A program made the position numbers and the translations under genes. From Ignavibacteriae bacterium HGW-Ignavibacteriae-1 (GTDB lineage: Bacteria > Bacteroidota > Ignavibacteria > Kapaibacteriales > UBA2268): a stretch of DNA of 64,000 bases. Below, piece after piece: positions 1 through 64,000 of the stretch; the first letter of the stretch is position 1, and every line of letters begins with the position of its first letter. A model generated the notes under the pieces. The model had not been told where the DNA came from, searched no databases, and saw only the letters and a list, made by a program, of their open reading frames with translations. The stretch is from contig PGYU01000008.1 in NCBI GenBank assembly GCA_002839825.1, positions 1-64,000 on the forward strand, read 5' to 3'.

Positions 1-563
1 CTTTTGAGTCAAGTTGAGTTTGAATGTTGCTTGTAACGCCGTTCAAGTATTGAAATTCGGTGTTGTCAACACTACCGTCAGCAAGTTTTGTTGCATCAAT
101 TGCCGTTGCTAATTTAGCATTTGTGACTTGGGTATCACTGATTTTTGCAGTTGTAATTGCATCATTGGCAATAGTCAAAACTCCCGTATTTGTGATTGTA
201 GCGTCTCCACTCAATACAACTCCGGTAGCAATGTTAGAGGCATTCCCAACGAAAATACGAGAATTATCCAAAGAGATAATCCCATTGGTTAATATTGGCA
301 CCCAAGTAGCACCTGTATAATATTCAAAACGATTGTTTGATGTATTATAAATCAATAACCCCGTTGCCGGAGCCGCAATAGCATCTCTATTAGCAGTCGT
401 AAGTCTTGGTACTAACAAGCCTTTATCACTAGCAACAAGGTCAAGTAAGGCAGTAACTTCAGGTGTCGTTGTACCTATACCTACATTTTCTTGAGAATGT
501 GCATTTATATGAAAGGCTAATAACACAATCAAAATGATAAAATTTGTAGTTTTGTTTTTCATA
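1..563 (-). CDS. Repetitive secreted surface protein, N-terminal part (runs off the window)
   Basis: The reading frame is open from an ATG at 561-563 to the left edge, so only about 187 N-terminal residues are present and there is no stop. The start gives a basic-hydrophobic signal peptide ending near HINAHSQ. It is followed by NVGIGTTTPEV, the VGIGTTTP type of opening common in Bacteroidota surface and tail-fibre-like proteins. Next comes LLVPRLTTANRDAI and NRFEYYTGATWVP, and then degenerate Thr/Ala/Asn-rich repeats (ITTAKISDTQV, KLATAIDATKLADGSVDN) typical of trimeric beta-helical stalks. Function is unknown; such proteins often end in an S74-type chaperone domain, which would lie outside the window. 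I am fairly sure it is a real gene because the frame carries a signal peptide and family-like repeats; the plus-strand open frames here are shadows. Confidence 0.75.
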
Positions 564-682
564 ATATTCGAACTTAATTTAACAACAACTTATATTTAGC
601 AAAGCCTAAAAACACTAATTACACAAAAGTAGCACAAATTTCAATCAAACACCTCAGTAAAACTACTTAATTAAAATACTTT

Positions 683-1336
683 TTACCTTAAAGTTCGCCC
701 AACAGCAAATTTCACTAATGAAGCGGCACTTTTTATGCCAAGTTTCTGCATTATATTGTATCTATGCGATTCGACAGTACGAATGCTTAACTCAAGAATC
801 TCTGCGATATCCGAGCTTGTTAGTCCATCTGCAACAAGGTTCAAGACGTCCTGCTCTCGTTTCGTTACCGAAACTTGCTTTACTTCTTCAAAGTTTAGAG
901 GCATAAGCTTTTTTTGGATGATTTGAATGATAGATTTGCTAAAAACTCTCTCGCCTTGGGTAACAAGTTTAATGGATTCTATCAAATCCTTTGCAGAAAT
1001 ATCTTTAGTCAAATACCCGTCAGCACCTGCTGCTAAAGCCAGTTCAAGATGTTCGGCATCTTCGAAAGCAGTCAACATGATAACATATGTGGTTGGGGAA
1101 ACTTTTTTTATTTCATTTATAGCTTGAATTCCGGTCATCTTTGGCATTAAAATGTCCAATAATGCCACAATCGGCTTGTGATATTCAGCCAATCTAATAG
1201 CATCTTCTCCATTAGCACCATCATCAAGAATTTTGATTGTTTTGTCAACCGACAATAATCTTCTTAGACCCGCTCGCACTACTTCGTGGTCGTCAGCTAT
1301 AATGGTAGTTATTGGGTTGTCTATATCAAAAAGCAT
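683..1336 (-). CDS. NarL/FixJ-family response regulator (REC + LuxR-type HTH)
   Basis: This 217-residue two-domain transcription regulator has an N-terminal receiver domain with the acidic pair D15/D16 and a likely phosphoacceptor D61 in LLDILMPKMTG. The conserved Thr lies in MLTAFED and Lys111 in YLTKD. The C-terminal part (about 150-215) is a LuxR-type helix-turn-helix, with TKREQDVLNLVADGLTSSDI and SIRTVESHRYNIMQKL. The start ATG at 1334-1336 is preceded by AAGGAAA. It lies 14 bp downstream of nadE on the same strand, so co-transcription is likely. No cognate kinase is adjacent; the PAS histidine kinase at 9310-11655 is the only kinase in the window, and pairing the two would be a guess. 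The target genes cannot be read from the sequence. Confidence 0.93.
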   Translation of the reverse strand: MLFDIDNPITTIIADDHEVVRAGLRRLLSVDKTIKILDDGANGEDAIRLAEYHKPIVALLDILMPKMTGIQAINEIKKVSPTTYVIMLTAFEDAEHLELALAAGADGYLTKDISAKDLIESIKLVTQGERVFSKSIIQIIQKKLMPLNFEEVKQVSVTKREQDVLNLVADGLTSSDIAEILELSIRTVESHRYNIMQKLGIKSAASLVKFAVGRTLR

Positions 1337-1350
1337 AGTTTTCCTTCAAT

Positions 1351-3258
1351 TTATAGTGCATCTGACGGCATCCGCCAATCAGCTCTTGGCGATAAATTCA
1401 CTGAACCTATCTTGACTCCGTCCGGCACAACGTTTCTTTTGAACTGATTTTTGTAAAATCTATCAAAAAATACCAAATACCATTTCTCAACTTCTTCATT
1501 GCTGAACAAACCACTAAAAGCAATTTCGGCAATAGCCATAATTTTTGATTTCTCGAAACCAAAACGTACTGTATAATAAATAAAAAAGTCGTGAAGCACG
1601 TATGGACCGATAATTTTTTCGGTTTCTTGAGATAAGGTATTTCCCTCTCCTAAGGGTAATAATTCGGGGCTGATAGGTGTATTTATAATATCTTTTAAAA
1701 CTATTTGCAAATTGTTTTGAATCGAACTATTGACGTACCAATTGATGATATATTTCACTAAAGTTTTGGGGATTCCCGAGTTAACATTGTACATGGACAT
1801 GTGGTCTGCGTTGAATGTATTCCACCCCAAAGCAATCTCCGACAAATCACCCGTGCCGATTACGATGCCGTTCATTTTGTTAGCCATATCCATCAAAATC
1901 ATTGTGCGTTGCCGAGCTTGAGCATTTTCGAAAGTTACATCGTGAACGTTGGCATCATGACTGATGTCTTGGAAATGCTGCAAAACAGATGCTTTGATAT
2001 CAATAATTTTGAGAGTACATTCGAATGATTCGGCAAGTTTGATTGCATTCGATTTTGTTGCCTCAGATGTTCCCATTCCGGGCATTGTTATCGCAATGAT
2101 TCCCTTTCTGTCGAGTTCGATTTTGTCGAAAGCCATAGCAGTGGCAATCAACGCCAAAGTGGAATCTAATCCGCCCGAAAGCCCGATAATCGCAGTCTTA
2201 GACTTGATTTGCAGAAGTCTTCTCGCCAGTGCTGTTGATTGAATCTGTAAAATTTCGTCACAAACACTCGAGCGTTCGCCTTCAAATTCGGGTACAAAGG
2301 GAGTTGGCGAATATTGCCTAAGAATTGTCTGAGCATCGCATTCTTGCCAATCGAAATTGATTGTTCGGAAATTAATACTTGGTTGTGAGCCTCCAAAAGA
2401 GTTGTTGCGCTGCCTGTCATGTCGGAGCATTTGCAAATCAACATCTGCGACGCAATACTCTGATTCAAAGCTGAAGCGTTTAGTTTCAGTAAGGATTTTC
2501 CCATTTTCGGCTATCATACAATTGCCTGAAAACAATGTATCGGCAGTAGATTCCCAAGGTCCGCTTGATGAATATACATATGCCGAAAGGGTTTTAGCTG
2601 AATGATTTTGCACGAGCTCTTTTCGGTATTTATACTTTCCGAGATATTCGTTACTCGCCGATAGATTAAACAAAATTTCTGCACCGGCTAAAGCCAAATC
2701 GTTACTTGGCGGTGTGATCGCCCATAAATCTTCGCAAATTTCAATACCGAAACGTAATTTTCCGTCAAAAGATTCGAAAATCAAGTCAGCCCCGAATGGT
2801 ATCGCTTCATTTTCGATAGTAATCTTGTCGCTTACTCGGTCGAATTCAGAACTGAACCAGCGTTCTTCGTAATATTCAGCTGAATTGCATATGTAGCTTT
2901 TAGGTACAATTCCCAGAATTTTGCCACTTTGGATTACAATTGCACAGTTGAAAAGTTTGCCGTTGGAACTGAGTGGTGCTCCGATTATAAATACTGTGCT
3001 GAATTTAGTCGAGAAATTTTTCAGCTTTGCGATTGATTGCATAGTCAAATTAGAAAGTCTTTCGGAAAAAAAGAGGTCTGCACAAGTATAGGCAGTGACA
3101 CTAAGCTCGGGAAATAAGATGAAATGAGGCGATAAGTTATCAATTTTAGAAATAATATCCGTCATCACAAAAGTGTTAAAATCGGGGTCTGCGATTTTCA
3201 TTTTTGGAGCTACAGATATGATTCTGCAATATCCTAAACTATTTATATTTTTACTCAT
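1351..3258 (-). CDS. nadE: Glutamine-dependent NAD+ synthetase
   Basis: The 635-residue enzyme makes NAD+ from deamido-NAD+, ATP and glutamine. The N-terminal nitrilase-like glutaminase half has the catalytic Glu51 in FPELSVTAY and the catalytic Cys in GIEICEDLW. The C-terminal synthetase half has the PP-loop GLSGGLDST and the downstream GTGDLSEIALGW motif. Its length fits the two-domain form found in many bacteria. The final stretch (LSPRADWRMPSDAL) is the usual C-terminus of this class. It is transcribed leftwards with the response regulator 14 bp downstream. The start at 3258 gives the conserved beginning, and no closer ATG restores the family N-terminus. Confidence 0.96.
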   Translation of the reverse strand: MSKNINSLGYCRIISVAPKMKIADPDFNTFVMTDIISKIDNLSPHFILFPELSVTAYTCADLFFSERLSNLTMQSIAKLKNFSTKFSTVFIIGAPLSSNGKLFNCAIVIQSGKILGIVPKSYICNSAEYYEERWFSSEFDRVSDKITIENEAIPFGADLIFESFDGKLRFGIEICEDLWAITPPSNDLALAGAEILFNLSASNEYLGKYKYRKELVQNHSAKTLSAYVYSSSGPWESTADTLFSGNCMIAENGKILTETKRFSFESEYCVADVDLQMLRHDRQRNNSFGGSQPSINFRTINFDWQECDAQTILRQYSPTPFVPEFEGERSSVCDEILQIQSTALARRLLQIKSKTAIIGLSGGLDSTLALIATAMAFDKIELDRKGIIAITMPGMGTSEATKSNAIKLAESFECTLKIIDIKASVLQHFQDISHDANVHDVTFENAQARQRTMILMDMANKMNGIVIGTGDLSEIALGWNTFNADHMSMYNVNSGIPKTLVKYIINWYVNSSIQNNLQIVLKDIINTPISPELLPLGEGNTLSQETEKIIGPYVLHDFFIYYTVRFGFEKSKIMAIAEIAFSGLFSNEEVEKWYLVFFDRFYKNQFKRNVVPDGVKIGSVNLSPRADWRMPSDAL

Positions 3259-3613
3259 AAACTTGTATTAAAACTTAATGATTTTTTTTCAATTTTCAAA
3301 ATTAAAAGTCGAAAAATCCCACGAATCACTCCAAAAATCAATGAAATCTTGTATAATTTTTCAAAAATCTTCAGAAAAGCTAAAACTACATACTTTTATC
3401 CATATTATTATTCAATATAACATATTTTTTTTAATAATCACTAAGTTATTTCAAGTTGGATGGCATTATTATTTTTGAACAAAAGAAAAACTTCATCATA
3501 TAAGATATTTTAATCTGATTTAGGGAAAATGATGATAAATTGACTTCGATTAGCGATAAATTTCGTATTTTGCATAGTTGAAAGTTTTATTTTTTAAATT
3601 ATTAGGTATTAAA
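3259..3613. other. AT-rich divergent intergenic region
   Basis: About 355 bp separate the divergent nadE and the HmuY-like gene, so both promoters should lie here. A box TATTTTG at 3566-3572 has a TTG 23 bp upstream, which is a loose match to the Bacteroidota TTTG/TAnnTTTG pattern. No convincing gene, RNA or repeat was seen. Confidence 0.5.
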
Positions 3614-4912
3614 ATGAATAAGTATATACTAACATTATTGGCATTTGTTTTCATGACAAATTCAATTATATCAGAAACAACCGAACATACAGTAGTTTTA
3701 GGAAAAGATTACCAAAATGATGTGTGGTTCAGCTTAGAAAACGGTATTTTGGAAGGACAACAAAACAAGGACAACTGGGACTTGGCGTTTCAATCAGGTC
3801 AAAGAGCAGGAATACTTGTTAACGGACAAAAAGGGATGAAGATATGGGTCGTTCCGAATAGTAACGAAGATTCATTCGATAATCCGGTTGATACAACCGG
3901 AATGAGTGCAACATGGGAAACGGCGGTTAATTCGGAGGAATCATGGCACGTAGGTGCACTCAATCTTGGCAAAGACGGCTACATTACTGATGGCGATTTT
4001 GGTTGGGGATACTACGATTTATCAACTCACTACATTGTAGGCTCCAAAGTATTTATTATCAAAGTTACAAACAATTCGTACAAAAAATTCATGGTCGAAT
4101 CGTTGGCTTCAGGCGAATATTCGATTCGCTACTCAAATTTGAATGGTACTGATGAGACCATTGCAGTCATCAAAAAGAAAGATTATGCCGGACAAAATTA
4201 TGCATACTTTTCGTTTGCAACAAATTCGGCTCAAAGCCGCGAACCTCTGACTTATGATTGGGAATTGGTATTCGGGAAATATGAAAGTTTGATTCCAACA
4301 GGACCGGGTCAATTCATGGCTTATCCGGTGACCGGTGTTAAAAGTAACCTCGGAATTAGAGTTGCCGAATTGAAAGGCGTTGACCCAATTTCAGTTATGC
4401 CACCTGCAATTAATGATGACAATTATTCTGAAGTAATAACTACAATTGGCTCTGATTGGAAAACATTCAGCCAAGCCACAAATGAATATACAATACCAAC
4501 AGATTTGGCTTACTTTGTTTATAGACATTCGGAAGATGCACCTGAGTTAATCGTTTACAAGATTGTCTTCACAGAATTTTCAGGGTCTTCAGAAGGAATA
4601 ATCAAATTCGACTTCACTCCCTTAGCTGTAACATCAGTAGAAGATTTCCCCGGATTGTCATATGGCATACATCCTAATGTAATTGGTCAAAATGAATCGG
4701 TAAATTTTGTTTTGAATTATGACAGCTTACTCGAAAACATCAATGTTCAAATCATATCAATGGATGGTCGCGAAGTGATGAACAAACAGTTTACAACTCA
4801 ATCCGGTTTGAATGCATTTGATTTGGGAGCGATGAACGCACCATCAGGAATGTATTTAGTCGCCGTTACAATTGGAAATAAAGTCTATCACGATAAGATT
4901 ATCGTAAGATAA
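3614..4912 (+). CDS. HmuY-like secreted protein with type IX sorting domain
   Basis: This is a 432-residue exported protein. I take the ATG at 3614 rather than the one at 3578, because MNKYILTLLAFVFMTNS is a good signal peptide while the upstream extension is not conserved in style. The middle (NDVWFSLENG, NWDLAFQSG, GMKIWVVPN) resembles the HmuY family, surface haem-binding proteins of Bacteroidota, though haem ligands cannot be assigned by eye. The last about 80 residues form a type IX secretion sorting domain ending GMYLVAVTIGNKVYHDKIIVR, with an interior like VQIISMDGREVM. It therefore likely crosses the outer membrane through the Por system and is anchored or released outside. It stands alone between a divergent gene and a strong terminator. 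HmuY kinship is moderately certain; the sorting domain is near certain. Confidence 0.85.
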   Translation: MNKYILTLLAFVFMTNSIISETTEHTVVLGKDYQNDVWFSLENGILEGQQNKDNWDLAFQSGQRAGILVNGQKGMKIWVVPNSNEDSFDNPVDTTGMSATWETAVNSEESWHVGALNLGKDGYITDGDFGWGYYDLSTHYIVGSKVFIIKVTNNSYKKFMVESLASGEYSIRYSNLNGTDETIAVIKKKDYAGQNYAYFSFATNSAQSREPLTYDWELVFGKYESLIPTGPGQFMAYPVTGVKSNLGIRVAELKGVDPISVMPPAINDDNYSEVITTIGSDWKTFSQATNEYTIPTDLAYFVYRHSEDAPELIVYKIVFTEFSGSSEGIIKFDFTPLAVTSVEDFPGLSYGIHPNVIGQNESVNFVLNYDSLLENINVQIISMDGREVMNKQFTTQSGLNAFDLGAMNAPSGMYLVAVTIGNKVYHDKIIVR

Positions 4913-4930
4913 TTGTTTGGTCGGAGATAT

Positions 4931-4971
4931 AAAAAAAAGTGGCTGTTCTTTCGGACAGCCACTTTTTTTTT
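4931..4971 (+). terminator. Rho-independent terminator after the HmuY-like gene
   Basis: A perfect 8-bp stem GTGGCTGT / ACAGCCAC (4939-4946 with 4955-4962) encloses an 8-nt loop. It is extended by an A-run on the left pairing with a T-run on the right, so it can work on both strands. Confidence 0.9.
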
Positions 4972-5082
4972 GTTTTGTGTGGCATATTGAAAAAAAGAAA
5001 AAAAATTTGAAATTTTATTTGGAAATGTAAAAAGATTTGTAACTTTAAATCATCAAAATGTGTCTTTTAGAAAAAGAATATT

Positions 5083-6492
5083 ATGAGGTTTGTGATGAAA
5101 ATAATTTTATTGCTTATTATTTCATTCTTGCTTACTGAACCACTCAATTCTCAAACTGTATGGGAAAAAGTTAATCCATTTATGGGGCAATTTGCCAGAT
5201 TTCAAGATGTCAGATGTTTTGATAATTTGAATTGTATAGGTATTGTTGAAAATACTGATACATGTTGCGATAGGATTGTTAAGACAACTGACGGTGGCAA
5301 AACTTGGTTTACTCATTATCATGAAAAAATATATACTGATGATACCGGTATGCCAATATTTCCAAATCCTATGTACATGAATTCCATAGATTATTTATCG
5401 GAAGACCATATTTATATTTCCCGAAGCAGAGGTAAATTATTTAAAAGTACAGATGGGGGAATTACTTTTGATACAATTCAAGTAGTTGAATCTATCGAGG
5501 GGAAAAACCCGAGCGGCCTTTATAGTTTAGATATGTATGATTCATTAGTAGGTGGGGCTATATCAAATTCACATCTTTATATAACTGATGATGGATGGAA
5601 AACTTCAAAAAACTTATCAATTGAAGCTGAATTTATACCGGATGATTATCAAATCATTGCGCATAGTTTCATTTATTCAGGTAAAAATCAAATAACTGTT
5701 TATTTCAGAGTTTCTAAAGAAATATCTAAAAACAATTATCATGTATTATATAAAGGACTTATCACCTCTATTAATAGTGGTGAAACATGGTATTTGAGAG
5801 ATATTCTCAAAGATTTCAATGCACGTTCAGTTCAAATTACTTCCTTGTTTTTCTTGGACTCAAAAATTGGCTGGGCTTCAGGTCAGGTTATATATGATAC
5901 TGATAATGGAGGTAGATTAACTCACGGACTTGTGTATAAAACATATGATAGTGGTATAACTTGGGACTTAATTCATGTTGACGAGACTGAACCAACATTT
6001 GGATTGTGGGACATTGCTTTTTATGATGAATTAAATGGAATTGTTGTTGGTAAATACGGGAAGTTATTACGTACAACAGATGGTGGTTATACTTGGTTCC
6101 GTGATGCTTTTTTGGACAACTATTCTCAAAACATGCGAGTAGTTCAGAAAATTGCATTTGCGGGAGAAAATCCAATTTTAAGTACATTTAGTGATGGTCT
6201 CTGGCGTGGCACATACACACCGTCGTCAGTAAATGAGAGCGCAGAAACGGTGAATGGGCTTTCCCTCTACCCCAATCCGGCATCGGAATATATTACAATT
6301 ACGAAACCTTCCGAAGGTTTCGAACCTTCGGAAGGTTCAGAAATCAAAATTTTCAATACGCTTGGCGAATGTGTTCTTAAAGAATCAATTCATCCGATGA
6401 CTCCCAGTCATCGGATGAATGTAGAATCTCTCCCTCGTGGTGTGTACTATCTCCGAATTGGAAATAGGACGCAGATGTTTGTGAAGATGTAG
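5083..6492 (+). CDS. Asp-box (BNR/YCF48-like) propeller protein with type IX sorting domain
   Basis: This is a 469-residue secreted protein with signal peptide MRFVMKIILLLIISFLL; an ATG at 5095 is an alternative start. At least five Asp-box motifs are visible (TTDGGKTWF, STDGGITFD, SINSGETWY, TYDSGITWD, TTDGGYTWF), as in sialidase/YCF48-type beta-propellers. No catalytic sialidase residues could be assigned, so an enzymatic role is unsupported. The C-terminus is a sorting domain (LSLYPNPASEYITI to GVYYLRIGNRTQMFVKM). Two 33-bp perfect hairpins lie in frame within this domain and add 11 codons each (see repeats at 6305-6337 and 6388-6420). A comparison with the related domain at 21299-22171 shows that they fall in loops between strands. 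Function outside the cell is unknown. Confidence 0.88.
   Translation: MRFVMKIILLLIISFLLTEPLNSQTVWEKVNPFMGQFARFQDVRCFDNLNCIGIVENTDTCCDRIVKTTDGGKTWFTHYHEKIYTDDTGMPIFPNPMYMNSIDYLSEDHIYISRSRGKLFKSTDGGITFDTIQVVESIEGKNPSGLYSLDMYDSLVGGAISNSHLYITDDGWKTSKNLSIEAEFIPDDYQIIAHSFIYSGKNQITVYFRVSKEISKNNYHVLYKGLITSINSGETWYLRDILKDFNARSVQITSLFFLDSKIGWASGQVIYDTDNGGRLTHGLVYKTYDSGITWDLIHVDETEPTFGLWDIAFYDELNGIVVGKYGKLLRTTDGGYTWFRDAFLDNYSQNMRVVQKIAFAGENPILSTFSDGLWRGTYTPSSVNESAETVNGLSLYPNPASEYITITKPSEGFEPSEGSEIKIFNTLGECVLKESIHPMTPSHRMNVESLPRGVYYLRIGNRTQMFVKM
6305..6337. repeat. In-frame 33-bp palindromic element A
   Basis: AACCTTCCGAAGGTT (6305-6319) and its exact reverse complement (6323-6337) are separated by the 3-nt loop TCG. 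It is a perfect 15-bp hairpin of 33 bp, a multiple of three. Each arm is itself nearly palindromic. It encodes the extra residues KPSEGFEPSEG in the sorting domain of the surrounding gene. Confidence 0.9.
6388..6420. repeat. In-frame 33-bp palindromic element B
   Basis: ATTCATCCGATGACT (6388-6402) and its exact reverse complement (6406-6420) are separated by the loop CCC. The geometry is the same as in element A (15-3-15, 33 bp, in frame) but the sequence is unrelated. It encodes IHPMTPSHRMN in the same sorting domain, 50 bp after element A. Confidence 0.9.
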
Positions 6493-6501
6493 TTGTAATT
6501 C

Positions 6502-6536
6502 AATGGGCTGCTCGAAAGAACAGCCCATTTTTTTTA
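6502..6536 (+). terminator. Rho-independent terminator between convergent genes
   Basis: A 9-bp stem AATGGGCTG / CAGCCCATT (6502-6510, 6521-6529) with a 10-nt loop is followed by eight T. It serves the Asp-box protein gene; its T-run touches the stop codon of the convergent phosphofructokinase gene. Confidence 0.88.
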
Positions 6537-7745
6537 CATATAACGATGAATTTCGCCGACATGCTGCCGGAAAGTGGGTTTGTATTGCACAGGCTCGCGC
6601 CCGAAGCAAACACCCATAGCCTCGTAAAAGGCGATTTCCTTTAGCTCAACATTTCGTTGTTTGATAGCTTCTTGTGTTGGGATATAAATGATTTCTTCAG
6701 CTTCTACCCCAACAATGGTTACACCCCAAATGCCCTTGTGCATAGCCAGAACTGCACCGCCACCAATTTGCTTGCCGAAAGTAACATCATATGCACTTGT
6801 AGCACCGGCACGGACTAAATGCCCGAGTTGAATTTCACGAATTTCGGGATATTGGTATATGTCTTCAACATAGATTCCTTCGCGTTTTAAAATCAATTCC
6901 CAATAGGAATCCTTTTGCATGCGGTCTTCGAGATGCTGACGAATGTATTTGCCGACTCCGGATAATTTTTTATGCCCGAATGAATCCAAATTGTCGGAAG
7001 CATCAGCAAAGAACTCCCCTTTCGTGTTTTTGACACCTTCTGCGGCAACGATGATATAGGTAGAACCTTTGACATCGCTGGACATCAATCTGTTGACATA
7101 AGTTTGTTTGAAATGGTCGTAAACAACATCATAATCCACATGAATTTCCGGAATAAGAATGCAATCCGCATCGGCACCTAATCCTCCTCTGAAAGCAGTA
7201 TGCCCTGAGTATCTGCCGAAAACTTCGATTACCAAAGCGCGACTATGAGTAATGCCCGTAGTACGCAATTCGTCCGTAAATTTTGCAATCCGATTGATTG
7301 TCGAATCGCCTCCGACGGAATATGATTGCAAGTCCAAATCCATAGTTTTGGGCACATGAATACACTTGATACCATGCTCAATCAAATCAACCACGACGCC
7401 ACCCGTATCGTCTCCACCGGCAATAATCAATCCATCAATGTTATGCTTTTTTAAGCCTTCTTTGATAATTTCGTACTTGTGTACGTTATTGATTTTACTG
7501 ATTTTCACCCGTGAGTGTCCGGCTTCCGAACCGGCAACACCCGAATGAATTTTGTCGGCACGTGCAAAATCTATGACTACAGGTGTGATGTTCGATAAAT
7601 TATACAAACCGGCATAGCCATGAGGTATCAAGCATGATTCGATGCCTAAATGATATGCCATTCGAGCAGCCCCGGAAATTACGGCATTCAAACCGCCACA
7701 ATCACCACCACTTGTAATGATGCCAATTCTTTTTATGTCAGACAT
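6534..7745 (-). CDS. 6-phosphofructokinase, probably pyrophosphate-dependent
   Basis: The 403-residue PfkA-family enzyme phosphorylates fructose 6-phosphate. GGDCGGLN (13-20) is the nucleotide/diphosphate loop. GGDDTGG (from 110) has Asp at the position where ATP enzymes have Gly, and PKTMD (from 132) keeps the Lys linked to pyrophosphate use. These two positions are the known discriminators, so I infer a PPi donor and a reversible reaction. The segment after PKTMD reads LDLQSYSVGGDSTI instead of the commoner ND motif, so it belongs to a less usual clade. Its start lies 20 bp downstream of the antiporter gene, which is transcribed the same way, suggesting one operon. The enzyme class is certain; the phosphoryl donor is inferred. 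Confidence 0.92.
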   Translation of the reverse strand: MSDIKRIGIITSGGDCGGLNAVISGAARMAYHLGIESCLIPHGYAGLYNLSNITPVVIDFARADKIHSGVAGSEAGHSRVKISKINNVHKYEIIKEGLKKHNIDGLIIAGGDDTGGVVVDLIEHGIKCIHVPKTMDLDLQSYSVGGDSTINRIAKFTDELRTTGITHSRALVIEVFGRYSGHTAFRGGLGADADCILIPEIHVDYDVVYDHFKQTYVNRLMSSDVKGSTYIIVAAEGVKNTKGEFFADASDNLDSFGHKKLSGVGKYIRQHLEDRMQKDSYWELILKREGIYVEDIYQYPEIREIQLGHLVRAGATSAYDVTFGKQIGGGAVLAMHKGIWGVTIVGVEAEEIIYIPTQEAIKQRNVELKEIAFYEAMGVCFGREPVQYKPTFRQHVGEIHRYM

Positions 7746-7764
7746 TTATTCTCCCGATTTTTTT

Positions 7765-9078
7765 TTAATGCACAAAAAGTAACTGTGCAAGTATAAATAT
7801 TGGAAGTAAGACGATTATAGAGAATTTTATCATGTATGAAAAGAAGTCAGGCATCTTAATTCCTTGACTTTCAGCAATTGCTTTGACCATGAAGTTGGGT
7901 CCGTTACCGATATAGGTCATAGCTCCAAAGAATACCGACGCAGTAGAAATGGCTATCATGATGCTTTCGGGGATGCCCGCAACAGCTCCATTAAGCAAAG
8001 AACTTGGGTTTAATTCGACCAAACCTACCTGCAAATAATAAAATGTAACAGCAGTGGGTGTATTGTCCAAAAATGCACTCAAAGCACCTGTTGCGTAGTA
8101 AAATTGTGGAGCAGTAACAATCCCGAGGTCATTTGCATGAATCTTAAGATATTCGAGAGCCGGCACCATAGTTATGAAAATACCGATAAAGAGATATGCT
8201 ACTTCAAGTATTGGCTCCCAATTGAAATGATTGCTTGCCCGAACAACCTTTGTTGTAAATGCTAATGAAAGCCCTGCCATCAACAACAAAAATCCTTCAC
8301 GCAAGAATCCGTAATAAACGCTATCTTTGATGAATTCCATCGAATTTGGGTTGATAAATGCCACGCCACAAATTACGCCGAGAAGGAATAAGAAATTTAA
8401 CTTGCCTGAGATTTTAATTGGTTTCTTTTCCAAAGTGTCGCGTTTCAAATCTTCAGGTTTTTCCTTACCATAAAAATATCTATCTACGAAATAATATACT
8501 ATCAAAATTAAAGAGTTAACAAAAATCCACTCTTTGAAAAGATTTAAGAACCAGAAGAAATCGGCTCCACGAAGGTACATCATGAAAAGTGGCGGGTCGC
8601 CTAATGGAGTCAAGAGTCCACCGCAATTAGCTACAGTAGCAATGAAAAACAAAACGGTATGAACCTTAAACTTCCGTTGAGAATTAGTTTGCAAGAGCGG
8701 GCGAATCAACAACATCGCGGCACCGGTTGTCCCCATCAACGAAGCAAGAAGGGTTCCTATTAATAGCAACAATGTATTTATATGAGGTTTGGCTTCAATG
8801 TCGCCTTCGACATAGATTCCACCTGTAATGACAAACAATGACCCGAGCAAAATGATAAAAGGCACATAATCAAAAAATACGATATGAGACAATTCATGCG
8901 AAAATCCCGTGAGCAGGAGATAAATCGCTGTCGGGATTCCCAATACTAAAGCTACAATCAGCTTATTTTTATTTGATTCCCAAAAATGATGTGCCACAAG
9001 TGGCAGTACTGCTATAGCGCCTAACATTAATACAAATGGTATCAGCGAATACAGTGGTATGTCATGAGCAAGTTCCAT
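7765..9078 (-). CDS. NhaD-type Na+/H+ antiporter (citrate/ion transporter superfamily)
   Basis: The 437-residue integral membrane protein has roughly 11-12 hydrophobic segments. Motifs typical of the NhaD/ArsB-like fold include TLLASLMGTTGAAMLLIRPLL and, near the middle, NCGGLLTPLGDPPLFMMYLRG. SAFLDNTPTAVTFYYLQVG follows in the second half, and paired GDPP and DNTPT hairpins are characteristic. It should exchange cytoplasmic Na+ (or Li+) for protons. I choose the ATG at 9076-9078, preceded by AAAAGGTTAG, over a TTG at 9111 that would add 11 charged residues without a ribosome binding site. It lies upstream of the phosphofructokinase gene on the same strand. Confidence 0.9.
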   Translation of the reverse strand: MELAHDIPLYSLIPFVLMLGAIAVLPLVAHHFWESNKNKLIVALVLGIPTAIYLLLTGFSHELSHIVFFDYVPFIILLGSLFVITGGIYVEGDIEAKPHINTLLLLIGTLLASLMGTTGAAMLLIRPLLQTNSQRKFKVHTVLFFIATVANCGGLLTPLGDPPLFMMYLRGADFFWFLNLFKEWIFVNSLILIVYYFVDRYFYGKEKPEDLKRDTLEKKPIKISGKLNFLFLLGVICGVAFINPNSMEFIKDSVYYGFLREGFLLLMAGLSLAFTTKVVRASNHFNWEPILEVAYLFIGIFITMVPALEYLKIHANDLGIVTAPQFYYATGALSAFLDNTPTAVTFYYLQVGLVELNPSSLLNGAVAGIPESIMIAISTASVFFGAMTYIGNGPNFMVKAIAESQGIKMPDFFSYMIKFSIIVLLPIFILAQLLFVH

Positions 9079-9309
9079 TTCTAACCTTTTTACAAATTTG
9101 TTAAATTCCAAAAGTCAAAATTAGGCAATTTTACAACTCAATACAAGATAATAAATCTAAATTGTTAATTTTTGATAATCCAAAATTGAACTTCGCCTTG
9201 GCTAATTTTAACTTTCTATAAAAATTTTTGCTTAAGTTGCCTATTAATGATTAACATTATGTAATTAATCATTAATTTAGTATAGTGAAAATATTCTAAG
9301 TTGACAATT

Positions 9310-11655
9310 ATGAATTTGATAAACTTTTGGGGTAAAGAAAAACTAAATATTGCAAATATTCTTCAGGGTTTATTTAAGAAACCTACTGAAGAAGAAGAGG
9401 AGATATTATGTGAAGTAAAGTCAGTCATTTTGAACTATATAATTCGGCTTGGAATAATAGTCGGCGCATTGTCATTGCTATCGGGCATCATTCTATCCTT
9501 CGAAATAGCAGACCCAATGTATGGTGTTTTTATAATCTTAGTCTATGCAACATTACTAAGTTTATTACTCATAAAGAATGAAAATTACATACTCAAATCA
9601 AATATTTTATTGATTGGACTTTTGACTCTATCTATATATTTGCTCTTTAACTTTGGACCGGATTCACCTGCTACACTATGGATTCTGACATTTCTCATCA
9701 CTACTACCATACTAAAAGGCGGCAAAGGTGCAATTATTGCGTTCGGATTAATTATCTTCGTCTTGATAGTTTATAGTATCACATCCAATTATGAAATTTT
9801 AGATTTGAATCAGACAAAAACAATTTCTACATTTGAAATCATAGCTATTTCATTCGACTTGATATTACTATCGGCAATTATTTCGGTTAGCCTATTATTG
9901 CTTATCAAAGGGTTGACAAATGCTTTGATTTTATCCAAAGAAAGTAAAGACCAATTAAACAATCAGATGGAAATTGCAAAATTGGCAATTGATAGTTTGA
10001 AGGAAGAAATAGCAGAAAGAATAATAGTCGAAAAGGAGCTTACTTACAGCGAAAGACGTTTGAAGAACGTTCAATCAATAGCCAGAATTGCAAGTTGGGA
10101 GTTAGATTTGAACAAAACTCTATACTGGGGTACAGAAGAGTATTTCAAAATAATCGGTATGAAGCCCGATACACGAAGTATATCGTATTCGGATTTCAGG
10201 CAATTGTGCCATGAAGAAGACAAACCATTACGTTCTAAAGCGATTGATTCGTTGCTCAACGGAGCCGAAAATTTTGATATTAGATACCGAGTATTCAGAG
10301 CATCCGACGGTGAAATGCGATGGATTCGTTCCTTAGGCGAATTAGTGAAAGATACATACGGTACTCCACTTAGAATTACAGGTACAATGCAAGACATTAC
10401 AAATGATATGCTTTTGCAACAAGAGATTATTCAAAGCGAATCCCAATTCAGAGCATTATTCAATCAGGCATCAGTTGCGATTCTATTGATGGACAAGATG
10501 CAATTTATAGATTGCAACCCAAAAGCCGAAGAACTTTTCGGATACAGCCGTGACCAAATCGTAGGATTAACTCCTGATAAGTTGTCTCCAAAATTTCAAA
10601 GTGAAGGACTTAATTCAATCGAAATTGCACAAGAATACGTTATGCGTGCATTGAAGGGCGAATCAGCTGTTTTTGAATGGAAACACCTAAATAGTAAGCG
10701 AGAATTGATTGATGTCGAAGTATCATTGAATAGAATCCCTATCAAAGATTCTTTTATTTTGCAGGCTTTTTTGATTGATATTACCGATAGAAAGCAATAT
10801 GAACGTAAGATTATTGAAATAAACAAAGAACTTGAAAATCGTGTCGCTGATAGAACAAAGCAATTGGAAACGGCTCTCAATGAATTAAACTACGAAAATG
10901 ACGAACGGAAACGCACTCAAGTAGAATTAGTGAGAACTCAAGATGATTTGCTTGCCGTTTTGTCAAAAGAAAAGAGCCTAAATGAACTTAAAAGCCGTTT
11001 TATAGCAATGGTTTCACACGAATACCGCACACCATTGACAGTTATATTGTCCTCAACATACATATTGGATAAGCTATACGAAAAAAATGACGAGGTATCC
11101 TTCAAGAAAAATTTGGAACTAATCCGTCTTTCCATTCAATCGCTTACTAAGTTGCTTGATGACGTATTGGTTTTTGAAAAACCTACTACCAAAGATTGGC
11201 AAGCCACCTACAATACTATTGAACTATGTACTTTCGTTGGTTCGATTATTGATGAAATTAAGATGACAATCGGGAAAAATCGGATTGTCAATGTCCAAAG
11301 TACAAACAAGAAGATTCTAATTGAATGTGACCAATTATCCTTGAGGAATATCATAAGCAATCTTGTTGCAAATGCCTTAAAGTACTCCAACGATGATACA
11401 AGCGTGGATATAAGTATAATTGACAGTCAAACTTCGGTAAATATGCAAATCAAGGATTATGGTATTGGCATACCAGAAAAAGAGATTGAGAGTGTTTTCG
11501 ACCCATTTCACAGGTCACGCAATGTAGGCAACAAACCGGGTACCGGATTAGGACTTGCTATCGTGAAGAAATATGTGGATTTGATAAATGGCTCTATTTC
11601 GTTAGAAAGTGAAGAGGGCAAAGGCACTACATTCAATCTTAAGTTCGATAAATAA
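9310..11655 (+). CDS. Membrane PAS-domain sensor histidine kinase
   Basis: The protein has 781 residues from the ATG at 9310; a TTG three codons earlier is also possible. An N-terminal membrane domain of about six helices (roughly residues 40-205) precedes a short coiled coil. Two PAS domains follow, the first around YWGTEEYFKIIGM and the second from FRALFNQASVAILLMD to LFGYSRDQIVG. A second coiled coil leads to the HisKA helix with the phosphorylatable His570 in MVSHEYRTPL. The ATPase domain shows N box LVANALKYSN, G1 box DYGIGIP (about 716), F box FDPFHRSRN and G2 box GTGLGLAIVKK. No response regulator is adjacent, so it is an orphan kinase by position. The ligand is unknown. Confidence 0.94.
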   Translation: MNLINFWGKEKLNIANILQGLFKKPTEEEEEILCEVKSVILNYIIRLGIIVGALSLLSGIILSFEIADPMYGVFIILVYATLLSLLLIKNENYILKSNILLIGLLTLSIYLLFNFGPDSPATLWILTFLITTTILKGGKGAIIAFGLIIFVLIVYSITSNYEILDLNQTKTISTFEIIAISFDLILLSAIISVSLLLLIKGLTNALILSKESKDQLNNQMEIAKLAIDSLKEEIAERIIVEKELTYSERRLKNVQSIARIASWELDLNKTLYWGTEEYFKIIGMKPDTRSISYSDFRQLCHEEDKPLRSKAIDSLLNGAENFDIRYRVFRASDGEMRWIRSLGELVKDTYGTPLRITGTMQDITNDMLLQQEIIQSESQFRALFNQASVAILLMDKMQFIDCNPKAEELFGYSRDQIVGLTPDKLSPKFQSEGLNSIEIAQEYVMRALKGESAVFEWKHLNSKRELIDVEVSLNRIPIKDSFILQAFLIDITDRKQYERKIIEINKELENRVADRTKQLETALNELNYENDERKRTQVELVRTQDDLLAVLSKEKSLNELKSRFIAMVSHEYRTPLTVILSSTYILDKLYEKNDEVSFKKNLELIRLSIQSLTKLLDDVLVFEKPTTKDWQATYNTIELCTFVGSIIDEIKMTIGKNRIVNVQSTNKKILIECDQLSLRNIISNLVANALKYSNDDTSVDISIIDSQTSVNMQIKDYGIGIPEKEIESVFDPFHRSRNVGNKPGTGLGLAIVKKYVDLINGSISLESEEGKGTTFNLKFDK

Positions 11656-11720
11656 ACCATCTTTAGAAAAGCAGCAATTCATTTCGGATTTTCGATTTTC
11701 AACATTTTTGAACAAAAAAA

Positions 11721-11749
11721 AACGGGATTTTATAATCCCGTTAAATTTT
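11721..11749. terminator. Bidirectional terminator between kinase and HMA gene
   Basis: A 9-bp perfect stem AACGGGATT / AATCCCGTT (11721-11729, 11734-11742) with a 4-nt loop is flanked by an A9 run on the left and an AT-rich T-run on the right. The T-run read on the minus strand is the stronger one, so it mainly ends the HMA transcript. Confidence 0.82.
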
Positions 11750-11763
11750 TAGTTCCAATTGCT

Positions 11764-12183
11764 CTATTTAGGATTCGATTTTGTTGCTTTAGTATCACAA
11801 CAATCTTTGCCGGACATTTTGGATGTTTTGTCTTTGTTGTCACAAGCTTTGCCTGTAGTTTTGCAACATTCTTCACCTTTTTTGCATTCTTTAGCATTTG
11901 CTAAGTCAGCTTTGTAACCCATGTCTGCAATAAGTTGTTTGATTTTCGAATCGTCAGTCTTGTCAGCATCATATTTTACGGTTACGACTTTAGATTCAAT
12001 ATCAGCTTTTGTTTCAATTACACCACCTGCTTTTTTCAATCCTTTTTGAATTTTTGAGGCACATGAGCCGCAATGCAAATTGGTTTGGTAGCTTGCTTCT
12101 TTGATTTCACCTGCATATGAAACGCTCACAACAAATAAAATAGCCAAGAAAATTGAGCTTATGGACTTAATTTTTATAAGCAT
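11764..12183 (-). CDS. Secreted heavy-metal-associated (HMA) protein with Cys-rich tail
   Basis: The ATG at 12181-12183 follows AAAGGGGAATTT and gives a 139-residue protein with signal peptide MLIKIKSISSIFLAILFVV; the upstream start at 12225 would ruin the signal. The HMA/MerP-like ferredoxin fold has the metal site HCGSC (Cys38, Cys41), which typically binds Cu+, Hg2+ or Zn2+. After it comes a lysine-rich tail with six cysteines (ECK, EECC, KAC, KDCC), which is not part of standard MerP/CopZ. The tail may be a second metal-binding region. It has no metal ATPase neighbour. A periplasmic metal scavenger or chaperone is a reasonable inference. Confidence 0.85.
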   Translation of the reverse strand: MLIKIKSISSIFLAILFVVSVSYAGEIKEASYQTNLHCGSCASKIQKGLKKAGGVIETKADIESKVVTVKYDADKTDDSKIKQLIADMGYKADLANAKECKKGEECCKTTGKACDNKDKTSKMSGKDCCDTKATKSNPK

Positions 12184-12231
12184 ATAAATTCCCCTTTGAT
12201 AATATAGATAAAAAATAATAAACAAAAATAA

Positions 12232-15000
12232 CTAATTCTTCAATAATTCCAATGCTTTTTCTAAAAGTAATTCCGTATAATTCAGAAATTTATTGTTATT
12301 ACGTGGTAAAAGCACATCAGGTTGGACACTTTTACCGTTTAGCAAGCTGTTGTTCGAATTGAACGCTTTCATGCCTGTCATCGCAACACTTGTTCCGCCG
12401 ATTAGTCTTGTCGTAAAAGTTTCACCGATTAAACCGGCTGTTGGAGCACCAATCAAGGTACCCATTTGAGATTCTTTGATGATATGAGCAACTGCTTCAG
12501 TATACCCGATGGTTGACTCGTCAATCAGAAAGATTAGCTTCGTGTCCGAATATTTCTGCCTGCCTGTGATTCCACCCGAATATATGTTTTTTGATAGTAA
12601 TTGTTTTTCAGGCATAGTATATATTGGAATTTCCCAACGTACACCCGACAAGTCTTTGTCTGCAAACAGGCTCAAAACATGTTCGCTCATACCAATATGT
12701 CCTCTCATATCGAATACAAATGCCTTTGCTTCTGTAATTTGGTCGGTAATGCGCTTGAAATAATTATCACTCATTTGTGTCATGTCCACGTAATACACCA
12801 ATGAATCTAACTCGACAATCGGTTCGGGTCGTGGTTCGTAAATATCATAAAGTAGCGCATTTCTGCTTACAGATACGTCACGAGATTTCCCTTCCTTGTT
12901 TTTCAAAGTGAGCGTACTCTTTGAGTCCCTCTCTCCTATCCTGATATTTGCCAAAGCTCGCATCACTAAGTAACGTTGATTGACAAAGTAGTGCCTACTT
13001 TCGTATTCCTTAATTAAATCGCTAATCGGAATGCCATCAACGTGAGTTAACACATCTCCTGCTGTTATATCTAACGATTCATCAATCACGGTAGTCACAA
13101 TCACATCATTCTCGAATTTATGAAAAATGAGCGGGAGTCCGTATTTCAAATCGAAAAACTGATTCCATGCGATTGCTCTCGGGTCATTCAATATTTGAAG
13201 CATATTGTTCATAACATTTGAAAACTCCTCGTAGGAGTTAGCCGTACTTACAGATTTTAAGGATTGAATCAATAAATTTTCGAGTTCGGGAGCACCTATT
13301 CTGATAATTGAAAAGTGCTTTATGATATTCCAAAGTTGAATCACAGTAGCTAACCTGGTGCTTTGGTCAGAAATAGTGGGATTATATCCGAAAGGTTTGC
13401 CGGAAATTTCTAGAATATTTTTTGGAAAATCTTCAGGTAATTGTTCCTTTTCAAAAGGTATGACCAATGGAAAAGCAAAATCGTATTGTTCGTTTATTGG
13501 AAATCTTGCTAATTCGCCCATATCCGGGAATTTGACCATTGTCTCGGTATCGGAACTGATTCTGAGCGAGAATGAACCGGCAAATTTGGTATTCGGGTCT
13601 CTTCCGGCAACATAGCCGGCTGCTAAAACAGCAGGCTCCATTTCCCATGAATTCAGTGTGTTTCCGGTGGCTGATTTTTCGAAATCACCATTTGGAACGA
13701 TAAATTCCTTTTCTAACTTTTCGCCATCAAAAATTTGAACTGTTACATCGTCGAAATAAGCGGCTCCTTCACCCAAGAATACCAATGCTAAACGCATATT
13801 ATAAACGTCGGTGGGCATTGTGATTTCAACGCTATATTTGTTCCATTCATTATCTAAAGCCGGATTCTCGACATTAGTCGCAAAAGTATAATCTTGTGAA
13901 TTAATTATTTCAGTCTTGCACCAAATTTGGGCGTTGCTACCGGGAGATTTGCCGTCCACTTTTATCATTGCTGATACTACAACTCTTCTGTTGTCATATT
14001 TTATCATGTCAATATTTTGAAAAACTGAACCTTCGCGGCTTCTCGTGGTAGAGTAAACATTTCTGAGCATAGAGTAAAATGCAGGGCTGTTCTTGACAAC
14101 CGGACCACCGGCGATTTCTGCTACATATGCAATCCTGTCCTGAATTGAAGTTGGTGTTCTGTACGAATAGGTAATTTCTTCATTTTTCTTAAGAATATTA
14201 GCATGTGGTGCGATATCCTTCAACAAAGCCTTCATGTCGGGAACGAAATTATCGGGATTATCCAGAATTTTTGAAATTGAATAGAGCAGAAGCCTCTCTT
14301 GGTCTATTGAACGGAAATTGTGCGAAGGGTAGAAATGATGCAAATAGCCATATAGCTTTGCGAAAGTCACAAGATTTGGGATGTCTTTTTCAGATAAGTT
14401 TTGAGGCGGCAAATCAACATAGCCTTCAGGGTTGATAATATCTATACTTGTGGCGTCAGCCCAAAGTCTTGCTTTGCCATTCAATAAAAAACCGAATCTC
14501 AGTTCATCGGCATCACTTGGAATAAACGCAGTTATCTCCTTTTTGTGCCAGACGCTGTCTTTAATCAAATCATCTTCGCCATACTCAGCGACAATAGATT
14601 CTTTTTTTTCATTGCGAACCACAATCCATAATTCTCCTTTGGCATCAGGCTCACCAATATTGCATTTGACCCAAGCAGAAAAACGAACCGTCTTATTACG
14701 AAATGGATAAGCATCAACAGATTGGTACAAAGTGGACATATTAGGGCTGCCCTCGACGAAAGATGTGTCGGCATTATAATGCGGATTGTCAAGAGCCATG
14801 CTGTATCTGCCTTCATAAACAGTCTTATGTTCAATAAAGGCAATGTAACCTGCTGAAGCGAGTTTTGAAGGGAATACCCATCCATCCGGGACGAAGCCGG
14901 GTCTGCCCTGCTCGAAATTGAGGTTCTCAGGTTGATAGAGTATATTTGAATAAACATTTACAGTTGCTAAAAGAATCGAAATAATAATAAGTTTCTTCAC
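12232..15000 (-). CDS. Large secreted S41-peptidase-like protein lacking the catalytic serine
   Basis: The 922-residue exported protein has signal peptide MKKLIIISILLATVNVYS. Two jelly-roll CBM-like modules lie in the N-terminal half (around NLNFEQGRPGFVPDGW and VPNGDFEKSATGN). An S41 (C-terminal processing peptidase/tricorn core) domain is at the end, preceded by a PDZ-like stretch (GDVLTHVDGIPISDL). The S41 frame is recognisable by FVFDMRGH, IGAPTAGLIGE and the closing VQPDVLLP. The nucleophile segment reads ESTIGYTEA, where related proteins have S-x-A-E after T-I/Q. The nucleophile position is therefore Gly832 (codon GGG at 12505-12507). It may be a non-catalytic binding protein or may use another residue. 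No operon partner; the HMA gene lies 48 bp downstream on the same strand. Confidence 0.82.
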   Translation of the reverse strand: MKKLIIISILLATVNVYSNILYQPENLNFEQGRPGFVPDGWVFPSKLASAGYIAFIEHKTVYEGRYSMALDNPHYNADTSFVEGSPNMSTLYQSVDAYPFRNKTVRFSAWVKCNIGEPDAKGELWIVVRNEKKESIVAEYGEDDLIKDSVWHKKEITAFIPSDADELRFGFLLNGKARLWADATSIDIINPEGYVDLPPQNLSEKDIPNLVTFAKLYGYLHHFYPSHNFRSIDQERLLLYSISKILDNPDNFVPDMKALLKDIAPHANILKKNEEITYSYRTPTSIQDRIAYVAEIAGGPVVKNSPAFYSMLRNVYSTTRSREGSVFQNIDMIKYDNRRVVVSAMIKVDGKSPGSNAQIWCKTEIINSQDYTFATNVENPALDNEWNKYSVEITMPTDVYNMRLALVFLGEGAAYFDDVTVQIFDGEKLEKEFIVPNGDFEKSATGNTLNSWEMEPAVLAAGYVAGRDPNTKFAGSFSLRISSDTETMVKFPDMGELARFPINEQYDFAFPLVIPFEKEQLPEDFPKNILEISGKPFGYNPTISDQSTRLATVIQLWNIIKHFSIIRIGAPELENLLIQSLKSVSTANSYEEFSNVMNNMLQILNDPRAIAWNQFFDLKYGLPLIFHKFENDVIVTTVIDESLDITAGDVLTHVDGIPISDLIKEYESRHYFVNQRYLVMRALANIRIGERDSKSTLTLKNKEGKSRDVSVSRNALLYDIYEPRPEPIVELDSLVYYVDMTQMSDNYFKRITDQITEAKAFVFDMRGHIGMSEHVLSLFADKDLSGVRWEIPIYTMPEKQLLSKNIYSGGITGRQKYSDTKLIFLIDESTIGYTEAVAHIIKESQMGTLIGAPTAGLIGETFTTRLIGGTSVAMTGMKAFNSNNSLLNGKSVQPDVLLPRNNNKFLNYTELLLEKALELLKN

Positions 15001-15114
15001 AATTTTTTCCTAAATTTCACTTTCTCAATAAATAATGACACATGAAACAATAAAATGTTTACAAAAAACTACTTATTTGTTTCGAGTAATGCAAAAATAA
15101 GATAAATTTGAATA

Positions 15115-15663
15115 ATGAAAATATACACAAAAACGGGCGATGACGGAACGACAGGCTTATTTAACGGAAAGCGAGTCGCCAAGTATGATTTGCGTGTCGA
15201 ATCATACGGCACTGTGGACGAGTTGAATAGCATTATTGGTTTGGTTAATTCAGGCGAGGTACCGCAACCAATAAAAGATGATTTGACAAAAATCAGCCAG
15301 CTTTTATTTGTTTTGGGGACCGATTTGGCTACTCCAACAGAGCCTCCGCCAAAATTCAAGGTTGACAGAATCAACAAAAATGACATCGAATTGTTAGAAA
15401 ATTTGATTGATAGCTATGTGGAAAAATTACCCATTTTGAAGAGTTTCATTTTGCCGGGCGGCTCGGAAACTTCAGCCAGATTGCACGTAGCGCGTACAGT
15501 TGCGAGGCGCGCCGAACGTTTGGTAGTGCATTTGGCAACTGTAGAGTCAGTTTCGAGTGATGTGATTTTATTTCTAAATCGCCTCTCAGACTATTTATTT
15601 ACAGCGGCTCGTTACGCAAACATGTTGTTAGACGTGCCCAATGTTGAACGCGAAATAAGATAA
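15115..15663 (+). CDS. pduO: Cob(I)alamin adenosyltransferase, PduO type
   Basis: The 182-residue enzyme transfers adenosyl from ATP to cob(I)alamin to make coenzyme B12. The PduO/MMAB-type signature TKTGDDGTTGLFNGKRV at the N-terminus, YGTVDELNSIIGL, and the C-terminal part with LPGGSETSARLHVARTVARRAER and LNRLSDYLFTAARYAN are all present. The second of these blocks holds the ATP and cobalamin contacts of the family. It sits alone between a divergent gene and a convergent exchanger gene (3 bp gap). It implies a B12-dependent mutase or ribonucleotide reductase elsewhere in the genome. Confidence 0.95.
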   Translation: MKIYTKTGDDGTTGLFNGKRVAKYDLRVESYGTVDELNSIIGLVNSGEVPQPIKDDLTKISQLLFVLGTDLATPTEPPPKFKVDRINKNDIELLENLIDSYVEKLPILKSFILPGGSETSARLHVARTVARRAERLVVHLATVESVSSDVILFLNRLSDYLFTAARYANMLLDVPNVEREIR

Positions 15664-15666
15664 AAT

Positions 15667-16608
15667 TTATCTGAGCAAAATGTAGATATATCCAACGTAA
15701 AGAAGCAGGAGCACAAAGCCCTCTTTACGGTCAATGATAAATCCGGTGCGAGCTAAAGGAAGCAACACCACTGCAAACATCATCATGATGGATAAATCAA
15801 TATAAGTGATATTCCCAAAGTTAATCGGGTTGATTACTGCAGCTATGCCAAGAATAGCGAGAATATTGAAAATGTTAGACCCGACAATATTGCCCAAACT
15901 TATATCACTTTCACCTTTGATGGATGCAACCACACTTGTAGCCAACTCAGGCAAACTTGTGCCAATAGCGACGATAGTCAACCCGATAACTGACTCGCTA
16001 ATATTGAAAAAACGGGCTATTTCGACAGCATGTTCGACAAACAAATTTGCACCTACGATTAGCAAAGCCAAGCCACCAATGATAAAAGCAATATTCATCC
16101 ACATTGGCTTTGACTTTTTCACTATCGAATCTATCTCAGTATCAGCTTCAGGATTGCCCTGTTTTGACACGATAAAAATGTTGTACCACAAATAAACGAT
16201 AAGTAACAAAATGAGAATCACACCCTCTATCCTGCCTATTTGCCCGTCAATCAACATTAATATCGGCAGAACTGATACTCCACACATAATGATTATATCC
16301 TTGCGGACAATTTGAAGACTAACATTGATAGGCTTGATTAGCGCTGTAATACCCACAATCAACCCAATATTACATATATTCGAACCGATGACATTCCCTA
16401 AAGTTATGTCACCACTTCCGGCAAGATTTGCATTTATGCTGACAACTAACTCCGGGCTACTTGTGCCGAAAGCAACGATTGTCAGACCAACAATAAGTGG
16501 CTTGATGCCCATTTTGAAAGCAATCCGAGCAGAACCACCTACCAAACCATCAGCCCCGAAATACAGGAGTGCCGAAGCAAGCAAAAGCATCAAAAATGAT
16601 ATTATCAT
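15667..16608 (-). CDS. yrbG: Ca2+/Na+ (cation) antiporter, CaCA family, YrbG type
   Basis: The 313-residue membrane protein has about ten helices and two inverted alpha repeats, the hallmark of the family. The first repeat is VAFGTSSPELVVSINANLAG with GNVIGSNICN; the second is VAIGTSLPELATSVVASIKG with GNIVGSNIFN. The acidic residues in both PEL motifs bind the cation. The two repeats are separated by a hydrophilic loop near residues 150-170. It should export Ca2+ against Na+ or H+; the actual ions cannot be read. It is tail-to-tail with the adenosyltransferase gene, with stops 3 bp apart and no terminator between. Confidence 0.93.
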   Translation of the reverse strand: MIISFLMLLLASALLYFGADGLVGGSARIAFKMGIKPLIVGLTIVAFGTSSPELVVSINANLAGSGDITLGNVIGSNICNIGLIVGITALIKPINVSLQIVRKDIIIMCGVSVLPILMLIDGQIGRIEGVILILLLIVYLWYNIFIVSKQGNPEADTEIDSIVKKSKPMWMNIAFIIGGLALLIVGANLFVEHAVEIARFFNISESVIGLTIVAIGTSLPELATSVVASIKGESDISLGNIVGSNIFNILAILGIAAVINPINFGNITYIDLSIMMMFAVVLLPLARTGFIIDRKEGFVLLLLYVGYIYILLR

Positions 16609-16710
16609 AGTTAAAATTGAGTTTATGAAAAATTAGTTATTGCGAAAATAATTCTTATTCTGTATGTTTTTTCATTTTTTTTATGAAAAATTTACAAATT
16701 CATTATGTAG

Positions 16711-16741
16711 TTTGGAAAAATAGTGATAAGTTGTTATTTTG
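16711..16741 (+). promoter_or_regulatory. Candidate Bacteroidota-type promoter for thiamine pyrophosphokinase gene
   Basis: TTTG at 16711-16714, a 20-bp spacer and TATTTTG at 16735-16741 resemble the -33/-7 boxes (TTTG, TAnnTTTG). The start codon follows 16 bp later, giving a very short leader. The same TTTG-N20-TATTTTG arrangement occurs at 28917. Confidence 0.4.
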
Positions 16742-16757
16742 AAAATGTAAGAAAAAA

Positions 16758-17423
16758 ATGAAACAAGTGATTTTTGACACAAATAAATTTGATGCCTTAC
16801 TCTGTTTGAACTCTGAATTGCCGGATTACGTTTTTGAATTATTCCCTAATGTGCCAATTATTGCGGCTGATGGAGCAGTTTTCGAGCTACAAAAGCGGGG
16901 ATTGAGAGCAACAAAAGTAATCGGAGATTTAGATTCGGGCAAACGTGATGAAATTGAAAAAATGTATGATTCGTCAGATATAATTGAAATTTCAGACCAA
17001 GAAACCAATGATTTCGAGAAATGCTTGCTCTGGCTTGAGCATTCAGGGATGAAAAATATTTTGATTTTAGGTCTTCATGGAGGATTGCTCGAACATACTT
17101 TGAATAATTGGAGCATATTGATGCGTTACGGCAGAAAGCTAAACCTTTGCAACTACGAGCTTGGCAGATATGGAATTCCAATTTACGATTCTATAAAAAT
17201 GAATTGCGTGGAAAATGAAATTGTTTCGTTAATACCTAATGGAATGGTGAGACTAACAACTCGAAATTTGAAATGGGAATTGGATGACGAAATTTTGGAA
17301 TTTAGTCAAAGAGAAGGTGCCAGAAATGTTGCGGTGGCAGACAATTTCGAAATAACAGTTTCAGAAGGCTCTTTTTTGTTGTTTGTTGATTCGAGGCTGC
17401 CTTTTAGTCCGATTTTTTTATAA
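16758..17423 (+). CDS. thiN: Thiamine pyrophosphokinase
   Basis: The 221-residue enzyme converts thiamine and ATP to thiamine diphosphate. The catalytic-domain motifs are in order: IIAADGAVFEL, VIGDLDSG (Mg/ATP site), SDQETNDFEKCL (the D/N-DFEK signature) and ILGLHGGLLEHTLNN, which matches the GxxGGRxDH block loosely because Arg-Asp is replaced by Leu-Glu. The C-terminal beta-sandwich binds thiamine and includes VSLIPNG and NFEITVSEGSFLLF. A dedicated salvage gene with no other thi genes nearby. It is followed 23 bp later by an esterase gene. Confidence 0.9.
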   Translation: MKQVIFDTNKFDALLCLNSELPDYVFELFPNVPIIAADGAVFELQKRGLRATKVIGDLDSGKRDEIEKMYDSSDIIEISDQETNDFEKCLLWLEHSGMKNILILGLHGGLLEHTLNNWSILMRYGRKLNLCNYELGRYGIPIYDSIKMNCVENEIVSLIPNGMVRLTTRNLKWELDDEILEFSQREGARNVAVADNFEITVSEGSFLLFVDSRLPFSPIFL

Positions 17424-17446
17424 ATTGTATATCAATTAGGGGCGAT

Positions 17447-18181
17447 ATGATGGAAAAAGATGTTAGAATAATCGAAAGTGAGTATCTATCAAAGGAAATT
17501 GAACTTGTCAGCTATGGGCGATACGGAATTGCTATGATAATATTCCCTACGCAAGGCGACTCATGCCACGATGCGGAGAATACCGGTTTTGTTCATACTT
17601 TGAAGGATTATATTAATTCCGGCAAAGTCAAAATTTATTCGGTTTCAACAGTAAATTTGCAATCATGGCTCGACCCGGGCAAGTCAGATGAGGAAAGAAG
17701 CCGCAGACACTTTGAATTCAACCGATTTTTAGAAGAAGAGTTTGTACCTTATATCTACGAATCCTGCGGCGGACCGGTCCCGATGCTAACGATGGGCGCA
17801 TCAATTGGAGCTTATCATGCTGCAAACACATTTTTCAGACGACCCGATATTTTCATGGGGACTATTGCTCTAAGCGGCTTTTACGATATTCGAAAGTTGA
17901 CAAAAGGGTATTTCGACGAAAATTGTTATTTCAATTCACCTGTTGATTATCTCCCTAATCTAAACGATAACTACTGGATGTCTTATTTGCTCAATCGCAA
18001 ACATATATACTTGGCTTCGGGCAGTGGACGATACGAAAGTCCCGATCAAACTCAAACATTTTCCGATATTCTCAGGTCAAAGGATATTAAACATAGATGT
18101 GATTTGTGGGATACTAAATGGGACCATGACTCAAAAACATGGAATGAACAATTGAAACATATTACTAACTCTTTTTTATAA
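17447..18181 (+). CDS. Alpha/beta-hydrolase, esterase family
   Basis: The 244-residue protein looks like the COG4947-type putative esterases. The nucleophile elbow is GASIGAYHA (Ser in GxSxG). The candidate catalytic His is the one in TKWDHDSKTW near the C-terminus. There is no signal peptide, so it acts in the cytoplasm. The ribosome site GGGGC lies just before the double ATG at 17447. It shares a direction with thiN (23 bp) and the RelA/SpoT gene (9 bp), so the three may be one transcript. The substrate is unknown. Confidence 0.8.
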   Translation: MMEKDVRIIESEYLSKEIELVSYGRYGIAMIIFPTQGDSCHDAENTGFVHTLKDYINSGKVKIYSVSTVNLQSWLDPGKSDEERSRRHFEFNRFLEEEFVPYIYESCGGPVPMLTMGASIGAYHAANTFFRRPDIFMGTIALSGFYDIRKLTKGYFDENCYFNSPVDYLPNLNDNYWMSYLLNRKHIYLASGSGRYESPDQTQTFSDILRSKDIKHRCDLWDTKWDHDSKTWNEQLKHITNSFL

Positions 18182-18190
18182 GTAGCGGCA

Positions 18191-20317
18191 ATGAGCATTC
18201 TTACACTTCCATTTGGCAATAAAACAAAAGCAGAGGAAAACAGTATTCATAAATTTGGGCTGGACGCTCAATCCGATTTGGCATTTTTGCTCAAAGAATG
18301 TAAAATTCACCTCAATAAATTTAACGAACAAAAAATACGCAAAGCATTCATGATGTGTATGGACGCTCATGAAAATCAAATCCGTAATTCCGGTGACCCG
18401 TATTACACTCACCCACTTGAAGTTGCTCGCATTGTACTTAAAGAAATCCCATTGGACGAAACATCGGTAATTGCGGCTTTGTTGCATGATGTCCCCGACC
18501 AGGGCGACGTTTACCATATTAAAGACATCAGACTGGAATTTGGTTCTACCGTTGCTAATATAGTTGAAAATATATATCGAATCGGTCATATTGAAAACAA
18601 CAATCTACCGGTTGAAAATCAAGCTGAAAATTATCGAAAACTATTGATTTCATTATTCCGCGATGTAAGAATTATACTTATCAAATTAGCGGACAGACTT
18701 CACAATATGCGAACTTTGGAATATTTATCCGAGGATAGTAGAATCAAACTTTCCAGAGAAACCATGGATATATACGCACCATTTGCCAACCGATTTGGCT
18801 TGCGTAATTTGAAATGGGAATTGGAAGATTTAGCATTCAAATATCTGAATCAGGAAGCATACGAAGAAATCAGGACTGCATTGAATTTGTCGCGAGAAGA
18901 ACGCGAAGAATACATAAAGCAATTTATTAAACCAATAGAAGAAAGATTAGCTCAAGAGGAATTGCTCAAAAAGCTGAAAATCAAATATACAATTGACGGA
19001 AGACCAAAGCACCTATACTCAATTTACAATAAGATGCGTGCTCGAAGCAAAAGCATACATGAGTTATATGACCTATTTGCTGTTAGAGTAAATTTAGATA
19101 ACAAAGACCCTTATTTATGCCATTATGTTTATGGCGTTGTAGCGAGTATTTACAAGCCGGTACCTGAAACTTTCAAAGACTACATCAATAACCCCAAAAG
19201 AAACGGTTATCAATCCATTCACTCGGCAGTAGTCGGGCTGAATAACAGAATCGTCGAAATTCAAGTACGCAATATTTCCATGCACGACATAGCCGAAAAG
19301 GGTTTGGCAGCTCATTTCATCTATAAAAATCAAGTCGGTCAACACAGCATTCTCGAAAAGAAGCAAATAATGGAATGGGTGCAAGTTGTGAGGAGCATTT
19401 TCGAAAATGCCGGTTTGAACACAAACGAAGATATCATCAAAAATGTCCGGAATAATTTTCTTCTCGATGAAATTTACGTTTATACTCCAAACAATGAATT
19501 CAGGACACTTCCAAAGGATTCGACACCGCTTGACTTTGCTTTCGACATCCACACTCAAATCGGATACAGTTATATTGGTGCAAAAGTAAACGGCAAAATT
19601 GTTCCAATCGAACACAAACTCGAAAGTGGCGATATTGTAGAGATTCTGACATCTGAGCAACCTCAGCCAAAATCAGATTGGTTACAATATTTGGTGACTC
19701 CAAAAGCAAAATCAGCCATAATAAAATATCTAAAAGAGGAAGAAAAACACAATATTACCGAAGGGAAAAAGATTTGGAATGCCAAGCTGCAAGAGTATGC
19801 CATACGAATAGCCGATGATGAGATTGATAAAGTTGCTATCTCCCTTCAATTCCCCTCACAAGAAGATTTGTTTTTGGCAATTGCAAAGAAAAAAATTGAT
19901 TTAGAAAGGACGATGGAATTTATAAAATATAAGCTGAAAGACGGATTCAAAATAGGGAACGAACTACGTAAAATCGTAGATAGTACAAGTTCGACTTTAC
20001 TTTCATCCGATAATTACTTGCATTTCAGCGAGAAACTCGATTCTATTGAATTTGAGCGAAATGATAGAGGATTATTCGAACTGACTATCAACGTCTCAGT
20101 GAACGATAAGATTCAGATACTCGAAGAAATGAATTCTAAGATGATTTCGGTGAACGATATTGAATTGAAATCACTTTCTTACCAATCCGAAGGAAATATT
20201 TTGAAGGAACGAATAGAGCTCTTAGTCCCTGATAAGAAGCACATCAAGATGATTTTCGAGAACATTTGGAGTGTGCACGGAGTGATTTTAGTTGAAATTG
20301 ATAAAAATAAAAATTGA
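18191..20317 (+). CDS. RelA/SpoT-family (p)ppGpp synthetase with altered hydrolase motif
   Basis: The 708-residue long RSH protein has the full domain order. The HD hydrolase is at about 55-210 (YTHPLEVARI, LLHDVPDQ, KLADRLHNMRTL). The synthetase is at about 265-380 (GRPKHLYSIYNKM, FKDYINNPKRNGYQSIHS, EIQVRN). TGS starts near IYVYTPNNEF, and the C-terminal helical and ACT-like region follows. It should make the stringent-response alarmone. The hydrolase keeps the metal ligands (H99, D100, D in LADR). However, the next residues are P-D-Q where active hydrolases have an I/V-E-D motif, so the catalytic E-D pair is E to D and D to Q. Hydrolysis may be weakened; whether another hydrolase exists is unknown. 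Confidence 0.95.
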   Translation: MSILTLPFGNKTKAEENSIHKFGLDAQSDLAFLLKECKIHLNKFNEQKIRKAFMMCMDAHENQIRNSGDPYYTHPLEVARIVLKEIPLDETSVIAALLHDVPDQGDVYHIKDIRLEFGSTVANIVENIYRIGHIENNNLPVENQAENYRKLLISLFRDVRIILIKLADRLHNMRTLEYLSEDSRIKLSRETMDIYAPFANRFGLRNLKWELEDLAFKYLNQEAYEEIRTALNLSREEREEYIKQFIKPIEERLAQEELLKKLKIKYTIDGRPKHLYSIYNKMRARSKSIHELYDLFAVRVNLDNKDPYLCHYVYGVVASIYKPVPETFKDYINNPKRNGYQSIHSAVVGLNNRIVEIQVRNISMHDIAEKGLAAHFIYKNQVGQHSILEKKQIMEWVQVVRSIFENAGLNTNEDIIKNVRNNFLLDEIYVYTPNNEFRTLPKDSTPLDFAFDIHTQIGYSYIGAKVNGKIVPIEHKLESGDIVEILTSEQPQPKSDWLQYLVTPKAKSAIIKYLKEEEKHNITEGKKIWNAKLQEYAIRIADDEIDKVAISLQFPSQEDLFLAIAKKKIDLERTMEFIKYKLKDGFKIGNELRKIVDSTSSTLLSSDNYLHFSEKLDSIEFERNDRGLFELTINVSVNDKIQILEEMNSKMISVNDIELKSLSYQSEGNILKERIELLVPDKKHIKMIFENIWSVHGVILVEIDKNKN

Positions 20318-20344
20318 AGTTAATAACTTTTTTATTTATTTTTG
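20313..20344 (+). promoter_or_regulatory. Candidate promoter for nuoJ-nuoK
   Basis: ATTG at 20313-20316, a 20-bp spacer and a perfect TATTTTTG (TAnnTTTG) at 20337-20344 lie 37 bp before the GTG start of nuoJ. It overlaps the stop of the RelA/SpoT gene, and it supports separate transcription of the pair. Confidence 0.45.
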
Positions 20345-20380
20345 AAAAGATGATGTTAGTATAATATAAAGTAAGCAATC

Positions 20381-20893
20381 GTGAATTTGACACTAATACT
20401 ATTTATGATATTGGGAACCTTAGCAATAGGTTCGGCAATCGTAACTATCGCAAGCAGGCATCCCGTGCGTTCTGCAATGGCTTTAGTCTTGCATTTCTTC
20501 ATGTTGTCGGGTTTGTATCTGACACTAAATGCTCAATTTATCGCAGCCATTCAAATATTAGTCTATGCAGGAGCCATAATGGTGCTTGTCATATTCGTAA
20601 TCATGTTGCTCAACCTGTCGAACGAAGAGAAACTGAAACTAAAGCTTTCCTCTCGTTATGTACTCGGTTGGGTGTTTGGTTCTGCTCTCGCATTCCTTTT
20701 GATGACACTGTATATCACTCACTCAAGTTTCAGCCAATTCAACCAAGAAACCGCCGCTGCAGTAGGCACCGTCAACAATCTGGGTAACGAACTTTTCACC
20801 AATTACATCGTCCCCATTGAGCTGATTGGTGTATTGCTTACCGTTACAATCGTTGGGGCATTAGTATTAGCAAAAAAGAAGTTAGAAAATTAA
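20381..20893 (+). CDS. nuoJ: NADH-quinone oxidoreductase subunit J
   Basis: The 170-residue membrane subunit of complex I has five predicted helices. Family features are ASRHPVRSAMALVLHFFMLSG and QFIAAIQILVYAGAIMVLVIFVIMLLN, which is the most conserved part of NuoJ/ND6. The start is GTG at 20381; no ATG restores the N-terminal helix. It is followed by nuoK after 13 bp. No other nuo gene lies within the window, so the pair is separated from the remaining complex I genes (unless a second copy exists elsewhere). Confidence 0.95.
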   Translation: MNLTLILFMILGTLAIGSAIVTIASRHPVRSAMALVLHFFMLSGLYLTLNAQFIAAIQILVYAGAIMVLVIFVIMLLNLSNEEKLKLKLSSRYVLGWVFGSALAFLLMTLYITHSSFSQFNQETAAAVGTVNNLGNELFTNYIVPIELIGVLLTVTIVGALVLAKKKLEN

Positions 20894-20906
20894 AAAGTAA
20901 AAAATT

Positions 20907-21215
20907 ATGCAAGCAATACCCATAGAATATTACCTCGTTTTGTCGGGCATCATCTTTTCGATTGGTACGATAGGAGTTATTACCCGCCGCAATGCAATTA
21001 TCATTTTCATGTCAATCGAATTGATGTTGAATTCTGTCAATCTCACCTTTGTAGGCTTTGCAGCAAATTTTGGCGACTCCTCCGGACAAGTATTTGTATT
21101 TTTTGTCATGTCTGTAGCCGCAGCCGAAGCCGCCATCGGATTAGCAATCGTCATCGCCCTCTTCAGAATCAAACAAACCGTCAACGTTGATGAAATCAAC
21201 ATCTTGAAGTGGTAG
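20907..21215 (+). CDS. nuoK: NADH-quinone oxidoreductase subunit K
   Basis: The 102-residue subunit has three helices and is full length for the family. It contains the conserved [19 protein letters not shown] start, [21 protein letters not shown] with the membrane Glu needed for proton pumping, and [17 protein letters not shown] with the second Glu. It is translated 13 bp after nuoJ. It is ended by the hairpin at 21253. Confidence 0.97.
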
Positions 21216-21252
21216 AGGAAAAGGGAAGGTTTTGAAAGAAGTCGTTTAAGCA

Positions 21253-21288
21253 CATAACCCACGGTTGAAACCGTGGGCTATGTTTTTT
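21253..21288. terminator. Hairpin terminator after nuoK, GC-rich palindrome
   Basis: CATAACCCACGG / CCGTGGGCTATG (21253-21264, 21271-21282) form a 12-bp stem with one A-C mismatch and a 6-nt loop, followed by T6. It lies between convergent nuoK and the sorting-domain gene at 21299. The core CCCACGGTTGAAACCGTGGG may be a dispersed palindrome reused as terminator. Confidence 0.75.
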
Positions 21289-21298
21289 ATACGCCATC

Positions 21299-22171
21299 CT
21301 ATTCTTTTACAAACGGTAAGAAGCGATTGCCGATTTTGACGAAATAGGTGCCGGTAGTCAAATCGGATACATTAATTCTAACTTCATCGCCTGCAGAGAG
21401 GGTCGGAGTGAGGGATTTGATTTCTACTCCCAGCACGTTAAATATTTGCACCATAGAAGCTTCTGAAGGTATTGCTTCGATTGTGATATAATCTGATGTA
21501 GGATTTGGATAAATCATGAAGTTGTTGGCAAATGCATCATCAACTGATGCTTCGGTCAAGCATTGAACTTGAAGACTGATGGCATGTGCTGAACACATTT
21601 GCTCCATTTCGCCCTTTTCCATAATTGCTCCCCACATAGGGTCTCCATATTCAATGACAGGGATACCTCCGTTCAAAAACAAGGCTATCATAAAAACATC
21701 AGGTTCGAGTGCATAAAATTCTGAAAATGCAGCTGATGAACGAAAAGCAGCTGCCGCTTTGTCGCTATTTTCCCATGCAAAATCGTCTAAAGATTGCTCT
21801 AATTCTATCGGTAATCCACTGTCGAGAACTTCTGAGGCATCGAATTCTTCAATTATATATCCGCCGAGCATTGGTTTGAATACTACATAGCCGCGAAAAT
21901 CTGATCGCTCTTCATTTGTAAATATGTACATCCATAAGTCGCCCTTTCCGGTTGAAACATCAAATCTCATTTCGAGTGTTTGACCAAAAAATTCAACGTC
22001 TTGATTCACTGATGTTACAAAAATCAGTTCGGGAGCAACCATTCCGTCATCAATGACTCTTTCGCGAACAGAAGGAATCGGTTCGGTCGCGAGTTGTTTT
22101 TGCATAAATTGGCTTTCGGCTGTGTATGTTACTAAGAGTGCTAATAAACTTAGTATAATAAAATTTTTCAT
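21299..22171 (-). CDS. Secreted protein with type IX sorting domain, unknown function
   Basis: The 290-residue protein has signal peptide MKNFIILSLLALLVTYTAES and a C-terminal sorting domain from MIYPNPTSDYITIEA to GTYFVKIGNRFLPFVKE. The middle 200 residues contain no motif I recognise. The sorting domain is the closest in the window to that of the Asp-box protein at 5083-6492 (shared KIGNR/RIGNR ending) and serves as a reference without hairpin insertions. It lies divergent to the helicase gene. Confidence 0.8.
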   Translation of the reverse strand: MKNFIILSLLALLVTYTAESQFMQKQLATEPIPSVRERVIDDGMVAPELIFVTSVNQDVEFFGQTLEMRFDVSTGKGDLWMYIFTNEERSDFRGYVVFKPMLGGYIIEEFDASEVLDSGLPIELEQSLDDFAWENSDKAAAAFRSSAAFSEFYALEPDVFMIALFLNGGIPVIEYGDPMWGAIMEKGEMEQMCSAHAISLQVQCLTEASVDDAFANNFMIYPNPTSDYITIEAIPSEASMVQIFNVLGVEIKSLTPTLSAGDEVRINVSDLTTGTYFVKIGNRFLPFVKE

Positions 22172-22223
22172 AAAAGTACCTAATTATTGTTAACTATATT
22201 TGTAAATTATACAATACAATACG

Positions 22224-24242
22224 ATGAAAATTCGAAAAAGTTATACAGTGAAAAAAATTATTTTAAAGAAAACTAAATATGATGATGTAGGAATACAAAA
22301 ATCATATAAAATAAATTACCAACAGGATTTGAACCTTAGCCAATACGAAGCAGTCATGCACAATAAGGGTCCGGCGTTAGTAATTGCAGGTGCTGGCACA
22401 GGCAAAACTCGCACTCTGATTTACCGCGTTTCGCGATTGATTGAGGACGGTATCCCGCCTGAATCTATACTGTTGCTGACTTTTACTCGCAAGGCTTCGC
22501 AAGAAATGCTTTCCCGTGCAGCACTACTTCTTGATGGACGAGCAGAAAGCGTCTCAGGAGGTACTTTTCATTCATTTGCGTCGTTAATTTTGCGTCAATA
22601 TGCTCAAGTAATGGGCTATGCCTCAAATTTCACAATACTCGACCAGAGCGACTCTCAAGATGTGATAAATTTGCTGCGCCACGAATATGCAGGGAAAAAT
22701 GAAAAGCGGAGATTCCCTACTAAAGCGACTATCAGCAAGATTTGGAGTCTCGCAGTCAATACGCAATCAAGTGTTGATGATTTAATCGAAGACCAATTTC
22801 CTTGGTATTTGAATGATACAGACAAGGTCAAAGAACTGATTTTCAAGTATATCGAGTACAAAAAGCGCTACCAATTGATGGATTACGATGATTTATTACT
22901 GAATTTGCTTTTTCTGATGAAAAATCATCCCGATGTGCTTGAGAAAATCAACAAAAAATATACTCAGGTTATGGTTGACGAATATCAAGATACCAACAGA
23001 TTGCAACATGAGATAATATTATTTTTGGCAGGGAAAAATCAAAACATTTTGGCTGTGGGCGACGATGCACAATCAATTTACAGCTTTCGGGGTGCAAATT
23101 ACCAAAATATAATGTTCTTCCCGAATTCATTCGAAGAGTGCAAGGTTTATAAAATTGAAGAAAATTACCGAAGCATTCAGCCGATACTGAATTTCAGCAA
23201 TACACTTATGAGTTCGGCAATATTCAAGTATGAGAAAAATCTATTTTCCAAACGCGAATCTGAAGAGATGCCCAAAATAGTTATGATGCAAACCGAGCGA
23301 ATGCAATCTAAGTTTATAGTCCAGCAAGTATTGGAGCATCGCGAAGAAAATATTCCGCTCGAAGATATGGCGATTTTGTTCAGGTCATCGTTTCATGCAT
23401 TTGATTTAGAAATCGAACTCGAAAAAGCAAATATTCCATTCCGAAAATTTGGCGGATTGAAGTTCATGGAAGTTGCTCACGTGAAGGATATAATCGCTTA
23501 TTTACGAATTTTGGCAAATCCGATTGATGCGGTAAGTTGGCAACGAGTGTTGAAAATATTGCCCGGCGTTGGACCGATGACGGTTGACAAGGTGCTCGAA
23601 CAAATTTCGGACAATCAAGTCAATACTTCCGATTATACGCAATTAGACAGCGGTCTGCGCTCATTTGAGCACATTAACAAATTATTCAAAAACCTTGGCG
23701 ATGTTTCAAAATCGAAATTGAGTATAGCCGATAAAACAGCATTATTGACCGAGTATTACAGACCTTATCTACAAGAAAAGTATGACGATTGGCAAAAGCG
23801 ATGGAAAGACCTCGAAACATTAATTTCGATATCGGAGCGCTACCGTTCCTTGGATAATTTCCTGAACGAATTATCGCTCGACCCGCCCAATGAATCAGTT
23901 TCGGAGTTGACACCGGAATCGAAGGAAGAGGAATATCTCACGCTTTCGACGATTCACTCAGCCAAAGGGCTCGAGTGGCGAGTCGTGTTTTTGATTTGGG
24001 CTTTGGAAGGGAAATTTCCTTCGTCAAAATCATCAGATTCGATAGACCAAATGGAAGAAGAACGAAGATTGTTCTACGTGGCTTGCACTCGCGCTAAGGA
24101 TTATCTCTATGTCACATATCCAACCAATATTTTCGACCGCGAATCGGGGTTTGTGTTGAGCGAACCGTCACGATTTCTTGAAAATATCAACGATGAGTTC
24201 GCCGAAAGATATGTGGTTTCTGAGGAGGACGACGAAGAGTGA
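22224..24242 (+). CDS. UvrD/Rep-family ATP-dependent DNA helicase
   Basis: The 672-residue superfamily 1 helicase shows all main motifs. Q motif and Walker A are in NLSQYEAV and AGAGTGKTRTL, Walker B in MVDEYQDTN, motif III in VGDDAQSIYSFRGA, motif IV in IEENYRS, motif V in STIHSAKGLEWRVVFL, and motif VI in EERRLFYVACTRAKDYLY. It is likely a repair or replication-restart helicase like PcrA/UvrD; its 672 residues are at the short end. Stop and start of the following glycosyltransferase gene overlap (GTGA), so they are translationally coupled. A TATATTTG box at 22195 is a possible promoter element. Confidence 0.95.
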   Translation: MKIRKSYTVKKIILKKTKYDDVGIQKSYKINYQQDLNLSQYEAVMHNKGPALVIAGAGTGKTRTLIYRVSRLIEDGIPPESILLLTFTRKASQEMLSRAALLLDGRAESVSGGTFHSFASLILRQYAQVMGYASNFTILDQSDSQDVINLLRHEYAGKNEKRRFPTKATISKIWSLAVNTQSSVDDLIEDQFPWYLNDTDKVKELIFKYIEYKKRYQLMDYDDLLLNLLFLMKNHPDVLEKINKKYTQVMVDEYQDTNRLQHEIILFLAGKNQNILAVGDDAQSIYSFRGANYQNIMFFPNSFEECKVYKIEENYRSIQPILNFSNTLMSSAIFKYEKNLFSKRESEEMPKIVMMQTERMQSKFIVQQVLEHREENIPLEDMAILFRSSFHAFDLEIELEKANIPFRKFGGLKFMEVAHVKDIIAYLRILANPIDAVSWQRVLKILPGVGPMTVDKVLEQISDNQVNTSDYTQLDSGLRSFEHINKLFKNLGDVSKSKLSIADKTALLTEYYRPYLQEKYDDWQKRWKDLETLISISERYRSLDNFLNELSLDPPNESVSELTPESKEEEYLTLSTIHSAKGLEWRVVFLIWALEGKFPSSKSSDSIDQMEEERRLFYVACTRAKDYLYVTYPTNIFDRESGFVLSEPSRFLENINDEFAERYVVSEEDDEE

Positions 24243-25429
24243 GCCGGAAACGCATACTTTTTCTGACGACTCGATTTCCCTATCCCCCGATTGGAGGCGA
24301 TAAGTTAAAAGCATTTAACATGCTCAAAATTTTAGCGAAGCATTATGATGTGAAGATGATTGCTTGGAGTTATCGAAATTTGCCGAGTATTTCCGATTTG
24401 GAAATTGTCAAATCACTCGGCGTTGAAGTCGAAGTTTTGAAGTTCGACCCGCTTGAAGGTGCTTTGAATAGTGGATTGAAGTTATTTTCCAAATTACCTT
24501 TCGAGATTTCCTTTTATAATTTGAGTGAATTTCGTTCTGCGGTTTTAAAAAGTGTGAAAAACGATAATATTGATGTTGTTGTAGCATTTTTTATGCGCTC
24601 GGGAGAATTTGTCAAGGATTTGCAAATCAAAAAACTCTTAGTTGCCGAAGATTGCAGGACATTATATCAACAGCGTTCGTATGAGCAAACTGACAAATTT
24701 TTGCAAAAAATCGTCCGATACCATGAATGGAAAAAACTGCAAAAGTATGAGAAGGAAATGATGGACAAATTCGATGCTGTAAGTTTCGTAACCGAGCACG
24801 ATATTTCGAGCATCAGGAAAATTAATCCAAGTGGAAATTATCACATTCTGACAAACGGAACCGATGTTGTGCATTACAATAATAGTTCTGAGCGCGAACC
24901 CAAAACCTTACTATTCGCAGGAAAGATGAATGTACATTCTAATCAAATTTCTGCAATTCAACTCGCTAAGGAAATATTTCCATCCGTTGCAAAAGCTATT
25001 CCGGATGTCAAATTGATTATTGCCGGTGCTGATATGAATGCGGAAATCCGAAATCTCGCATCGGAAAATATCGAAATTATCGAAAATGTCAGCGATATGC
25101 TTTCGCTCTACCAAAGAGCCACAATATTCGTCAATCCGCACCGAGGAGGCTCCGGAATCCAGAATAAACTATTGGAAGCATTATCATGCGGATGCCCTGT
25201 TGTCACGACTACAACCGGCAATCAGGGAATCAACGGTGTTGACGGGCAGCATTTAGTAATCGCTGATGACAGCAATGATTTTGCCCGGAAAATCATAAAA
25301 CTGCTTGGCGATGAAGATTTGAGAGCCAAAATTGGCATTGAGGCAAGGAATTTGATTCTCCAGACACACACTTGGGATGTGGTCGAATCACAACTTTTAT
25401 CAATTATGAATGGAATTTTGGATGAATAA
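24239..25429 (+). CDS. Glycosyltransferase family 4-like protein
   Basis: The 396-residue GT-B glycosyltransferase begins with GTG at 24239, overlapping the helicase stop by 4 bp. The N-terminus RILFLTTRFPYPPIGGDKLKAF is the acceptor-side motif of the sugar-transferase group that includes the exosortase-associated enzymes. The donor side has LLFAGKMNVHSN, IFVNPHRGGSGIQNKLLEALSCGCPVVTT, and the E-x7-E motif (the G-x-G/NKLLEALSCG region) that binds the nucleotide sugar. It overlaps the HAD phosphatase gene by 8 bp. Together they suggest an activated-sugar or lipid-linked glycan step; the sugars are unknown. Confidence 0.9.
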   Translation: MSRKRILFLTTRFPYPPIGGDKLKAFNMLKILAKHYDVKMIAWSYRNLPSISDLEIVKSLGVEVEVLKFDPLEGALNSGLKLFSKLPFEISFYNLSEFRSAVLKSVKNDNIDVVVAFFMRSGEFVKDLQIKKLLVAEDCRTLYQQRSYEQTDKFLQKIVRYHEWKKLQKYEKEMMDKFDAVSFVTEHDISSIRKINPSGNYHILTNGTDVVHYNNSSEREPKTLLFAGKMNVHSNQISAIQLAKEIFPSVAKAIPDVKLIIAGADMNAEIRNLASENIEIIENVSDMLSLYQRATIFVNPHRGGSGIQNKLLEALSCGCPVVTTTTGNQGINGVDGQHLVIADDSNDFARKIIKLLGDEDLRAKIGIEARNLILQTHTWDVVESQLLSIMNGILDE

Positions 25430-25949
25430 AGCGATTTTTTTTGATAGAGACGGAATTATAAATAAACGGCTCGTGGACGAATATGTCTGTAAAATTGAAG
25501 ATTTTGAATTGATGGATGAAATCATCGGCATTTTAAAATATGTTAAAATGAAAGGATATCTGGCGATTGTTATTACAAATCAACAAGGAATTGGCAAGGG
25601 TTTGATGAGCGAAGATGATTTGATAATACTTCATGACTACATGCAAAATATTTTGCAAGAACGAGCCGGAGAAAGATTCGATGCAATTTTTTATTGCCCG
25701 GAACTTGCGGAAAGTAATCATCCGCGCAGAAAACCAAATCCGGGAATGATTTTGGAAGCGATGGAATTGTTTGACATAGACCCAAAGCAATCTTTGATGA
25801 TTGGCGATAGCATTTCGGACGCTCAAGCTGCTATCAACGCAGGTATCAAGGGCATCTTAATCGGTGATTTTGAGTTTGAACATTCGGATGTCATCGTTTT
25901 GCCTGACTTGAAAAACTTACTTGTAAATATTAATCATTCAATTACGTGA
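25422..25949 (+). CDS. HAD-family phosphatase, GmhB-like
   Basis: The protein has 175 residues from the ATG at 25422, which overlaps the upstream stop by 8 bp; an ATG at 25410 is an alternative but adds only MEFW. HAD motif I is FFDRDG with nucleophile Asp8 and Asp10. Motif II is in VITNQQGIGKGLM, and motifs III/IV are KPNPGM and IGDSISDAQAAINAG. The size and the QQGIGKG and CPE-NHPRRKPNPGM pattern resemble heptose-1,7-bisphosphate phosphatase (GmhB) and histidinol-phosphatase-like HADs. The family's zinc-binding cysteines are only partly present. It likely serves surface sugar synthesis with the upstream glycosyltransferase. Confidence 0.87.
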   Translation: MNKAIFFDRDGIINKRLVDEYVCKIEDFELMDEIIGILKYVKMKGYLAIVITNQQGIGKGLMSEDDLIILHDYMQNILQERAGERFDAIFYCPELAESNHPRRKPNPGMILEAMELFDIDPKQSLMIGDSISDAQAAINAGIKGILIGDFEFEHSDVIVLPDLKNLLVNINHSIT

Positions 25950-25980
25950 TTTTTATTTTAAGATAGAGAAGTTTGCGAAT

Positions 25981-26643
25981 ATGTTTGAAATGGCAATTGA
26001 ATTTTTAAATACCGTTCCTTGGTATTGGGTACTAGTAATAGCCTTCATGACGACACTTATAGAGAATATTTTCCCTCCTGCGCCCGGCGATTCGATTGTA
26101 GTATTTACAGGCACTCTAATAGGAATCGGCGTAGTGGGTTTTGTACCATTGCTTTTAGTTTCTACACTCGGTTCAACTCTCGGTTTTGCCATAATGTTTT
26201 ATTTTGGTTCGACCTTTGACCGGAAAGTTATTGAATCGGGAAAATTTAAGTTTATTTCCCGAGAAGCCTTAATAAAAGTAGAAAAGTGGTTTCAAATATA
26301 TGGTTACCGTCTTATAGTCGCAAATAGATTTCTGTCAGGCACACGCGCTGTGATTTCATTTTTTGCAGGAATGTCAAAATTAGACTTTACAAAGACAATT
26401 ATTTTATCTGCACTGAGCTCTCTGATTTGGAATTCGATTTTGTTGTATTTTGGTTATGCTTTTGGGGATAATTGGGAAAAAATTGACGAATACCTTTCGC
26501 TTTATGGCAAGATTATATTCCCTGTTGCAGGGTTGATTATTGTCTTTTTCATAGTTCGTTGGTTTATTAATAATAAGAACGGTTCAAACGGTAAAAATAA
26601 AAAAGAGCCCCAGGAAAAACCTGAGACTCTTGAGAAATCATAA
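25981..26643 (+). CDS. DedA-family (VTT-domain) membrane protein
   Basis: The 220-residue membrane protein has the family signatures TTLIENIFPPAPGDSIVVFTG near the N-terminus and NRFLSGTRAVISFFAGMSKLDF in the centre, with the conserved Glu and Arg. About five helices follow. DedA proteins act in lipid (undecaprenyl phosphate or phospholipid) scrambling and membrane homeostasis. The hydrophilic tail of about 25 Lys/Glu residues carries, in its DNA, the terminator of the convergent gene. It is the last gene of the helicase-glycosyltransferase-phosphatase run. Confidence 0.93.
   Translation: MFEMAIEFLNTVPWYWVLVIAFMTTLIENIFPPAPGDSIVVFTGTLIGIGVVGFVPLLLVSTLGSTLGFAIMFYFGSTFDRKVIESGKFKFISREALIKVEKWFQIYGYRLIVANRFLSGTRAVISFFAGMSKLDFTKTIILSALSSLIWNSILLYFGYAFGDNWEKIDEYLSLYGKIIFPVAGLIIVFFIVRWFINNKNGSNGKNKKEPQEKPETLEKS
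26592..26631 (-). terminator. Terminator of the FN3 protein gene inside the 3' end of dedA
   Basis: Read on the minus strand, AAGAGTCTCAGG and CCTGGGGCTCTT (26603-26614 with 26620-26631) form a 12-bp stem with two G-U pairs and a 5-nt loop. It is followed by T-rich sequence. It is encoded within the last dedA codons. Confidence 0.65.
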
Positions 26644-26654
26644 AAATTTGAATT

Positions 26655-28610
26655 TTATCTTGTAATTGTAAACGGATTGATGTATGTTTTATGACCAATT
26701 TTAACAATTGCAAAATATTTGCCTGATGCAAAATTGCTGATCGAGCGTTCCAAATTTAATGTTGAACCACTAATCATACCGAGATTTTCACTTACTAACA
26801 AGTTGCCTTTGATGTCGCGAATTTCAAATTCTGCATTTTGATTACCCTCGAAGTCGAGTATGATTTGAACAAAATCTTGTGCAGGATTTGGCGAAATTTT
26901 CATCATATTTCCTGAGTAAACATTTTGGACATCGCCACCTAACATAGTCGTGAAGCTTCTTATTTCTGACCATGCGGAAGTATTAACACCGTCTGTTGAT
27001 AAGACTCTCCAGTAATAAGTTGTTAAGGATTCAAAACCGGATAATGTAATTGAGTTAGTGAAAGATTGATCTGATATAAATGCTTCATCGAAATTTTCAT
27101 CTTCAGCAATATCAATTATCCAAATTGTAGCTTTCTCGTCATCTTCCCAAGAGAATGTAATATTATTTATTGGTAATTCTTGACTACCATCAGCAGGCTC
27201 AAGCAATGAAGGTGGGTCGAGTACTGCATCGCCTTCGACAACAAAGTACCATGTTTGTGACCATTCAGACCATGCTTCACCATTATTAACTTGCACATGC
27301 CAGAAGTAATTACCGGGTGCTAACTCATAATCAAATTCGAAAGTATTTGTCATACGTGGGGACTCATAGAAAATAACGTCTGAGAAATTCATGTCGGTAG
27401 CTACTTCAATTTTCCAAGAATAATCTACGCCTGCAGCTTCTTCCCAAACAAGTGTAGGCATATTAGATGCTACGACTGCGCCATTTGTAGGACTAATAAG
27501 CAATGGCGGGTCAGGAACTGTTATATCATCAGGAACTTTTGTCTTGAAATTCCAAATCGAGGAAAATTCTGAAGTCTCCTCACCTTTGATAGACCTTACT
27601 CTCCAATAATATACTGTTCCAAATTCAAGTTCGTAAACATTTTGTGATGTAGCAGAAATTGTAGCTTCAAAATCCATAATGCTAAAGCCCGGATTAGATG
27701 AAACTTGCAAATGATACATAGTTTCTTCGCCCTCATCAGGAGCCTGCCATTCCAATAGCACAGGTAACACGAGGTCAACCGAATTATTGGCTGGAGATTG
27801 CAAGGTTGGTGGCATCAATGCAATAGCTCCACCCATTTCAGAATAAGTCACGTTCTTAGAATAAATCGGAGTACTTGGGAAGCCGATATACGAAACTTTA
27901 ACGTTGCTAATTGTTAATATTGGCTGAATTGAAGTTGATGCATGCCAACCATAGTTTGTCATTTCAGTTATGATAATCATAGGAGGGAAACCTTCCATGA
28001 TTTGTACAGTGTCGTAAGTTGTTGATTTGTAATAAAGTCTGTAAACATTGTCATATTGCTTTCCGGCGGGCATTTTAAGAGTACCGTACGCATCGTATTC
28101 GACCATTGTTTCACCGTAACGATTCCATTCCATTTCTCCTTCTTCGGTATCAACATAAATCGTTGATTTGTAGTTGGATGAAAATTTGTCGTTGAACGAA
28201 AATGGAAATTTCAAATTTTGGTCATAAGGAGAAGCGATGATTTCGTGTAATTCTAAAGCACCAATTCCGAGTCTGAAGAATCCTTCCGAAGTTTCGCGAT
28301 AAAACACAGCAGCTGTGTCATTCATTTGTGCAATTGTTGCTGTGGGGAATTTGTCCTCATGAGGAGCAAAAGCGGGGTCAATAAATTCTAATAAAGTCAT
28401 ATAATCTGAGCCGCTCAAACGAGTCAACGATGAAAAGTCCCAATTAATATTAGCGCCTGAATTGCCTTGAACAACTCCCACTGTATCGCAATCGTACAGT
28501 ACATATTTGTCTCCAATTTCCGGCATTATATCTCTTACAATAGTTGGTTGAGAGAATAAATGGATAGATGAGAAAATGAAAACGACAAAAAGTAAACTAA
28601 ATCTTAACAT
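26655..28610 (-). CDS. Secreted multi-FN3-like protein with type IX sorting domain
   Basis: The 651-residue protein starts at the ATG 28608-28610, which follows a canonical GGAGGT. The longer frame from 28703 adds 31 residues and hides the signal peptide MLRFSLLFVVFIFSSIHLFS. After an N-terminal domain of unknown type (VLYDCDTVGVVQGNSGAN, about 30-285) come three Ig/FN3-like modules. Each opens with P-P-x-L-x-x-P and contains YYWRV or YFWHV (at about 285-380, 385-480, 485-580). The C-terminus is a sorting domain (KISPNPAQDFVQI to KIGHKTYINPFTITR). It is probably a surface or matrix protein. Its gene is convergent with dedA and divergent from the gene at 28979. Confidence 0.87.
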   Translation of the reverse strand: MLRFSLLFVVFIFSSIHLFSQPTIVRDIMPEIGDKYVLYDCDTVGVVQGNSGANINWDFSSLTRLSGSDYMTLLEFIDPAFAPHEDKFPTATIAQMNDTAAVFYRETSEGFFRLGIGALELHEIIASPYDQNLKFPFSFNDKFSSNYKSTIYVDTEEGEMEWNRYGETMVEYDAYGTLKMPAGKQYDNVYRLYYKSTTYDTVQIMEGFPPMIIITEMTNYGWHASTSIQPILTISNVKVSYIGFPSTPIYSKNVTYSEMGGAIALMPPTLQSPANNSVDLVLPVLLEWQAPDEGEETMYHLQVSSNPGFSIMDFEATISATSQNVYELEFGTVYYWRVRSIKGEETSEFSSIWNFKTKVPDDITVPDPPLLISPTNGAVVASNMPTLVWEEAAGVDYSWKIEVATDMNFSDVIFYESPRMTNTFEFDYELAPGNYFWHVQVNNGEAWSEWSQTWYFVVEGDAVLDPPSLLEPADGSQELPINNITFSWEDDEKATIWIIDIAEDENFDEAFISDQSFTNSITLSGFESLTTYYWRVLSTDGVNTSAWSEIRSFTTMLGGDVQNVYSGNMMKISPNPAQDFVQIILDFEGNQNAEFEIRDIKGNLLVSENLGMISGSTLNLERSISNFASGKYFAIVKIGHKTYINPFTITR

Positions 28611-28978
28611 AATACCTCCAAATTTATTAAAAGATGTTTTCAAAAATAAAGATAGTTTTGACAAAGAAAAAATATATCTTGTTCGAAATTTGCAACAAAT
28701 CACTACGTAAGACGAATTAAAAGTAAAATCGGCATTATATTTGTAACTATTTAAATGTTATAAACGTCTATTTGATATAGAATTGTAAGGATTTAACATT
28801 TTTTTTTGCATTTTTGAATTCTTAGTATGGATGAGAGAGATTTTTGATATGCATTTGAAAGATTTTGTGTCTCCTTCGTCTTATATATTATAATGTGATG
28901 AACACGTTGCAGAATATTTGTTGATAAAAAAACAGAAATTTATTTTGTACTTTAGAAAATAATACTTAATTTTGAAAT
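28611..28978. other. Divergent intergenic region
   Basis: About 370 bp. The left end carries the strong ribosome site of the FN3 protein gene (minus strand, ACCTCC at 28614-28619). The right end holds the candidate promoter for the next operon. Nothing else was seen apart from A/T-rich tracts. Confidence 0.6.
28917..28947 (+). promoter_or_regulatory. Candidate promoter for the 28979-33885 gene run
   Basis: TTTG at 28917-28920, a 20-bp spacer and TATTTTG at 28941-28947 match the arrangement seen at 16711. The start codon follows at 28979, so the leader would be about 25 nt. Confidence 0.45.
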
Positions 28979-29410
28979 ATGAGAAGTACAATATTAGTGA
29001 TTCTTATAGCGATGGGATTGATTACAATCGGTTTAGCTTCCGATAGTATATTACAGTCCTTTACAGCCGAGTCTTCCGGTGACAATGTTACCGTCAAGTG
29101 GACTACATCTGATGAGTCCATCATCAAACGTTTTGAAATCGAGCGCTCTGTAGGCGAAGAAAACTACAAACGTATTCATTCTGTAATTGCAAAGGGTTCG
29201 CCCAGCAACTACAGTTTCCGTGATGATGAAGCTTTCATGAAAGATGACTTCGAATACACCCCTGATTTGCAATCTCAAAACTTTTATAGTTACAGAATCA
29301 AAATCATTGCAAATGATAATACTGCCACATTTAGCGATGTAGCTTATGTAAAGCATAACACAAGCAGCATAAGACGCACATGGGGCATGATTAAAGAAAT
29401 GTTCAGGTAA
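28979..29410 (+). CDS. Small secreted Ig/FN3-like protein
   Basis: The 143-residue protein has an apparent signal peptide MRSTILVILIAMGLITIG. One beta-sandwich-like domain contains NVTVKWTTSDESIIKRFEIER, which is a typical FN3-like start (tracing V-x-W-x-T...FEIERS). It lacks a sorting domain; the C-terminus is basic (IRRTWGMIKEMFR). It is 10 bp from the metalloprotease gene and probably co-transcribed. The function is not known; a binding or inhibitory partner of the protease is conceivable only from position. Confidence 0.7.
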   Translation: MRSTILVILIAMGLITIGLASDSILQSFTAESSGDNVTVKWTTSDESIIKRFEIERSVGEENYKRIHSVIAKGSPSNYSFRDDEAFMKDDFEYTPDLQSQNFYSYRIKIIANDNTATFSDVAYVKHNTSSIRRTWGMIKEMFR

Positions 29411-29420
29411 GACCTCCTCA

Positions 29421-31127
29421 ATGACTCAAAACCACTTATATCGTGTCATAGCTTTGACATTTTTTTTCGTTTTGTCCATACCCAACATTTCACTTTCCAA
29501 AGACGACCACCACAGTAACAAATGTGGATTCCACCTAATCCATTCTACAGATGGCAGAGATGCTTTGATGCGTAGAGTTGATTATAAAAATGGAGTTCCT
29601 GACGTCGGACAAAAAACTCATATTTCCCCTAAAGGTGTTTTCATAATTCATTATGACATTACCGGATTTAACGCTCCCGATTTGAAAGATTCGGATATGA
29701 ATGGAGTGCCTGATTACATTGATTCCGTAGCATATTACATGGACAAGGCTTACGAATTGCAAGTCGAACAATTGGGCTATATCTCCCCTGCTCCCGATGG
29801 TGGCAGACGTGGTACTCAAGAATATGATATTTATATTTGGGATTTAGGCAATAGCGACGACGATCCCATGCATCCAAACTATCATGCAGGTGGTTTATAC
29901 GGTTATACTTGGTTTGATGAAGAAGTTGACAATATTCCCTCAACTGGGTTCGATAAATTTTATTCCTACATTGTCCTTGATAACGATTACAGCCCTAAAG
30001 ATTCGATTCGTCCTCAAAATCAACCAAGTCGCGCCAGACAAGCATACAGCACTTTTGGAATAGAAGGACTAAAAATAACTGCTACTCATGAGTTCCAACA
30101 CGCTATTCAATTAATTTATGGCAGAAGCTTTCCCGCTTCGATTGGCATAATGGAAATGTGCGCTGTTTCGATGGAAATGAGGCAATATCCTGAAATTAAC
30201 GATTATCTTCAATATGTTCGACATATTTTCAATAACATGTCTTCGTACCCATTTGGCATTGATAGTCCCGATATGGGCTATGGTTATTCGCTTTTTGCCA
30301 AATATTTGATTCTAAACCATGGCGATGATGTTTTGAAAAGACTTTGGGAATTAGTCGGCAAAAAAATTGATGTCTATTCCGCTTTGGATAGCGCTCTCAA
30401 GGAAATAAGCACAGATTTGACCAAGGAATTATTCACATTTTCGGAATGGGCATATCATACAGGAAGTCGTTCGGTTGAAGGTTTGTACTTCCCAAATGCT
30501 TTGAGCTTACCCGAAATCAAATTCTTCGGTACTCAAGTTTATTCGAGCCCTTCCGTGTCTGATGCGAGAACCTTAGACCCATTGGAAATACGTTCGCTTC
30601 GGTACATTTTCAAAAATGGGAAAGACATAACCAACGACACTGTGGACGTGGTGCTCCTGAATTCGGATGTAAACGCAGCAAAAAAACAATTGAAAATTAA
30701 AAGAGATTATTTCGTTGGTATTTCCGAGTCGCATCAAAACGGATGGCAATCAGTTCCAAATATGAATTATTATTATACAATTGAAGCAGACCATGAATTC
30801 CTTCAATCAAAAATATATGTCCGCAAAGGCGACGTTTTATTCGAGATTGAATATGCTTTCCCGAATTCGTTTAACCCCGAAATTGACGAAGCACTGCATT
30901 TCCCTGCTCCGGAAGGCTCGAATTTGTACGAAAATTTGGAAGTCATTATCTACAATGCGGACATGGTTGCGCTCAAAACCGAGAAATTGGCTGTTGGCTC
31001 TTTCAACGGGCGAAAAGTATTGAGTTGGACTAACTTTCCGCACGATTTGGCAAATGGAGTTTATATTTTCGGAATTTATCATAATGATGATTTGAGTGTC
31101 GGCAAATTTACGGTACTGAAGAAATGA
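29421..31127 (+). CDS. Secreted zinc metalloprotease, MXAN_6640-like
   Basis: The 568-residue exported protein has signal peptide MTQNHLYRVIALTFFFVLS. A calcium-type loop DSDMNGVPDYID and a zinc-binding HEFQH (about 222-226, in ATHEFQHAIQ) are visible. An acidic helix with EMCAVSMEM follows and could carry the third ligand. This combination matches the MXAN_6640 group of putative metallopeptidases. The end (DLANGVYIFGIYHNDDLSVGKFTVLKK) resembles a sorting or FlgD-like C-terminal module, so export to the surface is likely. Stop and ABC ATPase start overlap by 4 bp (ATGA), so expression is coupled. Confidence 0.85.
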   Translation: MTQNHLYRVIALTFFFVLSIPNISLSKDDHHSNKCGFHLIHSTDGRDALMRRVDYKNGVPDVGQKTHISPKGVFIIHYDITGFNAPDLKDSDMNGVPDYIDSVAYYMDKAYELQVEQLGYISPAPDGGRRGTQEYDIYIWDLGNSDDDPMHPNYHAGGLYGYTWFDEEVDNIPSTGFDKFYSYIVLDNDYSPKDSIRPQNQPSRARQAYSTFGIEGLKITATHEFQHAIQLIYGRSFPASIGIMEMCAVSMEMRQYPEINDYLQYVRHIFNNMSSYPFGIDSPDMGYGYSLFAKYLILNHGDDVLKRLWELVGKKIDVYSALDSALKEISTDLTKELFTFSEWAYHTGSRSVEGLYFPNALSLPEIKFFGTQVYSSPSVSDARTLDPLEIRSLRYIFKNGKDITNDTVDVVLLNSDVNAAKKQLKIKRDYFVGISESHQNGWQSVPNMNYYYTIEADHEFLQSKIYVRKGDVLFEIEYAFPNSFNPEIDEALHFPAPEGSNLYENLEVIIYNADMVALKTEKLAVGSFNGRKVLSWTNFPHDLANGVYIFGIYHNDDLSVGKFTVLKK

Positions 31128-31765
31128 TTATGAGAGATTTCCTCTTCAAAACAGATGCGATAGCCAAATCCTACACAGGCAAAAGTTTCATTTACAACAA
31201 CTTTTCAATTGAAATCCGACCCGGCGATGTGATTGCTATTACAGGCGAAAACGGCTCCGGCAAATCAACTTTGCTGAAAACTATGGCAGGACTAATCAAT
31301 CCAAGTCGCGGCAAAATCAGCTTTACAAAAAATGGAAAAGAGATAGCCTCGGATGAACATAATCTTCATTTTGGCTTTGTTGCGCCATACGTCAACTTGT
31401 ACGAGGAATTTACACCAATCGAACAATTTGAGATATTTTGCAAATTGAAGGGAATTCCTATAGACCTTGGATTATTCGACAATTTGATGAGTGAATTCAA
31501 CTTACATAAACATGCCCACAAGGAAATCCGAAATTTTTCCTCCGGTATGAAGCAAAGAATGAAATTCATTTTAGCTTTGGCGCATGATACAGATTTGCTA
31601 TTTCTCGACGAACCGACATCAAATTTAGACAATACGGGCATCGAAATCGTCGGTGAATTAATAAAAAGGAAATCATCAAATTCTTGTGGCATTGTGATTG
31701 CTACAAATGAGGACAGAGAAAAGCGCCTATGCAATGCTTTTTTCGATTTGATGGATTATCAATAA
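31124..31765 (+). CDS. ABC transporter ATP-binding protein, CcmA-like, orphan
   Basis: The 213-residue ATPase has Walker A TGENGSGKST, the Q-loop near HFGFVAPY, signature FSSGMKQR, and Walker B LLFLDEPTS. An alternative ATG lies at 31130. The usual H-loop His is replaced: the segment reads IVIATNEDREKRLC. This Asn variant resembles the CcmA-type subfamily. No permease gene is adjacent; neighbours are a protease and a lytic transglycosylase. Start overlaps the upstream stop (ATGA), and the downstream gene starts inside its stop (TAATG), giving a tightly coupled operon. The substrate is unknown. Confidence 0.88.
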   Translation: MIMRDFLFKTDAIAKSYTGKSFIYNNFSIEIRPGDVIAITGENGSGKSTLLKTMAGLINPSRGKISFTKNGKEIASDEHNLHFGFVAPYVNLYEEFTPIEQFEIFCKLKGIPIDLGLFDNLMSEFNLHKHAHKEIRNFSSGMKQRMKFILALAHDTDLLFLDEPTSNLDNTGIEIVGELIKRKSSNSCGIVIATNEDREKRLCNAFFDLMDYQ

Positions 31766-32670
31766 TGCAAGGAATCATTATGTGTTCAATACTATTATTT
31801 ATTACTGCAATCGTTGTCATATCTTGCACCGAATCAAATGATTTGAGAAGCAATCAAATTGATAAGCAATCTCATTTTGAATTTTTGTCTACAGTTGAAT
31901 TTCCTGAAGAATTGTCTTTTTGTGGCGAAAAAGTACCATTAGACGACCCTGAAGTTCGCGAGCGAGCAGAAAGGGAATTTTATATGTTGCTCCAACAACC
32001 CGGACAAATCATACTCTATTTGAAACGCTCAGGTAGATTTTTCCCGATATTCGAGAAAATTATCAGCGAAAATGATATGCCCGATGATTTGAAATATTTA
32101 TCAGTTGCCGAAAGTGCCCTATATCAAGCCAAATCAAGTGTCGGTGCAATAGGTTTGTGGCAATTTATGACAGCAACCGCAAAAATAATGGGATTGCAAG
32201 TGGACGACAACGTTGACGAAAGACGCCATCCCGAAAAAAGCACTCGTGCAGCAATGAAATATCTGAAGGAAGGTTATCAGAATCACAAATCATGGATACT
32301 GACAGCTGCCGGATATAATATGGGGCATACAGGAGTACAGGACAATTTAAGTTTCCAGAGTACAGATAATTATTTTGATTTGCATCTAAATGAGGAAACT
32401 TCCCGATTTATATTCCGAATTGCAATTATAAAGCATTTCATGCAAAATGCGGAAAAATATGGTTTCAAATTAGAAAAATCCGATTTGTACCCACCTGATG
32501 AATTTGATATAGTCAAAGTTGAAAGATCAGTTCCGGACTTATCTGCGTGGGCAAAAAGTATGGGTTATAATTATAAGCAAGTCAAAATGCTCAATCCTTG
32601 GATTTTGAAACGCTCTCTGCCGAATCCTCCCAAGGGCAAAGTGTTTGAAGTTGCTGTACCGAAAAAATAA
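31765..32670 (+). CDS. MltD-like lytic transglycosylase lipoprotein
   Basis: The protein has 301 residues from the ATG at 31765, which overlaps the previous stop by one base; a longer frame from 31729 has no signal. The N-terminus is a lipoprotein signal with the lipidated Cys21 in VVISC, so it is anchored in a membrane facing the periplasm. The SLT (goose-lysozyme-like) domain has the catalytic Glu116 in SVAESALYQ, with GLWQFMTATA and AAGYNMGHTG. It cuts peptidoglycan between MurNAc and GlcNAc. The C-terminus has a short LysM-like region (DLSAWAKSMGYNYKQVKMLNP). The gene is followed after 7 bp by rimM. Confidence 0.92.
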   Translation: MQGIIMCSILLFITAIVVISCTESNDLRSNQIDKQSHFEFLSTVEFPEELSFCGEKVPLDDPEVRERAEREFYMLLQQPGQIILYLKRSGRFFPIFEKIISENDMPDDLKYLSVAESALYQAKSSVGAIGLWQFMTATAKIMGLQVDDNVDERRHPEKSTRAAMKYLKEGYQNHKSWILTAAGYNMGHTGVQDNLSFQSTDNYFDLHLNEETSRFIFRIAIIKHFMQNAEKYGFKLEKSDLYPPDEFDIVKVERSVPDLSAWAKSMGYNYKQVKMLNPWILKRSLPNPPKGKVFEVAVPKK

Positions 32671-32677
32671 GACCAAA

Positions 32678-33193
32678 ATGGAAAACACGAAAATATATAT
32701 CGGAACTATTACGGGAATCAGAGGCTATGGCGGCGAAATGAAAGTCAGCCACTTAGACATTGACGACGTTCATTTACCACCCGATACAGAGGTTTATATT
32801 GGGTATTCGCCTAATTTTTCGATTACTTACAAAGTTGTCAAATGGCGACAAACCAAAAAACAAGCCAAGTTGGAATTGAAGGGCGTTGATTCCGATGAAA
32901 AAGCTATGCAATTCATGGAAGCCGGAATTTTCATAGAAGAAGAAAAATTACGAACGATTTCGCCGGAAATTCAAATCACATCCGATTTTATTAATATGAA
33001 GGTGATTGATGCCTCTTCAGGCGAGGAATTGGGCGACGTTATTGATTATTGGCAATTACCGGCAAATGACGTCATTGTGGTCAGCGGCTCCAAAAATGAT
33101 TTCAATGTACCAAACGTGCAGGAATTCGTCGAAAAAATTGATTACGCAAATAAGAAAATATTTATCAACGTTATTCCCGGTTTGATAGATTGA
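32678..33193 (+). CDS. rimM: Ribosome maturation factor RimM
   Basis: The protein has 171 residues from the ATG at 32678. The longer open frame begins in the stop region of the upstream gene and is rejected. Typical RimM sections are IYIGTITGIRGYGGEMKV at the start, the RNA-binding barrel, and the PRC-barrel half with GEELGDVIDYWQLPANDVIVV. It helps assemble the 30S head by binding S19. It overlaps trmD (TGATG), but rpsP and rplS, the usual partners, are not in this window. Confidence 0.94.
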   Translation: MENTKIYIGTITGIRGYGGEMKVSHLDIDDVHLPPDTEVYIGYSPNFSITYKVVKWRQTKKQAKLELKGVDSDEKAMQFMEAGIFIEEEKLRTISPEIQITSDFINMKVIDASSGEELGDVIDYWQLPANDVIVVSGSKNDFNVPNVQEFVEKIDYANKKIFINVIPGLID

Positions 33194-33885
33194 TGCCCTT
33201 AATACGAATAGATATAATCTCGGCTGTACCGGAAATAATGGAATCTGCAATCAATGCAAGTATCATCAAAATTGCACGCGAAAAGCAAATTGCTGAAATC
33301 AATCTCCATAATTTGCACGATTACGCTACCGACAAATATCGCCACATTGACGATTATCCTTTTGGAGGTGGTGCAGGCATGGTCATTCAATGCGAACCCG
33401 TATTTAGTTGCATTGACAAATTGAAATCCGAGCGGGATTATGACGAAATAATTTACATGGCTGCTGATGGAGTGCGATTGACCCAGAGCCATTGCAATGA
33501 GTTGTCCTTGAAAGGCAATATAATCATTCTTGCAGGGCATTATAAAGGCGTTGACCAAAGGGTCCGAGATGCTTTGATTACACGCGAATATTCCATTGGC
33601 GATTTTGTACTGAGTGGTGGCGAGCTTCCGGCGATTGTGCTTGCAGATTCGATAGTTCGCTTGCTTCCGGGTGTGATTGGAGATTGCGAATCGGCACTTC
33701 ATGACTCATTTCAGAGTGGATTGCTCGAAGCTCCGATTTACACCAGACCTGCAGACTTTCGCGGCATGAGAGTTCCCGAAGTGTTGCTTGGCGGACATCC
33801 ACTTCATATCGAGGAGTGGCGACAAGAGCAATCATTGAAAAAAACAGCTGAAAGACGCCCCGATTTGCTCCAAGATAATATTTAA
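33193..33885 (+). CDS. trmD: tRNA (guanine37-N1)-methyltransferase TrmD
   Basis: The protein has 230 residues from the ATG at 33193, which shares the A of the rimM stop. It methylates G37 of tRNAs with SAM and prevents frameshifting. The trefoil-knot SAM site is GDFVLSGGELPAIVLADSIVRLLPGV, and the catalytic region is around DDYPFGGGAGMV. The C-terminal tRNA-binding part contains YTRPADFRGMRVPEVLLGGH. The length and motif order are standard. It is the last gene of the coupled run before the tricorn-like gene. Confidence 0.97.
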   Translation: MPLIRIDIISAVPEIMESAINASIIKIAREKQIAEINLHNLHDYATDKYRHIDDYPFGGGAGMVIQCEPVFSCIDKLKSERDYDEIIYMAADGVRLTQSHCNELSLKGNIIILAGHYKGVDQRVRDALITREYSIGDFVLSGGELPAIVLADSIVRLLPGVIGDCESALHDSFQSGLLEAPIYTRPADFRGMRVPEVLLGGHPLHIEEWRQEQSLKKTAERRPDLLQDNI

Positions 33886-33939
33886 TCCCTTTTTTCGACT
33901 AATAAATAATATTTTTTAAACATAAATCGGTAATTTTCG

Positions 33940-36900
33940 ATGATTAAATTTATTATTTCACTGACGATTTTGCTTTTTATCGCATCAGAACTCTTCGCTG
34001 AACCCACGAGATTACTCAGATACCCAAATACTTCCGAAACAGATATTGCATTTGTTTATGGTGGTGACATATACACTGTGCCTCTATCAGGCGGTATTGC
34101 TCGCAGATTGACAAGCTCCGAAGGCATTGAGCGCTACCCGCGATTTTCGCAAAACGGCGCAGAAATTGCCTTTACAGCCGAATATGACGGAAGCAACGAA
34201 GTTTACGTAATGCCTGCAAGCGGTGGAATTCCGCAACGGCTTACTTACAGCCACACTGAAGCCAACGTCGCCGAGCGTCAAGGTCCCGACATCATTATAA
34301 TGCAATGGACTCCGGACGGCGAAAGCATCTTGTATCGTTCTCGCCAGAAAAGCTGGAATATCCTTGTCGGGCAATTATTCACAGTCGGTAAAGAGGGTGG
34401 CTTGCCCGTTCAGTTGCCATTGCCTCGTGGTGGATTCGCGTCAATGAATTCCGACGGCACAAAGTTGGCTTACAACCGGATTTTCCGTGAATATAGAACT
34501 TGGAAACGCTATAGTGGCGGTCAAGCTGATGAAATTTGGATTTATGACCTCGCCACCGGACAAAGCGAAAACATCACAAATAATGACTTCCAAGATATTA
34601 TTCCAATTTGGCATGGTGACAAAATTTATTATTTGTCCGATAGAGATTTTACGATGAATTTATTTTGTTATGATTTAAATACCAAGCAAACGCGTAAAAT
34701 CACGAATTTCGATTATTATGATGTGAAATTCCCTTCAAAAGGAAAAAATCATATCGCATTTGAAAATGGCGGAAATATTTATTTAATGGATTTAGCAAAT
34801 GAAAATGTCCGCCAAATTAATATCGAAGTTAAAGAGGATTTTCCGCAATTACGCTCTTCATTGGTGACGGTCAAAGATAGAATTACAAGTGCCGATATTT
34901 CCCCAAGTGGTGCACGTGCACTATTTACCGGGCGAGGCGATTTATTCACCGTTCCTGCTTCAAAGGGAAATATCCGGAATCTTACGGCTACTCCGGGAAT
35001 TCATGAAAGAAGCTCTGTTTGGTCGCCTGATGGTTCATTGATTGCATTCATTAGTGATAAAAGCGGTACAGATGAAATTTATATCGTTAAACCCGATGGT
35101 ACGGGCGAAATACAATTGACTAATAATGGAAATTTTTATCGTTATGGGTTGGAATGGTCACCTGACAGCAAAAAATTAATCTCATCGGACAATACTCGCA
35201 ATTTATATTATATTGATATCGTAAGCAAAAAGCAGACAAATATAGCAAAATCAAGATTTTGGAGCTTTTCCGATTTTGATTGGTCGCCCGATAATCAATG
35301 GATTGCCTACACGAATTATACCGACCGCCGCACAGGAATGATTTATATTTATTCGCTTAAAGATAATACGAGCTATCCCGTTACAAATGAATTCTTTAAC
35401 AGTTATGGAGTAGAATTTTCTCCCGGAGGACGCTTCCTATTTTTCATTTCTGACAGAAATTTCAAACCGAATTTTGGAGCATTCGAATATAATTTCCAAT
35501 ATTCGGATATGTCTAAAATATATGGAGTTACGCTCCAAGATACAACATTAAATCCATTTGCAGTATTTGAAAGTGACGAAGAAAAGGGTGATGAGAAAAA
35601 GCCGACCAATAAAAAAGAAAAAGTAAGCGCAGAAAACCCGATAAGAATAGATTTTAATGGAATTGAAAGCAGGATATTCGAATTTCCGGTTGCAGCCGGT
35701 AATTATTCAAGTCTGACTCCAACATCAAATCATCGAATGTATTTTGTACGGAGTGCATCCGGCCAAAAGCCTAAGTTCTATTATTATGATGCAGTTAAGA
35801 AAGAAGAAAAGGAAGTTGGAGAATTTTCACAATATGTAATTAGTTTTGATGAAAATTCTATTTTATTCAAATCAGGCGAAGATTATTATATTTCCTCTCT
35901 GAAAGATAATATCACGACTAAAGATGGGAAATTAGACTTCAAAGATTTGCAGGTGATGCTTGACCGACGTGCAGAATGGAAGCAAATTTTCAATGAATCA
36001 TGGCGACATATGAAGCAATTTTTCTACGACCCGAATATGCACGGATATAATTGGGATTCCTTGAAAATTAAATATGAGCAGCTTCTCCCCTACGTTACTC
36101 ACCGTTCTGATTTGACTTACATAATAGGCGAAATGATCGGCGAACTCGATGCCGGACACGCTTACGTAAGTGGCGGAGATATGCCGAAAGTGACAGCAGT
36201 ACCAATCGGCTTATTAGGTGCAGATTATGAATTCGATAAATCTTCAGGATTTTATCGAATAAAAAAGATTTACGAAGGAATGAATTGGGAAGAAAATTTG
36301 CGTTCACCTTTGACTGAACCGGGATTGAACATTAAAAATGGTGATTATATTGTTGCAATTAATGGAGTTACGCTCAATCAATCTCGCACACCCTTTTCTG
36401 AATTAATTAATAAAGCCGATAAATTCGTCGAAATTGAAATTAATTCCAAAGCTTCTCGTGACGGAGCCAGAAAATTAAATATTAAAACGATAAAATCTGA
36501 GAAAGATTTGCGATATTATGATTGGGTGGAAACAAATCGCCGCAAAGTGGACTCTGCGACTGGCGGAAGAATTGGCTACGTGCACATTCCGGACATGTCG
36601 CCATTCAATGGTTTGAACTGGTTTGTACGCTATTTCTACCCGCAGACAAAAAAAGAAGGGATGATAATAGACGACCGCTATAACGGCGGTGGCAACGTTT
36701 CTCCGATGATAATCGAAAGATTACGCCGCGAATTGGCAATCGTCAAATACGGTCGCAACCAGGACGAAATTTTGACAAATCCCGACGCGATGATGACCGG
36801 ACCAATGGTATGCCTCATAAACGAGCAGTCCATGTCTGATGGCGACCTCTTCCCCTTCCAGTTCAAGCGTCTGAATTTAGGACCTGTAATCGGCAAACGA

Positions 36901-37191
36901 AGCTGGGGTGGCGTAGTCGGCATTTACGGCTCATTGCCTCTACTTGATGGCAGCGACGTCCGCAAACCCGAAGTAGCGAACTTTAGCCCCGACGGCAAAT
37001 GGGTGCTCGAAGATGTCGGTATGGTGCCGGATATCGAGGTGGACAACGACCCTTGGAAGGAATATCACGGAATTGACGAGCAACTCAACCGAGGAATTGA
37101 AGTAATTCTCGATTTGCTCAAAACCGACACCAAACCAAAGGTTCCGGCTTTACCGCAATTCCCTGATAAAAAGAAAGATTTTGGGAAATAA
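33940..37191 (+). CDS. Tricorn-like S41 protease, secreted
   Basis: The 1083-residue protein has signal peptide MIKFIISLTILLFIASELFA, which is unlike the cytosolic archaeal tricorn. It has the tricorn order: PD40-type beta-propeller repeats (about 25-540; e.g. RYPRFSQNGAEIAFTAEYDG), a C1 helical part, a PDZ domain (NIKNGDYIVAINGVTL), and the S41 core. The nucleophile is Ser966 in NEQSMSDGDLFPFQ. DDRYNGGGNV, KRSWGGVVG and PDIEVDNDP complete the core. It should degrade oligopeptides in the periplasm or outside. It is transcribed like trmD but the 54-bp gap contains no obvious terminator. Confidence 0.93.
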   Translation: MIKFIISLTILLFIASELFAEPTRLLRYPNTSETDIAFVYGGDIYTVPLSGGIARRLTSSEGIERYPRFSQNGAEIAFTAEYDGSNEVYVMPASGGIPQRLTYSHTEANVAERQGPDIIIMQWTPDGESILYRSRQKSWNILVGQLFTVGKEGGLPVQLPLPRGGFASMNSDGTKLAYNRIFREYRTWKRYSGGQADEIWIYDLATGQSENITNNDFQDIIPIWHGDKIYYLSDRDFTMNLFCYDLNTKQTRKITNFDYYDVKFPSKGKNHIAFENGGNIYLMDLANENVRQINIEVKEDFPQLRSSLVTVKDRITSADISPSGARALFTGRGDLFTVPASKGNIRNLTATPGIHERSSVWSPDGSLIAFISDKSGTDEIYIVKPDGTGEIQLTNNGNFYRYGLEWSPDSKKLISSDNTRNLYYIDIVSKKQTNIAKSRFWSFSDFDWSPDNQWIAYTNYTDRRTGMIYIYSLKDNTSYPVTNEFFNSYGVEFSPGGRFLFFISDRNFKPNFGAFEYNFQYSDMSKIYGVTLQDTTLNPFAVFESDEEKGDEKKPTNKKEKVSAENPIRIDFNGIESRIFEFPVAAGNYSSLTPTSNHRMYFVRSASGQKPKFYYYDAVKKEEKEVGEFSQYVISFDENSILFKSGEDYYISSLKDNITTKDGKLDFKDLQVMLDRRAEWKQIFNESWRHMKQFFYDPNMHGYNWDSLKIKYEQLLPYVTHRSDLTYIIGEMIGELDAGHAYVSGGDMPKVTAVPIGLLGADYEFDKSSGFYRIKKIYEGMNWEENLRSPLTEPGLNIKNGDYIVAINGVTLNQSRTPFSELINKADKFVEIEINSKASRDGARKLNIKTIKSEKDLRYYDWVETNRRKVDSATGGRIGYVHIPDMSPFNGLNWFVRYFYPQTKKEGMIIDDRYNGGGNVSPMIIERLRRELAIVKYGRNQDEILTNPDAMMTGPMVCLINEQSMSDGDLFPFQFKRLNLGPVIGKRSWGGVVGIYGSLPLLDGSDVRKPEVANFSPDGKWVLEDVGMVPDIEVDNDPWKEYHGIDEQLNRGIEVILDLLKTDTKPKVPALPQFPDKKKDFGK

Positions 37192-37222
37192 TTATTTAAT
37201 TTAATTAATCGCTCATTTGTCT

Positions 37223-37262
37223 AAACTTCGTTATGCTTTTTAAAGTATAACGAAGTTTTTAT
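37223..37262 (+). terminator. Rho-independent terminator after the tricorn-like gene
   Basis: A 17-bp stem with one G-T pair, AAACTTCGTTATGCTTT / AAAGTATAACGAAGTTT (37223-37239, 37242-37258), is closed by a tight loop and followed by T5. Confidence 0.85.
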
Positions 37263-37464
37263 TTATCTGCACATATACCTCATATGTAACATCAACAAAC
37301 AATCGAATTGAAAAATAATTCAACTTTTTGCAAAATTTTTCAAAAAAAAATGTAACTTTTCGAAATTTGTTTTGTTGTTTGTAAATAGAGATATGTAAAT
37401 GTTGAAAAAAGTTTTTTGAAATGGAATTTAGAAACAATCAAAATGGAAATATGATGTTAAGAAT

Positions 37465-37580
37465 TTGCGACTTAGGACTTCTATCGAAACCACTCACCGA
37501 GAGAGGTAGTTTATGAATGTGCTATGAGCACTCGAAGCACGGGGAGCTTCGCGGGTGGCGATTCCCAAGCGGCTTTACGT
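37465..37580 (+). other. GC-shifted, hairpin-rich leader (candidate structured RNA or dispersed repeat)
   Basis: The 437-bp gap between the tricorn-like gene and the next gene contains, after the terminator, a 115-bp island that is clearly more GC-rich than its A/T-rich surroundings. It has GTGCT-ATG-AGCAC (37518-37530) and CGAAGC-7-GCTTCG (37532-37550). A looser AAAC...GTTT pairing encloses CTC...GAG (37486-37511), and GGGGA...TTCCC (37540-37565) competes with the second hairpin. It has no tRNA, SRP, RNase P or tmRNA signature. It ends about 50 nt before the start codon at 37629, so a regulatory leader is possible. I could not match a known riboswitch. Confidence 0.4.
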
Positions 37581-37628
37581 TTTTGTAATTTATAAAATTA
37601 ACAATTTTAAATACTTTTAGGAGCTATT

Positions 37629-39038
37629 ATGAAAATCGTACTTACCCTTTTAATCACTTTATTCGTTTTAGTGAATGCATCATCCGTACAAAGCCAAAAG
37701 CCAAGTTTGTTTTTTTTAACAAAATTCAATGATGTTGATTTGCAAAATAAGATTTCAAGCTCAGTCAATCTTGGCGATACATTATTATTTATTACTTCTG
37801 AAGATAATGAGCGATACCTTAATATTTGCTTTGATAATAAATGTCTCAAATTTTCAAATACTGAAATAGGGATAAAACCACCAGAATATTTGCAATTGCA
37901 TGATGCAGTCCATGTAAATAAAAACGACAATATTCTTTGGATTACCACAAGTGATGGCGTATTTATGTTCAATGGAAGTGAAATTATTAAAAATAATAAT
38001 GTTATTATTAATAAAGAACCTCTTTTTAGACATTCTTTGCATAAACATACTAATGGAGATATTTATATTTCAAGAGGTCCTAATCCAAATTTTGTAAGAT
38101 ATGATGGGACAAAGCTTGATACATTGTCAACACATCTCAGTGATGATGAACTTATGATGTTAGGTAAGCACCCTCAAACCAATTTAGTAGCTATTGATAA
38201 CAAATTATACTTTCGTACTATTCAATCCGATATAGCATATTTGGATTTGGAAACTCATGAGTACCACTATCCTTCAATAAAAGATACGATAATTAACAAT
38301 TTCATAAGCGAAGAAGAACTTATACCGTCATTGATGCCCATTATTACGGATTTGCAAAAATATGGTGATGATAAATTATTTTTCAGAGTAGATGACCTTT
38401 TTTTCGAGAACTTTTTTTACTATGATGGGGAAAATATTGAAAAAGTAGAACTCGACAGGGATTTAATATTCCCAAATGACTCTGCATATCAAATAAATAG
38501 TATTCGTATTGACAGCAAACTTAGAAAATGGTGTTTCATAAGGTCCTTCAGAACTCTTAATGAACCTTATGATATGAAAGAGCATTATTTTATTATTGAT
38601 AAGAACAATGATTATTTCAGGATTGAACCGGTTAAATATGGGTTTGAAAATAATTCATATTTTAACGGATTACATGAGTTGAGCAACGGAGCTACTTATT
38701 TGAGCATAAAGGGTGGATTCTTAGTGGATGACCCTCTTGGCGTATCGGTTACTGAAAGTGTTCCATCATTCTTTTTGAACAAAGTCAGCCCAAATCCTTT
38801 CAAAGATAGAGCACAAGTAGAAATCACTGCTACTCGCGAGGCAATTGATAATATGAAAGTAGAAATATTCGATTATTTGGGCAAAAGCATCAGACAAATT
38901 GAGCCTTTCATTACGTATCAACCACTGACCGAACTTGCAATACTCGAATTAGAAACCGACGGAATTCGTCCCGGCTACTACTATCTCGTAATCACAGACA
39001 ACAAAGACACTCGCACAATGCCGATAATTATTAAGTAA
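37629..39038 (+). CDS. Secreted propeller-like protein with type IX sorting domain
   Basis: The 469-residue protein has signal peptide MKIVLTLLITLFVLVNASS and a good ribosome site (TAGGAG). The body contains repeated short strands such as LWITTSDGVFMFNGSEI and LYFRTIQSDIAYLDLET, suggesting a two-component-sensor-type or other beta-propeller; no catalytic motif was seen. The C-terminal sorting domain runs from VSPNPFKDRAQVEI to GYYYLVITDNKDTRTMPIIIK. The last 11 codons and the 3' flank are repeated at 40269-40449. The upstream leader is unusual (see 37465-37580). Confidence 0.8.
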   Translation: MKIVLTLLITLFVLVNASSVQSQKPSLFFLTKFNDVDLQNKISSSVNLGDTLLFITSEDNERYLNICFDNKCLKFSNTEIGIKPPEYLQLHDAVHVNKNDNILWITTSDGVFMFNGSEIIKNNNVIINKEPLFRHSLHKHTNGDIYISRGPNPNFVRYDGTKLDTLSTHLSDDELMMLGKHPQTNLVAIDNKLYFRTIQSDIAYLDLETHEYHYPSIKDTIINNFISEEELIPSLMPIITDLQKYGDDKLFFRVDDLFFENFFYYDGENIEKVELDRDLIFPNDSAYQINSIRIDSKLRKWCFIRSFRTLNEPYDMKEHYFIIDKNNDYFRIEPVKYGFENNSYFNGLHELSNGATYLSIKGGFLVDDPLGVSVTESVPSFFLNKVSPNPFKDRAQVEITATREAIDNMKVEIFDYLGKSIRQIEPFITYQPLTELAILELETDGIRPGYYYLVITDNKDTRTMPIIIK

Positions 39039-39178
39039 ATTAAATTAACGTTCCGTCAGTTGTAATACCTGAAGGGATATAAAGATTGGATTACAGTTCC
39101 GTCAGTTGTAACAACTGACGGGACAAAATCACCGGGACAAAATCTTTCCAAAGGTGTAACACTTGACGGGACAAAAAA
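39006..39178. repeat. Hairpin array, copy 1
   Basis: This copy begins inside the last codons of the gene at 37629 and carries three hairpin units with a constant TAA loop: 39050-39078, 39096-39124 and 39143-39172. The central unit GTTCCGTCAGTTG-TAA-CAACTGACGGGAC is nearly perfect (13 bp, one T-G pair). The outer units are decayed. Copy 2 lies at 40272-40449, with a 67-bp identical block at 39079-39145. Confidence 0.9.
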
Positions 39179-39235
39179 CGATCATCTCGCCCTTTACATT
39201 TTTGTGAATAGAATAAATAATTTAGGATATTAATA

Positions 39236-40111
39236 TCATTTATCGAGTATTAATTTGATTATTGAACCTCTTTTACCATCTGAAATATGCACTAAATATA
39301 CCCCATTAGGAAAGCCATTCAAGTCAATATTTGCATTTGAGGTGGAATGATTCCGGGAATAAATTGTTTGCCCATTCAAATTCATAACTCGTACTTGATA
39401 ACTTGAGATATCCGTAGATATGGCAATTGCTCCCGAACTTGGATTTGGGTGAATTTTTGCATATATTGCATCGAATTCGTGATTAATGTGAGATGTTTCG
39501 TCAAATTCTATTATAAAATACAACTGAGAATTACCATTTAAATCATTCCATTCGCCCGAAATCCCAAGCATCGTAGTGCCAAGGGGCCATCCCGCAAGGG
39601 CAAGACCCGCATAATGTTGACTTCCACCATAATTATCCGGCTCTTTAGTGGTTCCCGTACTTTTACCTCCCCAATTATGGTATGCGTTGTCAACTGCATT
39701 CCCATCACCTTTACCTGCAGTACCTTCACCTGTCCAAAAATGGATTCCCACACCTTCATTTTTGCCGTCCCATATCCATTTTCCCTCTTCAATTTGGTCC
39801 GTAGCACCTATCCATAAATAACCGATGCCTCCACCTGTTGGGAGTTGTGTATAATTCCAGGGAATTTTGGCGCCATTAACAATGGCATCGTAAAGAGCAT
39901 TTTGCTCTTCGGAGGAATTGATAATAGTTAAGTATCCGCCCCGTTCTACTGCACAATCAGCGGCATCAGCCCACGTCATTGCTTTTTGTACGATTTCGTA
40001 TGATTTACCATCGAATGTAAATGAATAAAGAGTATTTTCCTCTGCACACTGAGAAAAGATATTGTTTGTAAAAACAATAAGCAAAATAATTATTAATAAT
40101 ACAGTTTTCAT
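39236..40111 (-). CDS. Secreted C-type lectin-domain protein with type IX sorting domain
   Basis: The 291-residue protein has signal peptide MKTVLLIIILLIVFTNNIFS. The C-type lectin fold (about 25-200) shows the classic pattern: WADAADCAVERGGYLTIINSSEEQNALYDAI, LWIGATDQIEEGKWIWDG, TKEPDNYGG and GEWNDLNGNS. The WND and EPDN motifs are calcium/sugar contacts in C-type lectins, with EPDN an irregular form of EPN. The C-terminus is a sorting domain (AKIHPNPSSGAIAI to LVHISDGKRGSIIKLILDK). It probably binds glycans at the cell surface. It is read against its neighbour and lies between the two hairpin-array copies. Confidence 0.88.
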   Translation of the reverse strand: MKTVLLIIILLIVFTNNIFSQCAEENTLYSFTFDGKSYEIVQKAMTWADAADCAVERGGYLTIINSSEEQNALYDAIVNGAKIPWNYTQLPTGGGIGYLWIGATDQIEEGKWIWDGKNEGVGIHFWTGEGTAGKGDGNAVDNAYHNWGGKSTGTTKEPDNYGGSQHYAGLALAGWPLGTTMLGISGEWNDLNGNSQLYFIIEFDETSHINHEFDAIYAKIHPNPSSGAIAISTDISSYQVRVMNLNGQTIYSRNHSTSNANIDLNGFPNGVYLVHISDGKRGSIIKLILDK

Positions 40112-40268
40112 TTTATTTTTTCCATAATATGATAAAATATTGTTACTAATTCAAGTACTATAACACAAAATTCATTAAAATGTTACAAAAGTAAAAAAAA
40201 ATATATAATGACTATATACTGTAGTTTTGCAAATAAATTGTGAAGATTGCAAGATTTAATAACTGAAT
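40112..40268. other. A/T-rich intergenic stretch upstream of the lectin gene
   Basis: About 155 bp hold the likely promoter of the lectin gene (minus strand) and end in the second array. I see no gene or box I would defend. Confidence 0.5.
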
Positions 40269-40304
40269 AATGACACTCGCACTATGCCGATAATTATTAA
40301 GTAA
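40269..40304 (+). pseudogene. Remnant of the 3' end of the sorting-domain gene (12 codons)
   Basis: The codons read NDTRTMPIIIK and a TAA, matching the end of the protein at 37629-39038. There is no upstream coding sequence. It marks the border of a duplicated segment. Confidence 0.75.
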
Positions 40305-40449
40305 ATTGGATTGAGGAAATCGTTCCGTCAGGTGTAATACCTGAAGGGACATAAAGATTGGATTACAGTTCCGTCAGTTGTAACAACTGACGGGACAAAA
40401 TCACCGGGACAAAATCTCTCCAAAGGTGTAACAACTGACGGGACAAAAA
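40272..40449. repeat. Hairpin array, copy 2
   Basis: Same order as copy 1, with a few substitutions and a short insertion near 40310. Units: 40322-40350 (GTTCCGTCAGGTG-TAA-TACCTGAAGGGAC), 40368-40396 and 40415-40444. All units have a TAA loop. Confidence 0.9.
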
Positions 40450-40450
40450 A

Positions 40451-40478
40451 AAATGGGGCAATCAATGCCCCATTTTTT
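40451..40478 (-). terminator. Terminator of clpC
   Basis: A 10-bp perfect stem AAATGGGGCA / TGCCCCATTT (40451-40460, 40466-40475) with a 5-nt loop. On the minus strand it is followed by a T9 run, ending the clpC transcript. Confidence 0.85.
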
Positions 40479-40494
40479 TATTTTAAAATAGCGA

Positions 40495-43047
40495 TTAGTT
40501 TTTGTTCACTTCGTTATCCGAATCAATGTCGCCACCGATAGGTGTGTTGATAGTGGGTTTGAGCAAAGTTTTCTCATCAATTTGGCTGACACCTTTTGTG
40601 AATTCAAATTTCAGCTTGTCAGCTCCGGCTTCATAATCAGCCGTAACAACAGCGCCTACTCCAAGATTTTCGACTAAAACAATCTCTGCGATTTCGTCTT
40701 CGAGGAATTTCTGGATAGCACGTTTCAATGGACGAGCGCCATATTTTTCGTCGAAGCCTTTCTCCACAAGGAATTCCTTAGCAGCGTGGGTCAACTCGAA
40801 TTTCATCTTATTAGCCTTCAATCTGTTCATCAAAGCATCAGTTTGAATGTCAATAATGCTCAAAATATCTTTCTTCGTCAATTGGTGGAAGATTATGAAA
40901 TCGTCAATCCTGTTGATAAACTCAGGGTTGAATAACCGCTTGATAGATTCTTCGATAGTTGACTTGATATGTGCATAATCATCGGTACCTTTGTTGCTCG
41001 AGAATCCTATATTCCCACCAGCTTTGACGTCACGTGTACCGACGTTTGATGTCATGATAATAATCGTGTTCTTGAAATCCACTTTACGACCGAGTCCATC
41101 AGTCAGGACGCCATCATCAAATACTTGCAGAAGTATGTTGAACACATCGGGATGCGCCTTTTCAATTTCATCAAGCAAAATTATGCTATATGGCTTTCTG
41201 CGAACTTTTTCGGTCAATTGCCCGCCTTCCTCGTAACCGACATATCCCGGAGGAGCTCCGACAAATCTCGAGACCGAGAATTTTTCCATATATTCACTCA
41301 TATCAATACGAATGAGCGAATCTTCGGAATCGAACATAACTTTTGCCAATGCTTTCGCGAGTTCAGTTTTACCAACACCTGTCGGACCTAAGAACATGAA
41401 TGAACCAATTGGACGCTTGGGATCTTTCAATCCTGCGCGTGCACGGCGAATAGCTTTTGCAAGAGACTTGAGAGCTTCTTCCTGACCAACTACATATTTG
41501 GTCAACTCATCGGATAAATTCATCAATTTTTGTGATTCATTTTCGGCGATTCTGTTCACAGGGACACCTGTCACCATGGCAACAATGTCTGCGACGTCGT
41601 CTTCAGTAACCGGGAATACTTGCTCGCCGGATTTGCTGTCCCATTCGATTTTGGCAAGTTCAAGGTCATTCTGTAATTTTTTCTCCATATCACGCAATCT
41701 TGCGGCTTCCTCGAAATTCTGCTTTTTGACTACGTTATTTTTCTCAGAGCGAATGTCAATTATTTTTCCTTCAAATTCCAAAATTTCTTTCGGAACTACG
41801 ATGTTCGCCAAATGCACTTTAGCACCTGCTTCATCGAGTATATCAATGGCTTTATCGGGGAACATGCGGTCTGTGATATACCTTTCGGCAAATCTTACGC
41901 AGGCTTCGATTGCATCATTAGTGTAAACCACGCTATGATGCTCTTCGTATTTGTCCTTGATATTATTCAAAATTTGCAAAGTTTCTTCCGATGATGGCGG
42001 GTCAACCAAGATTTTTTGGAATCTGCGGTCTAAGGCACCATCTTTTTCGATATACTGGCGATACTCGTCTAAAGTCGTAGCACCGATACATTGAATATCA
42101 CCGCGTGATAATGCGGGTTTGAACATATTCGAAGCATCAAGCGAGCCGCTGGCACCACCGGCACCAACGATAGTGTGAATCTCATCTATAAATAAAATCA
42201 CATCTTTAGCTTTTTCCAATTCATTGATAACCGCTTTCATACGCTCTTCAAACTGTCCGCGATACTTTGTGCCTGCAACAAGAGAGGCAAGGTCAAGCGT
42301 CACAATCCGTTTGTCGAACAATGCGCGAGAAACTTTTTTCTGAACGATTTTAAGCGCCAAGCCTTCCACAATCGCAGTTTTACCTACGCCGGGTTCGCCG
42401 ATTAGGACAGGGTTGTTCTTCTTGCGACGTGATAGCACTTGCGATACGCGCTCGATTTCCTTCAATCGCCCAATCACGGGGTCAAGTTTGCCTTCCAGAG
42501 CGAGTTTTGTCAAATCGCGACCGAAATTGTCAATTACGGGAGTTTTAGCTTTTTCCTTCGCAGCCTTCGAGACCGGAGTAGCTCCTTGCTGAGGACGCAT
42601 GAATTGAGGTTGCCCGCTCATTATGCCGTCTAATTCACGGCGAGCAGCATCATAATTAACAGTAAATTGCGATAATATTTGGGCAGCAATATTTTCTTCA
42701 TCTCTCAAGAGAGAGAGTAGCAAATGCTCTGTGCCAATAGTTTCGGATTTGAATAATTTTGCTTCGAGATAAGTTATTTTTAATACTTTTTCTGCTTGTT
42801 TTGTAAGTGGAATATTGCCGATAGTTATAGTATTACTCGATTGTCTGACAGTATCTTCAATTCCTTTTTTCAATTTGAACAAGTCTGTACCTAAACCTTT
42901 CAGAATACGCACAGCCATTCCATCGCCTTCGCGAATGATACCCAGCAAAAGATGCTCAGTACCAATGTAGTCATGTCCGAGACGAATCGCTTCCTCTCGG
43001 CTGAGTCTTATTACATCATTTACTCTATTTGAAAAATTTCCTTCCAT
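40495..43047 (-). CDS. clpC: ATP-dependent Clp protease ATP-binding subunit ClpC
   Basis: The 850-residue AAA+ unfoldase has a double Clp N-domain (about 1-145) and an N-terminal ATPase with Walker [10 protein letters not shown] and [13 protein letters not shown] middle domain with a UVR-like coiled coil ([20 protein letters not shown]) marks the ClpC rather than ClpA/ClpB type. The second ATPase has [32 protein letters not shown] and [15 protein letters not shown]. It feeds substrates to ClpP, which is not in the window. A ribosome site GAAAGGACT precedes the ATG. Possible promoter boxes lie within 90 bp upstream. Confidence 0.97.
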
Positions 43048-43136
43048 AGTCCTTTCAATTTAGTTTTAAACTGTATTATTGACGCTCAAAGTCAATGAAT
43101 ATTTGTTGAGTCAGTATTGGTGTGGAAAAGTGTAGC

Positions 43137-45776
43137 TTATTGCTTCTTGTGAGCTTCTCTGTGCAATTCTACGATTAAATTGAACGCCTGAACCGGAGTC
43201 AGATGGTCAATTTTGATTGCCGCGATTCGTTGGCGCATCTCATCATCACGAAATTCAAAGATAGCCAATTGGTCTTCGCTGTGCTTGGGTTTAGTGGTTT
43301 TAATAGATGTCATATCAGGCTTGCTTTTACGCTCAGTGCCGTGTTTTTCTTCGTCGAGCGTTGCCATAATTTCATCAGCCCGAGAAATCACTTCGTAGGG
43401 CATACCTGCCATTTTGGCTACGTGAATGCCAAAGCTGTAATCACTCGCTCCTGAGACTACGTTGTGCGAGAAAATAATGTCTGAGCCGGTTTCTATTACT
43501 TCAACTTTGTAATTCCTAATTCCCGAGTAACGTTCGGACAAATCGTTCAACTCGTGATAATGAGTAGCGAATAGGGTTTTCGCTTTGATTTTGTTATGAA
43601 TGTGTTCGGCGATAGACCAAGCTATGGAAATTCCGTCAAAAGTGGCAGTTCCGCGACCGACTTCATCGAGCAAAATCAAACTTCGTTCAGTGGCATTATT
43701 CATGATATTTGCCGCTTCTTGCATTTCCACCAAAAATGTACTTTCTCCGGCTGTGATATTATCTTGGGCGCCGATTCGAGTGAAAATCTTATCCACAACG
43801 CCGATTTTAGCCGATTCCGCAGCGACATATCCACCGATTTGTGCGAGAAGCACATTTACTGCCACCTGCCGCAAATAGCATGACTTCCCGGACATATTAG
43901 GTCCTGTGATAATATGAATTAAATTATCATCAGTGTTCATTTCGGTAGAATTTGGAGTAAAATGGTCGCCGTCTTTGAGCAATTTTTCAACAACGGGATG
44001 GCGAGCTTTTACTAATTCTAAAGCAGTATCTTCCGTAATTTCCGGTTTGACATAATTATTTATTTTGGCGATTTCGGCAAGAGATTGCAAACAGTCTATA
44101 GTTGCAATTACGATGGCATTATTTTGAATTTGTTTTGTGCTTTCGGCAATTTTAATAATTACTTGATTAAATAATGAATTTTCAATTTCGGATATTTTTT
44201 CTTCAGCATTTAATATTTTTGTTTCAAATTCTTTTAATTCATCGGTGATGTAACGCTCGGCATTACGCAAAGTTTGCTTTCGCACATAATTTTCGGGAAT
44301 TTTATTAACGTGTGTATTTGTAATTTCGATATAATATCCAAATACGCTTGTAAAGCCTACTTTGAGCGATGGAATTTCAGTCCGACGTTTTTCTTTTTCT
44401 TGATAATCATCTAGCCATTTTTTTGCCGAATATTTTGCTGTTAGGTATGAATCTAATTCTTCGTCATATCCGTCTCGGAAAACCCTGCCCGTGCCTAATT
44501 GAGCCGTAGGGTCATCAATAAATGAATTTTGGATTAGTTCTACAACATCATCAGTATTCAGAAAATTATTAATTAAATTAATTATTTCGGAATTTGAACT
44601 GCTTTTAAGCATGTCGCTAATCATCGGAATTTTTGCAAGACTATTTTTGAGAGCTACCACATCTCTTGGATTTGCTCTTGCAGTGCATATTTTGGTAATT
44701 AGTCGTTCAATATCGCCGATTTCTTGCATCAATTTTTGCAAATCTTTCCGAATATTATCATTATCGTAAAAATAAGTGACCGAATTTTGTCGTTTCAAAA
44801 TATCTTTACTATGTACCAAGGGCATGCTCAACCACTTCCGAATCATTCTGCTGCCTTGTGGAGTAATTGTTTTATCAATTACTGAAACCAAAGATGAGGA
44901 ATTATTATCCGTTTGCGAAAATAATATTTCCAAATTTCGCCGTGTGGCTTTATCCAACTGCATATATTTTTCAACACTATAGCGATTTATAGTGCTGATG
45001 TGACCGATAACACTATTTTGCGTTTCGCTGACATAATTTAATAATGCACCTGCGGCAGAAATTCCATAATTTAATTCATCAATTCCAAAACCTTTTAGCG
45101 AATTAATTTTGAAATGTCGGAGTAAAATATCGAGAGTAAAATTATATTCGAAAATCCAATGCTCAATTTTTGTCATTACCGGTGTGAAATTCATAGCCGC
45201 TAATTCAGCGGTAAAATAATCTTTTTGTTCTTTACTCACGAGAATTTCAGCCGGATTGAGGCTAACTAGAACATCATTCAGTTTAGTTGACTCAATTTCA
45301 GTTACGGAAAACTCACCCGTAGAAATGTCGGTAATTGCAATGCCAATTTGTTTGATATATGACTTTATGTCTTTGGCATATAATGATATTATAAAATTAT
45401 TACTTTTTGTTTCCAATAATTTATCATATAATGCCACTCCGGGAGTGACTACTTCGACAACGCCACGTTTGACGATGCCTTTAGCTTTTTTCGGGTCTTC
45501 GAGTTGCTCGCAAACGGCTACACGATGCCCGGCTTTTACGATTTTTGGTAAATAAGCATCGAGTTGGTGATACGGAAAACCTGCTAAGGGAGTATCTGCA
45601 CCTGCGCCGTTATTTCGCTTAGTGAGTGTAATTCCACAAACCGCCGCTGTAATTACTGCATCATCACCAAAAGTTTCAAAAAAATCTCCAAGTCTAAATA
45701 ATAATATAGTATTAGGATATTTTTGCTTAATTTGATTGTATTGTCTTCCTAAAGGAGTTTGGCTTTCTTTCATCAT
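43137..45776 (-). CDS. mutS: DNA mismatch repair protein MutS
   Basis: The 879-residue protein has the mismatch-binding N-terminal motif LFRLGDFFETF with the conserved Phe/Glu. Lever and clamp regions follow, then the ABC ATPase with HIITGPNMSGKSCYLRQV, ERSLILLDEVGRGTATFDG and LFATHYHELNDL. The end SEDQLAIFEF and HLTPVQAFNLIVELHREA are family-typical. Two ATGs are adjacent (45776 and 45773). It follows the mtgA gene by 4 bp and is the last gene of that operon. Confidence 0.97.
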   Translation of the reverse strand: MMKESQTPLGRQYNQIKQKYPNTILLFRLGDFFETFGDDAVITAAVCGITLTKRNNGAGADTPLAGFPYHQLDAYLPKIVKAGHRVAVCEQLEDPKKAKGIVKRGVVEVVTPGVALYDKLLETKSNNFIISLYAKDIKSYIKQIGIAITDISTGEFSVTEIESTKLNDVLVSLNPAEILVSKEQKDYFTAELAAMNFTPVMTKIEHWIFEYNFTLDILLRHFKINSLKGFGIDELNYGISAAGALLNYVSETQNSVIGHISTINRYSVEKYMQLDKATRRNLEILFSQTDNNSSSLVSVIDKTITPQGSRMIRKWLSMPLVHSKDILKRQNSVTYFYDNDNIRKDLQKLMQEIGDIERLITKICTARANPRDVVALKNSLAKIPMISDMLKSSSNSEIINLINNFLNTDDVVELIQNSFIDDPTAQLGTGRVFRDGYDEELDSYLTAKYSAKKWLDDYQEKEKRRTEIPSLKVGFTSVFGYYIEITNTHVNKIPENYVRKQTLRNAERYITDELKEFETKILNAEEKISEIENSLFNQVIIKIAESTKQIQNNAIVIATIDCLQSLAEIAKINNYVKPEITEDTALELVKARHPVVEKLLKDGDHFTPNSTEMNTDDNLIHIITGPNMSGKSCYLRQVAVNVLLAQIGGYVAAESAKIGVVDKIFTRIGAQDNITAGESTFLVEMQEAANIMNNATERSLILLDEVGRGTATFDGISIAWSIAEHIHNKIKAKTLFATHYHELNDLSERYSGIRNYKVEVIETGSDIIFSHNVVSGASDYSFGIHVAKMAGMPYEVISRADEIMATLDEEKHGTERKSKPDMTSIKTTKPKHSEDQLAIFEFRDDEMRQRIAAIKIDHLTPVQAFNLIVELHREAHKKQ

Positions 45777-45779
45777 TAT

Positions 45780-46463
45780 TTAACTCGGAATTTTTACTGA
45801 ATTCATGCGACCGGAAATCCAACCCACTCTTTTATTTATATAATTCGTAGGTTTGGCAGGCGACCATCTGTGTGGGTTCGGCAAAACTGAGGCCAACAAA
45901 GCTGCTTCACGACGGCTTAAATCAATTGCCGATTTCCCGAAAAACTTTTTAGATGCAGCTTCTGCACCGTAAACCCCATCGCCCCATTCTACAACATTTA
46001 CATAAATTTCGATAATTCTTTTTTTGTCCCAAATTGCTTCAATTAAATATGTAAAATAAGCTTCAAAAGCTTTTCGGACATAATTACGCGAATGATTCAG
46101 GAAAGTATTTTTCGCAGTTTGCATAGTAACTGTGCTTGCTCCGCGCTTTTTTTTGCCTTTTTGCCGTTTATTATAGTTTTGCGCATCTTTTACGGCTTTC
46201 CAATCAATTCCGAAATGTGTCATAAATCGGGCGTCTTCAGCTGCTATGATTGCTCTGATTAAATTTGGCGAAACTTCGTCGTAGTCAACCCATTCGCGTT
46301 CGATAAAATGCAATTTGCCGTCTGTGAGAGATTCCACAGAGCGAATGATAATCAGCGGCGTCAGTGGCGGGTTTACATATTTGTAAACTACTACTAAAGC
46401 GACTGAAAAAATTATAAATAACAGACTATAATATATTATAATTCTAAATATTTTACCAATCAT
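45780..46463 (-). CDS. mtgA: Monofunctional biosynthetic peptidoglycan transglycosylase
   Basis: The 227-residue GT51 enzyme has one N-terminal membrane helix. It polymerises lipid II. The catalytic Glu76 is in IIAAEDARFMTHFGID, and GASTVTMQTAKN, RIIEIYVNVVEWGDGVYGAEAA and LPNPHRWSP are the other GT51 motifs. It lacks a transpeptidase domain, as expected of MtgA. Its 5' end overlaps the upstream lipoprotein gene by 11 bp, and mutS follows 4 bp later. Confidence 0.95.
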   Translation of the reverse strand: MIGKIFRIIIYYSLLFIIFSVALVVVYKYVNPPLTPLIIIRSVESLTDGKLHFIEREWVDYDEVSPNLIRAIIAAEDARFMTHFGIDWKAVKDAQNYNKRQKGKKKRGASTVTMQTAKNTFLNHSRNYVRKAFEAYFTYLIEAIWDKKRIIEIYVNVVEWGDGVYGAEAASKKFFGKSAIDLSRREAALLASVLPNPHRWSPAKPTNYINKRVGWISGRMNSVKIPS

Positions 46464-46830
46464 GACCCACCGGTGCTACAGAATTTGAAATAGAATGCGA
46501 AAATGTAATTTCCAAATTGACAGTATCAGGCGGATTCAAGCGAAATTTATCGAAAATAAGGCGGAAATTCTTTTCTCCGGTTGGATAAATATCGCCATAG
46601 CCTCGCTCTACTCGCTGAATTTCATTCCCGTCTGTATAAGCTGTTGCAATTAAAATCACAAAATAAGCAGGTATTTCGCCGACATTTTTTAATGTAACAT
46701 CGGCGAAATAATGCCCACTTTCTACAAAACCGAATTTCTTTTCCGAAACAATTATTTTCGGGTCTTTTTTCGGCTCGCAAGCAAAAATAATTAATATAAT
46801 TATAAATATATATATTAATTTATTTCTCAT
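46453..46830 (-). CDS. Small lipoprotein of unknown function
   Basis: The 125-residue protein has a lipobox with Cys18 in LIIFACEP, so it is a membrane-anchored periplasmic or surface lipoprotein. The rest is one beta-rich domain (KKFGFVESGHYFADVTLKNVGEIPAYFVIL), similar in look to FxLYD/late-embryogenesis-type domains; I do not recognise it firmly. It overlaps the M20 peptidase by 4 bp (ATGA) and mtgA by 11 bp, so it is translationally coupled to cell-wall synthesis genes. Confidence 0.75.
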   Translation of the reverse strand: MRNKLIYIFIIILIIFACEPKKDPKIIVSEKKFGFVESGHYFADVTLKNVGEIPAYFVILIATAYTDGNEIQRVERGYGDIYPTGEKNFRLIFDKFRLNPPDTVNLEITFSHSISNSVAPVGHDW

Positions 46831-48194
46831 TTAGCGAATTCTTCTAAGAAAATTGCACTTGCTTTAATTCCGCCAAAGAAATTATCTATTGAAAAACTTT
46901 CGTTTGGCGAATGAATATTATCCGATGGCAAACCAATGCCCATTAATATAGTTGGTGCTTTTAGCTCCGAGCCGAACATTTCGACGATTGGAATCGAGCC
47001 ACCTTCGCGCATCATGATTGGGTCTTTGCCAAAAGCTCTGTTCATAGCGCGTTTCGCGGCATTCAGTCCATCGCTTTCGAGTTCAATCATCACAGGATTG
47101 CCACCATGAAGCGGAGTAATATCCAATTTCACTGTAGGAGGCGTGATTGACTTCAAATGATTTGTAATTTTTGCAGTAATATCTTCATGATTTTGATACG
47201 GAACAAGTCTCATCGAAATTTTGGCAGATGCTTTTGATGGCAGAATTGTCTTGGCGCCTTCGCCTGTATAGCCGCCATAAATCCCGTTCAGGTCTAAAGT
47301 AGGGCGAGCCCAAGTACGTTCTAAAGTTGTGAAGCCGAATTCTCCGTTTCCTTCTGCCACACCCAATTCTTCGGTATATTCCTCATAATTGAACGGTAAC
47401 TTAGCGAAACCCTCTCTCTCTTCGCTTGTGAGTGGTTTGACGTCATCGTAAAAGCCCGGAATTGTAATTCTTCCATACTTATCTTTAAGTGAAGAAACTA
47501 TATCGCAAAGTACGTTTAGCGGATTATCCACAGCACCGCCATAAGTGCCGGAATGCAAGTCGCGATTTGGACCGGTCACGGTAATTTCGATATAAGAAAG
47601 TCCACGCAATGAATAACAAATCGAAGGCAAACCCTCTGCGAACCACTCAGTGTCAGAGACCATTACAGTATCGCATTTGAGCATATCCTTATGCTGGCGG
47701 ATAAAAACATCGAGATTATTGCTACCACACTCTTCTTCGCCTTCAATCATAAATTTGATATTAACAGGCAAACACCCGTTCGTTTTTTGATATGCTTCGA
47801 CTGCTTTGATATGTGCGAAAACTTGCCCTTTGTCGTCGGAGCTGCCACGAGCATAGATTTTGCCATTATTTACAACAGGCTCGAATGGTGGCGAATTCCA
47901 TAATTCGATTGGGTCAACGGGCTGAACGTCATAATGACCGTAAATCAAAACAGTCTTAGCATCAGCACCTGCGCGCAAATCTTCGGCATATACCACCGGA
48001 TGACCTGCTGTTTCGTAAAGCTCCACGCGGGGCATTCCAATATCATTTAGTTGAGTTACGAGCCAATCTGCGGCTTTGCGAGTGTCTTGATTATGTTCTG
48101 TCTGGCTGCTGACGCTGGGTATTTTCAAAAATTCAACCAATTCTGAGAAGAATCTGTCTTTGTTTGATTCGATAAACTGAATGTAATCGCTCAT
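46827..48194 (-). CDS. M20-family metallopeptidase (dipeptidase)
   Basis: The 455-residue enzyme lacks a signal peptide and is cytoplasmic. Two-metal M20 motifs: YGHYDVQPVDP (metal His-Asp), ARGSSDDKGQ (bridging Asp), FMIEGEEECGSNN (catalytic Glu), VSDTEW, and the late His in LHSGTYGG/HSPNE. The dimerisation lid lies near residues 200-330. Likely a dipeptidase of the PepV/CNDP type; exact specificity is unknown. It is the first gene of the operon leading to mutS. Confidence 0.94.
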   Translation of the reverse strand: MSDYIQFIESNKDRFFSELVEFLKIPSVSSQTEHNQDTRKAADWLVTQLNDIGMPRVELYETAGHPVVYAEDLRAGADAKTVLIYGHYDVQPVDPIELWNSPPFEPVVNNGKIYARGSSDDKGQVFAHIKAVEAYQKTNGCLPVNIKFMIEGEEECGSNNLDVFIRQHKDMLKCDTVMVSDTEWFAEGLPSICYSLRGLSYIEITVTGPNRDLHSGTYGGAVDNPLNVLCDIVSSLKDKYGRITIPGFYDDVKPLTSEEREGFAKLPFNYEEYTEELGVAEGNGEFGFTTLERTWARPTLDLNGIYGGYTGEGAKTILPSKASAKISMRLVPYQNHEDITAKITNHLKSITPPTVKLDITPLHGGNPVMIELESDGLNAAKRAMNRAFGKDPIMMREGGSIPIVEMFGSELKAPTILMGIGLPSDNIHSPNESFSIDNFFGGIKASAIFLEEFAK

Positions 48195-48428
48195 TTTTTT
48201 TCCTTTTAATCAAAAATATCAAATATTTTTATTTTTGGTTTGACGAATGAATGTAGCTAATCGTTAAAAATTTCTTTAATCTTTTAATATACGGTACAAA
48301 CAAAATAACCCATGGCAAAACATTCCTAAAATTTTATTTAGTTACAACTGCATTGTTAAAAGTGATAAAATTCGCTTAAACTTGTTCAAATATTGACAAT
48401 ACAATCACAATAATATCAAAATATTCAC

Positions 48429-48436
48429 TATTTTTG
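48429..48436 (+). promoter_or_regulatory. Candidate -7 box before ackA
   Basis: TATTTTTG is a perfect TAnnTTTG box 44 bp before the start codon. No convincing -33 TTTG lies at the usual distance. The remaining 285-bp spacer towards the peptidase gene holds nothing I can name. Confidence 0.35.
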
Positions 48437-48479
48437 TATTAAGTTAATTTAACTTGTTTGAACAATTTTTGGAAAAATC

Positions 48480-49724
48480 ATGAATATATTAGTCTTAAAC
48501 TGTGGAAGTTCATCTCTCAAATTTCAAATCATTGAGACAGACTTAGAGTTAATCGAAAAACATGCAGATGTATGTTTAGTCAAAGGTTTAGTCGAAAGAA
48601 TCGGCTCACAATCACTGATTTCCATCAAAGTAGAAGGAAAACAAGCGTTCAAGCAAGCCGCTCCACTTCGCGATCACAAGCAAGCGATCAATTATGTCAT
48701 CAATTGGATTATTTCCGACGAATCACAAATTCCGGGCATTAATTCCATCAACGACATTCATGCTGTCGGACATAGAACAGTTCACGGTGGTGAAGCTTTT
48801 CACCATTCGGTGCGTATAGATAACGATGTAATCAAGAGCCTTGAAGATAACATAGACTTGGCTCCTTTGCACAATCCTGCAAATATCAAAGGTATCAAGG
48901 CAGCAAAAGATGTTTTTGGACCGGGAACGCCACAAGTCGCAATTTTTGATACATCGTTCCACCAAACTATGCCGGAAACAAGCTATTTATACGCTATTCC
49001 GTATCAATATTATAGAAGATATAAAATTAGAAAATACGGTTTTCATGGCACTTCACACAGATATGTATCCTACAGATATAGAAAAATCGAAGGGCTAACA
49101 AAGGATGAAACCAACATCATTACTTTGCATCTCGGCAATGGTGCTTCATGTTGTGCTATCAAAAATGGTAAATCAATTGATACTTCAATGGGTTTCACTC
49201 CTCTCGAAGGACTCATGATGGGAACTCGTTGTGGCGACGTTGACCCTTCGGTCATCGAATTTATCGCTCACAAAGAGCAATCAACTTTAGATGAAATTTT
49301 CAACATGTTGAATAAACGCTCCGGTTTATTGGGAATTTCGGGCTTAACTCACGATATGCGTGATTTGCTCGAAGAAGAAGAAGAACACCAAGACAGACGT
49401 GCCACACTTGCTGTAAGGATGTTCAGCCAAAGAATCAAGAAATATATTGGTGCTTATTTGGCACAAATGAACGGCGCTGATGCAATTTGCTTCACAGGCG
49501 GAATCGGCGAAAATGCGGCTGAAGTTCGTGCAAGAGCATGTGAAGATTTGGAATGGTTCGGAATAAAATTAGACCCGAAATTGAATAGCCAAATGATACG
49601 CGGAAAAGAAGGTATCATCAGCACTGCCGATAGCCGTATCAAAGTTTATGTTTTGCCTACGAATGAGGAATTAGTTATTGCTCGCGATACAGTCAGAGTT
49701 GTTTTAAATTCAAAATTACCATAA
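48480..49724 (+). CDS. ackA: Acetate kinase
   Basis: The 414-residue enzyme interconverts acetyl phosphate and acetate, making ATP. Signatures: VLNCGSSSLKFQII at the N-terminus, RTVHGGEAFHHSV, FDTSFHQTMPETSYLYAIP, HGTSHRYVS, HLGNGASCCAIKNGKSIDTSMGFTPLEG, GTRCGDVDPS and FTGGIGENAAEVR. It is 15 bp before pta, so the two form the classical acetate operon. Confidence 0.98.
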   Translation: MNILVLNCGSSSLKFQIIETDLELIEKHADVCLVKGLVERIGSQSLISIKVEGKQAFKQAAPLRDHKQAINYVINWIISDESQIPGINSINDIHAVGHRTVHGGEAFHHSVRIDNDVIKSLEDNIDLAPLHNPANIKGIKAAKDVFGPGTPQVAIFDTSFHQTMPETSYLYAIPYQYYRRYKIRKYGFHGTSHRYVSYRYRKIEGLTKDETNIITLHLGNGASCCAIKNGKSIDTSMGFTPLEGLMMGTRCGDVDPSVIEFIAHKEQSTLDEIFNMLNKRSGLLGISGLTHDMRDLLEEEEEHQDRRATLAVRMFSQRIKKYIGAYLAQMNGADAICFTGGIGENAAEVRARACEDLEWFGIKLDPKLNSQMIRGKEGIISTADSRIKVYVLPTNEELVIARDTVRVVLNSKLP

Positions 49725-49739
49725 TATAAAGGAGAGATA

Positions 49740-50717
49740 ATGTCTAAAAATCCATTTATTGATGAAATTAGAAACAAAGCTAAATCAAAAAATGCGCTTG
49801 TAGCTTTTCCGGATGCAGAAGATATCCGCTCTATAAAGACATGCCGCTTTTTAGCAGACGAAAAAATCGCTCGTCCGGCTTTGGTGGGCAATCCCGAAAA
49901 TATTCGCAAAGTTGCTACTGAAAATGGTGTGAACATTGATGATATTTTGATTTACGATTCGAAGAACGGTCAGCATCGCAATGATTTTGCAGCAATGCTT
50001 TTTGAAAAACGCAAGCACAAAGGCATGACTCAAGAGCAAGCCTACGAGACAGTCGGCAACCCGCTTTATTATGCAGGATTTCTGCTCGAAACAGGCGTAG
50101 TCAATGTGGTTGTAGGCGGTAACGTTTCGAGCACAGGCGATGTAATGCGTGCTTCGATATTTACCGTTGGTGTAGCCGAAGGCATTTCAATCGTAAGTTC
50201 ATTTTTCATCATGACTTTCCCCGATAAGATGTATTGCTTCGCTGATTGTGCGGTCAATCCTGACCCAACAGCAACTCAACTTTGCGATATAGCAATTAGC
50301 TCGGCAACTAATTTCCAAAAAATCACAGGTTTTGAACCGAAAATTGCGATGCTGTCATTTTCAACAAACGGAAGTGCAGAGCATGATTTAGTAGCCAAAG
50401 TTCAAACAGCTACTTCGATGTTGAAAGAAAAGGCACCTCATTTGCAAAGTGATGGCGAAATGCAATTAGATGCAGCAATCATACCATCAATCGGCGAACG
50501 TAAATTCCCGGGTTCGACAGTAGCTGGAAAAGCAAATGTACTCGTATTCCCCGATTTAAACTCAGGCAATATCGGCTATAAACTTACTGAACGTTTGGCA
50601 GGTGCTGAAGCAGTTGGTCCAATCGTACAAGGATTGCGTAAACCATATTGCGATTTATCTCGCGGTTGCTCCGTGGACGATATGGTCAACGTTGCAGCAA
50701 TTTGCAGCTTAATGTAA
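49740..50717 (+). CDS. pta: Phosphate acetyltransferase
   Basis: The 325-residue enzyme transfers acetyl between CoA and phosphate and works with AckA. The PTA domain has ALVAFPDAEDIRS, DCAVNPDPTATQLCDIAI, MLSFSTNGSAEHDLVAKV and VLVFPDLNSGNIGYKLTERLAGAEAVGPIVQG. It is the short form without the regulatory DRTGG domains. A strong ribosome site (AAAGGAGAG) precedes it. The terminator at 50741 ends the operon. Confidence 0.96.
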   Translation: MSKNPFIDEIRNKAKSKNALVAFPDAEDIRSIKTCRFLADEKIARPALVGNPENIRKVATENGVNIDDILIYDSKNGQHRNDFAAMLFEKRKHKGMTQEQAYETVGNPLYYAGFLLETGVVNVVVGGNVSSTGDVMRASIFTVGVAEGISIVSSFFIMTFPDKMYCFADCAVNPDPTATQLCDIAISSATNFQKITGFEPKIAMLSFSTNGSAEHDLVAKVQTATSMLKEKAPHLQSDGEMQLDAAIIPSIGERKFPGSTVAGKANVLVFPDLNSGNIGYKLTERLAGAEAVGPIVQGLRKPYCDLSRGCSVDDMVNVAAICSLM

Positions 50718-50740
50718 AAATTGATTTTTGAAAATAAAAA

Positions 50741-50772
50741 AATGGGACAATTTATCGTTGTCCCATTTTTTT
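50741..50772. terminator. Bidirectional terminator between pta and aldolase gene
   Basis: A 10-bp stem AATGGGACAA / TTGTCCCATT (50741-50750, 50758-50767) with a 7-nt loop, flanked by an A-run on the left and a T-run on the right. It separates convergent genes. Confidence 0.88.
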
Positions 50773-50786
50773 TAAATTCAGCGCCC

Positions 50787-51848
50787 TTACGCAATCGTTA
50801 CTTCAGGGCTAAGATAAACATCTTGGATTGTGTTCAACAACTTTACACCTTCTTCCATCGGACGTTGGAATGCCTTTCTACCCGAAATTAGCCCTTGTCC
50901 GCCTGCACGTTTGTTAATTACAGATGTTATGGCAGCTTCGGCAAAGTCATTTGCACCGGATGCACCACCGCTGTTTATGAGCCCAATTTTGCCCATATAA
51001 CAATTTGCGACTTGGTAGCGACACAAATCAATCGGGTGGTCTGAGGAAAGTTCAGTATAGATGCGTTTGTCGAATTTTCCATAAGAAGAATTACCCATAT
51101 TGAGAGCCTCAAACCCTCCATTGTTTTCAGGTAATTTCTGCTTAATAATGTCAGCTTGAATCGTTACGCCCAAATGATTGGCTTGTCCGGTCAAATCTGC
51201 CGAAACGTGATAATCTTTGTCCTTTTTGAATTCAGGATTACGCACATAGCACCACAAAATAGTCGGCATACCAAGCTCGTGAGCCAATTGGAACGCTTCG
51301 GCTATCTCGACAATCTGACGAGAGCTCTCTTCCGAACCAAAGTAAATCGTCGCACCAATTGCAGCAGCACCCATATCATAAGCCTGTTCAACTCTTCCGA
51401 ATAGTACTTGGTCAAATTTATTGGGGAAAGTCATCAATTCGTTATGATTTATTTTTACGATGAAAGGGATTTTGTTAGCGTATTTACGAGCTACGATCCC
51501 AAGCACACCAAAAGTCGAAGCAACTGCATTGCAACCGCCTTCTATAGCTAATTTGACGATATTTTCAGCATCAAAATATATAGGATTTTTGGCAAAACTT
51601 GCTCCGGCAGAATGCTCGATGCCTTGGTCAACAGGTAAAATTGACATATAACCTGTGCCAGCCAAACGTCCATGATTGTAAATCCATTGCAAATTGCCGA
51701 GAGTACGGTTATTGCGGTCTGAATTTAGAAAAACTCTGTCCACAAAATCCGAACCCGGAAGATTCAGTTGTTCTTTAGAAATTTTAGGTGTTGAAAAATT
51801 TAACAAATAATCGGATTTTTCACCCAAATACTCAGTGATTTTGCTCAT
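50787..51848 (-). CDS. fbaB: Class I fructose-bisphosphate aldolase (DhnA/FbaB type)
   Basis: The 353-residue enzyme cleaves fructose 1,6-bisphosphate by a Schiff-base mechanism. Sections shared with E. coli Fba[69 protein letters not shown], and the C-terminal [13 protein letters not shown] with [12 protein letters not shown]. With the phosphofructokinase at 6534 it supports glycolysis/gluconeogenesis. Convergent with pta. The gene has no operon partner. Confidence 0.95.
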
Positions 51849-51982
51849 TTTATACTCCGCTTCAATAATTTTCTGAAATTTTTTACAATAATTATACTAA
51901 TACGTTTATCATTTGTATTTTAATTTATTAGAATTTGCTAAATTACGAAAATTTTTATGAATAACAAACTGGTACTTTGGTA

Positions 51983-53230
51983 ATGATGACAAAAGCAAGG
52001 TTTTTAATATTTACAACATTTTTTATGATTTTTGTATTTACCGCATCGTTTGCCCAAGAAGACAGATGCCGTGACTTTATGATAACTGATGGCTCAGAGC
52101 AACTGATTGACTTAGGGATTGATACAACAGGCAATTGGTGGGTGGTCTCTGCCCCATTCACTTATAAGTACAGAATCACTATTAGCGATGTTGAGTACGA
52201 TGTGTTGGATTCGCTTACATTGCCCGTTTTCTCTCATGACGGTAGCAATTGGGCTTTTTTCGGATATGATGTGGGAAGCTGGAAATTATTCACTCGATAT
52301 GAAGTTATTGATTTTGGATCGGTCACTCCGGGTAGCATTATATTTTCTACGCTGACTAATCTTTTGGTTTATTCGGTATATCGCGGAGAAATCGAATATG
52401 TCAATTTAAATGGCAGAGAAATTCAAATAATGCATCGAGCCGGGAAATTACACATTAGTCCTTGGGGAGATAGATTTGCATTTACTGCACTCAGAGGCAC
52501 TTCTCATGTTGTCAATATCAATGGTCGTGACAGTGATTATTTTGATGATATATTAGATGCCGGATTTAAAGAAAACGGCGAATTTGTCTATGCAGGGCGA
52601 CGTGGCAACGGTTGGCGAGTTTACTACAACGAGAAGGAAATTTCTACAGAATTCAAAGATGTGTTGGAAATCGCAGTCAACCCTATCGGCAAAACGGTTG
52701 GAGCTTTGGTGTTGGGCTTTAGCTCCAAATATCAAGGCGTAATGTTTTCGGATGAATACCGAGAACCGCTATATGGAATGATGTACGACAATGTGTGGGG
52801 ATTGGCTGTGCATCCAAATCTTGCGCTAATTTCGTATGGTGCAACCTTCAATTTGGCTAATTTTGTCGTTTTCAGCACTACGGAATATAATGGTGGATTG
52901 ACTCCGGGCGTTCCCAGATTTACTCACGATGGCGATGTTTTGTATTTTATGGGCTGTGATATGGATTGCTTTGTCAATGTCAATGGTCGCAAATTTGTTG
53001 TCTATGGCGGATTAGATCCTTCATCTCCCTTTGCAATTGATACGGAGGGCAAAGCGATTGCATATGGAACCTCATTACATCTAAATATGACGTATCTGGA
53101 AACACGCAATACACATGCAGGCATCATGGTTGATTACTCTTCAAAGGCAATTTACAATCGAAAAACTGAAAGATTCGAATCACTCGGTGTAATCAATAAT
53201 CGTGTGTATTTGCTAACGTGCAAACCTTAG
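51983..53230 (+). CDS. Secreted beta-propeller-like protein, unknown function
   Basis: The 415-residue protein has signal peptide MTKARFLIFTTFFMIFVFTASFA. I take the ATG at 51983 (adjacent ATG 51986; a TTG at 51977 is less likely). The body shows repeated strands of the type HDGSNWAFFGYD, PWGDRFAFTALRG and GDVLYFMG, with intervals of about 45 residues, suggesting WD40/TolB-like blades. No sorting domain ends it, so it may stay in the periplasm. The stop overlaps the convergent gene's stop by 4 bp. Confidence 0.72.
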   Translation: MMTKARFLIFTTFFMIFVFTASFAQEDRCRDFMITDGSEQLIDLGIDTTGNWWVVSAPFTYKYRITISDVEYDVLDSLTLPVFSHDGSNWAFFGYDVGSWKLFTRYEVIDFGSVTPGSIIFSTLTNLLVYSVYRGEIEYVNLNGREIQIMHRAGKLHISPWGDRFAFTALRGTSHVVNINGRDSDYFDDILDAGFKENGEFVYAGRRGNGWRVYYNEKEISTEFKDVLEIAVNPIGKTVGALVLGFSSKYQGVMFSDEYREPLYGMMYDNVWGLAVHPNLALISYGATFNLANFVVFSTTEYNGGLTPGVPRFTHDGDVLYFMGCDMDCFVNVNGRKFVVYGGLDPSSPFAIDTEGKAIAYGTSLHLNMTYLETRNTHAGIMVDYSSKAIYNRKTERFESLGVINNRVYLLTCKP

Positions 53231-53886
53231 TGTTTGATAATCTTGTGATTGTAAATTCGCTTGTCATTTGTAAGGAGATTAACGATGTACATTCCGGCTG
53301 AAAGATTATCTAAATTATAAAAATCTCCGCTTTTACATTCTGCGATTAAGTTCCCGTTTAAGTCGAAAATCATAGCTTTGGTAATTTTGTCGGTAAAATT
53401 GATTTGATTGACATCAATTCGGACTAAGTCATCTTGCGGCTCATCAACACTATTAATAGCATCAAATATACTTATTTTGAAAACTACTGTCTGGACATCA
53501 TCGGGGAAACCGACTTCATGAAAATGAAAAGCAGCTTCGAGATAGCCGAATGATTGATTTGGATAGGCATGAAATATAAATTTGGTGTCAAACTTCGATT
53601 CCTCACTTAGCTCGAAAGTGAATTCATTTATATGAGAATCGAAATGAAATTCGCCCGGACACTGAACTGAAGTTTCCCAATTCACCGGTACTTCTGTCAA
53701 ATACTCTTTCTGCCAAATTATCATGACAGGTTCCTCTGTCAGACTTATAACTTCAGCATAATCATAGACATAATCAAATTTAGTTGTTTTTTTGATTATT
53801 ATTTCAGTTGGTTCGAGTTTGAAATTTGCAGCTTGGAGATTAGATGCAATAAATAATAAAGCAAGGATATAGTATAAATATTTCAT
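53227..53886 (-). CDS. Secreted protein with type IX sorting domain, unknown function
   Basis: The 219-residue protein has signal peptide MKYLYYILALLFIASNLQA. The middle (KFDYVYDYAEVISLTEEPVMIIWQ) is a short beta-sandwich-like domain I do not recognise. The C-terminus contains KAMIFDLNGNLIAECKSG and GMYIVNLLTNDKRIYNHKIIKH, a sorting domain. Its small size makes it one of the shortest cargo proteins here. The 4-bp tail-to-tail overlap leaves no terminator between the two genes. Confidence 0.75.
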   Translation of the reverse strand: MKYLYYILALLFIASNLQAANFKLEPTEIIIKKTTKFDYVYDYAEVISLTEEPVMIIWQKEYLTEVPVNWETSVQCPGEFHFDSHINEFTFELSEESKFDTKFIFHAYPNQSFGYLEAAFHFHEVGFPDDVQTVVFKISIFDAINSVDEPQDDLVRIDVNQINFTDKITKAMIFDLNGNLIAECKSGDFYNLDNLSAGMYIVNLLTNDKRIYNHKIIKH

Positions 53887-53940
53887 AGGACAACCTAACG
53901 ATTGATAAATAACAATAGAGGATTTTGCTCTCGAAATATT

Positions 53941-55167
53941 TTATTTAAATCGCAAGGCTCGCAATGGACTTATGCTCACAGCTATAAAAGCCGGAATAAT
54001 TGTAGCAGCTATTGTAAGAACAAGTGAAACGGCGATTACAAGGAGATAATGTTCCGGGACAATAGCTATTGGCAATGTGTCTAAGAAATAAATTTCACCT
54101 TTCAATCTTATAATTCCGTAGCTTTCCTGCAATTTACTAAAAATAAAAGCTATACCTGTGCCTAATAAAGTGCCCGTAAGCCCGATTACAAATCCTTGAT
54201 TGATAAAAGATGCCAGTAATTCTCTCTTTCTCATTCCCAAAGCTCTCAAAATGCCTATGGAGTTTGTTTTTTCGAGTATAGTAATCAACAGGGCAGTAAT
54301 AATATTCAAAACAGCAACGAGCGAAATCAGCCCCAAAATGATTGGAATAGGTTCCTTTTGTAATTCAATCCACGAAAACAGCGAACCATGAAAATTGAAA
54401 ATCGTAAAAGCAAAATATGGGTATCGCAAATATGATTCGAGTGTATCTACTAAAGCTGTTGATTGGTGCATGTCTGTCAACATTATTTTATATGATGAAG
54501 CTGTTCCATCGGGCATATCGAATAATTTTGCGGCACGCTTGAGCGGAATCAGGACTAAAACATCGTCAAATTGAACCATACCGCTTTTGTAAATAGCTTT
54601 AATTGTGAAATTATCAGCTTTGATCCCGCCAAAATTGAGCGCAGAATTATCTTTCATTGTAAAAATTACAATTTTATCGCCCATTTTGACGCCAAGTTTT
54701 TCGGACATTCTTTCGCTAATAATTGCTTCTTTGGCATTATCATCTGTAAAGGAATAAGTGCCTTGAGTGATAAATTTCTCGAATTCCGTGACCGACTTTT
54801 CGGGAATTATACCGTTGATAGTAATTCCGTCGGTATGCAAATCGGAACGAATCAATCCTTCCCTTTCGAGAATGGGCTCGACTCCTGTGACTTGCTTAAA
54901 ATTTTCTTTAATTTTTTCGCTCGTTTCTTCATAATTCGGTAGAGGTTCGCGGTTGAATGACGTTACGATAAGATGCGCCGAAAATCTTTCTGCGGTGTTG
55001 TGCAACTTCCTATCGAAGCCTTCGAGTATAGATAGGGATAAAATCAAAGCCAAGCATCCCAGCGTGACGCTTGCCAATGCTACAATCTTTGTAAATTTGA
55101 GAAATCTTTTCCTCCGAACACCTTGAGTAAGTCGCGAGGAAATCAATCGCACCAATGAATGATTCAT
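53941..55167 (-). CDS. LolC/LolE-like ABC transporter permease (FtsX fold)
   Basis: The 408-residue protein has one N-terminal helix (residues 25-50), a large periplasmic MacB-like domain to about 275, and three C-terminal helices. The N-terminus LISSRLTQGVRRKRFLKFTKIVALASVTLG and the FtsX segment EKTNSIGILRALGMRKREL are typical of lipoprotein-releasing LolC/E. It likely extracts lipoproteins from the inner membrane. No ATPase (LolD) is adjacent. The acyl-CoA dehydrogenase gene lies 31 bp upstream on the same strand. Confidence 0.87.
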   Translation of the reverse strand: MNHSLVRLISSRLTQGVRRKRFLKFTKIVALASVTLGCLALILSLSILEGFDRKLHNTAERFSAHLIVTSFNREPLPNYEETSEKIKENFKQVTGVEPILEREGLIRSDLHTDGITINGIIPEKSVTEFEKFITQGTYSFTDDNAKEAIISERMSEKLGVKMGDKIVIFTMKDNSALNFGGIKADNFTIKAIYKSGMVQFDDVLVLIPLKRAAKLFDMPDGTASSYKIMLTDMHQSTALVDTLESYLRYPYFAFTIFNFHGSLFSWIELQKEPIPIILGLISLVAVLNIITALLITILEKTNSIGILRALGMRKRELLASFINQGFVIGLTGTLLGTGIAFIFSKLQESYGIIRLKGEIYFLDTLPIAIVPEHYLLVIAVSLVLTIAATIIPAFIAVSISPLRALRFK

Positions 55168-55198
55168 GATATGTTTAATTTCCGGAAATGAATGTTTG

Positions 55199-56347
55199 TC
55201 ATGAATTTTTTATTAGTTCTCTTGCAATCACAATTTGTTGTATTTCCGAGGTACCTTCGTAAATTTCAGTCACTTTTGCATCGCGCATCATACGTTCTAC
55301 AATATACTCTCTTACATAGCCGTAGCCGCCATGAATTTGGACAGCTTCGCGAGTGACTTCATTTGCAATAGTTGACGCAAATAATTTGGCTTCCGAGCTT
55401 TCTCGAATGTGGTCCATTTCATTATCTCGCAACCATGCCGCTTTGAGCACAAGAAGCCGTGCAGCATTGATTTTCATAGACATTTGGGCTAATTTGGCTT
55501 GAATCAATTGATGTTCGCAAATTGGAATGCCCATTGTTTTGCGCTCTTTCGAATATTTAAGAGCAGCTTCAAATGCGCCCTGAGCAATCCCCACGGATTG
55601 AGCTGCAATACCGATTCGACCACAATTCAAACCTCTCATAGCGATGTAAAATCCTTCGCCAACTTTGCCGATAAGATTTTCATCGGTCAATTTAACGTTA
55701 GTTAATCCAATGGAACAAGTGTCGGATGCCCTCATCCCCATCTTATCTTCCTTTTTAGCAGGTTCGAAACCGGGCGTATCTCTCGGAATAACGAAAGCAA
55801 CTATGCCTTTGTGCTTGAGTTCGGGATTGGTTTGAGCAAACACGATGTACGTATCAGCATTACTACCTGAAGAAATCCAATTTTTCATGCCGTTAACAAT
55901 CCAATAATCGCCTTCTTTCACTGCGATAGTACTCTGTTGGCGAGCATCGGAACCTGCTTCGGGTTCGCTCAAACAGTAAGCGCCGATATGTTTGCCTTCG
56001 GCTAATGGACGTAGAAATTTTTCTTTTTGCTCGTCGGTTCCGTAATTTTCCAAAATCCAGCAAACTAAAGAATTTTGTACTGAAAGCACGATACTTGTAG
56101 CGGCATCTACTTTAGCAAATTCTTCCATTGCTAATGTATAACTGATAGCATCCAATCCTGAACCGCCCCAATCAGGGTCAACCATCATCCCAAGAAAGCC
56201 GAGTTCGCCCAATTTTGATAATATTTCTTTTGGGTATGTAGCATGAATATCTCTCTCGATTGCGCCCGGTGCCATTTCTTCTTGAGCAAATTTAGCGGCA
56301 GTATCTTTTATTTGCAACTGAATTTCGTTCAACTCAAAATCAATCAT
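55199..56347 (-). CDS. Acyl-CoA dehydrogenase (short-chain type)
   Basis: The 382-residue flavoenzyme introduces a double bond into acyl-CoA and passes electrons to ETF. Motifs: YCLSEPEAGSDA and ITNGMKNWISSG-like VNGMKNWISSGSN (FAD), MGMRASDTCSI, CEHQLIQAKLAQM and HGGYGYVREY. The catalytic Glu is in VTEIYEGTSEIQQIVIAREL, the position for short/medium-chain enzymes. No ETF or thiolase is nearby. It probably serves fatty or branched-chain acid breakdown. Confidence 0.95.
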   Translation of the reverse strand: MIDFELNEIQLQIKDTAAKFAQEEMAPGAIERDIHATYPKEILSKLGELGFLGMMVDPDWGGSGLDAISYTLAMEEFAKVDAATSIVLSVQNSLVCWILENYGTDEQKEKFLRPLAEGKHIGAYCLSEPEAGSDARQQSTIAVKEGDYWIVNGMKNWISSGSNADTYIVFAQTNPELKHKGIVAFVIPRDTPGFEPAKKEDKMGMRASDTCSIGLTNVKLTDENLIGKVGEGFYIAMRGLNCGRIGIAAQSVGIAQGAFEAALKYSKERKTMGIPICEHQLIQAKLAQMSMKINAARLLVLKAAWLRDNEMDHIRESSEAKLFASTIANEVTREAVQIHGGYGYVREYIVERMMRDAKVTEIYEGTSEIQQIVIARELIKNS

Positions 56348-56504
56348 AATTTCTCCAATACTTTTCTTATATCGTCAACAATTTCAACTTTGAAATTAAC
56401 AAAAAAAACAAAACAAGCTACATTATTTTCGAAATCATTCGTCGAAAATATGAAACTTTTCTTGTTTAAAACGTTCTAATATAATGTATGTTTGACTGAA
56501 TTGA

Positions 56505-56512
56505 TATTTTTG
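56505..56512 (+). promoter_or_regulatory. Candidate -7 box for the DUF1573 gene
   Basis: A perfect TATTTTTG lies 48 bp upstream of the start at 56560. No -33 box at the usual distance is apparent (TTTG at 56491 is too near). Confidence 0.35.
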
Positions 56513-56559
56513 TTATTTTTACATAATAATCTACAAACAATATACAAGGAGTATATAAA

Positions 56560-57306
56560 ATGAGAATCTTTTACGCAGCAACTTTGATTTTTGCGTTTGC
56601 TTTTTCTACAATGTTTGCACAACCGAAGCTTGAAATAGAGGGCGGAACGACTTACGATTGGGGCAAAGTGACACCTGAGGAAAGCCCGCTGAAGGCAAGT
56701 ATAAAACTTCACAACAAAGGCGATAAGACGCTTGAGATTAAGCGTGTGAAGCCCGGATGTGGTTGCACAACAGCACCACTTGATACTAATATTATCGCAC
56801 CCGGCAAATTTGCCACATTGGACGTTACGTTAAACGTTTCAACTTATGACGGACCGGTTACGAAGAGCATAAGTATCTTTACTAACGAAGAAGTAGAAAA
56901 AACTACGCTGATGATAAAGGCGAATGTTATGCGTCCGATAACAGTTTTTCCGAAATTTTTGAGCTTTCCAAAGCTTTTTGTAAATGAAGAAAGTGTCGGA
57001 AAGGTTGTAATCACAAACAATACCGATAAGCCGGTAAAAGTAACCGGTGTAGATGTTTCGGCAAGAGTTATTGCCGGTGCAACTGATGGCGATGCGATTA
57101 TGAAAGTCAACGTCAAAGTCGGTGATGTTTTAAATCCAAAAGTACCTTACACAGTCGAAGCCACTCTAATGCCGAAATCAACAGGCAGATTATCTTCGAG
57201 CGTGAAAATCACTACAGACAGTAAAGAATCGGGATTGATTGAAATTTCAGGATGGGGAAATATTGTTGACCCAAAAGAAGAGCCTAAGACTGGTCAAAAC
57301 AGATAG
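56560..57306 (+). CDS. DUF1573-domain exported protein
   Basis: The 248-residue protein has signal peptide MRIFYAATLIFAFAFSTMFA and a ribosome site AAGGAG. The DUF1573 immunoglobulin-like domain shows TYDWGKVTPEESPLKASIKLHNKGDKTLEIKRVKPGCGCTTAPLD with the hallmark CGCT, and APGKFATLDVTLN. A second beta domain follows (about 120-235). The family is common in Bacteroidota; its role is not established, though it appears periplasmic. It has no sorting domain. It ends at a bidirectional terminator. Confidence 0.88.
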   Translation: MRIFYAATLIFAFAFSTMFAQPKLEIEGGTTYDWGKVTPEESPLKASIKLHNKGDKTLEIKRVKPGCGCTTAPLDTNIIAPGKFATLDVTLNVSTYDGPVTKSISIFTNEEVEKTTLMIKANVMRPITVFPKFLSFPKLFVNEESVGKVVITNNTDKPVKVTGVDVSARVIAGATDGDAIMKVNVKVGDVLNPKVPYTVEATLMPKSTGRLSSSVKITTDSKESGLIEISGWGNIVDPKEEPKTGQNR

Positions 57307-57326
57307 AACTTTACAAATACAAAAAA

Positions 57327-57365
57327 AAATGGGCGGTGAAATTAATTCATCGCCCATTTTTTTTT
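57327..57365. terminator. Bidirectional terminator between DUF1573 gene and ftsZ
   Basis: A 14-bp stem with one G-T pair, AAATGGGCGGTGAA / TTCATCGCCCATTT (57327-57340, 57346-57359), with loop ATTAA, A-run left and T-run right. It ends both convergent transcripts. Confidence 0.9.
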
Positions 57366-57367
57366 AT

Positions 57368-58660
57368 CTAGTATTTTGATGTACCGTTAAAATGTACATC
57401 ATGCATTTCGTGGCTTGATTCTGCACTGTTTTCAGATGTATTAGTTATGATACTAAGCTCTTTGCCTCTACGCTGAAATGCGGGCATATCAAACTTTCTG
57501 AGTTGCTCTTCTCCACGTGGACTTGATGAAATAAGATTCGGTGGCATTATTCCCGTTCTTTCCTGATAGTATCCTCTTGGAACCTTAGGAACAGGAAATT
57601 TTGGGGCTTGCGGTTTTGCCGGAAATGGAATTTCCATAACTCTTGGTGTTTCCTTTCTTTCGGTTTCGACAACCTTTTCAACTAAAGGGACCGGCTCTTC
57701 TTCCTGATTGAAACCTGTAGCAACTACTGTTACCATAATTTGTTCGTTCATATTCGGATTTTGGACCACACCGTGAATCAAGTTAGTGTCTTCGCCGGCT
57801 TCTTGTTCGACGATAGTCACAGCGCGTGCGATTTCACTCATAGTCAAGTCATCGCCACCGGTAATATTCACAAGTACGCCTTGCGCACCTTTGATTGATA
57901 CACCGTCGAGCAATGGAGAATTAAGCGCAATCGCAGTTGCTTTCTCTGCTCTGTTTTCACCCGATGCGATACCGATACCCATGATTGCATCACCCATACC
58001 GGACATAATTGCTTTAACGTCAGCAAAGTCAACGTTTACAGTTCCGTGGCATGATATAATTTCGGAAATTCCTCTTGTAGCATTCAACAAAACGCCGTCA
58101 ACAATTTTGAAGGCATCTTTGAATGATGTGTTATGGTCAATTATTTCAAGTAGTCTTTGGTTAGGTATAATAATAAGTGCGTCAACACCTTCTTTTAATC
58201 GTGAAATGCCTTCTTTGGCACTATTACCTCTTCTGATGCCTTCCCATTGGAATGGCTTAGTAACCACACCCACGACCAAAGCACCCATTTCTTTAGCAGT
58301 TTGAGCGATAACAGGCGCCGCTCCGGTTCCTGTTCCGCCACCCATTCCGGCAGTCACAAAGACCATGTCGCTGCCTTTGATAACTTCCTTCAATTCCGTA
58401 ATACTTTCTTCAGCAGCTTTTTGTCCTACTTCCCAATTACCACCCGCGCCTAAGCCTCGAGTAGTGCTATCACCTATTTGAATCTTGGTTTTGGCAAGAT
58501 TATGTTCTAGAGCTTGTGCATCAGTGTTGACTGCAATAAAATCAACACTTTCGAGACCGCTTGAAATCATGTTGTTGATAGCGTTTCCACCGCCACCACC
58601 AACTCCAATAACGCGAATCCTTGCTCCGGTCGAAATAGTAGTATCAATCCCAATTGGCAT
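57368..58660 (-). CDS. ftsZ: Cell division protein FtsZ
   Basis: The 430-residue GTPase forms the Z ring. [24 protein letters not shown] and the tubulin signature [15 protein letters not shown] are in the N-terminal half, with [21 protein letters not shown] later. The globular domain ends near 320. A variable Pro-rich linker is followed by the conserved tail motif [11 protein letters not shown], the site for FtsA. An extra about 40 residues follow the tail, so the tail is not strictly terminal here. ftsA lies 29 bp upstream. Confidence 0.97.
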
Positions 58661-58689
58661 AATGTAATCCTATTAATCTATAAAAAAAA

Positions 58690-60045
58690 TTAGAGTTCTT
58701 TCAAAAATCGTCCGATGTTGCGAATGCCTTTAGTCACTTGTTCCTTAACTTTGTTTATACTGTTGTCGCCTGCTTCTGTGCCATTTTTTTCATCCATTTC
58801 TGTTTCCATTTTAGCGCTTTCTTCCGTTTCAGTCTGTACCGATTCGCCTTCTACAATAGTTGTATTGAGCGATGAGCCACCATAATTTTGAATATCCCAC
58901 AAAACAAGACCAACAGAAGTTGCGTACATCGGGTTTTCGATTTCCGGAACTAATCCGGAATATGTAAATCCTGATGGAATGCCTATTTTCACAGGCATTT
59001 GCAAAATATGTTGAGCCAATTCATCTGTCCCGCGCAGCAAACTTGTTCCGCCTGTGATTACTACTCCGGCTCCAAGTTGGTTACCGAATTGCGATTTCAT
59101 TATTTCTGCTTGTATAAATTCGAAAATCTCTTCCATACGCGGTTGCAAAATATTGCAAAGATAATTTTTAGTGATTTCCTTGGGAGCTCTGCCGCCGACA
59201 CCGGGAACCATTATTACTTCGTCCTTTTCGATAGAAGCACCGAAAGAATGCCCGTAATCTCTCTTGAGCCTTTCGGCTTGTTCTTGGATAATTCCCAAAC
59301 CTTTGCGAACGTCGTCTGTGACTTGTTTTCCGGCAATTGCAAATACCGAAGTATATCGTACAAGATTTTCTTCGAAAATTGCAATGTCGGTTGTGCCACC
59401 ACCAATATCTACCAATGCCACGCCTACTTCCTTTTCTTCAGGTGTCAGAACTGACATTGCCGAAGCTAATGGCTCTAGAACAAGGTCTTTGATCTTAAGC
59501 CCTGCTCGTTCGACGCATTTGTGAAGATTTTGGATTGCTGTACCTAATCCGGTTACGATGTGAACGTTTGCTTCCATCCTCACTCCACTCATCCCAACGG
59601 GGTCTATGATTCCGTCTTGTCCGTCAATTGTAAAATCTTGAGGTATTATGTGAATGATTTTTTTGTCCGCAGAAATGGAAATCTTACGTGTTTCTTCTAA
59701 TAATCTGTCAACATCTTTTTTTGAAATTTCATTTGTTGGGGACGAAATCCCGACGATACCACGCGATTGAAATGATTCAATGTGGTCACCGGCGATTCCG
59801 ACTACTACTTCTTTGATTGTAATGCCCGATTGTTGTTCGGCATCTGCGATAACTCGCTTAATAGCTGCTACTGTTTTATCAATATTTACTACAACACCGC
59901 GGTTCAATCCTTCACTGTCTGCAACACCCATACCGAGTATTTTGATGATGTTGCTGCCGGGGTCCTTCTGAGCGACAATAGCACAAATTTTGGTTGTGCC
60001 TATGTCCAATCCGACTGCTATATGCTGTTGTGTTTCTGTCATCAA
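58690..60045 (-). CDS. ftsA: Cell division protein FtsA
   Basis: The 451-residue actin-fold protein tethers FtsZ to the membrane. ATP-site motifs: VGLDIGTTKICAIVAQ, ALVDIGGGTTDIAIF and GGTSLLRGTDELA. An acidic stretch near the end (ETEESAKMETEMDEKNG) precedes the amphipathic membrane helix GIRNIGRFLKEL. It overlaps nothing; ftsQ ends 35 bp upstream. The order ftsQ-ftsA-ftsZ is the classical dcw end. Confidence 0.97.
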   Translation of the reverse strand: MMTETQQHIAVGLDIGTTKICAIVAQKDPGSNIIKILGMGVADSEGLNRGVVVNIDKTVAAIKRVIADAEQQSGITIKEVVVGIAGDHIESFQSRGIVGISSPTNEISKKDVDRLLEETRKISISADKKIIHIIPQDFTIDGQDGIIDPVGMSGVRMEANVHIVTGLGTAIQNLHKCVERAGLKIKDLVLEPLASAMSVLTPEEKEVGVALVDIGGGTTDIAIFEENLVRYTSVFAIAGKQVTDDVRKGLGIIQEQAERLKRDYGHSFGASIEKDEVIMVPGVGGRAPKEITKNYLCNILQPRMEEIFEFIQAEIMKSQFGNQLGAGVVITGGTSLLRGTDELAQHILQMPVKIGIPSGFTYSGLVPEIENPMYATSVGLVLWDIQNYGGSSLNTTIVEGESVQTETEESAKMETEMDEKNGTEAGDNSINKVKEQVTKGIRNIGRFLKEL

Positions 60046-60080
60046 TCTAATCTCTTTTATTTTTATTATGATTCTCTAAT

Positions 60081-60845
60081 TCAATAACCCGCCACGAGCC
60101 TATTGCTCCATCGCAGGTCTAAATATTTTACTTCCGATAGCATCATTGTACGTTCGTTGTTAGCTGCAAATCTTACATATTTCTTAAGTTGTTCATCTAA
60201 TTGGTATGAGGCATCTACAATCAACTTCACTCCATAATCCGATGTGATGGTTTCAAAACTTGTTCCTGATTTGAAATTGATTCGTGATATGATGATGTCA
60301 TATTCAGTCTGACTGATTTCGTCAACTATCTTCAATGCCATTTTGAGTGCCTTCATATTCAATCTGCCACTGTTGTATAAATTGCCTAAAATTGGAATAT
60401 TATCTACATTTTCGAGCGGCACATAAGGAAAAGTAAAGCCGCTTTCGTCGCTATACGCAAGATTGCCGTCTGCTTTGATTAAAATTGCAGTAGGTTGGCG
60501 CTCGAATACTTCGACGTGGATTTTGCCTTTGCCGTCGTGTGTGATTATAGTTTTTATGATGTATGGATTTTGCAAAAGCATTTTATCAATGTTTGCAATA
60601 TCAATTTCGGAATAAGATTTGCCGAGTACGGAGTCTTTGAGCATAATCATGATTTCTGATTCGCTCAAAATGTTGCTGCCTTCGACTTCGATTTTGCTTA
60701 TGGATTGCTCTGAGTACCACTCGCCGGACTTGTAGGTAAGCGCTACTATGCCTATCAGTATGACCGCTATAACAATCAAACCTATAGGAAGGGCTCTCAA
60801 AAAAGAACCACTTCTAGGGACTTCATTTTTTTCTTGTCGTTCCAT
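60081..60845 (-). CDS. ftsQ: Cell division protein FtsQ/DivIB
   Basis: The protein has 254 residues from the ATG at 60843-60845. The longer frame from 60977 adds 44 residues with no family likeness. One membrane helix (ALPIGLIVIAVILIGIVAL) anchors a POTRA domain ISKIEVEGSNILSESEIMIML and a beta domain (VEVFERQPTAILI). It links FtsL/B and the septal synthase. No murC, ddl or other dcw genes precede it; the next gene is a divergent MATE transporter. Confidence 0.93.
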   Translation of the reverse strand: MERQEKNEVPRSGSFLRALPIGLIVIAVILIGIVALTYKSGEWYSEQSISKIEVEGSNILSESEIMIMLKDSVLGKSYSEIDIANIDKMLLQNPYIIKTIITHDGKGKIHVEVFERQPTAILIKADGNLAYSDESGFTFPYVPLENVDNIPILGNLYNSGRLNMKALKMALKIVDEISQTEYDIIISRINFKSGTSFETITSDYGVKLIVDASYQLDEQLKKYVRFAANNERTMMLSEVKYLDLRWSNRLVAGY

Positions 60846-61210
60846 GTCTATGCTTACACTTATAATACAAGTACACGACTTTGAGTCTGCACTACCCTGA
60901 ATTAAAAAACCTACATGGAAGAAAATGTTGCATTTCTTCCTCTTTTTGTGAAAAATTTTCACTTGCTGCAATGGCAAAGATAAAAGACTTTCACAACATT
61001 AACAAATATTTTTTACTTTTTTTTCGTTTTTTTTTCATTTTTTTTTATATATTGTGATTTTAAAAGACATAATTTGTCATGATTATGATTGAATTTTAGG
61101 TCAAGATACGTTCTAATACAAGGATTCCCGAAATTTAAGCTTCGATAAATAAAAAATCGTATTGCAACATATTTTTTTGTGCTTTCGTCAATACAAATTT
61201 TGATTTTAAC
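60846..61210. other. Intergenic region with long T tracts
   Basis: About 365 bp between ftsQ and the MATE gene. The region 61009-61048 holds four T runs of six to nine bases, broken by AC, CG and CA. The promoter of the ftsQAZ unit (minus) and that of the MATE gene should lie here. No RNA or repeat family was recognised. Confidence 0.5.
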
Positions 61211-62548
61211 ATGTTCAGCAAAGATTACCGAAACCACTATAAGATTAATATCAAATTAGCCTACCCGATTATTATCGGTCAGGTGGGTCATATTATGACC
61301 GGAATAGCTGATTCAATCATGGTGGGACAGGTTGGAAGCGATTATCTTGCAGCTGCATCTTTTGCTCACAACATTTTCATTATGTTTTTTGTGTTCGGAG
61401 TTGGCTTGTCCACAGGCTTGACGCCATTAGTTGGAGTTGCAAAAGGTGAAAATAATAGTCGCGAATGTGGAAGATTGCTCTCAAATGGTACAATTTTGGG
61501 GATTTTTGCCGGAATAGCTCTCACAGCGATTATCTTAGCCGTTTATCCATTCCTGAAATACATGGGGCAAACCGATGTTGTGCTCCAATTGGCGCAGCCA
61601 TACTACATTATCACAGCTTTTTCAATGTTCCCGGGAATGCTGTTTTTGACATTCAAGCAATTCACCGAAGGTCTCTCGCTAACCAAACCGGCAATGTTCT
61701 TCAGCATTTCGGGGAATTTGCTGAACATAGTTTTGAACTACTTTTTGATTTACGGAGTCTGGATATTCCCGAGACTTGAGTTGGACGGTGCAGGTTGGGC
61801 GACTCTGATAGCGCGATTATACATGGGATTGGCGTTTGGATATTACGTATTTTCAAATAAGATTTTCAAAGGCTACATCAAGCATTTCGGTGATAAGTTG
61901 ATATCTCGGAAACGAATAATTTCAATTTTGAAGCTTGGAATCCCAATCGGATTTCAGCTGATTTTGGAAATCGCTTCATTTTCCTTTGGAGCGATTATGA
62001 TTGGGTGGCTTGGTGCATACCCATTGGCGGCACACCAAATCGCAATCAGTCTCGCGGCTACAACATATTTGGCGGCAGGTGGGCTTGCTTCGGCGGCTAC
62101 GATTCGCATCAGCACATTGATTGGAGCCGGAAAGTTTGAAGAAATGCGCCGCGCGGGATTTTCTACTTTTCTGATGGCGGCAATGTTTATGTTCGTTACG
62201 GCAATCCTATTCATACTGCTGAGGAATCATCTGCCCTTGATTTTTGTAAATGAGCGAGAAGTAATCGAACTTGCCTCCGGTTTAATCATCATCGCATCAT
62301 TATTCCAAATGTTCGACGGGACGCAAGTCGTAGCATTGGGTGCCTTGCGTGGCTTGAAGGACGTCAAAATCCCGACACTGACTGCATTGATGGCATATTG
62401 GTGCGTCGGCATACCCACGGGCTACACATTAGCATTTGTCTTTGGCTACGGCGCTTACGGCGTCTGGCTCGGCTACTTAGTTGGGCTTGGGACTGCCGCC
62501 GTACTCCTCTTTTTCAGATTCGTTAAAGTGTCGAGAGAGGTGGTGTAG
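61211..62548 (+). CDS. MATE-family multidrug/Na+ efflux protein
   Basis: The 445-residue membrane protein has 12 helices in two halves. MATE signatures include PIIIGQVGHIMTGIADSIMVGQVGSDYLAA in helix 1-2 and the repeat in helix 7-8 GIPIGFQLILEIASFSFGAIMIGWLGAYPLAAHQIA. GGLASAATIRISTLIGAG and VALGALRGLKDVKIPT follow. It belongs to the NorM/DinF-like bacterial group. It uses a Na+ or H+ gradient; substrates are unknown. Convergent with the abortive-infection gene, with a 15-bp gap and no evident terminator. Confidence 0.95.
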   Translation: MFSKDYRNHYKINIKLAYPIIIGQVGHIMTGIADSIMVGQVGSDYLAAASFAHNIFIMFFVFGVGLSTGLTPLVGVAKGENNSRECGRLLSNGTILGIFAGIALTAIILAVYPFLKYMGQTDVVLQLAQPYYIITAFSMFPGMLFLTFKQFTEGLSLTKPAMFFSISGNLLNIVLNYFLIYGVWIFPRLELDGAGWATLIARLYMGLAFGYYVFSNKIFKGYIKHFGDKLISRKRIISILKLGIPIGFQLILEIASFSFGAIMIGWLGAYPLAAHQIAISLAATTYLAAGGLASAATIRISTLIGAGKFEEMRRAGFSTFLMAAMFMFVTAILFILLRNHLPLIFVNEREVIELASGLIIIASLFQMFDGTQVVALGALRGLKDVKIPTLTALMAYWCVGIPTGYTLAFVFGYGAYGVWLGYLVGLGTAAVLLFFRFVKVSREVV

Positions 62549-62563
62549 AAGGTGTAGTCCTGT

Positions 62564-63352
62564 CTAAGATTGAAAGATGTTCCTCTCTAAATCATAGATA
62601 AATCTACAAATATTAGCTATATTGTTAACAATCAACAAACTTTCTTCCATATTTAAAATTTCGTTTGCATGAGCATATGACTCATTGTTTCTTGTGTAAT
62701 GGTACTTTGCTAATATGGAAATATTACTTGTCAGTATAGTCTGGGTCATTTCTGATTGAATATAGTGTTTTGCTTTTAATTTAATCATATATTGCTTAAA
62801 AAGCCAATCAAGTTTCTCATCACCGCTATATAATATTTCATGTTTTTGACATAGATACTGGAAATTAATAATCATCAAAGTGTGTAAACGATCTAATACA
62901 AGATCAGGATTGTTGTTATTAATATTAGATTTGATATCTTCAAATAATTTGAATGTCTTGGTTGGGTCAGTAGTAAGTTGTAAATAATCTATATTCTCGC
63001 ATCTTGACTCTTGTTTCATACCCTTAATAATCTCCTTGAGTTTCTCCAACTTTGTTTCCATACTTTCTCGTACATTTGATAATTCATTCGGAAGTAAATT
63101 ATAATAGATATAATCATGGAAATCTTCGAGTAATTTACAAACATTATCGTTCGATTCAATTTTGAATAGTTTTCGAAGCCTATTTGCTTTTGAGCTGGAA
63201 TTTAAAAAATATTTCGCGTCATTAATTTCAATTCCAAGGCTATCACGTATAAAATTTTCAAATGTGGCATTTGTAAAATCTAATACATAACCATCTTCCA
63301 TTTGCAAGAATTTTTCAATAAAACTTAAGTGTGAAGATTTTAACTGAGCCAT
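62564..63352 (-). CDS. AbiJ-like abortive infection protein
   Basis: The protein has 262 residues from the ATG at 63352, which follows GTGGAGTGA. A TTG at 63379 would overlap the upstream gene. The N-terminal region (FIEKFLQMEDGYVLDFTNATFENFIRDSLGI, then SSKANRLRKLFKIE) resembles the AbiJ N-terminal-type module of defence proteins. The C-terminal helical segment (TRNNESYAHANEILNMEESLLIVNNIANICRFI) resembles the Abi C-terminal domain, with the Asn/His pattern. Codons look more A/T-rich than those of neighbouring genes. It follows a restriction-modification gene by 4 bp on the same strand, which supports a defence role. The effector mechanism is unknown. Confidence 0.75.
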   Translation of the reverse strand: MAQLKSSHLSFIEKFLQMEDGYVLDFTNATFENFIRDSLGIEINDAKYFLNSSSKANRLRKLFKIESNDNVCKLLEDFHDYIYYNLLPNELSNVRESMETKLEKLKEIIKGMKQESRCENIDYLQLTTDPTKTFKLFEDIKSNINNNNPDLVLDRLHTLMIINFQYLCQKHEILYSGDEKLDWLFKQYMIKLKAKHYIQSEMTQTILTSNISILAKYHYTRNNESYAHANEILNMEESLLIVNNIANICRFIYDLERNIFQS

Positions 63353-63356
63353 TCCA

Positions 63357-64000
63357 TCACTCCACTCCCACCATATCAATTTCCTGCATCACTCGAGCGG
63401 TCTCGGTGAGGGCAATTATTATTTTGCGATAATGTTGAACTTCGTCATAGCCGAGTGTCCTGCCGTGGCGGTCTTTGAGCCATTTTTGAGCCGGTTGGTA
63501 GCCACCGATGTAAAATTCCCAGGCGATAAGAGGCACGTCTCCGAAATACTGCAAGTCGTTAATCCATACTTTGCCGAGCGAATTGGCTTTATCGGTTAGC
63601 TCGAAACCGATGCTTTTGGTTGTCATTTTTCGAGTAACTTCCCCTGAACCCTCAATCGGGAAATTTAGATTGATATTTTCGAATATTTTGCTCTCCAAAA
63701 GATGCAATTCGCGGATTTCGCCACCGAGTTTGACAAGTTGCCAAAATTTTTCACTATCAGTCGGAAAGGGCACTCTTGGGAAATCAATCTTTAGGAATTC
63801 CTTATACTTCTCGCGATATGCCGGAGAATGAAGAACAGCATAAATATAATCAAGCAAATCAATGGGGGCGAATGTGCCAACATTGTCCTCTTTTTCTTCT
63901 GTGTAAACAAGACCTAAGCCTTCGGCGATTTGTTCAACGATTTCATACTGTAAATTTGGAGTTCGAGTAACAAAATAATCATCATCCAAATTATCATCAT
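63357..64000 (-). CDS. Type ISP-like restriction-modification enzyme, C-terminal fragment (runs off the window)
   Basis: About 214 C-terminal residues are visible; the frame is open to the right edge and no start is seen. The segment APIDLLDYIYAVLHSPAYREKYKEFLKIDFPRVPFP and the end YIGGYQPAQKWLKDRHGR, HYRKIIIALTETARVMQEIDMVGVE are typical of the target-recognition end of large type ISP/IIG enzymes. Those combine helicase/nuclease and N6-adenine methyltransferase parts; here these would lie outside the window. It is followed by the AbiJ-like gene 4 bp later. Confidence 0.8.
   Translation of the reverse strand, partial: DDNLDDDYFVTRTPNLQYEIVEQIAEGLGLVYTEEKEDNVGTFAPIDLLDYIYAVLHSPAYREKYKEFLKIDFPRVPFPTDSEKFWQLVKLGGEIRELHLLESKIFENINLNFPIEGSGEVTRKMTTKSIGFELTDKANSLGKVWINDLQYFGDVPLIAWEFYIGGYQPAQKWLKDRHGRTLGYDEVQHYRKIIIALTETARVMQEIDMVGVE

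Follow-up and report, generated by a model that had tools for sequence, protein, structure and literature searches.

REPINs have been described as inverted doublets of REP sequences that form a hairpin and are distributed in extragenic space, and segments of 71 and 110 bp were used in the simulation of that work (Bertels and Rainey 2011, PMC3116915). The GTAG- and CGTC-tagged REPs constitute two large super-families, which are located near the 3′ ends of ORFs, with some intragenic copies, many of them in genes of replication and repair, and CGTC repeats were reported from Chlorobi and Bacteroidetes (PMC3733652). Rickettsia palindromic elements (RPEs), with lengths of 105–146 bp, were found in 19 reading frames, many of them of conserved proteins (PMC2229807). 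In Porphyromonas gingivalis, rearrangement of domains and exchange of alleles have been reported for T9SS cargo; it is the adhesin modules that vary there, and the sorting domain is termed conserved (PMC5266723).

Palindromic repeats in frame are thus already known, but the cases described in the parts of these papers used here are scattered over many genes, and among the matches listed from the open-licence PubMed Central literature, none reports such repeats in T9SS sorting domains. Here, we describe a case from Ignavibacteriae bacterium HGW-Ignavibacteriae-1, starting from a stretch of 64,000 nucleotides of its genome (the window), in which one small domain with two sockets offers a natural experiment repeated in dozens of parallel copies, with unrelated palindromes in many combinations and orthologues of other contents. 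The system makes it possible to test the entry of REP-type repeats into coding sequence, hairpin-driven gene conversion, and the variation tolerated by a working secretion tag.

Two palindromes in one sorting domain

The C-terminus of the cargo gene studied (Table 1) passes the curated cut-offs for a T9SS type A sorting domain, with residues 395–467 matching Por_Secre_tail PF18962 (1.3e-12, 48.2 bits, cut-off 27) and residues 395–466 matching TIGR04183 (9.2e-9, 35.2 bits, cut-off 23) in the profile search. The domain is built on the frame LYPNPASEYITI-[A]-EIKIFNTLGEC-[B]-LPRGVYYLRIGNRTQMFVKM, in which A and B are two loops. By direct reading, the loop A palindrome (hairpin 1) is AACCTTCCGAAGGTT-TCG-AACCTTCGGAAGGTT and the loop B palindrome (hairpin 2) is ATTCATCCGATGACT-CCC-AGTCATCGGATGAAT, each a perfect 15-3-15 hairpin of 33 bp, and the two are in frame in the same ORF with a gap of 50 bp between them, exactly as an earlier note on this DNA had claimed. 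That note also called the palindromes unrelated, which holds for their sequences but not for their membership, since both belong to a set of repeat families occupying the same two loops in many genes. Its placement of the hairpins in loops of the domain agrees with the AlphaFold model of residues 381–469 (89 residues, mean pLDDT 82.3), with strands at model residues 23–27, 40–44, 50–55, 62–66, 73–79 and 82–88, in which hairpin 1 codes residues 28–39, a coil joining the first two strands, and hairpin 2 codes residues 56–66, a turn and the next strand. In Foldseek, the model matched best to mirolase 8qb1, a T9SS C-terminal domain (E 1.5e-3, TM 0.65), with none at E ≤ 0.001, and sequence-profile matches were obtained to 7pzj (1.7e-7) and 8qb1 (6.8e-5). 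The domain is predicted to have the Ig-like beta-sandwich fold of known T9SS C-terminal domains. No inverted repeat in the sorting domain of the neighboring HmuY-like gene was present in the inverted-repeat list of the window. A phage source was rejected, as the window gene was without a megablast match in the phage collection.

Table 1. Positions of the genes, the sorting domain and the palindromes of the window, with the basis of each assignment
Feature	Position	Strand	Basis
T9SS cargo gene, YCF48/BNR-like body and type A sorting domain, 469 aa	5083..6492	+	ORF; PF18962/TIGR04183/PF14870
Sorting domain, two-socket subfamily	6265..6489	+	Profile matches; subfamily frame; AlphaFold model and Foldseek
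Loop A palindrome, family A1, codes (K)PSEGFEPSEG	6305..6337	.	Exact hairpin; genome-wide family
Loop B palindrome, family B1, codes IHPMTPSHRMN	6388..6420	.	Exact hairpin; genome-wide family
Second T9SS gene, related sorting domain, loop A EAIPSEASM without palindrome	21299..22171	-	ORF; orthologue comparison
Intergenic REP-like palindrome, one mismatch	21252..21283	.	Inverted-repeat list; flank comparison
HmuY-like T9SS cargo gene, neighbor, comparison case	3578..4912	+	ORF; profile match

Repeat families, their distribution and their turnover

The genome contains at least 150 sorting domains (PF18962 matches; 150 of 216 candidates scored; all 150 read), and approximately 35 of them share the frame YIxI-[A]-xIKIFNTLGECV-[B]-RIDISHLPRGVYYxRIGxRTQMFVK, with loop A between the strands YITI and EIKIF and loop B after LGECV. 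Subfamily domains were collected by a regular expression on 190 candidate tails, which gave 33 domains (another expression gave 36, and some atypical ones lie outside the 33). A stem score of at least 10 was reached by 28/33 A loops and 21/33 B loops, compared with a stem of 10 in 1/274 control windows from gene bodies; 5/33 A loops and 12/33 B loops have a stem below 10. In 27/33 A loops and 19/33 B loops, the observed stem was reached by none of 200 synonymous-codon shuffles; the loops that fail this comparison include the B4 loops described below and a few empty ones. Since synonymous recoding destroys the pairing, the palindromy is a property of the DNA, and peptide-driven palindromy is rejected for most A loops and for over half of the B loops.

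A genome sample of 932,747 bp, picked to include all listed sorting domains, contained 89 perfect hairpins with arms of at least 12 and loops of at most 5, or 86 sites once overlaps are discounted, compared with 0 in one first-order Markov simulation, which is the excess over random that the earlier note had named as support for its reading. Sorting domains, which make up 3.6% of this sample, hold 42 of the 86 sites; a further 43 lie between ORFs and a single one falls in an ORF of another kind, ORFs (≥100 codons, simple rule) making up 90% of the sample. Because of the way the sample was picked, the ratio of 42 to 43 cannot be carried over to the whole genome, but the 42 to 1 within ORFs is robust, and perfect hairpins are nearly absent from the other ORFs of the sample. 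The 42 sites are spread over 28/150 sorting domains, with 122/150 free of a perfect hairpin, and do not represent 42 independent events as the domain copies are related. Allowing at most one mismatch, the hairpin-1 arm has 81 sites in the whole 3.23-Mb genome and the hairpin-2 arm has 36+29 = 65, with 0 for the reversed-pattern control in both cases. Chance palindromes are ruled out by these arm copy numbers and by the comparison with the Markov simulation. The whole hairpin-1 doublet is present in 24 copies in this genome and also in 9/59 other genomes searched, all 9 of which come from the 35 further genomes of its own family.

Loop A accommodates at least six kinds of repeats, namely A1 (PSEGFEPSEG), a REPIN-like doublet of AACCTTC[C/G]GAAGGTT, A2 (INPTVNRRVD from ATCAACCCTACGGTTAACCGTAGGGTTGAT), A3 (TSEVLETSEV), A4 (NKGLQPL), A5 (SPSNKRG), and a sixth seen in a single case (RWTPLSKWSPS from AGATGGACTCCACTTTGAAAGTGGAGTCCATCT). 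At least five kinds occur in loop B, namely B1, which is the hairpin-2 palindrome, B2 (VETRHAVSL from GTAGAGACACGGCATGCCGTGTCTCTAC), B3 (DVQHLGDVGHL), B4 (PSTGSGS), which is a poor hairpin, and B5 (TLSEGEG). The loop elements are 28–33 bp long and lengthen the loop by approximately 9–11 residues, with no stop in the frame used, and A1 combines with each of B1, B2, B3 and B4, as does A2. The B2 family carries a GTAG start and a CTAC end, A1, A2, A3, B1 and B3 are without a GTAG or CGTC tag, and a CCGTCAG..CTGACGG family is present outside sorting domains. The window also holds two copies of GTTCCGTCAGTTGT-N-ACAACTGACGGGAC (39096–39124 and 40368–40396; 13/14 paired), a REP-type palindrome containing CGTC.

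All copies of A2 proper (15/15) and all sample copies of B2 of the GTAGAGAC type (8/8) are located in sorting domains, and A1, A3, B1, B3 and B4 have copies also outside sorting domains in the 0.93-Mb sample. B4 is translated in two frames, as PSTGSG and as LRQAQG. The latter frame was seen in a sorting-domain remnant with an in-frame TAG (C28:46045–46203) and in a domain without a stop in the same-genus genome G002 (L335). Two adjacent sorting domains of G002 (L350, C13:56600–61300) contain half an A3 palindrome (QTSEVS), which is perhaps a one-arm intermediate or a deletion product.

Further domains were collected with the PNP-tail expression from 122 other loci (some of G001 and G034), giving 155 domains unique by DNA, of which 53 had a stem of at least 10 and 102 were without a strong stem. 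When the stem center was required to lie 12–22 residues before or 6–18 residues after the LGE motif, 43 of the 53 strong stems were in the A or B position, 3 were elsewhere and 7 were not placed. The same loop pattern was found in G034, an assembly of 6 contigs, and in other MAGs. Other related loci are labeled Candidatus Kapaibacterium, Ignavibacteria or Chloroherpeton. An identical 28-bp GTAG palindrome occupies loop A in one MAG (L246) and loop B in another (L226). The GTAG family kept its length and frame in 38 occurrences with 10 different perfect half-sites, in a list that is biased by its selection for at least 11/14 pairs. The occurrence of the same palindrome in both sockets, together with the two frames of B4, is best explained by repeated arrival.

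Orthologues were taken from two genomes of the same genus (G001 and G002), both draft assemblies, as reciprocal best hits on the N-terminal parts only; their domains were read from 20 and 25 stretches, respectively, among the matches listed of 28 and 34, and the family labels were assigned by hand-written peptide expressions. Among 21 pairs with N-terminal identities of 66–96% (two pairs below 60%, at 25% and 29%, were left out), loop A differs in 13 and loop B in 13, with one more B difference unclassified on both sides; 17 pairs differ in either loop and 4 agree in both. Plain vertical inheritance of one insertion is excluded by these differing contents. The window gene is A1/B1, its G002 orthologue (95% identical before the domain) is A1/B2, and its G001 orthologue (73%) is A2/B2; as the genes next to the window gene did not recur within 3–4 kb of the orthologues, this orthology rests on the reciprocal best hits of the N-terminal part. 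For the second T9SS gene of the window, loop A is empty in the window and filled with CCATACGGTTAACCGTATGG in the G002 orthologue, and the surrounding conserved segments are 86–100% identical. Empty orthologous sites, which the earlier note had also looked to for support, are represented by this one empty/filled pair with well-matching flanks.

Some swaps (pairs o28 and o1) lie between flanks that still match the orthologue, and in o28 loop A has changed from A5 to A2 between a start and a diagnostic tail that are both orthologous. The domain frame was at least as similar to the best same-genome paralogue as to the orthologue in 16/21 pairs, a count that leans towards paralogues because the best of up to 32 paralogues is set against one orthologue. 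Neither a target-site duplication nor movement was observed in the draft-genome orthologue comparison.

REP-like traits and the Y1 gene

Inverted pairs of the A1 15-mer occur 21 times at 18 bp and 4 times at 36–38 bp in the sample, those of B1 occur 6 times at 18–19 bp and 16 times at 64–68 bp, and AGACTTC[C/G]GAAGTCT pairs occur 7 times at 64–65 bp and once each at 34 and 45 bp. Two inverted REPs with characteristic spacing that form a hairpin, as in REPINs, are therefore found here. A1, B1 and the AGACTTC family are, like REPs, multi-copy short palindromes located mostly between genes near 3′ ends; A2 proper, with its copies exclusively in sorting domains, is not. The intergenic REPIN-like forms measure 79–83 bp, and those examined are open in 0–2 of 6 frames, compared with all three forward frames for the compact doublets A1, A3 and B3 and two for B1, which can explain why only the compact form is seen within genes.

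Rows of single A1 palindromes, mostly ~37 bp apart, were observed at C12:91321–91483 and C31:64–336, with adjacent arms of alternating orientation in the C12 row. In addition, four AGACTTC REPINs of 79 bp (C12:121415–121493, C26:13999–14077, C40:553577–553655 and C43:68598–68676) each follow the stop codon of a sorting-domain gene after the same short interval of 7 nt, which suggests either joint copying of the domain with its 3′ flank or targeting of this spot by the element.

A single Y1 (RAYT-like) transposase gene was found in the genome (C31:26142–26480; L066 1312–1869), with a weak match of 27.1 bits (cut-off 23), and it is bordered on both sides by AGACTTC[C/G]GAAGTCT (four and two REPs, respectively). 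The core CTTC[C/G]GAAG, with 96 sites in the sample vs 4 expected from base composition, is common to A1, A3 and the Y1-flanking REP, although the outer bases differ and only this 9-bp core is shared. A2 resembles the CCCACGGTT..AACCGTGGG repeats flanking both sides of a Y1 gene of G002, and the pattern CCACGGTT-N(0-4)-AACCGTGG has 19 occurrences in the genome of the window. The intergenic palindrome of Table 1, ACATAACCCACGGTT-GA-AACCGTGGGCTATGT, lies 15 bp past the 3′ end of the second T9SS gene and has a half-site resembling A2, and the CCCACGGTTGAAACCGTGGGCTATGTTT within it recurs unchanged in repeats that flank a Y1 gene of G002 on either side.

Exact A1, A3 or B3 flanks were found at 0/20 Y1 loci of relatives, and B1 was near 1/20, on one side only. 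G001 and G033 contain hairpin-1 doublets (3 and 26, respectively) yet gave no Y1 hit. RAYT presence as a full explanation is not supported, given doublets without Y1 in these two genomes and the missing exact flanks. In G002, a Y1 gene with its own repeat cluster (L374/L354, C5:268700–273400) lies ~600 bp from the sorting domain, with filled loop A, of the orthologue of the second T9SS gene.

Origin of the loop palindromes and comparison with known systems

Two sockets, interchangeable families, mixing of A with B repeats, in-frame placement and differing orthologues characterize the subfamily. We infer that the two sockets probably tolerate REPIN-like palindromes in frame and that these are probably reshuffled when domain copies recombine, so that the loops seem to serve as places where small repeat DNA can land and be swapped. 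The palindrome family using permissive loops of exported cargo, as the earlier note had read the two hairpins, is supported by the sample counts and by the two same-genus genomes. In this scheme, REP/REPIN-like families would reside between genes, mostly near gene 3′ ends, with compact 28–33-bp versions residing also in loops A and B of the C-terminal sorting domains of T9SS cargo. New palindromes could arrive via transposition of the REP/RAYT type, or via a comparable copy step that depends on the hairpin, and would survive only where frame and fold permit, and homologous recombination (gene conversion) among the ~35–40 similar domain copies could subsequently spread and reshuffle them. The sorting domain of T9SS cargo is normally cut away once the protein has been exported, and the repeat load may be tolerated because the domain is an address tag that is removed. 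For arrival by REP-type mobility the support is moderate, as the occurrence of A1, B1 and the Y1-flanking REP also between genes points to mobile elements. The confinement of A2 proper to sorting domains points instead to exchange between domains rather than to a dispersed mobile element in its case, and gene conversion between domains is suggested by their sequence similarity.

It is unlikely that all palindromes are old residents and that the mosaic derives solely from the C-terminal domain being duplicated and its copies undergoing gene conversion, with no insertion today. Such a history would be in accordance with the confinement of A2 proper and of the GTAGAGAC type of B2 to sorting domains, and with the 16 pairs whose frames resemble a paralogue at least as closely as the orthologue. 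Nevertheless, it is at odds with the copies of A1, A3, B1, B3 and B4 outside sorting domains, with a palindrome shared by both sockets, with a repeat translated in two frames, and with the empty/filled pair. At similarly low probability, the loops might be dedicated recombination sockets, in which cruciforms or hairpins of the palindromes provoke breaks that are repaired from other sorting-domain copies, so that the export tags are continually rewritten. If this were true, it would represent a self-propagating cassette exchange in coding sequence that spreads through T9SS cargo genes.

The hairpins might alternatively be kept for an RNA function, with 3′-end stem-loops protecting the message or tuning T9SS gene expression and any hairpin being sufficient, which we regard as quite unlikely. 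The mRNA segment does fold far better than its shuffles (z -5.7; 0/200 shuffles as good), 39/43 intergenic hairpin sites are nearest an ORF 3′ end, some of them looking like ordinary terminators, and the GTAG palindromes have their different perfect half-sites, albeit from the list biased by selection for pairing. However, several subfamily domains are without a hairpin in one or both loops, and the hairpin position follows the protein fold. That loop variation is selected because it alters recognition or attachment of the exported protein seems highly improbable; turnover and combinatorial mixing at two loops would fit such diversification of an exposed surface, but the sorting domain is normally removed after export and palindromy at the DNA level would have no obvious role. 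It is least credible of all that gene bodies were attached to wrong copies of a repeated domain when short metagenome reads were assembled, since, although the window genome and the two orthologue genomes are drafts and the domain is repeated ~35–40 times, the longest exact tract shared between domains (33 domains, 528 pairs; median 18 bp, 95th percentile 48, maximum 75) is shorter than a typical read even at its maximum, the same pattern occurs in the 6-contig G034 and other MAGs, and the o28 and o1 swaps lie between flanks still matching the orthologue.

The reading of tolerated and reshuffled REPIN-like palindromes also implies caution, as tag loops such as PSEGFEPSEG or IHPMTPSHRMN may resemble conserved motifs and yet be translated repeat DNA. 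Compared with the T9SS cargo of Porphyromonas gingivalis, recombination between modules of exported proteins would be a common feature, but the palindromic variation here is in the sorting domain, and palindromes are not mentioned in the part of that source used here (PMC5266723).

The analogy with RPEs drawn in the earlier note is apt as a mode of action, with palindromic repeats both between genes and in frame within protein genes, and absent from some orthologues (PMC2229807). The elements thus work like RPEs but are not classed as such, since they measure 28–33 bp instead of 105–146 bp, the named relatives of their host genome are mostly Bacteroidota-type MAGs instead of Rickettsia, and, unlike in the portion of the RPE paper drawn on, several unrelated palindromes are interchangeable in two loops of one domain family. 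They look closer to REPs and REPINs. With the GTAG REPs they share the GTAG start and CTAC end of B2 and sites near ORF 3′ ends, but the coding copies here are concentrated in one secretion-tag domain, and sorting domains go unmentioned in the sections of that work at hand (PMC3733652). With the REPIN/RAYT system, as far as the source passages describe it, they share inverted doublets of short REPs, the hairpin and a single-copy Y1 gene flanked by REPs, which here have only the core in common with A1 and A3, with intergenic units of 79–83 bp here; unlike REPINs, the compact doublets sit in frame in one protein domain, where several families use the same two sockets and the contents of these sockets vary between orthologues (PMC3116915).
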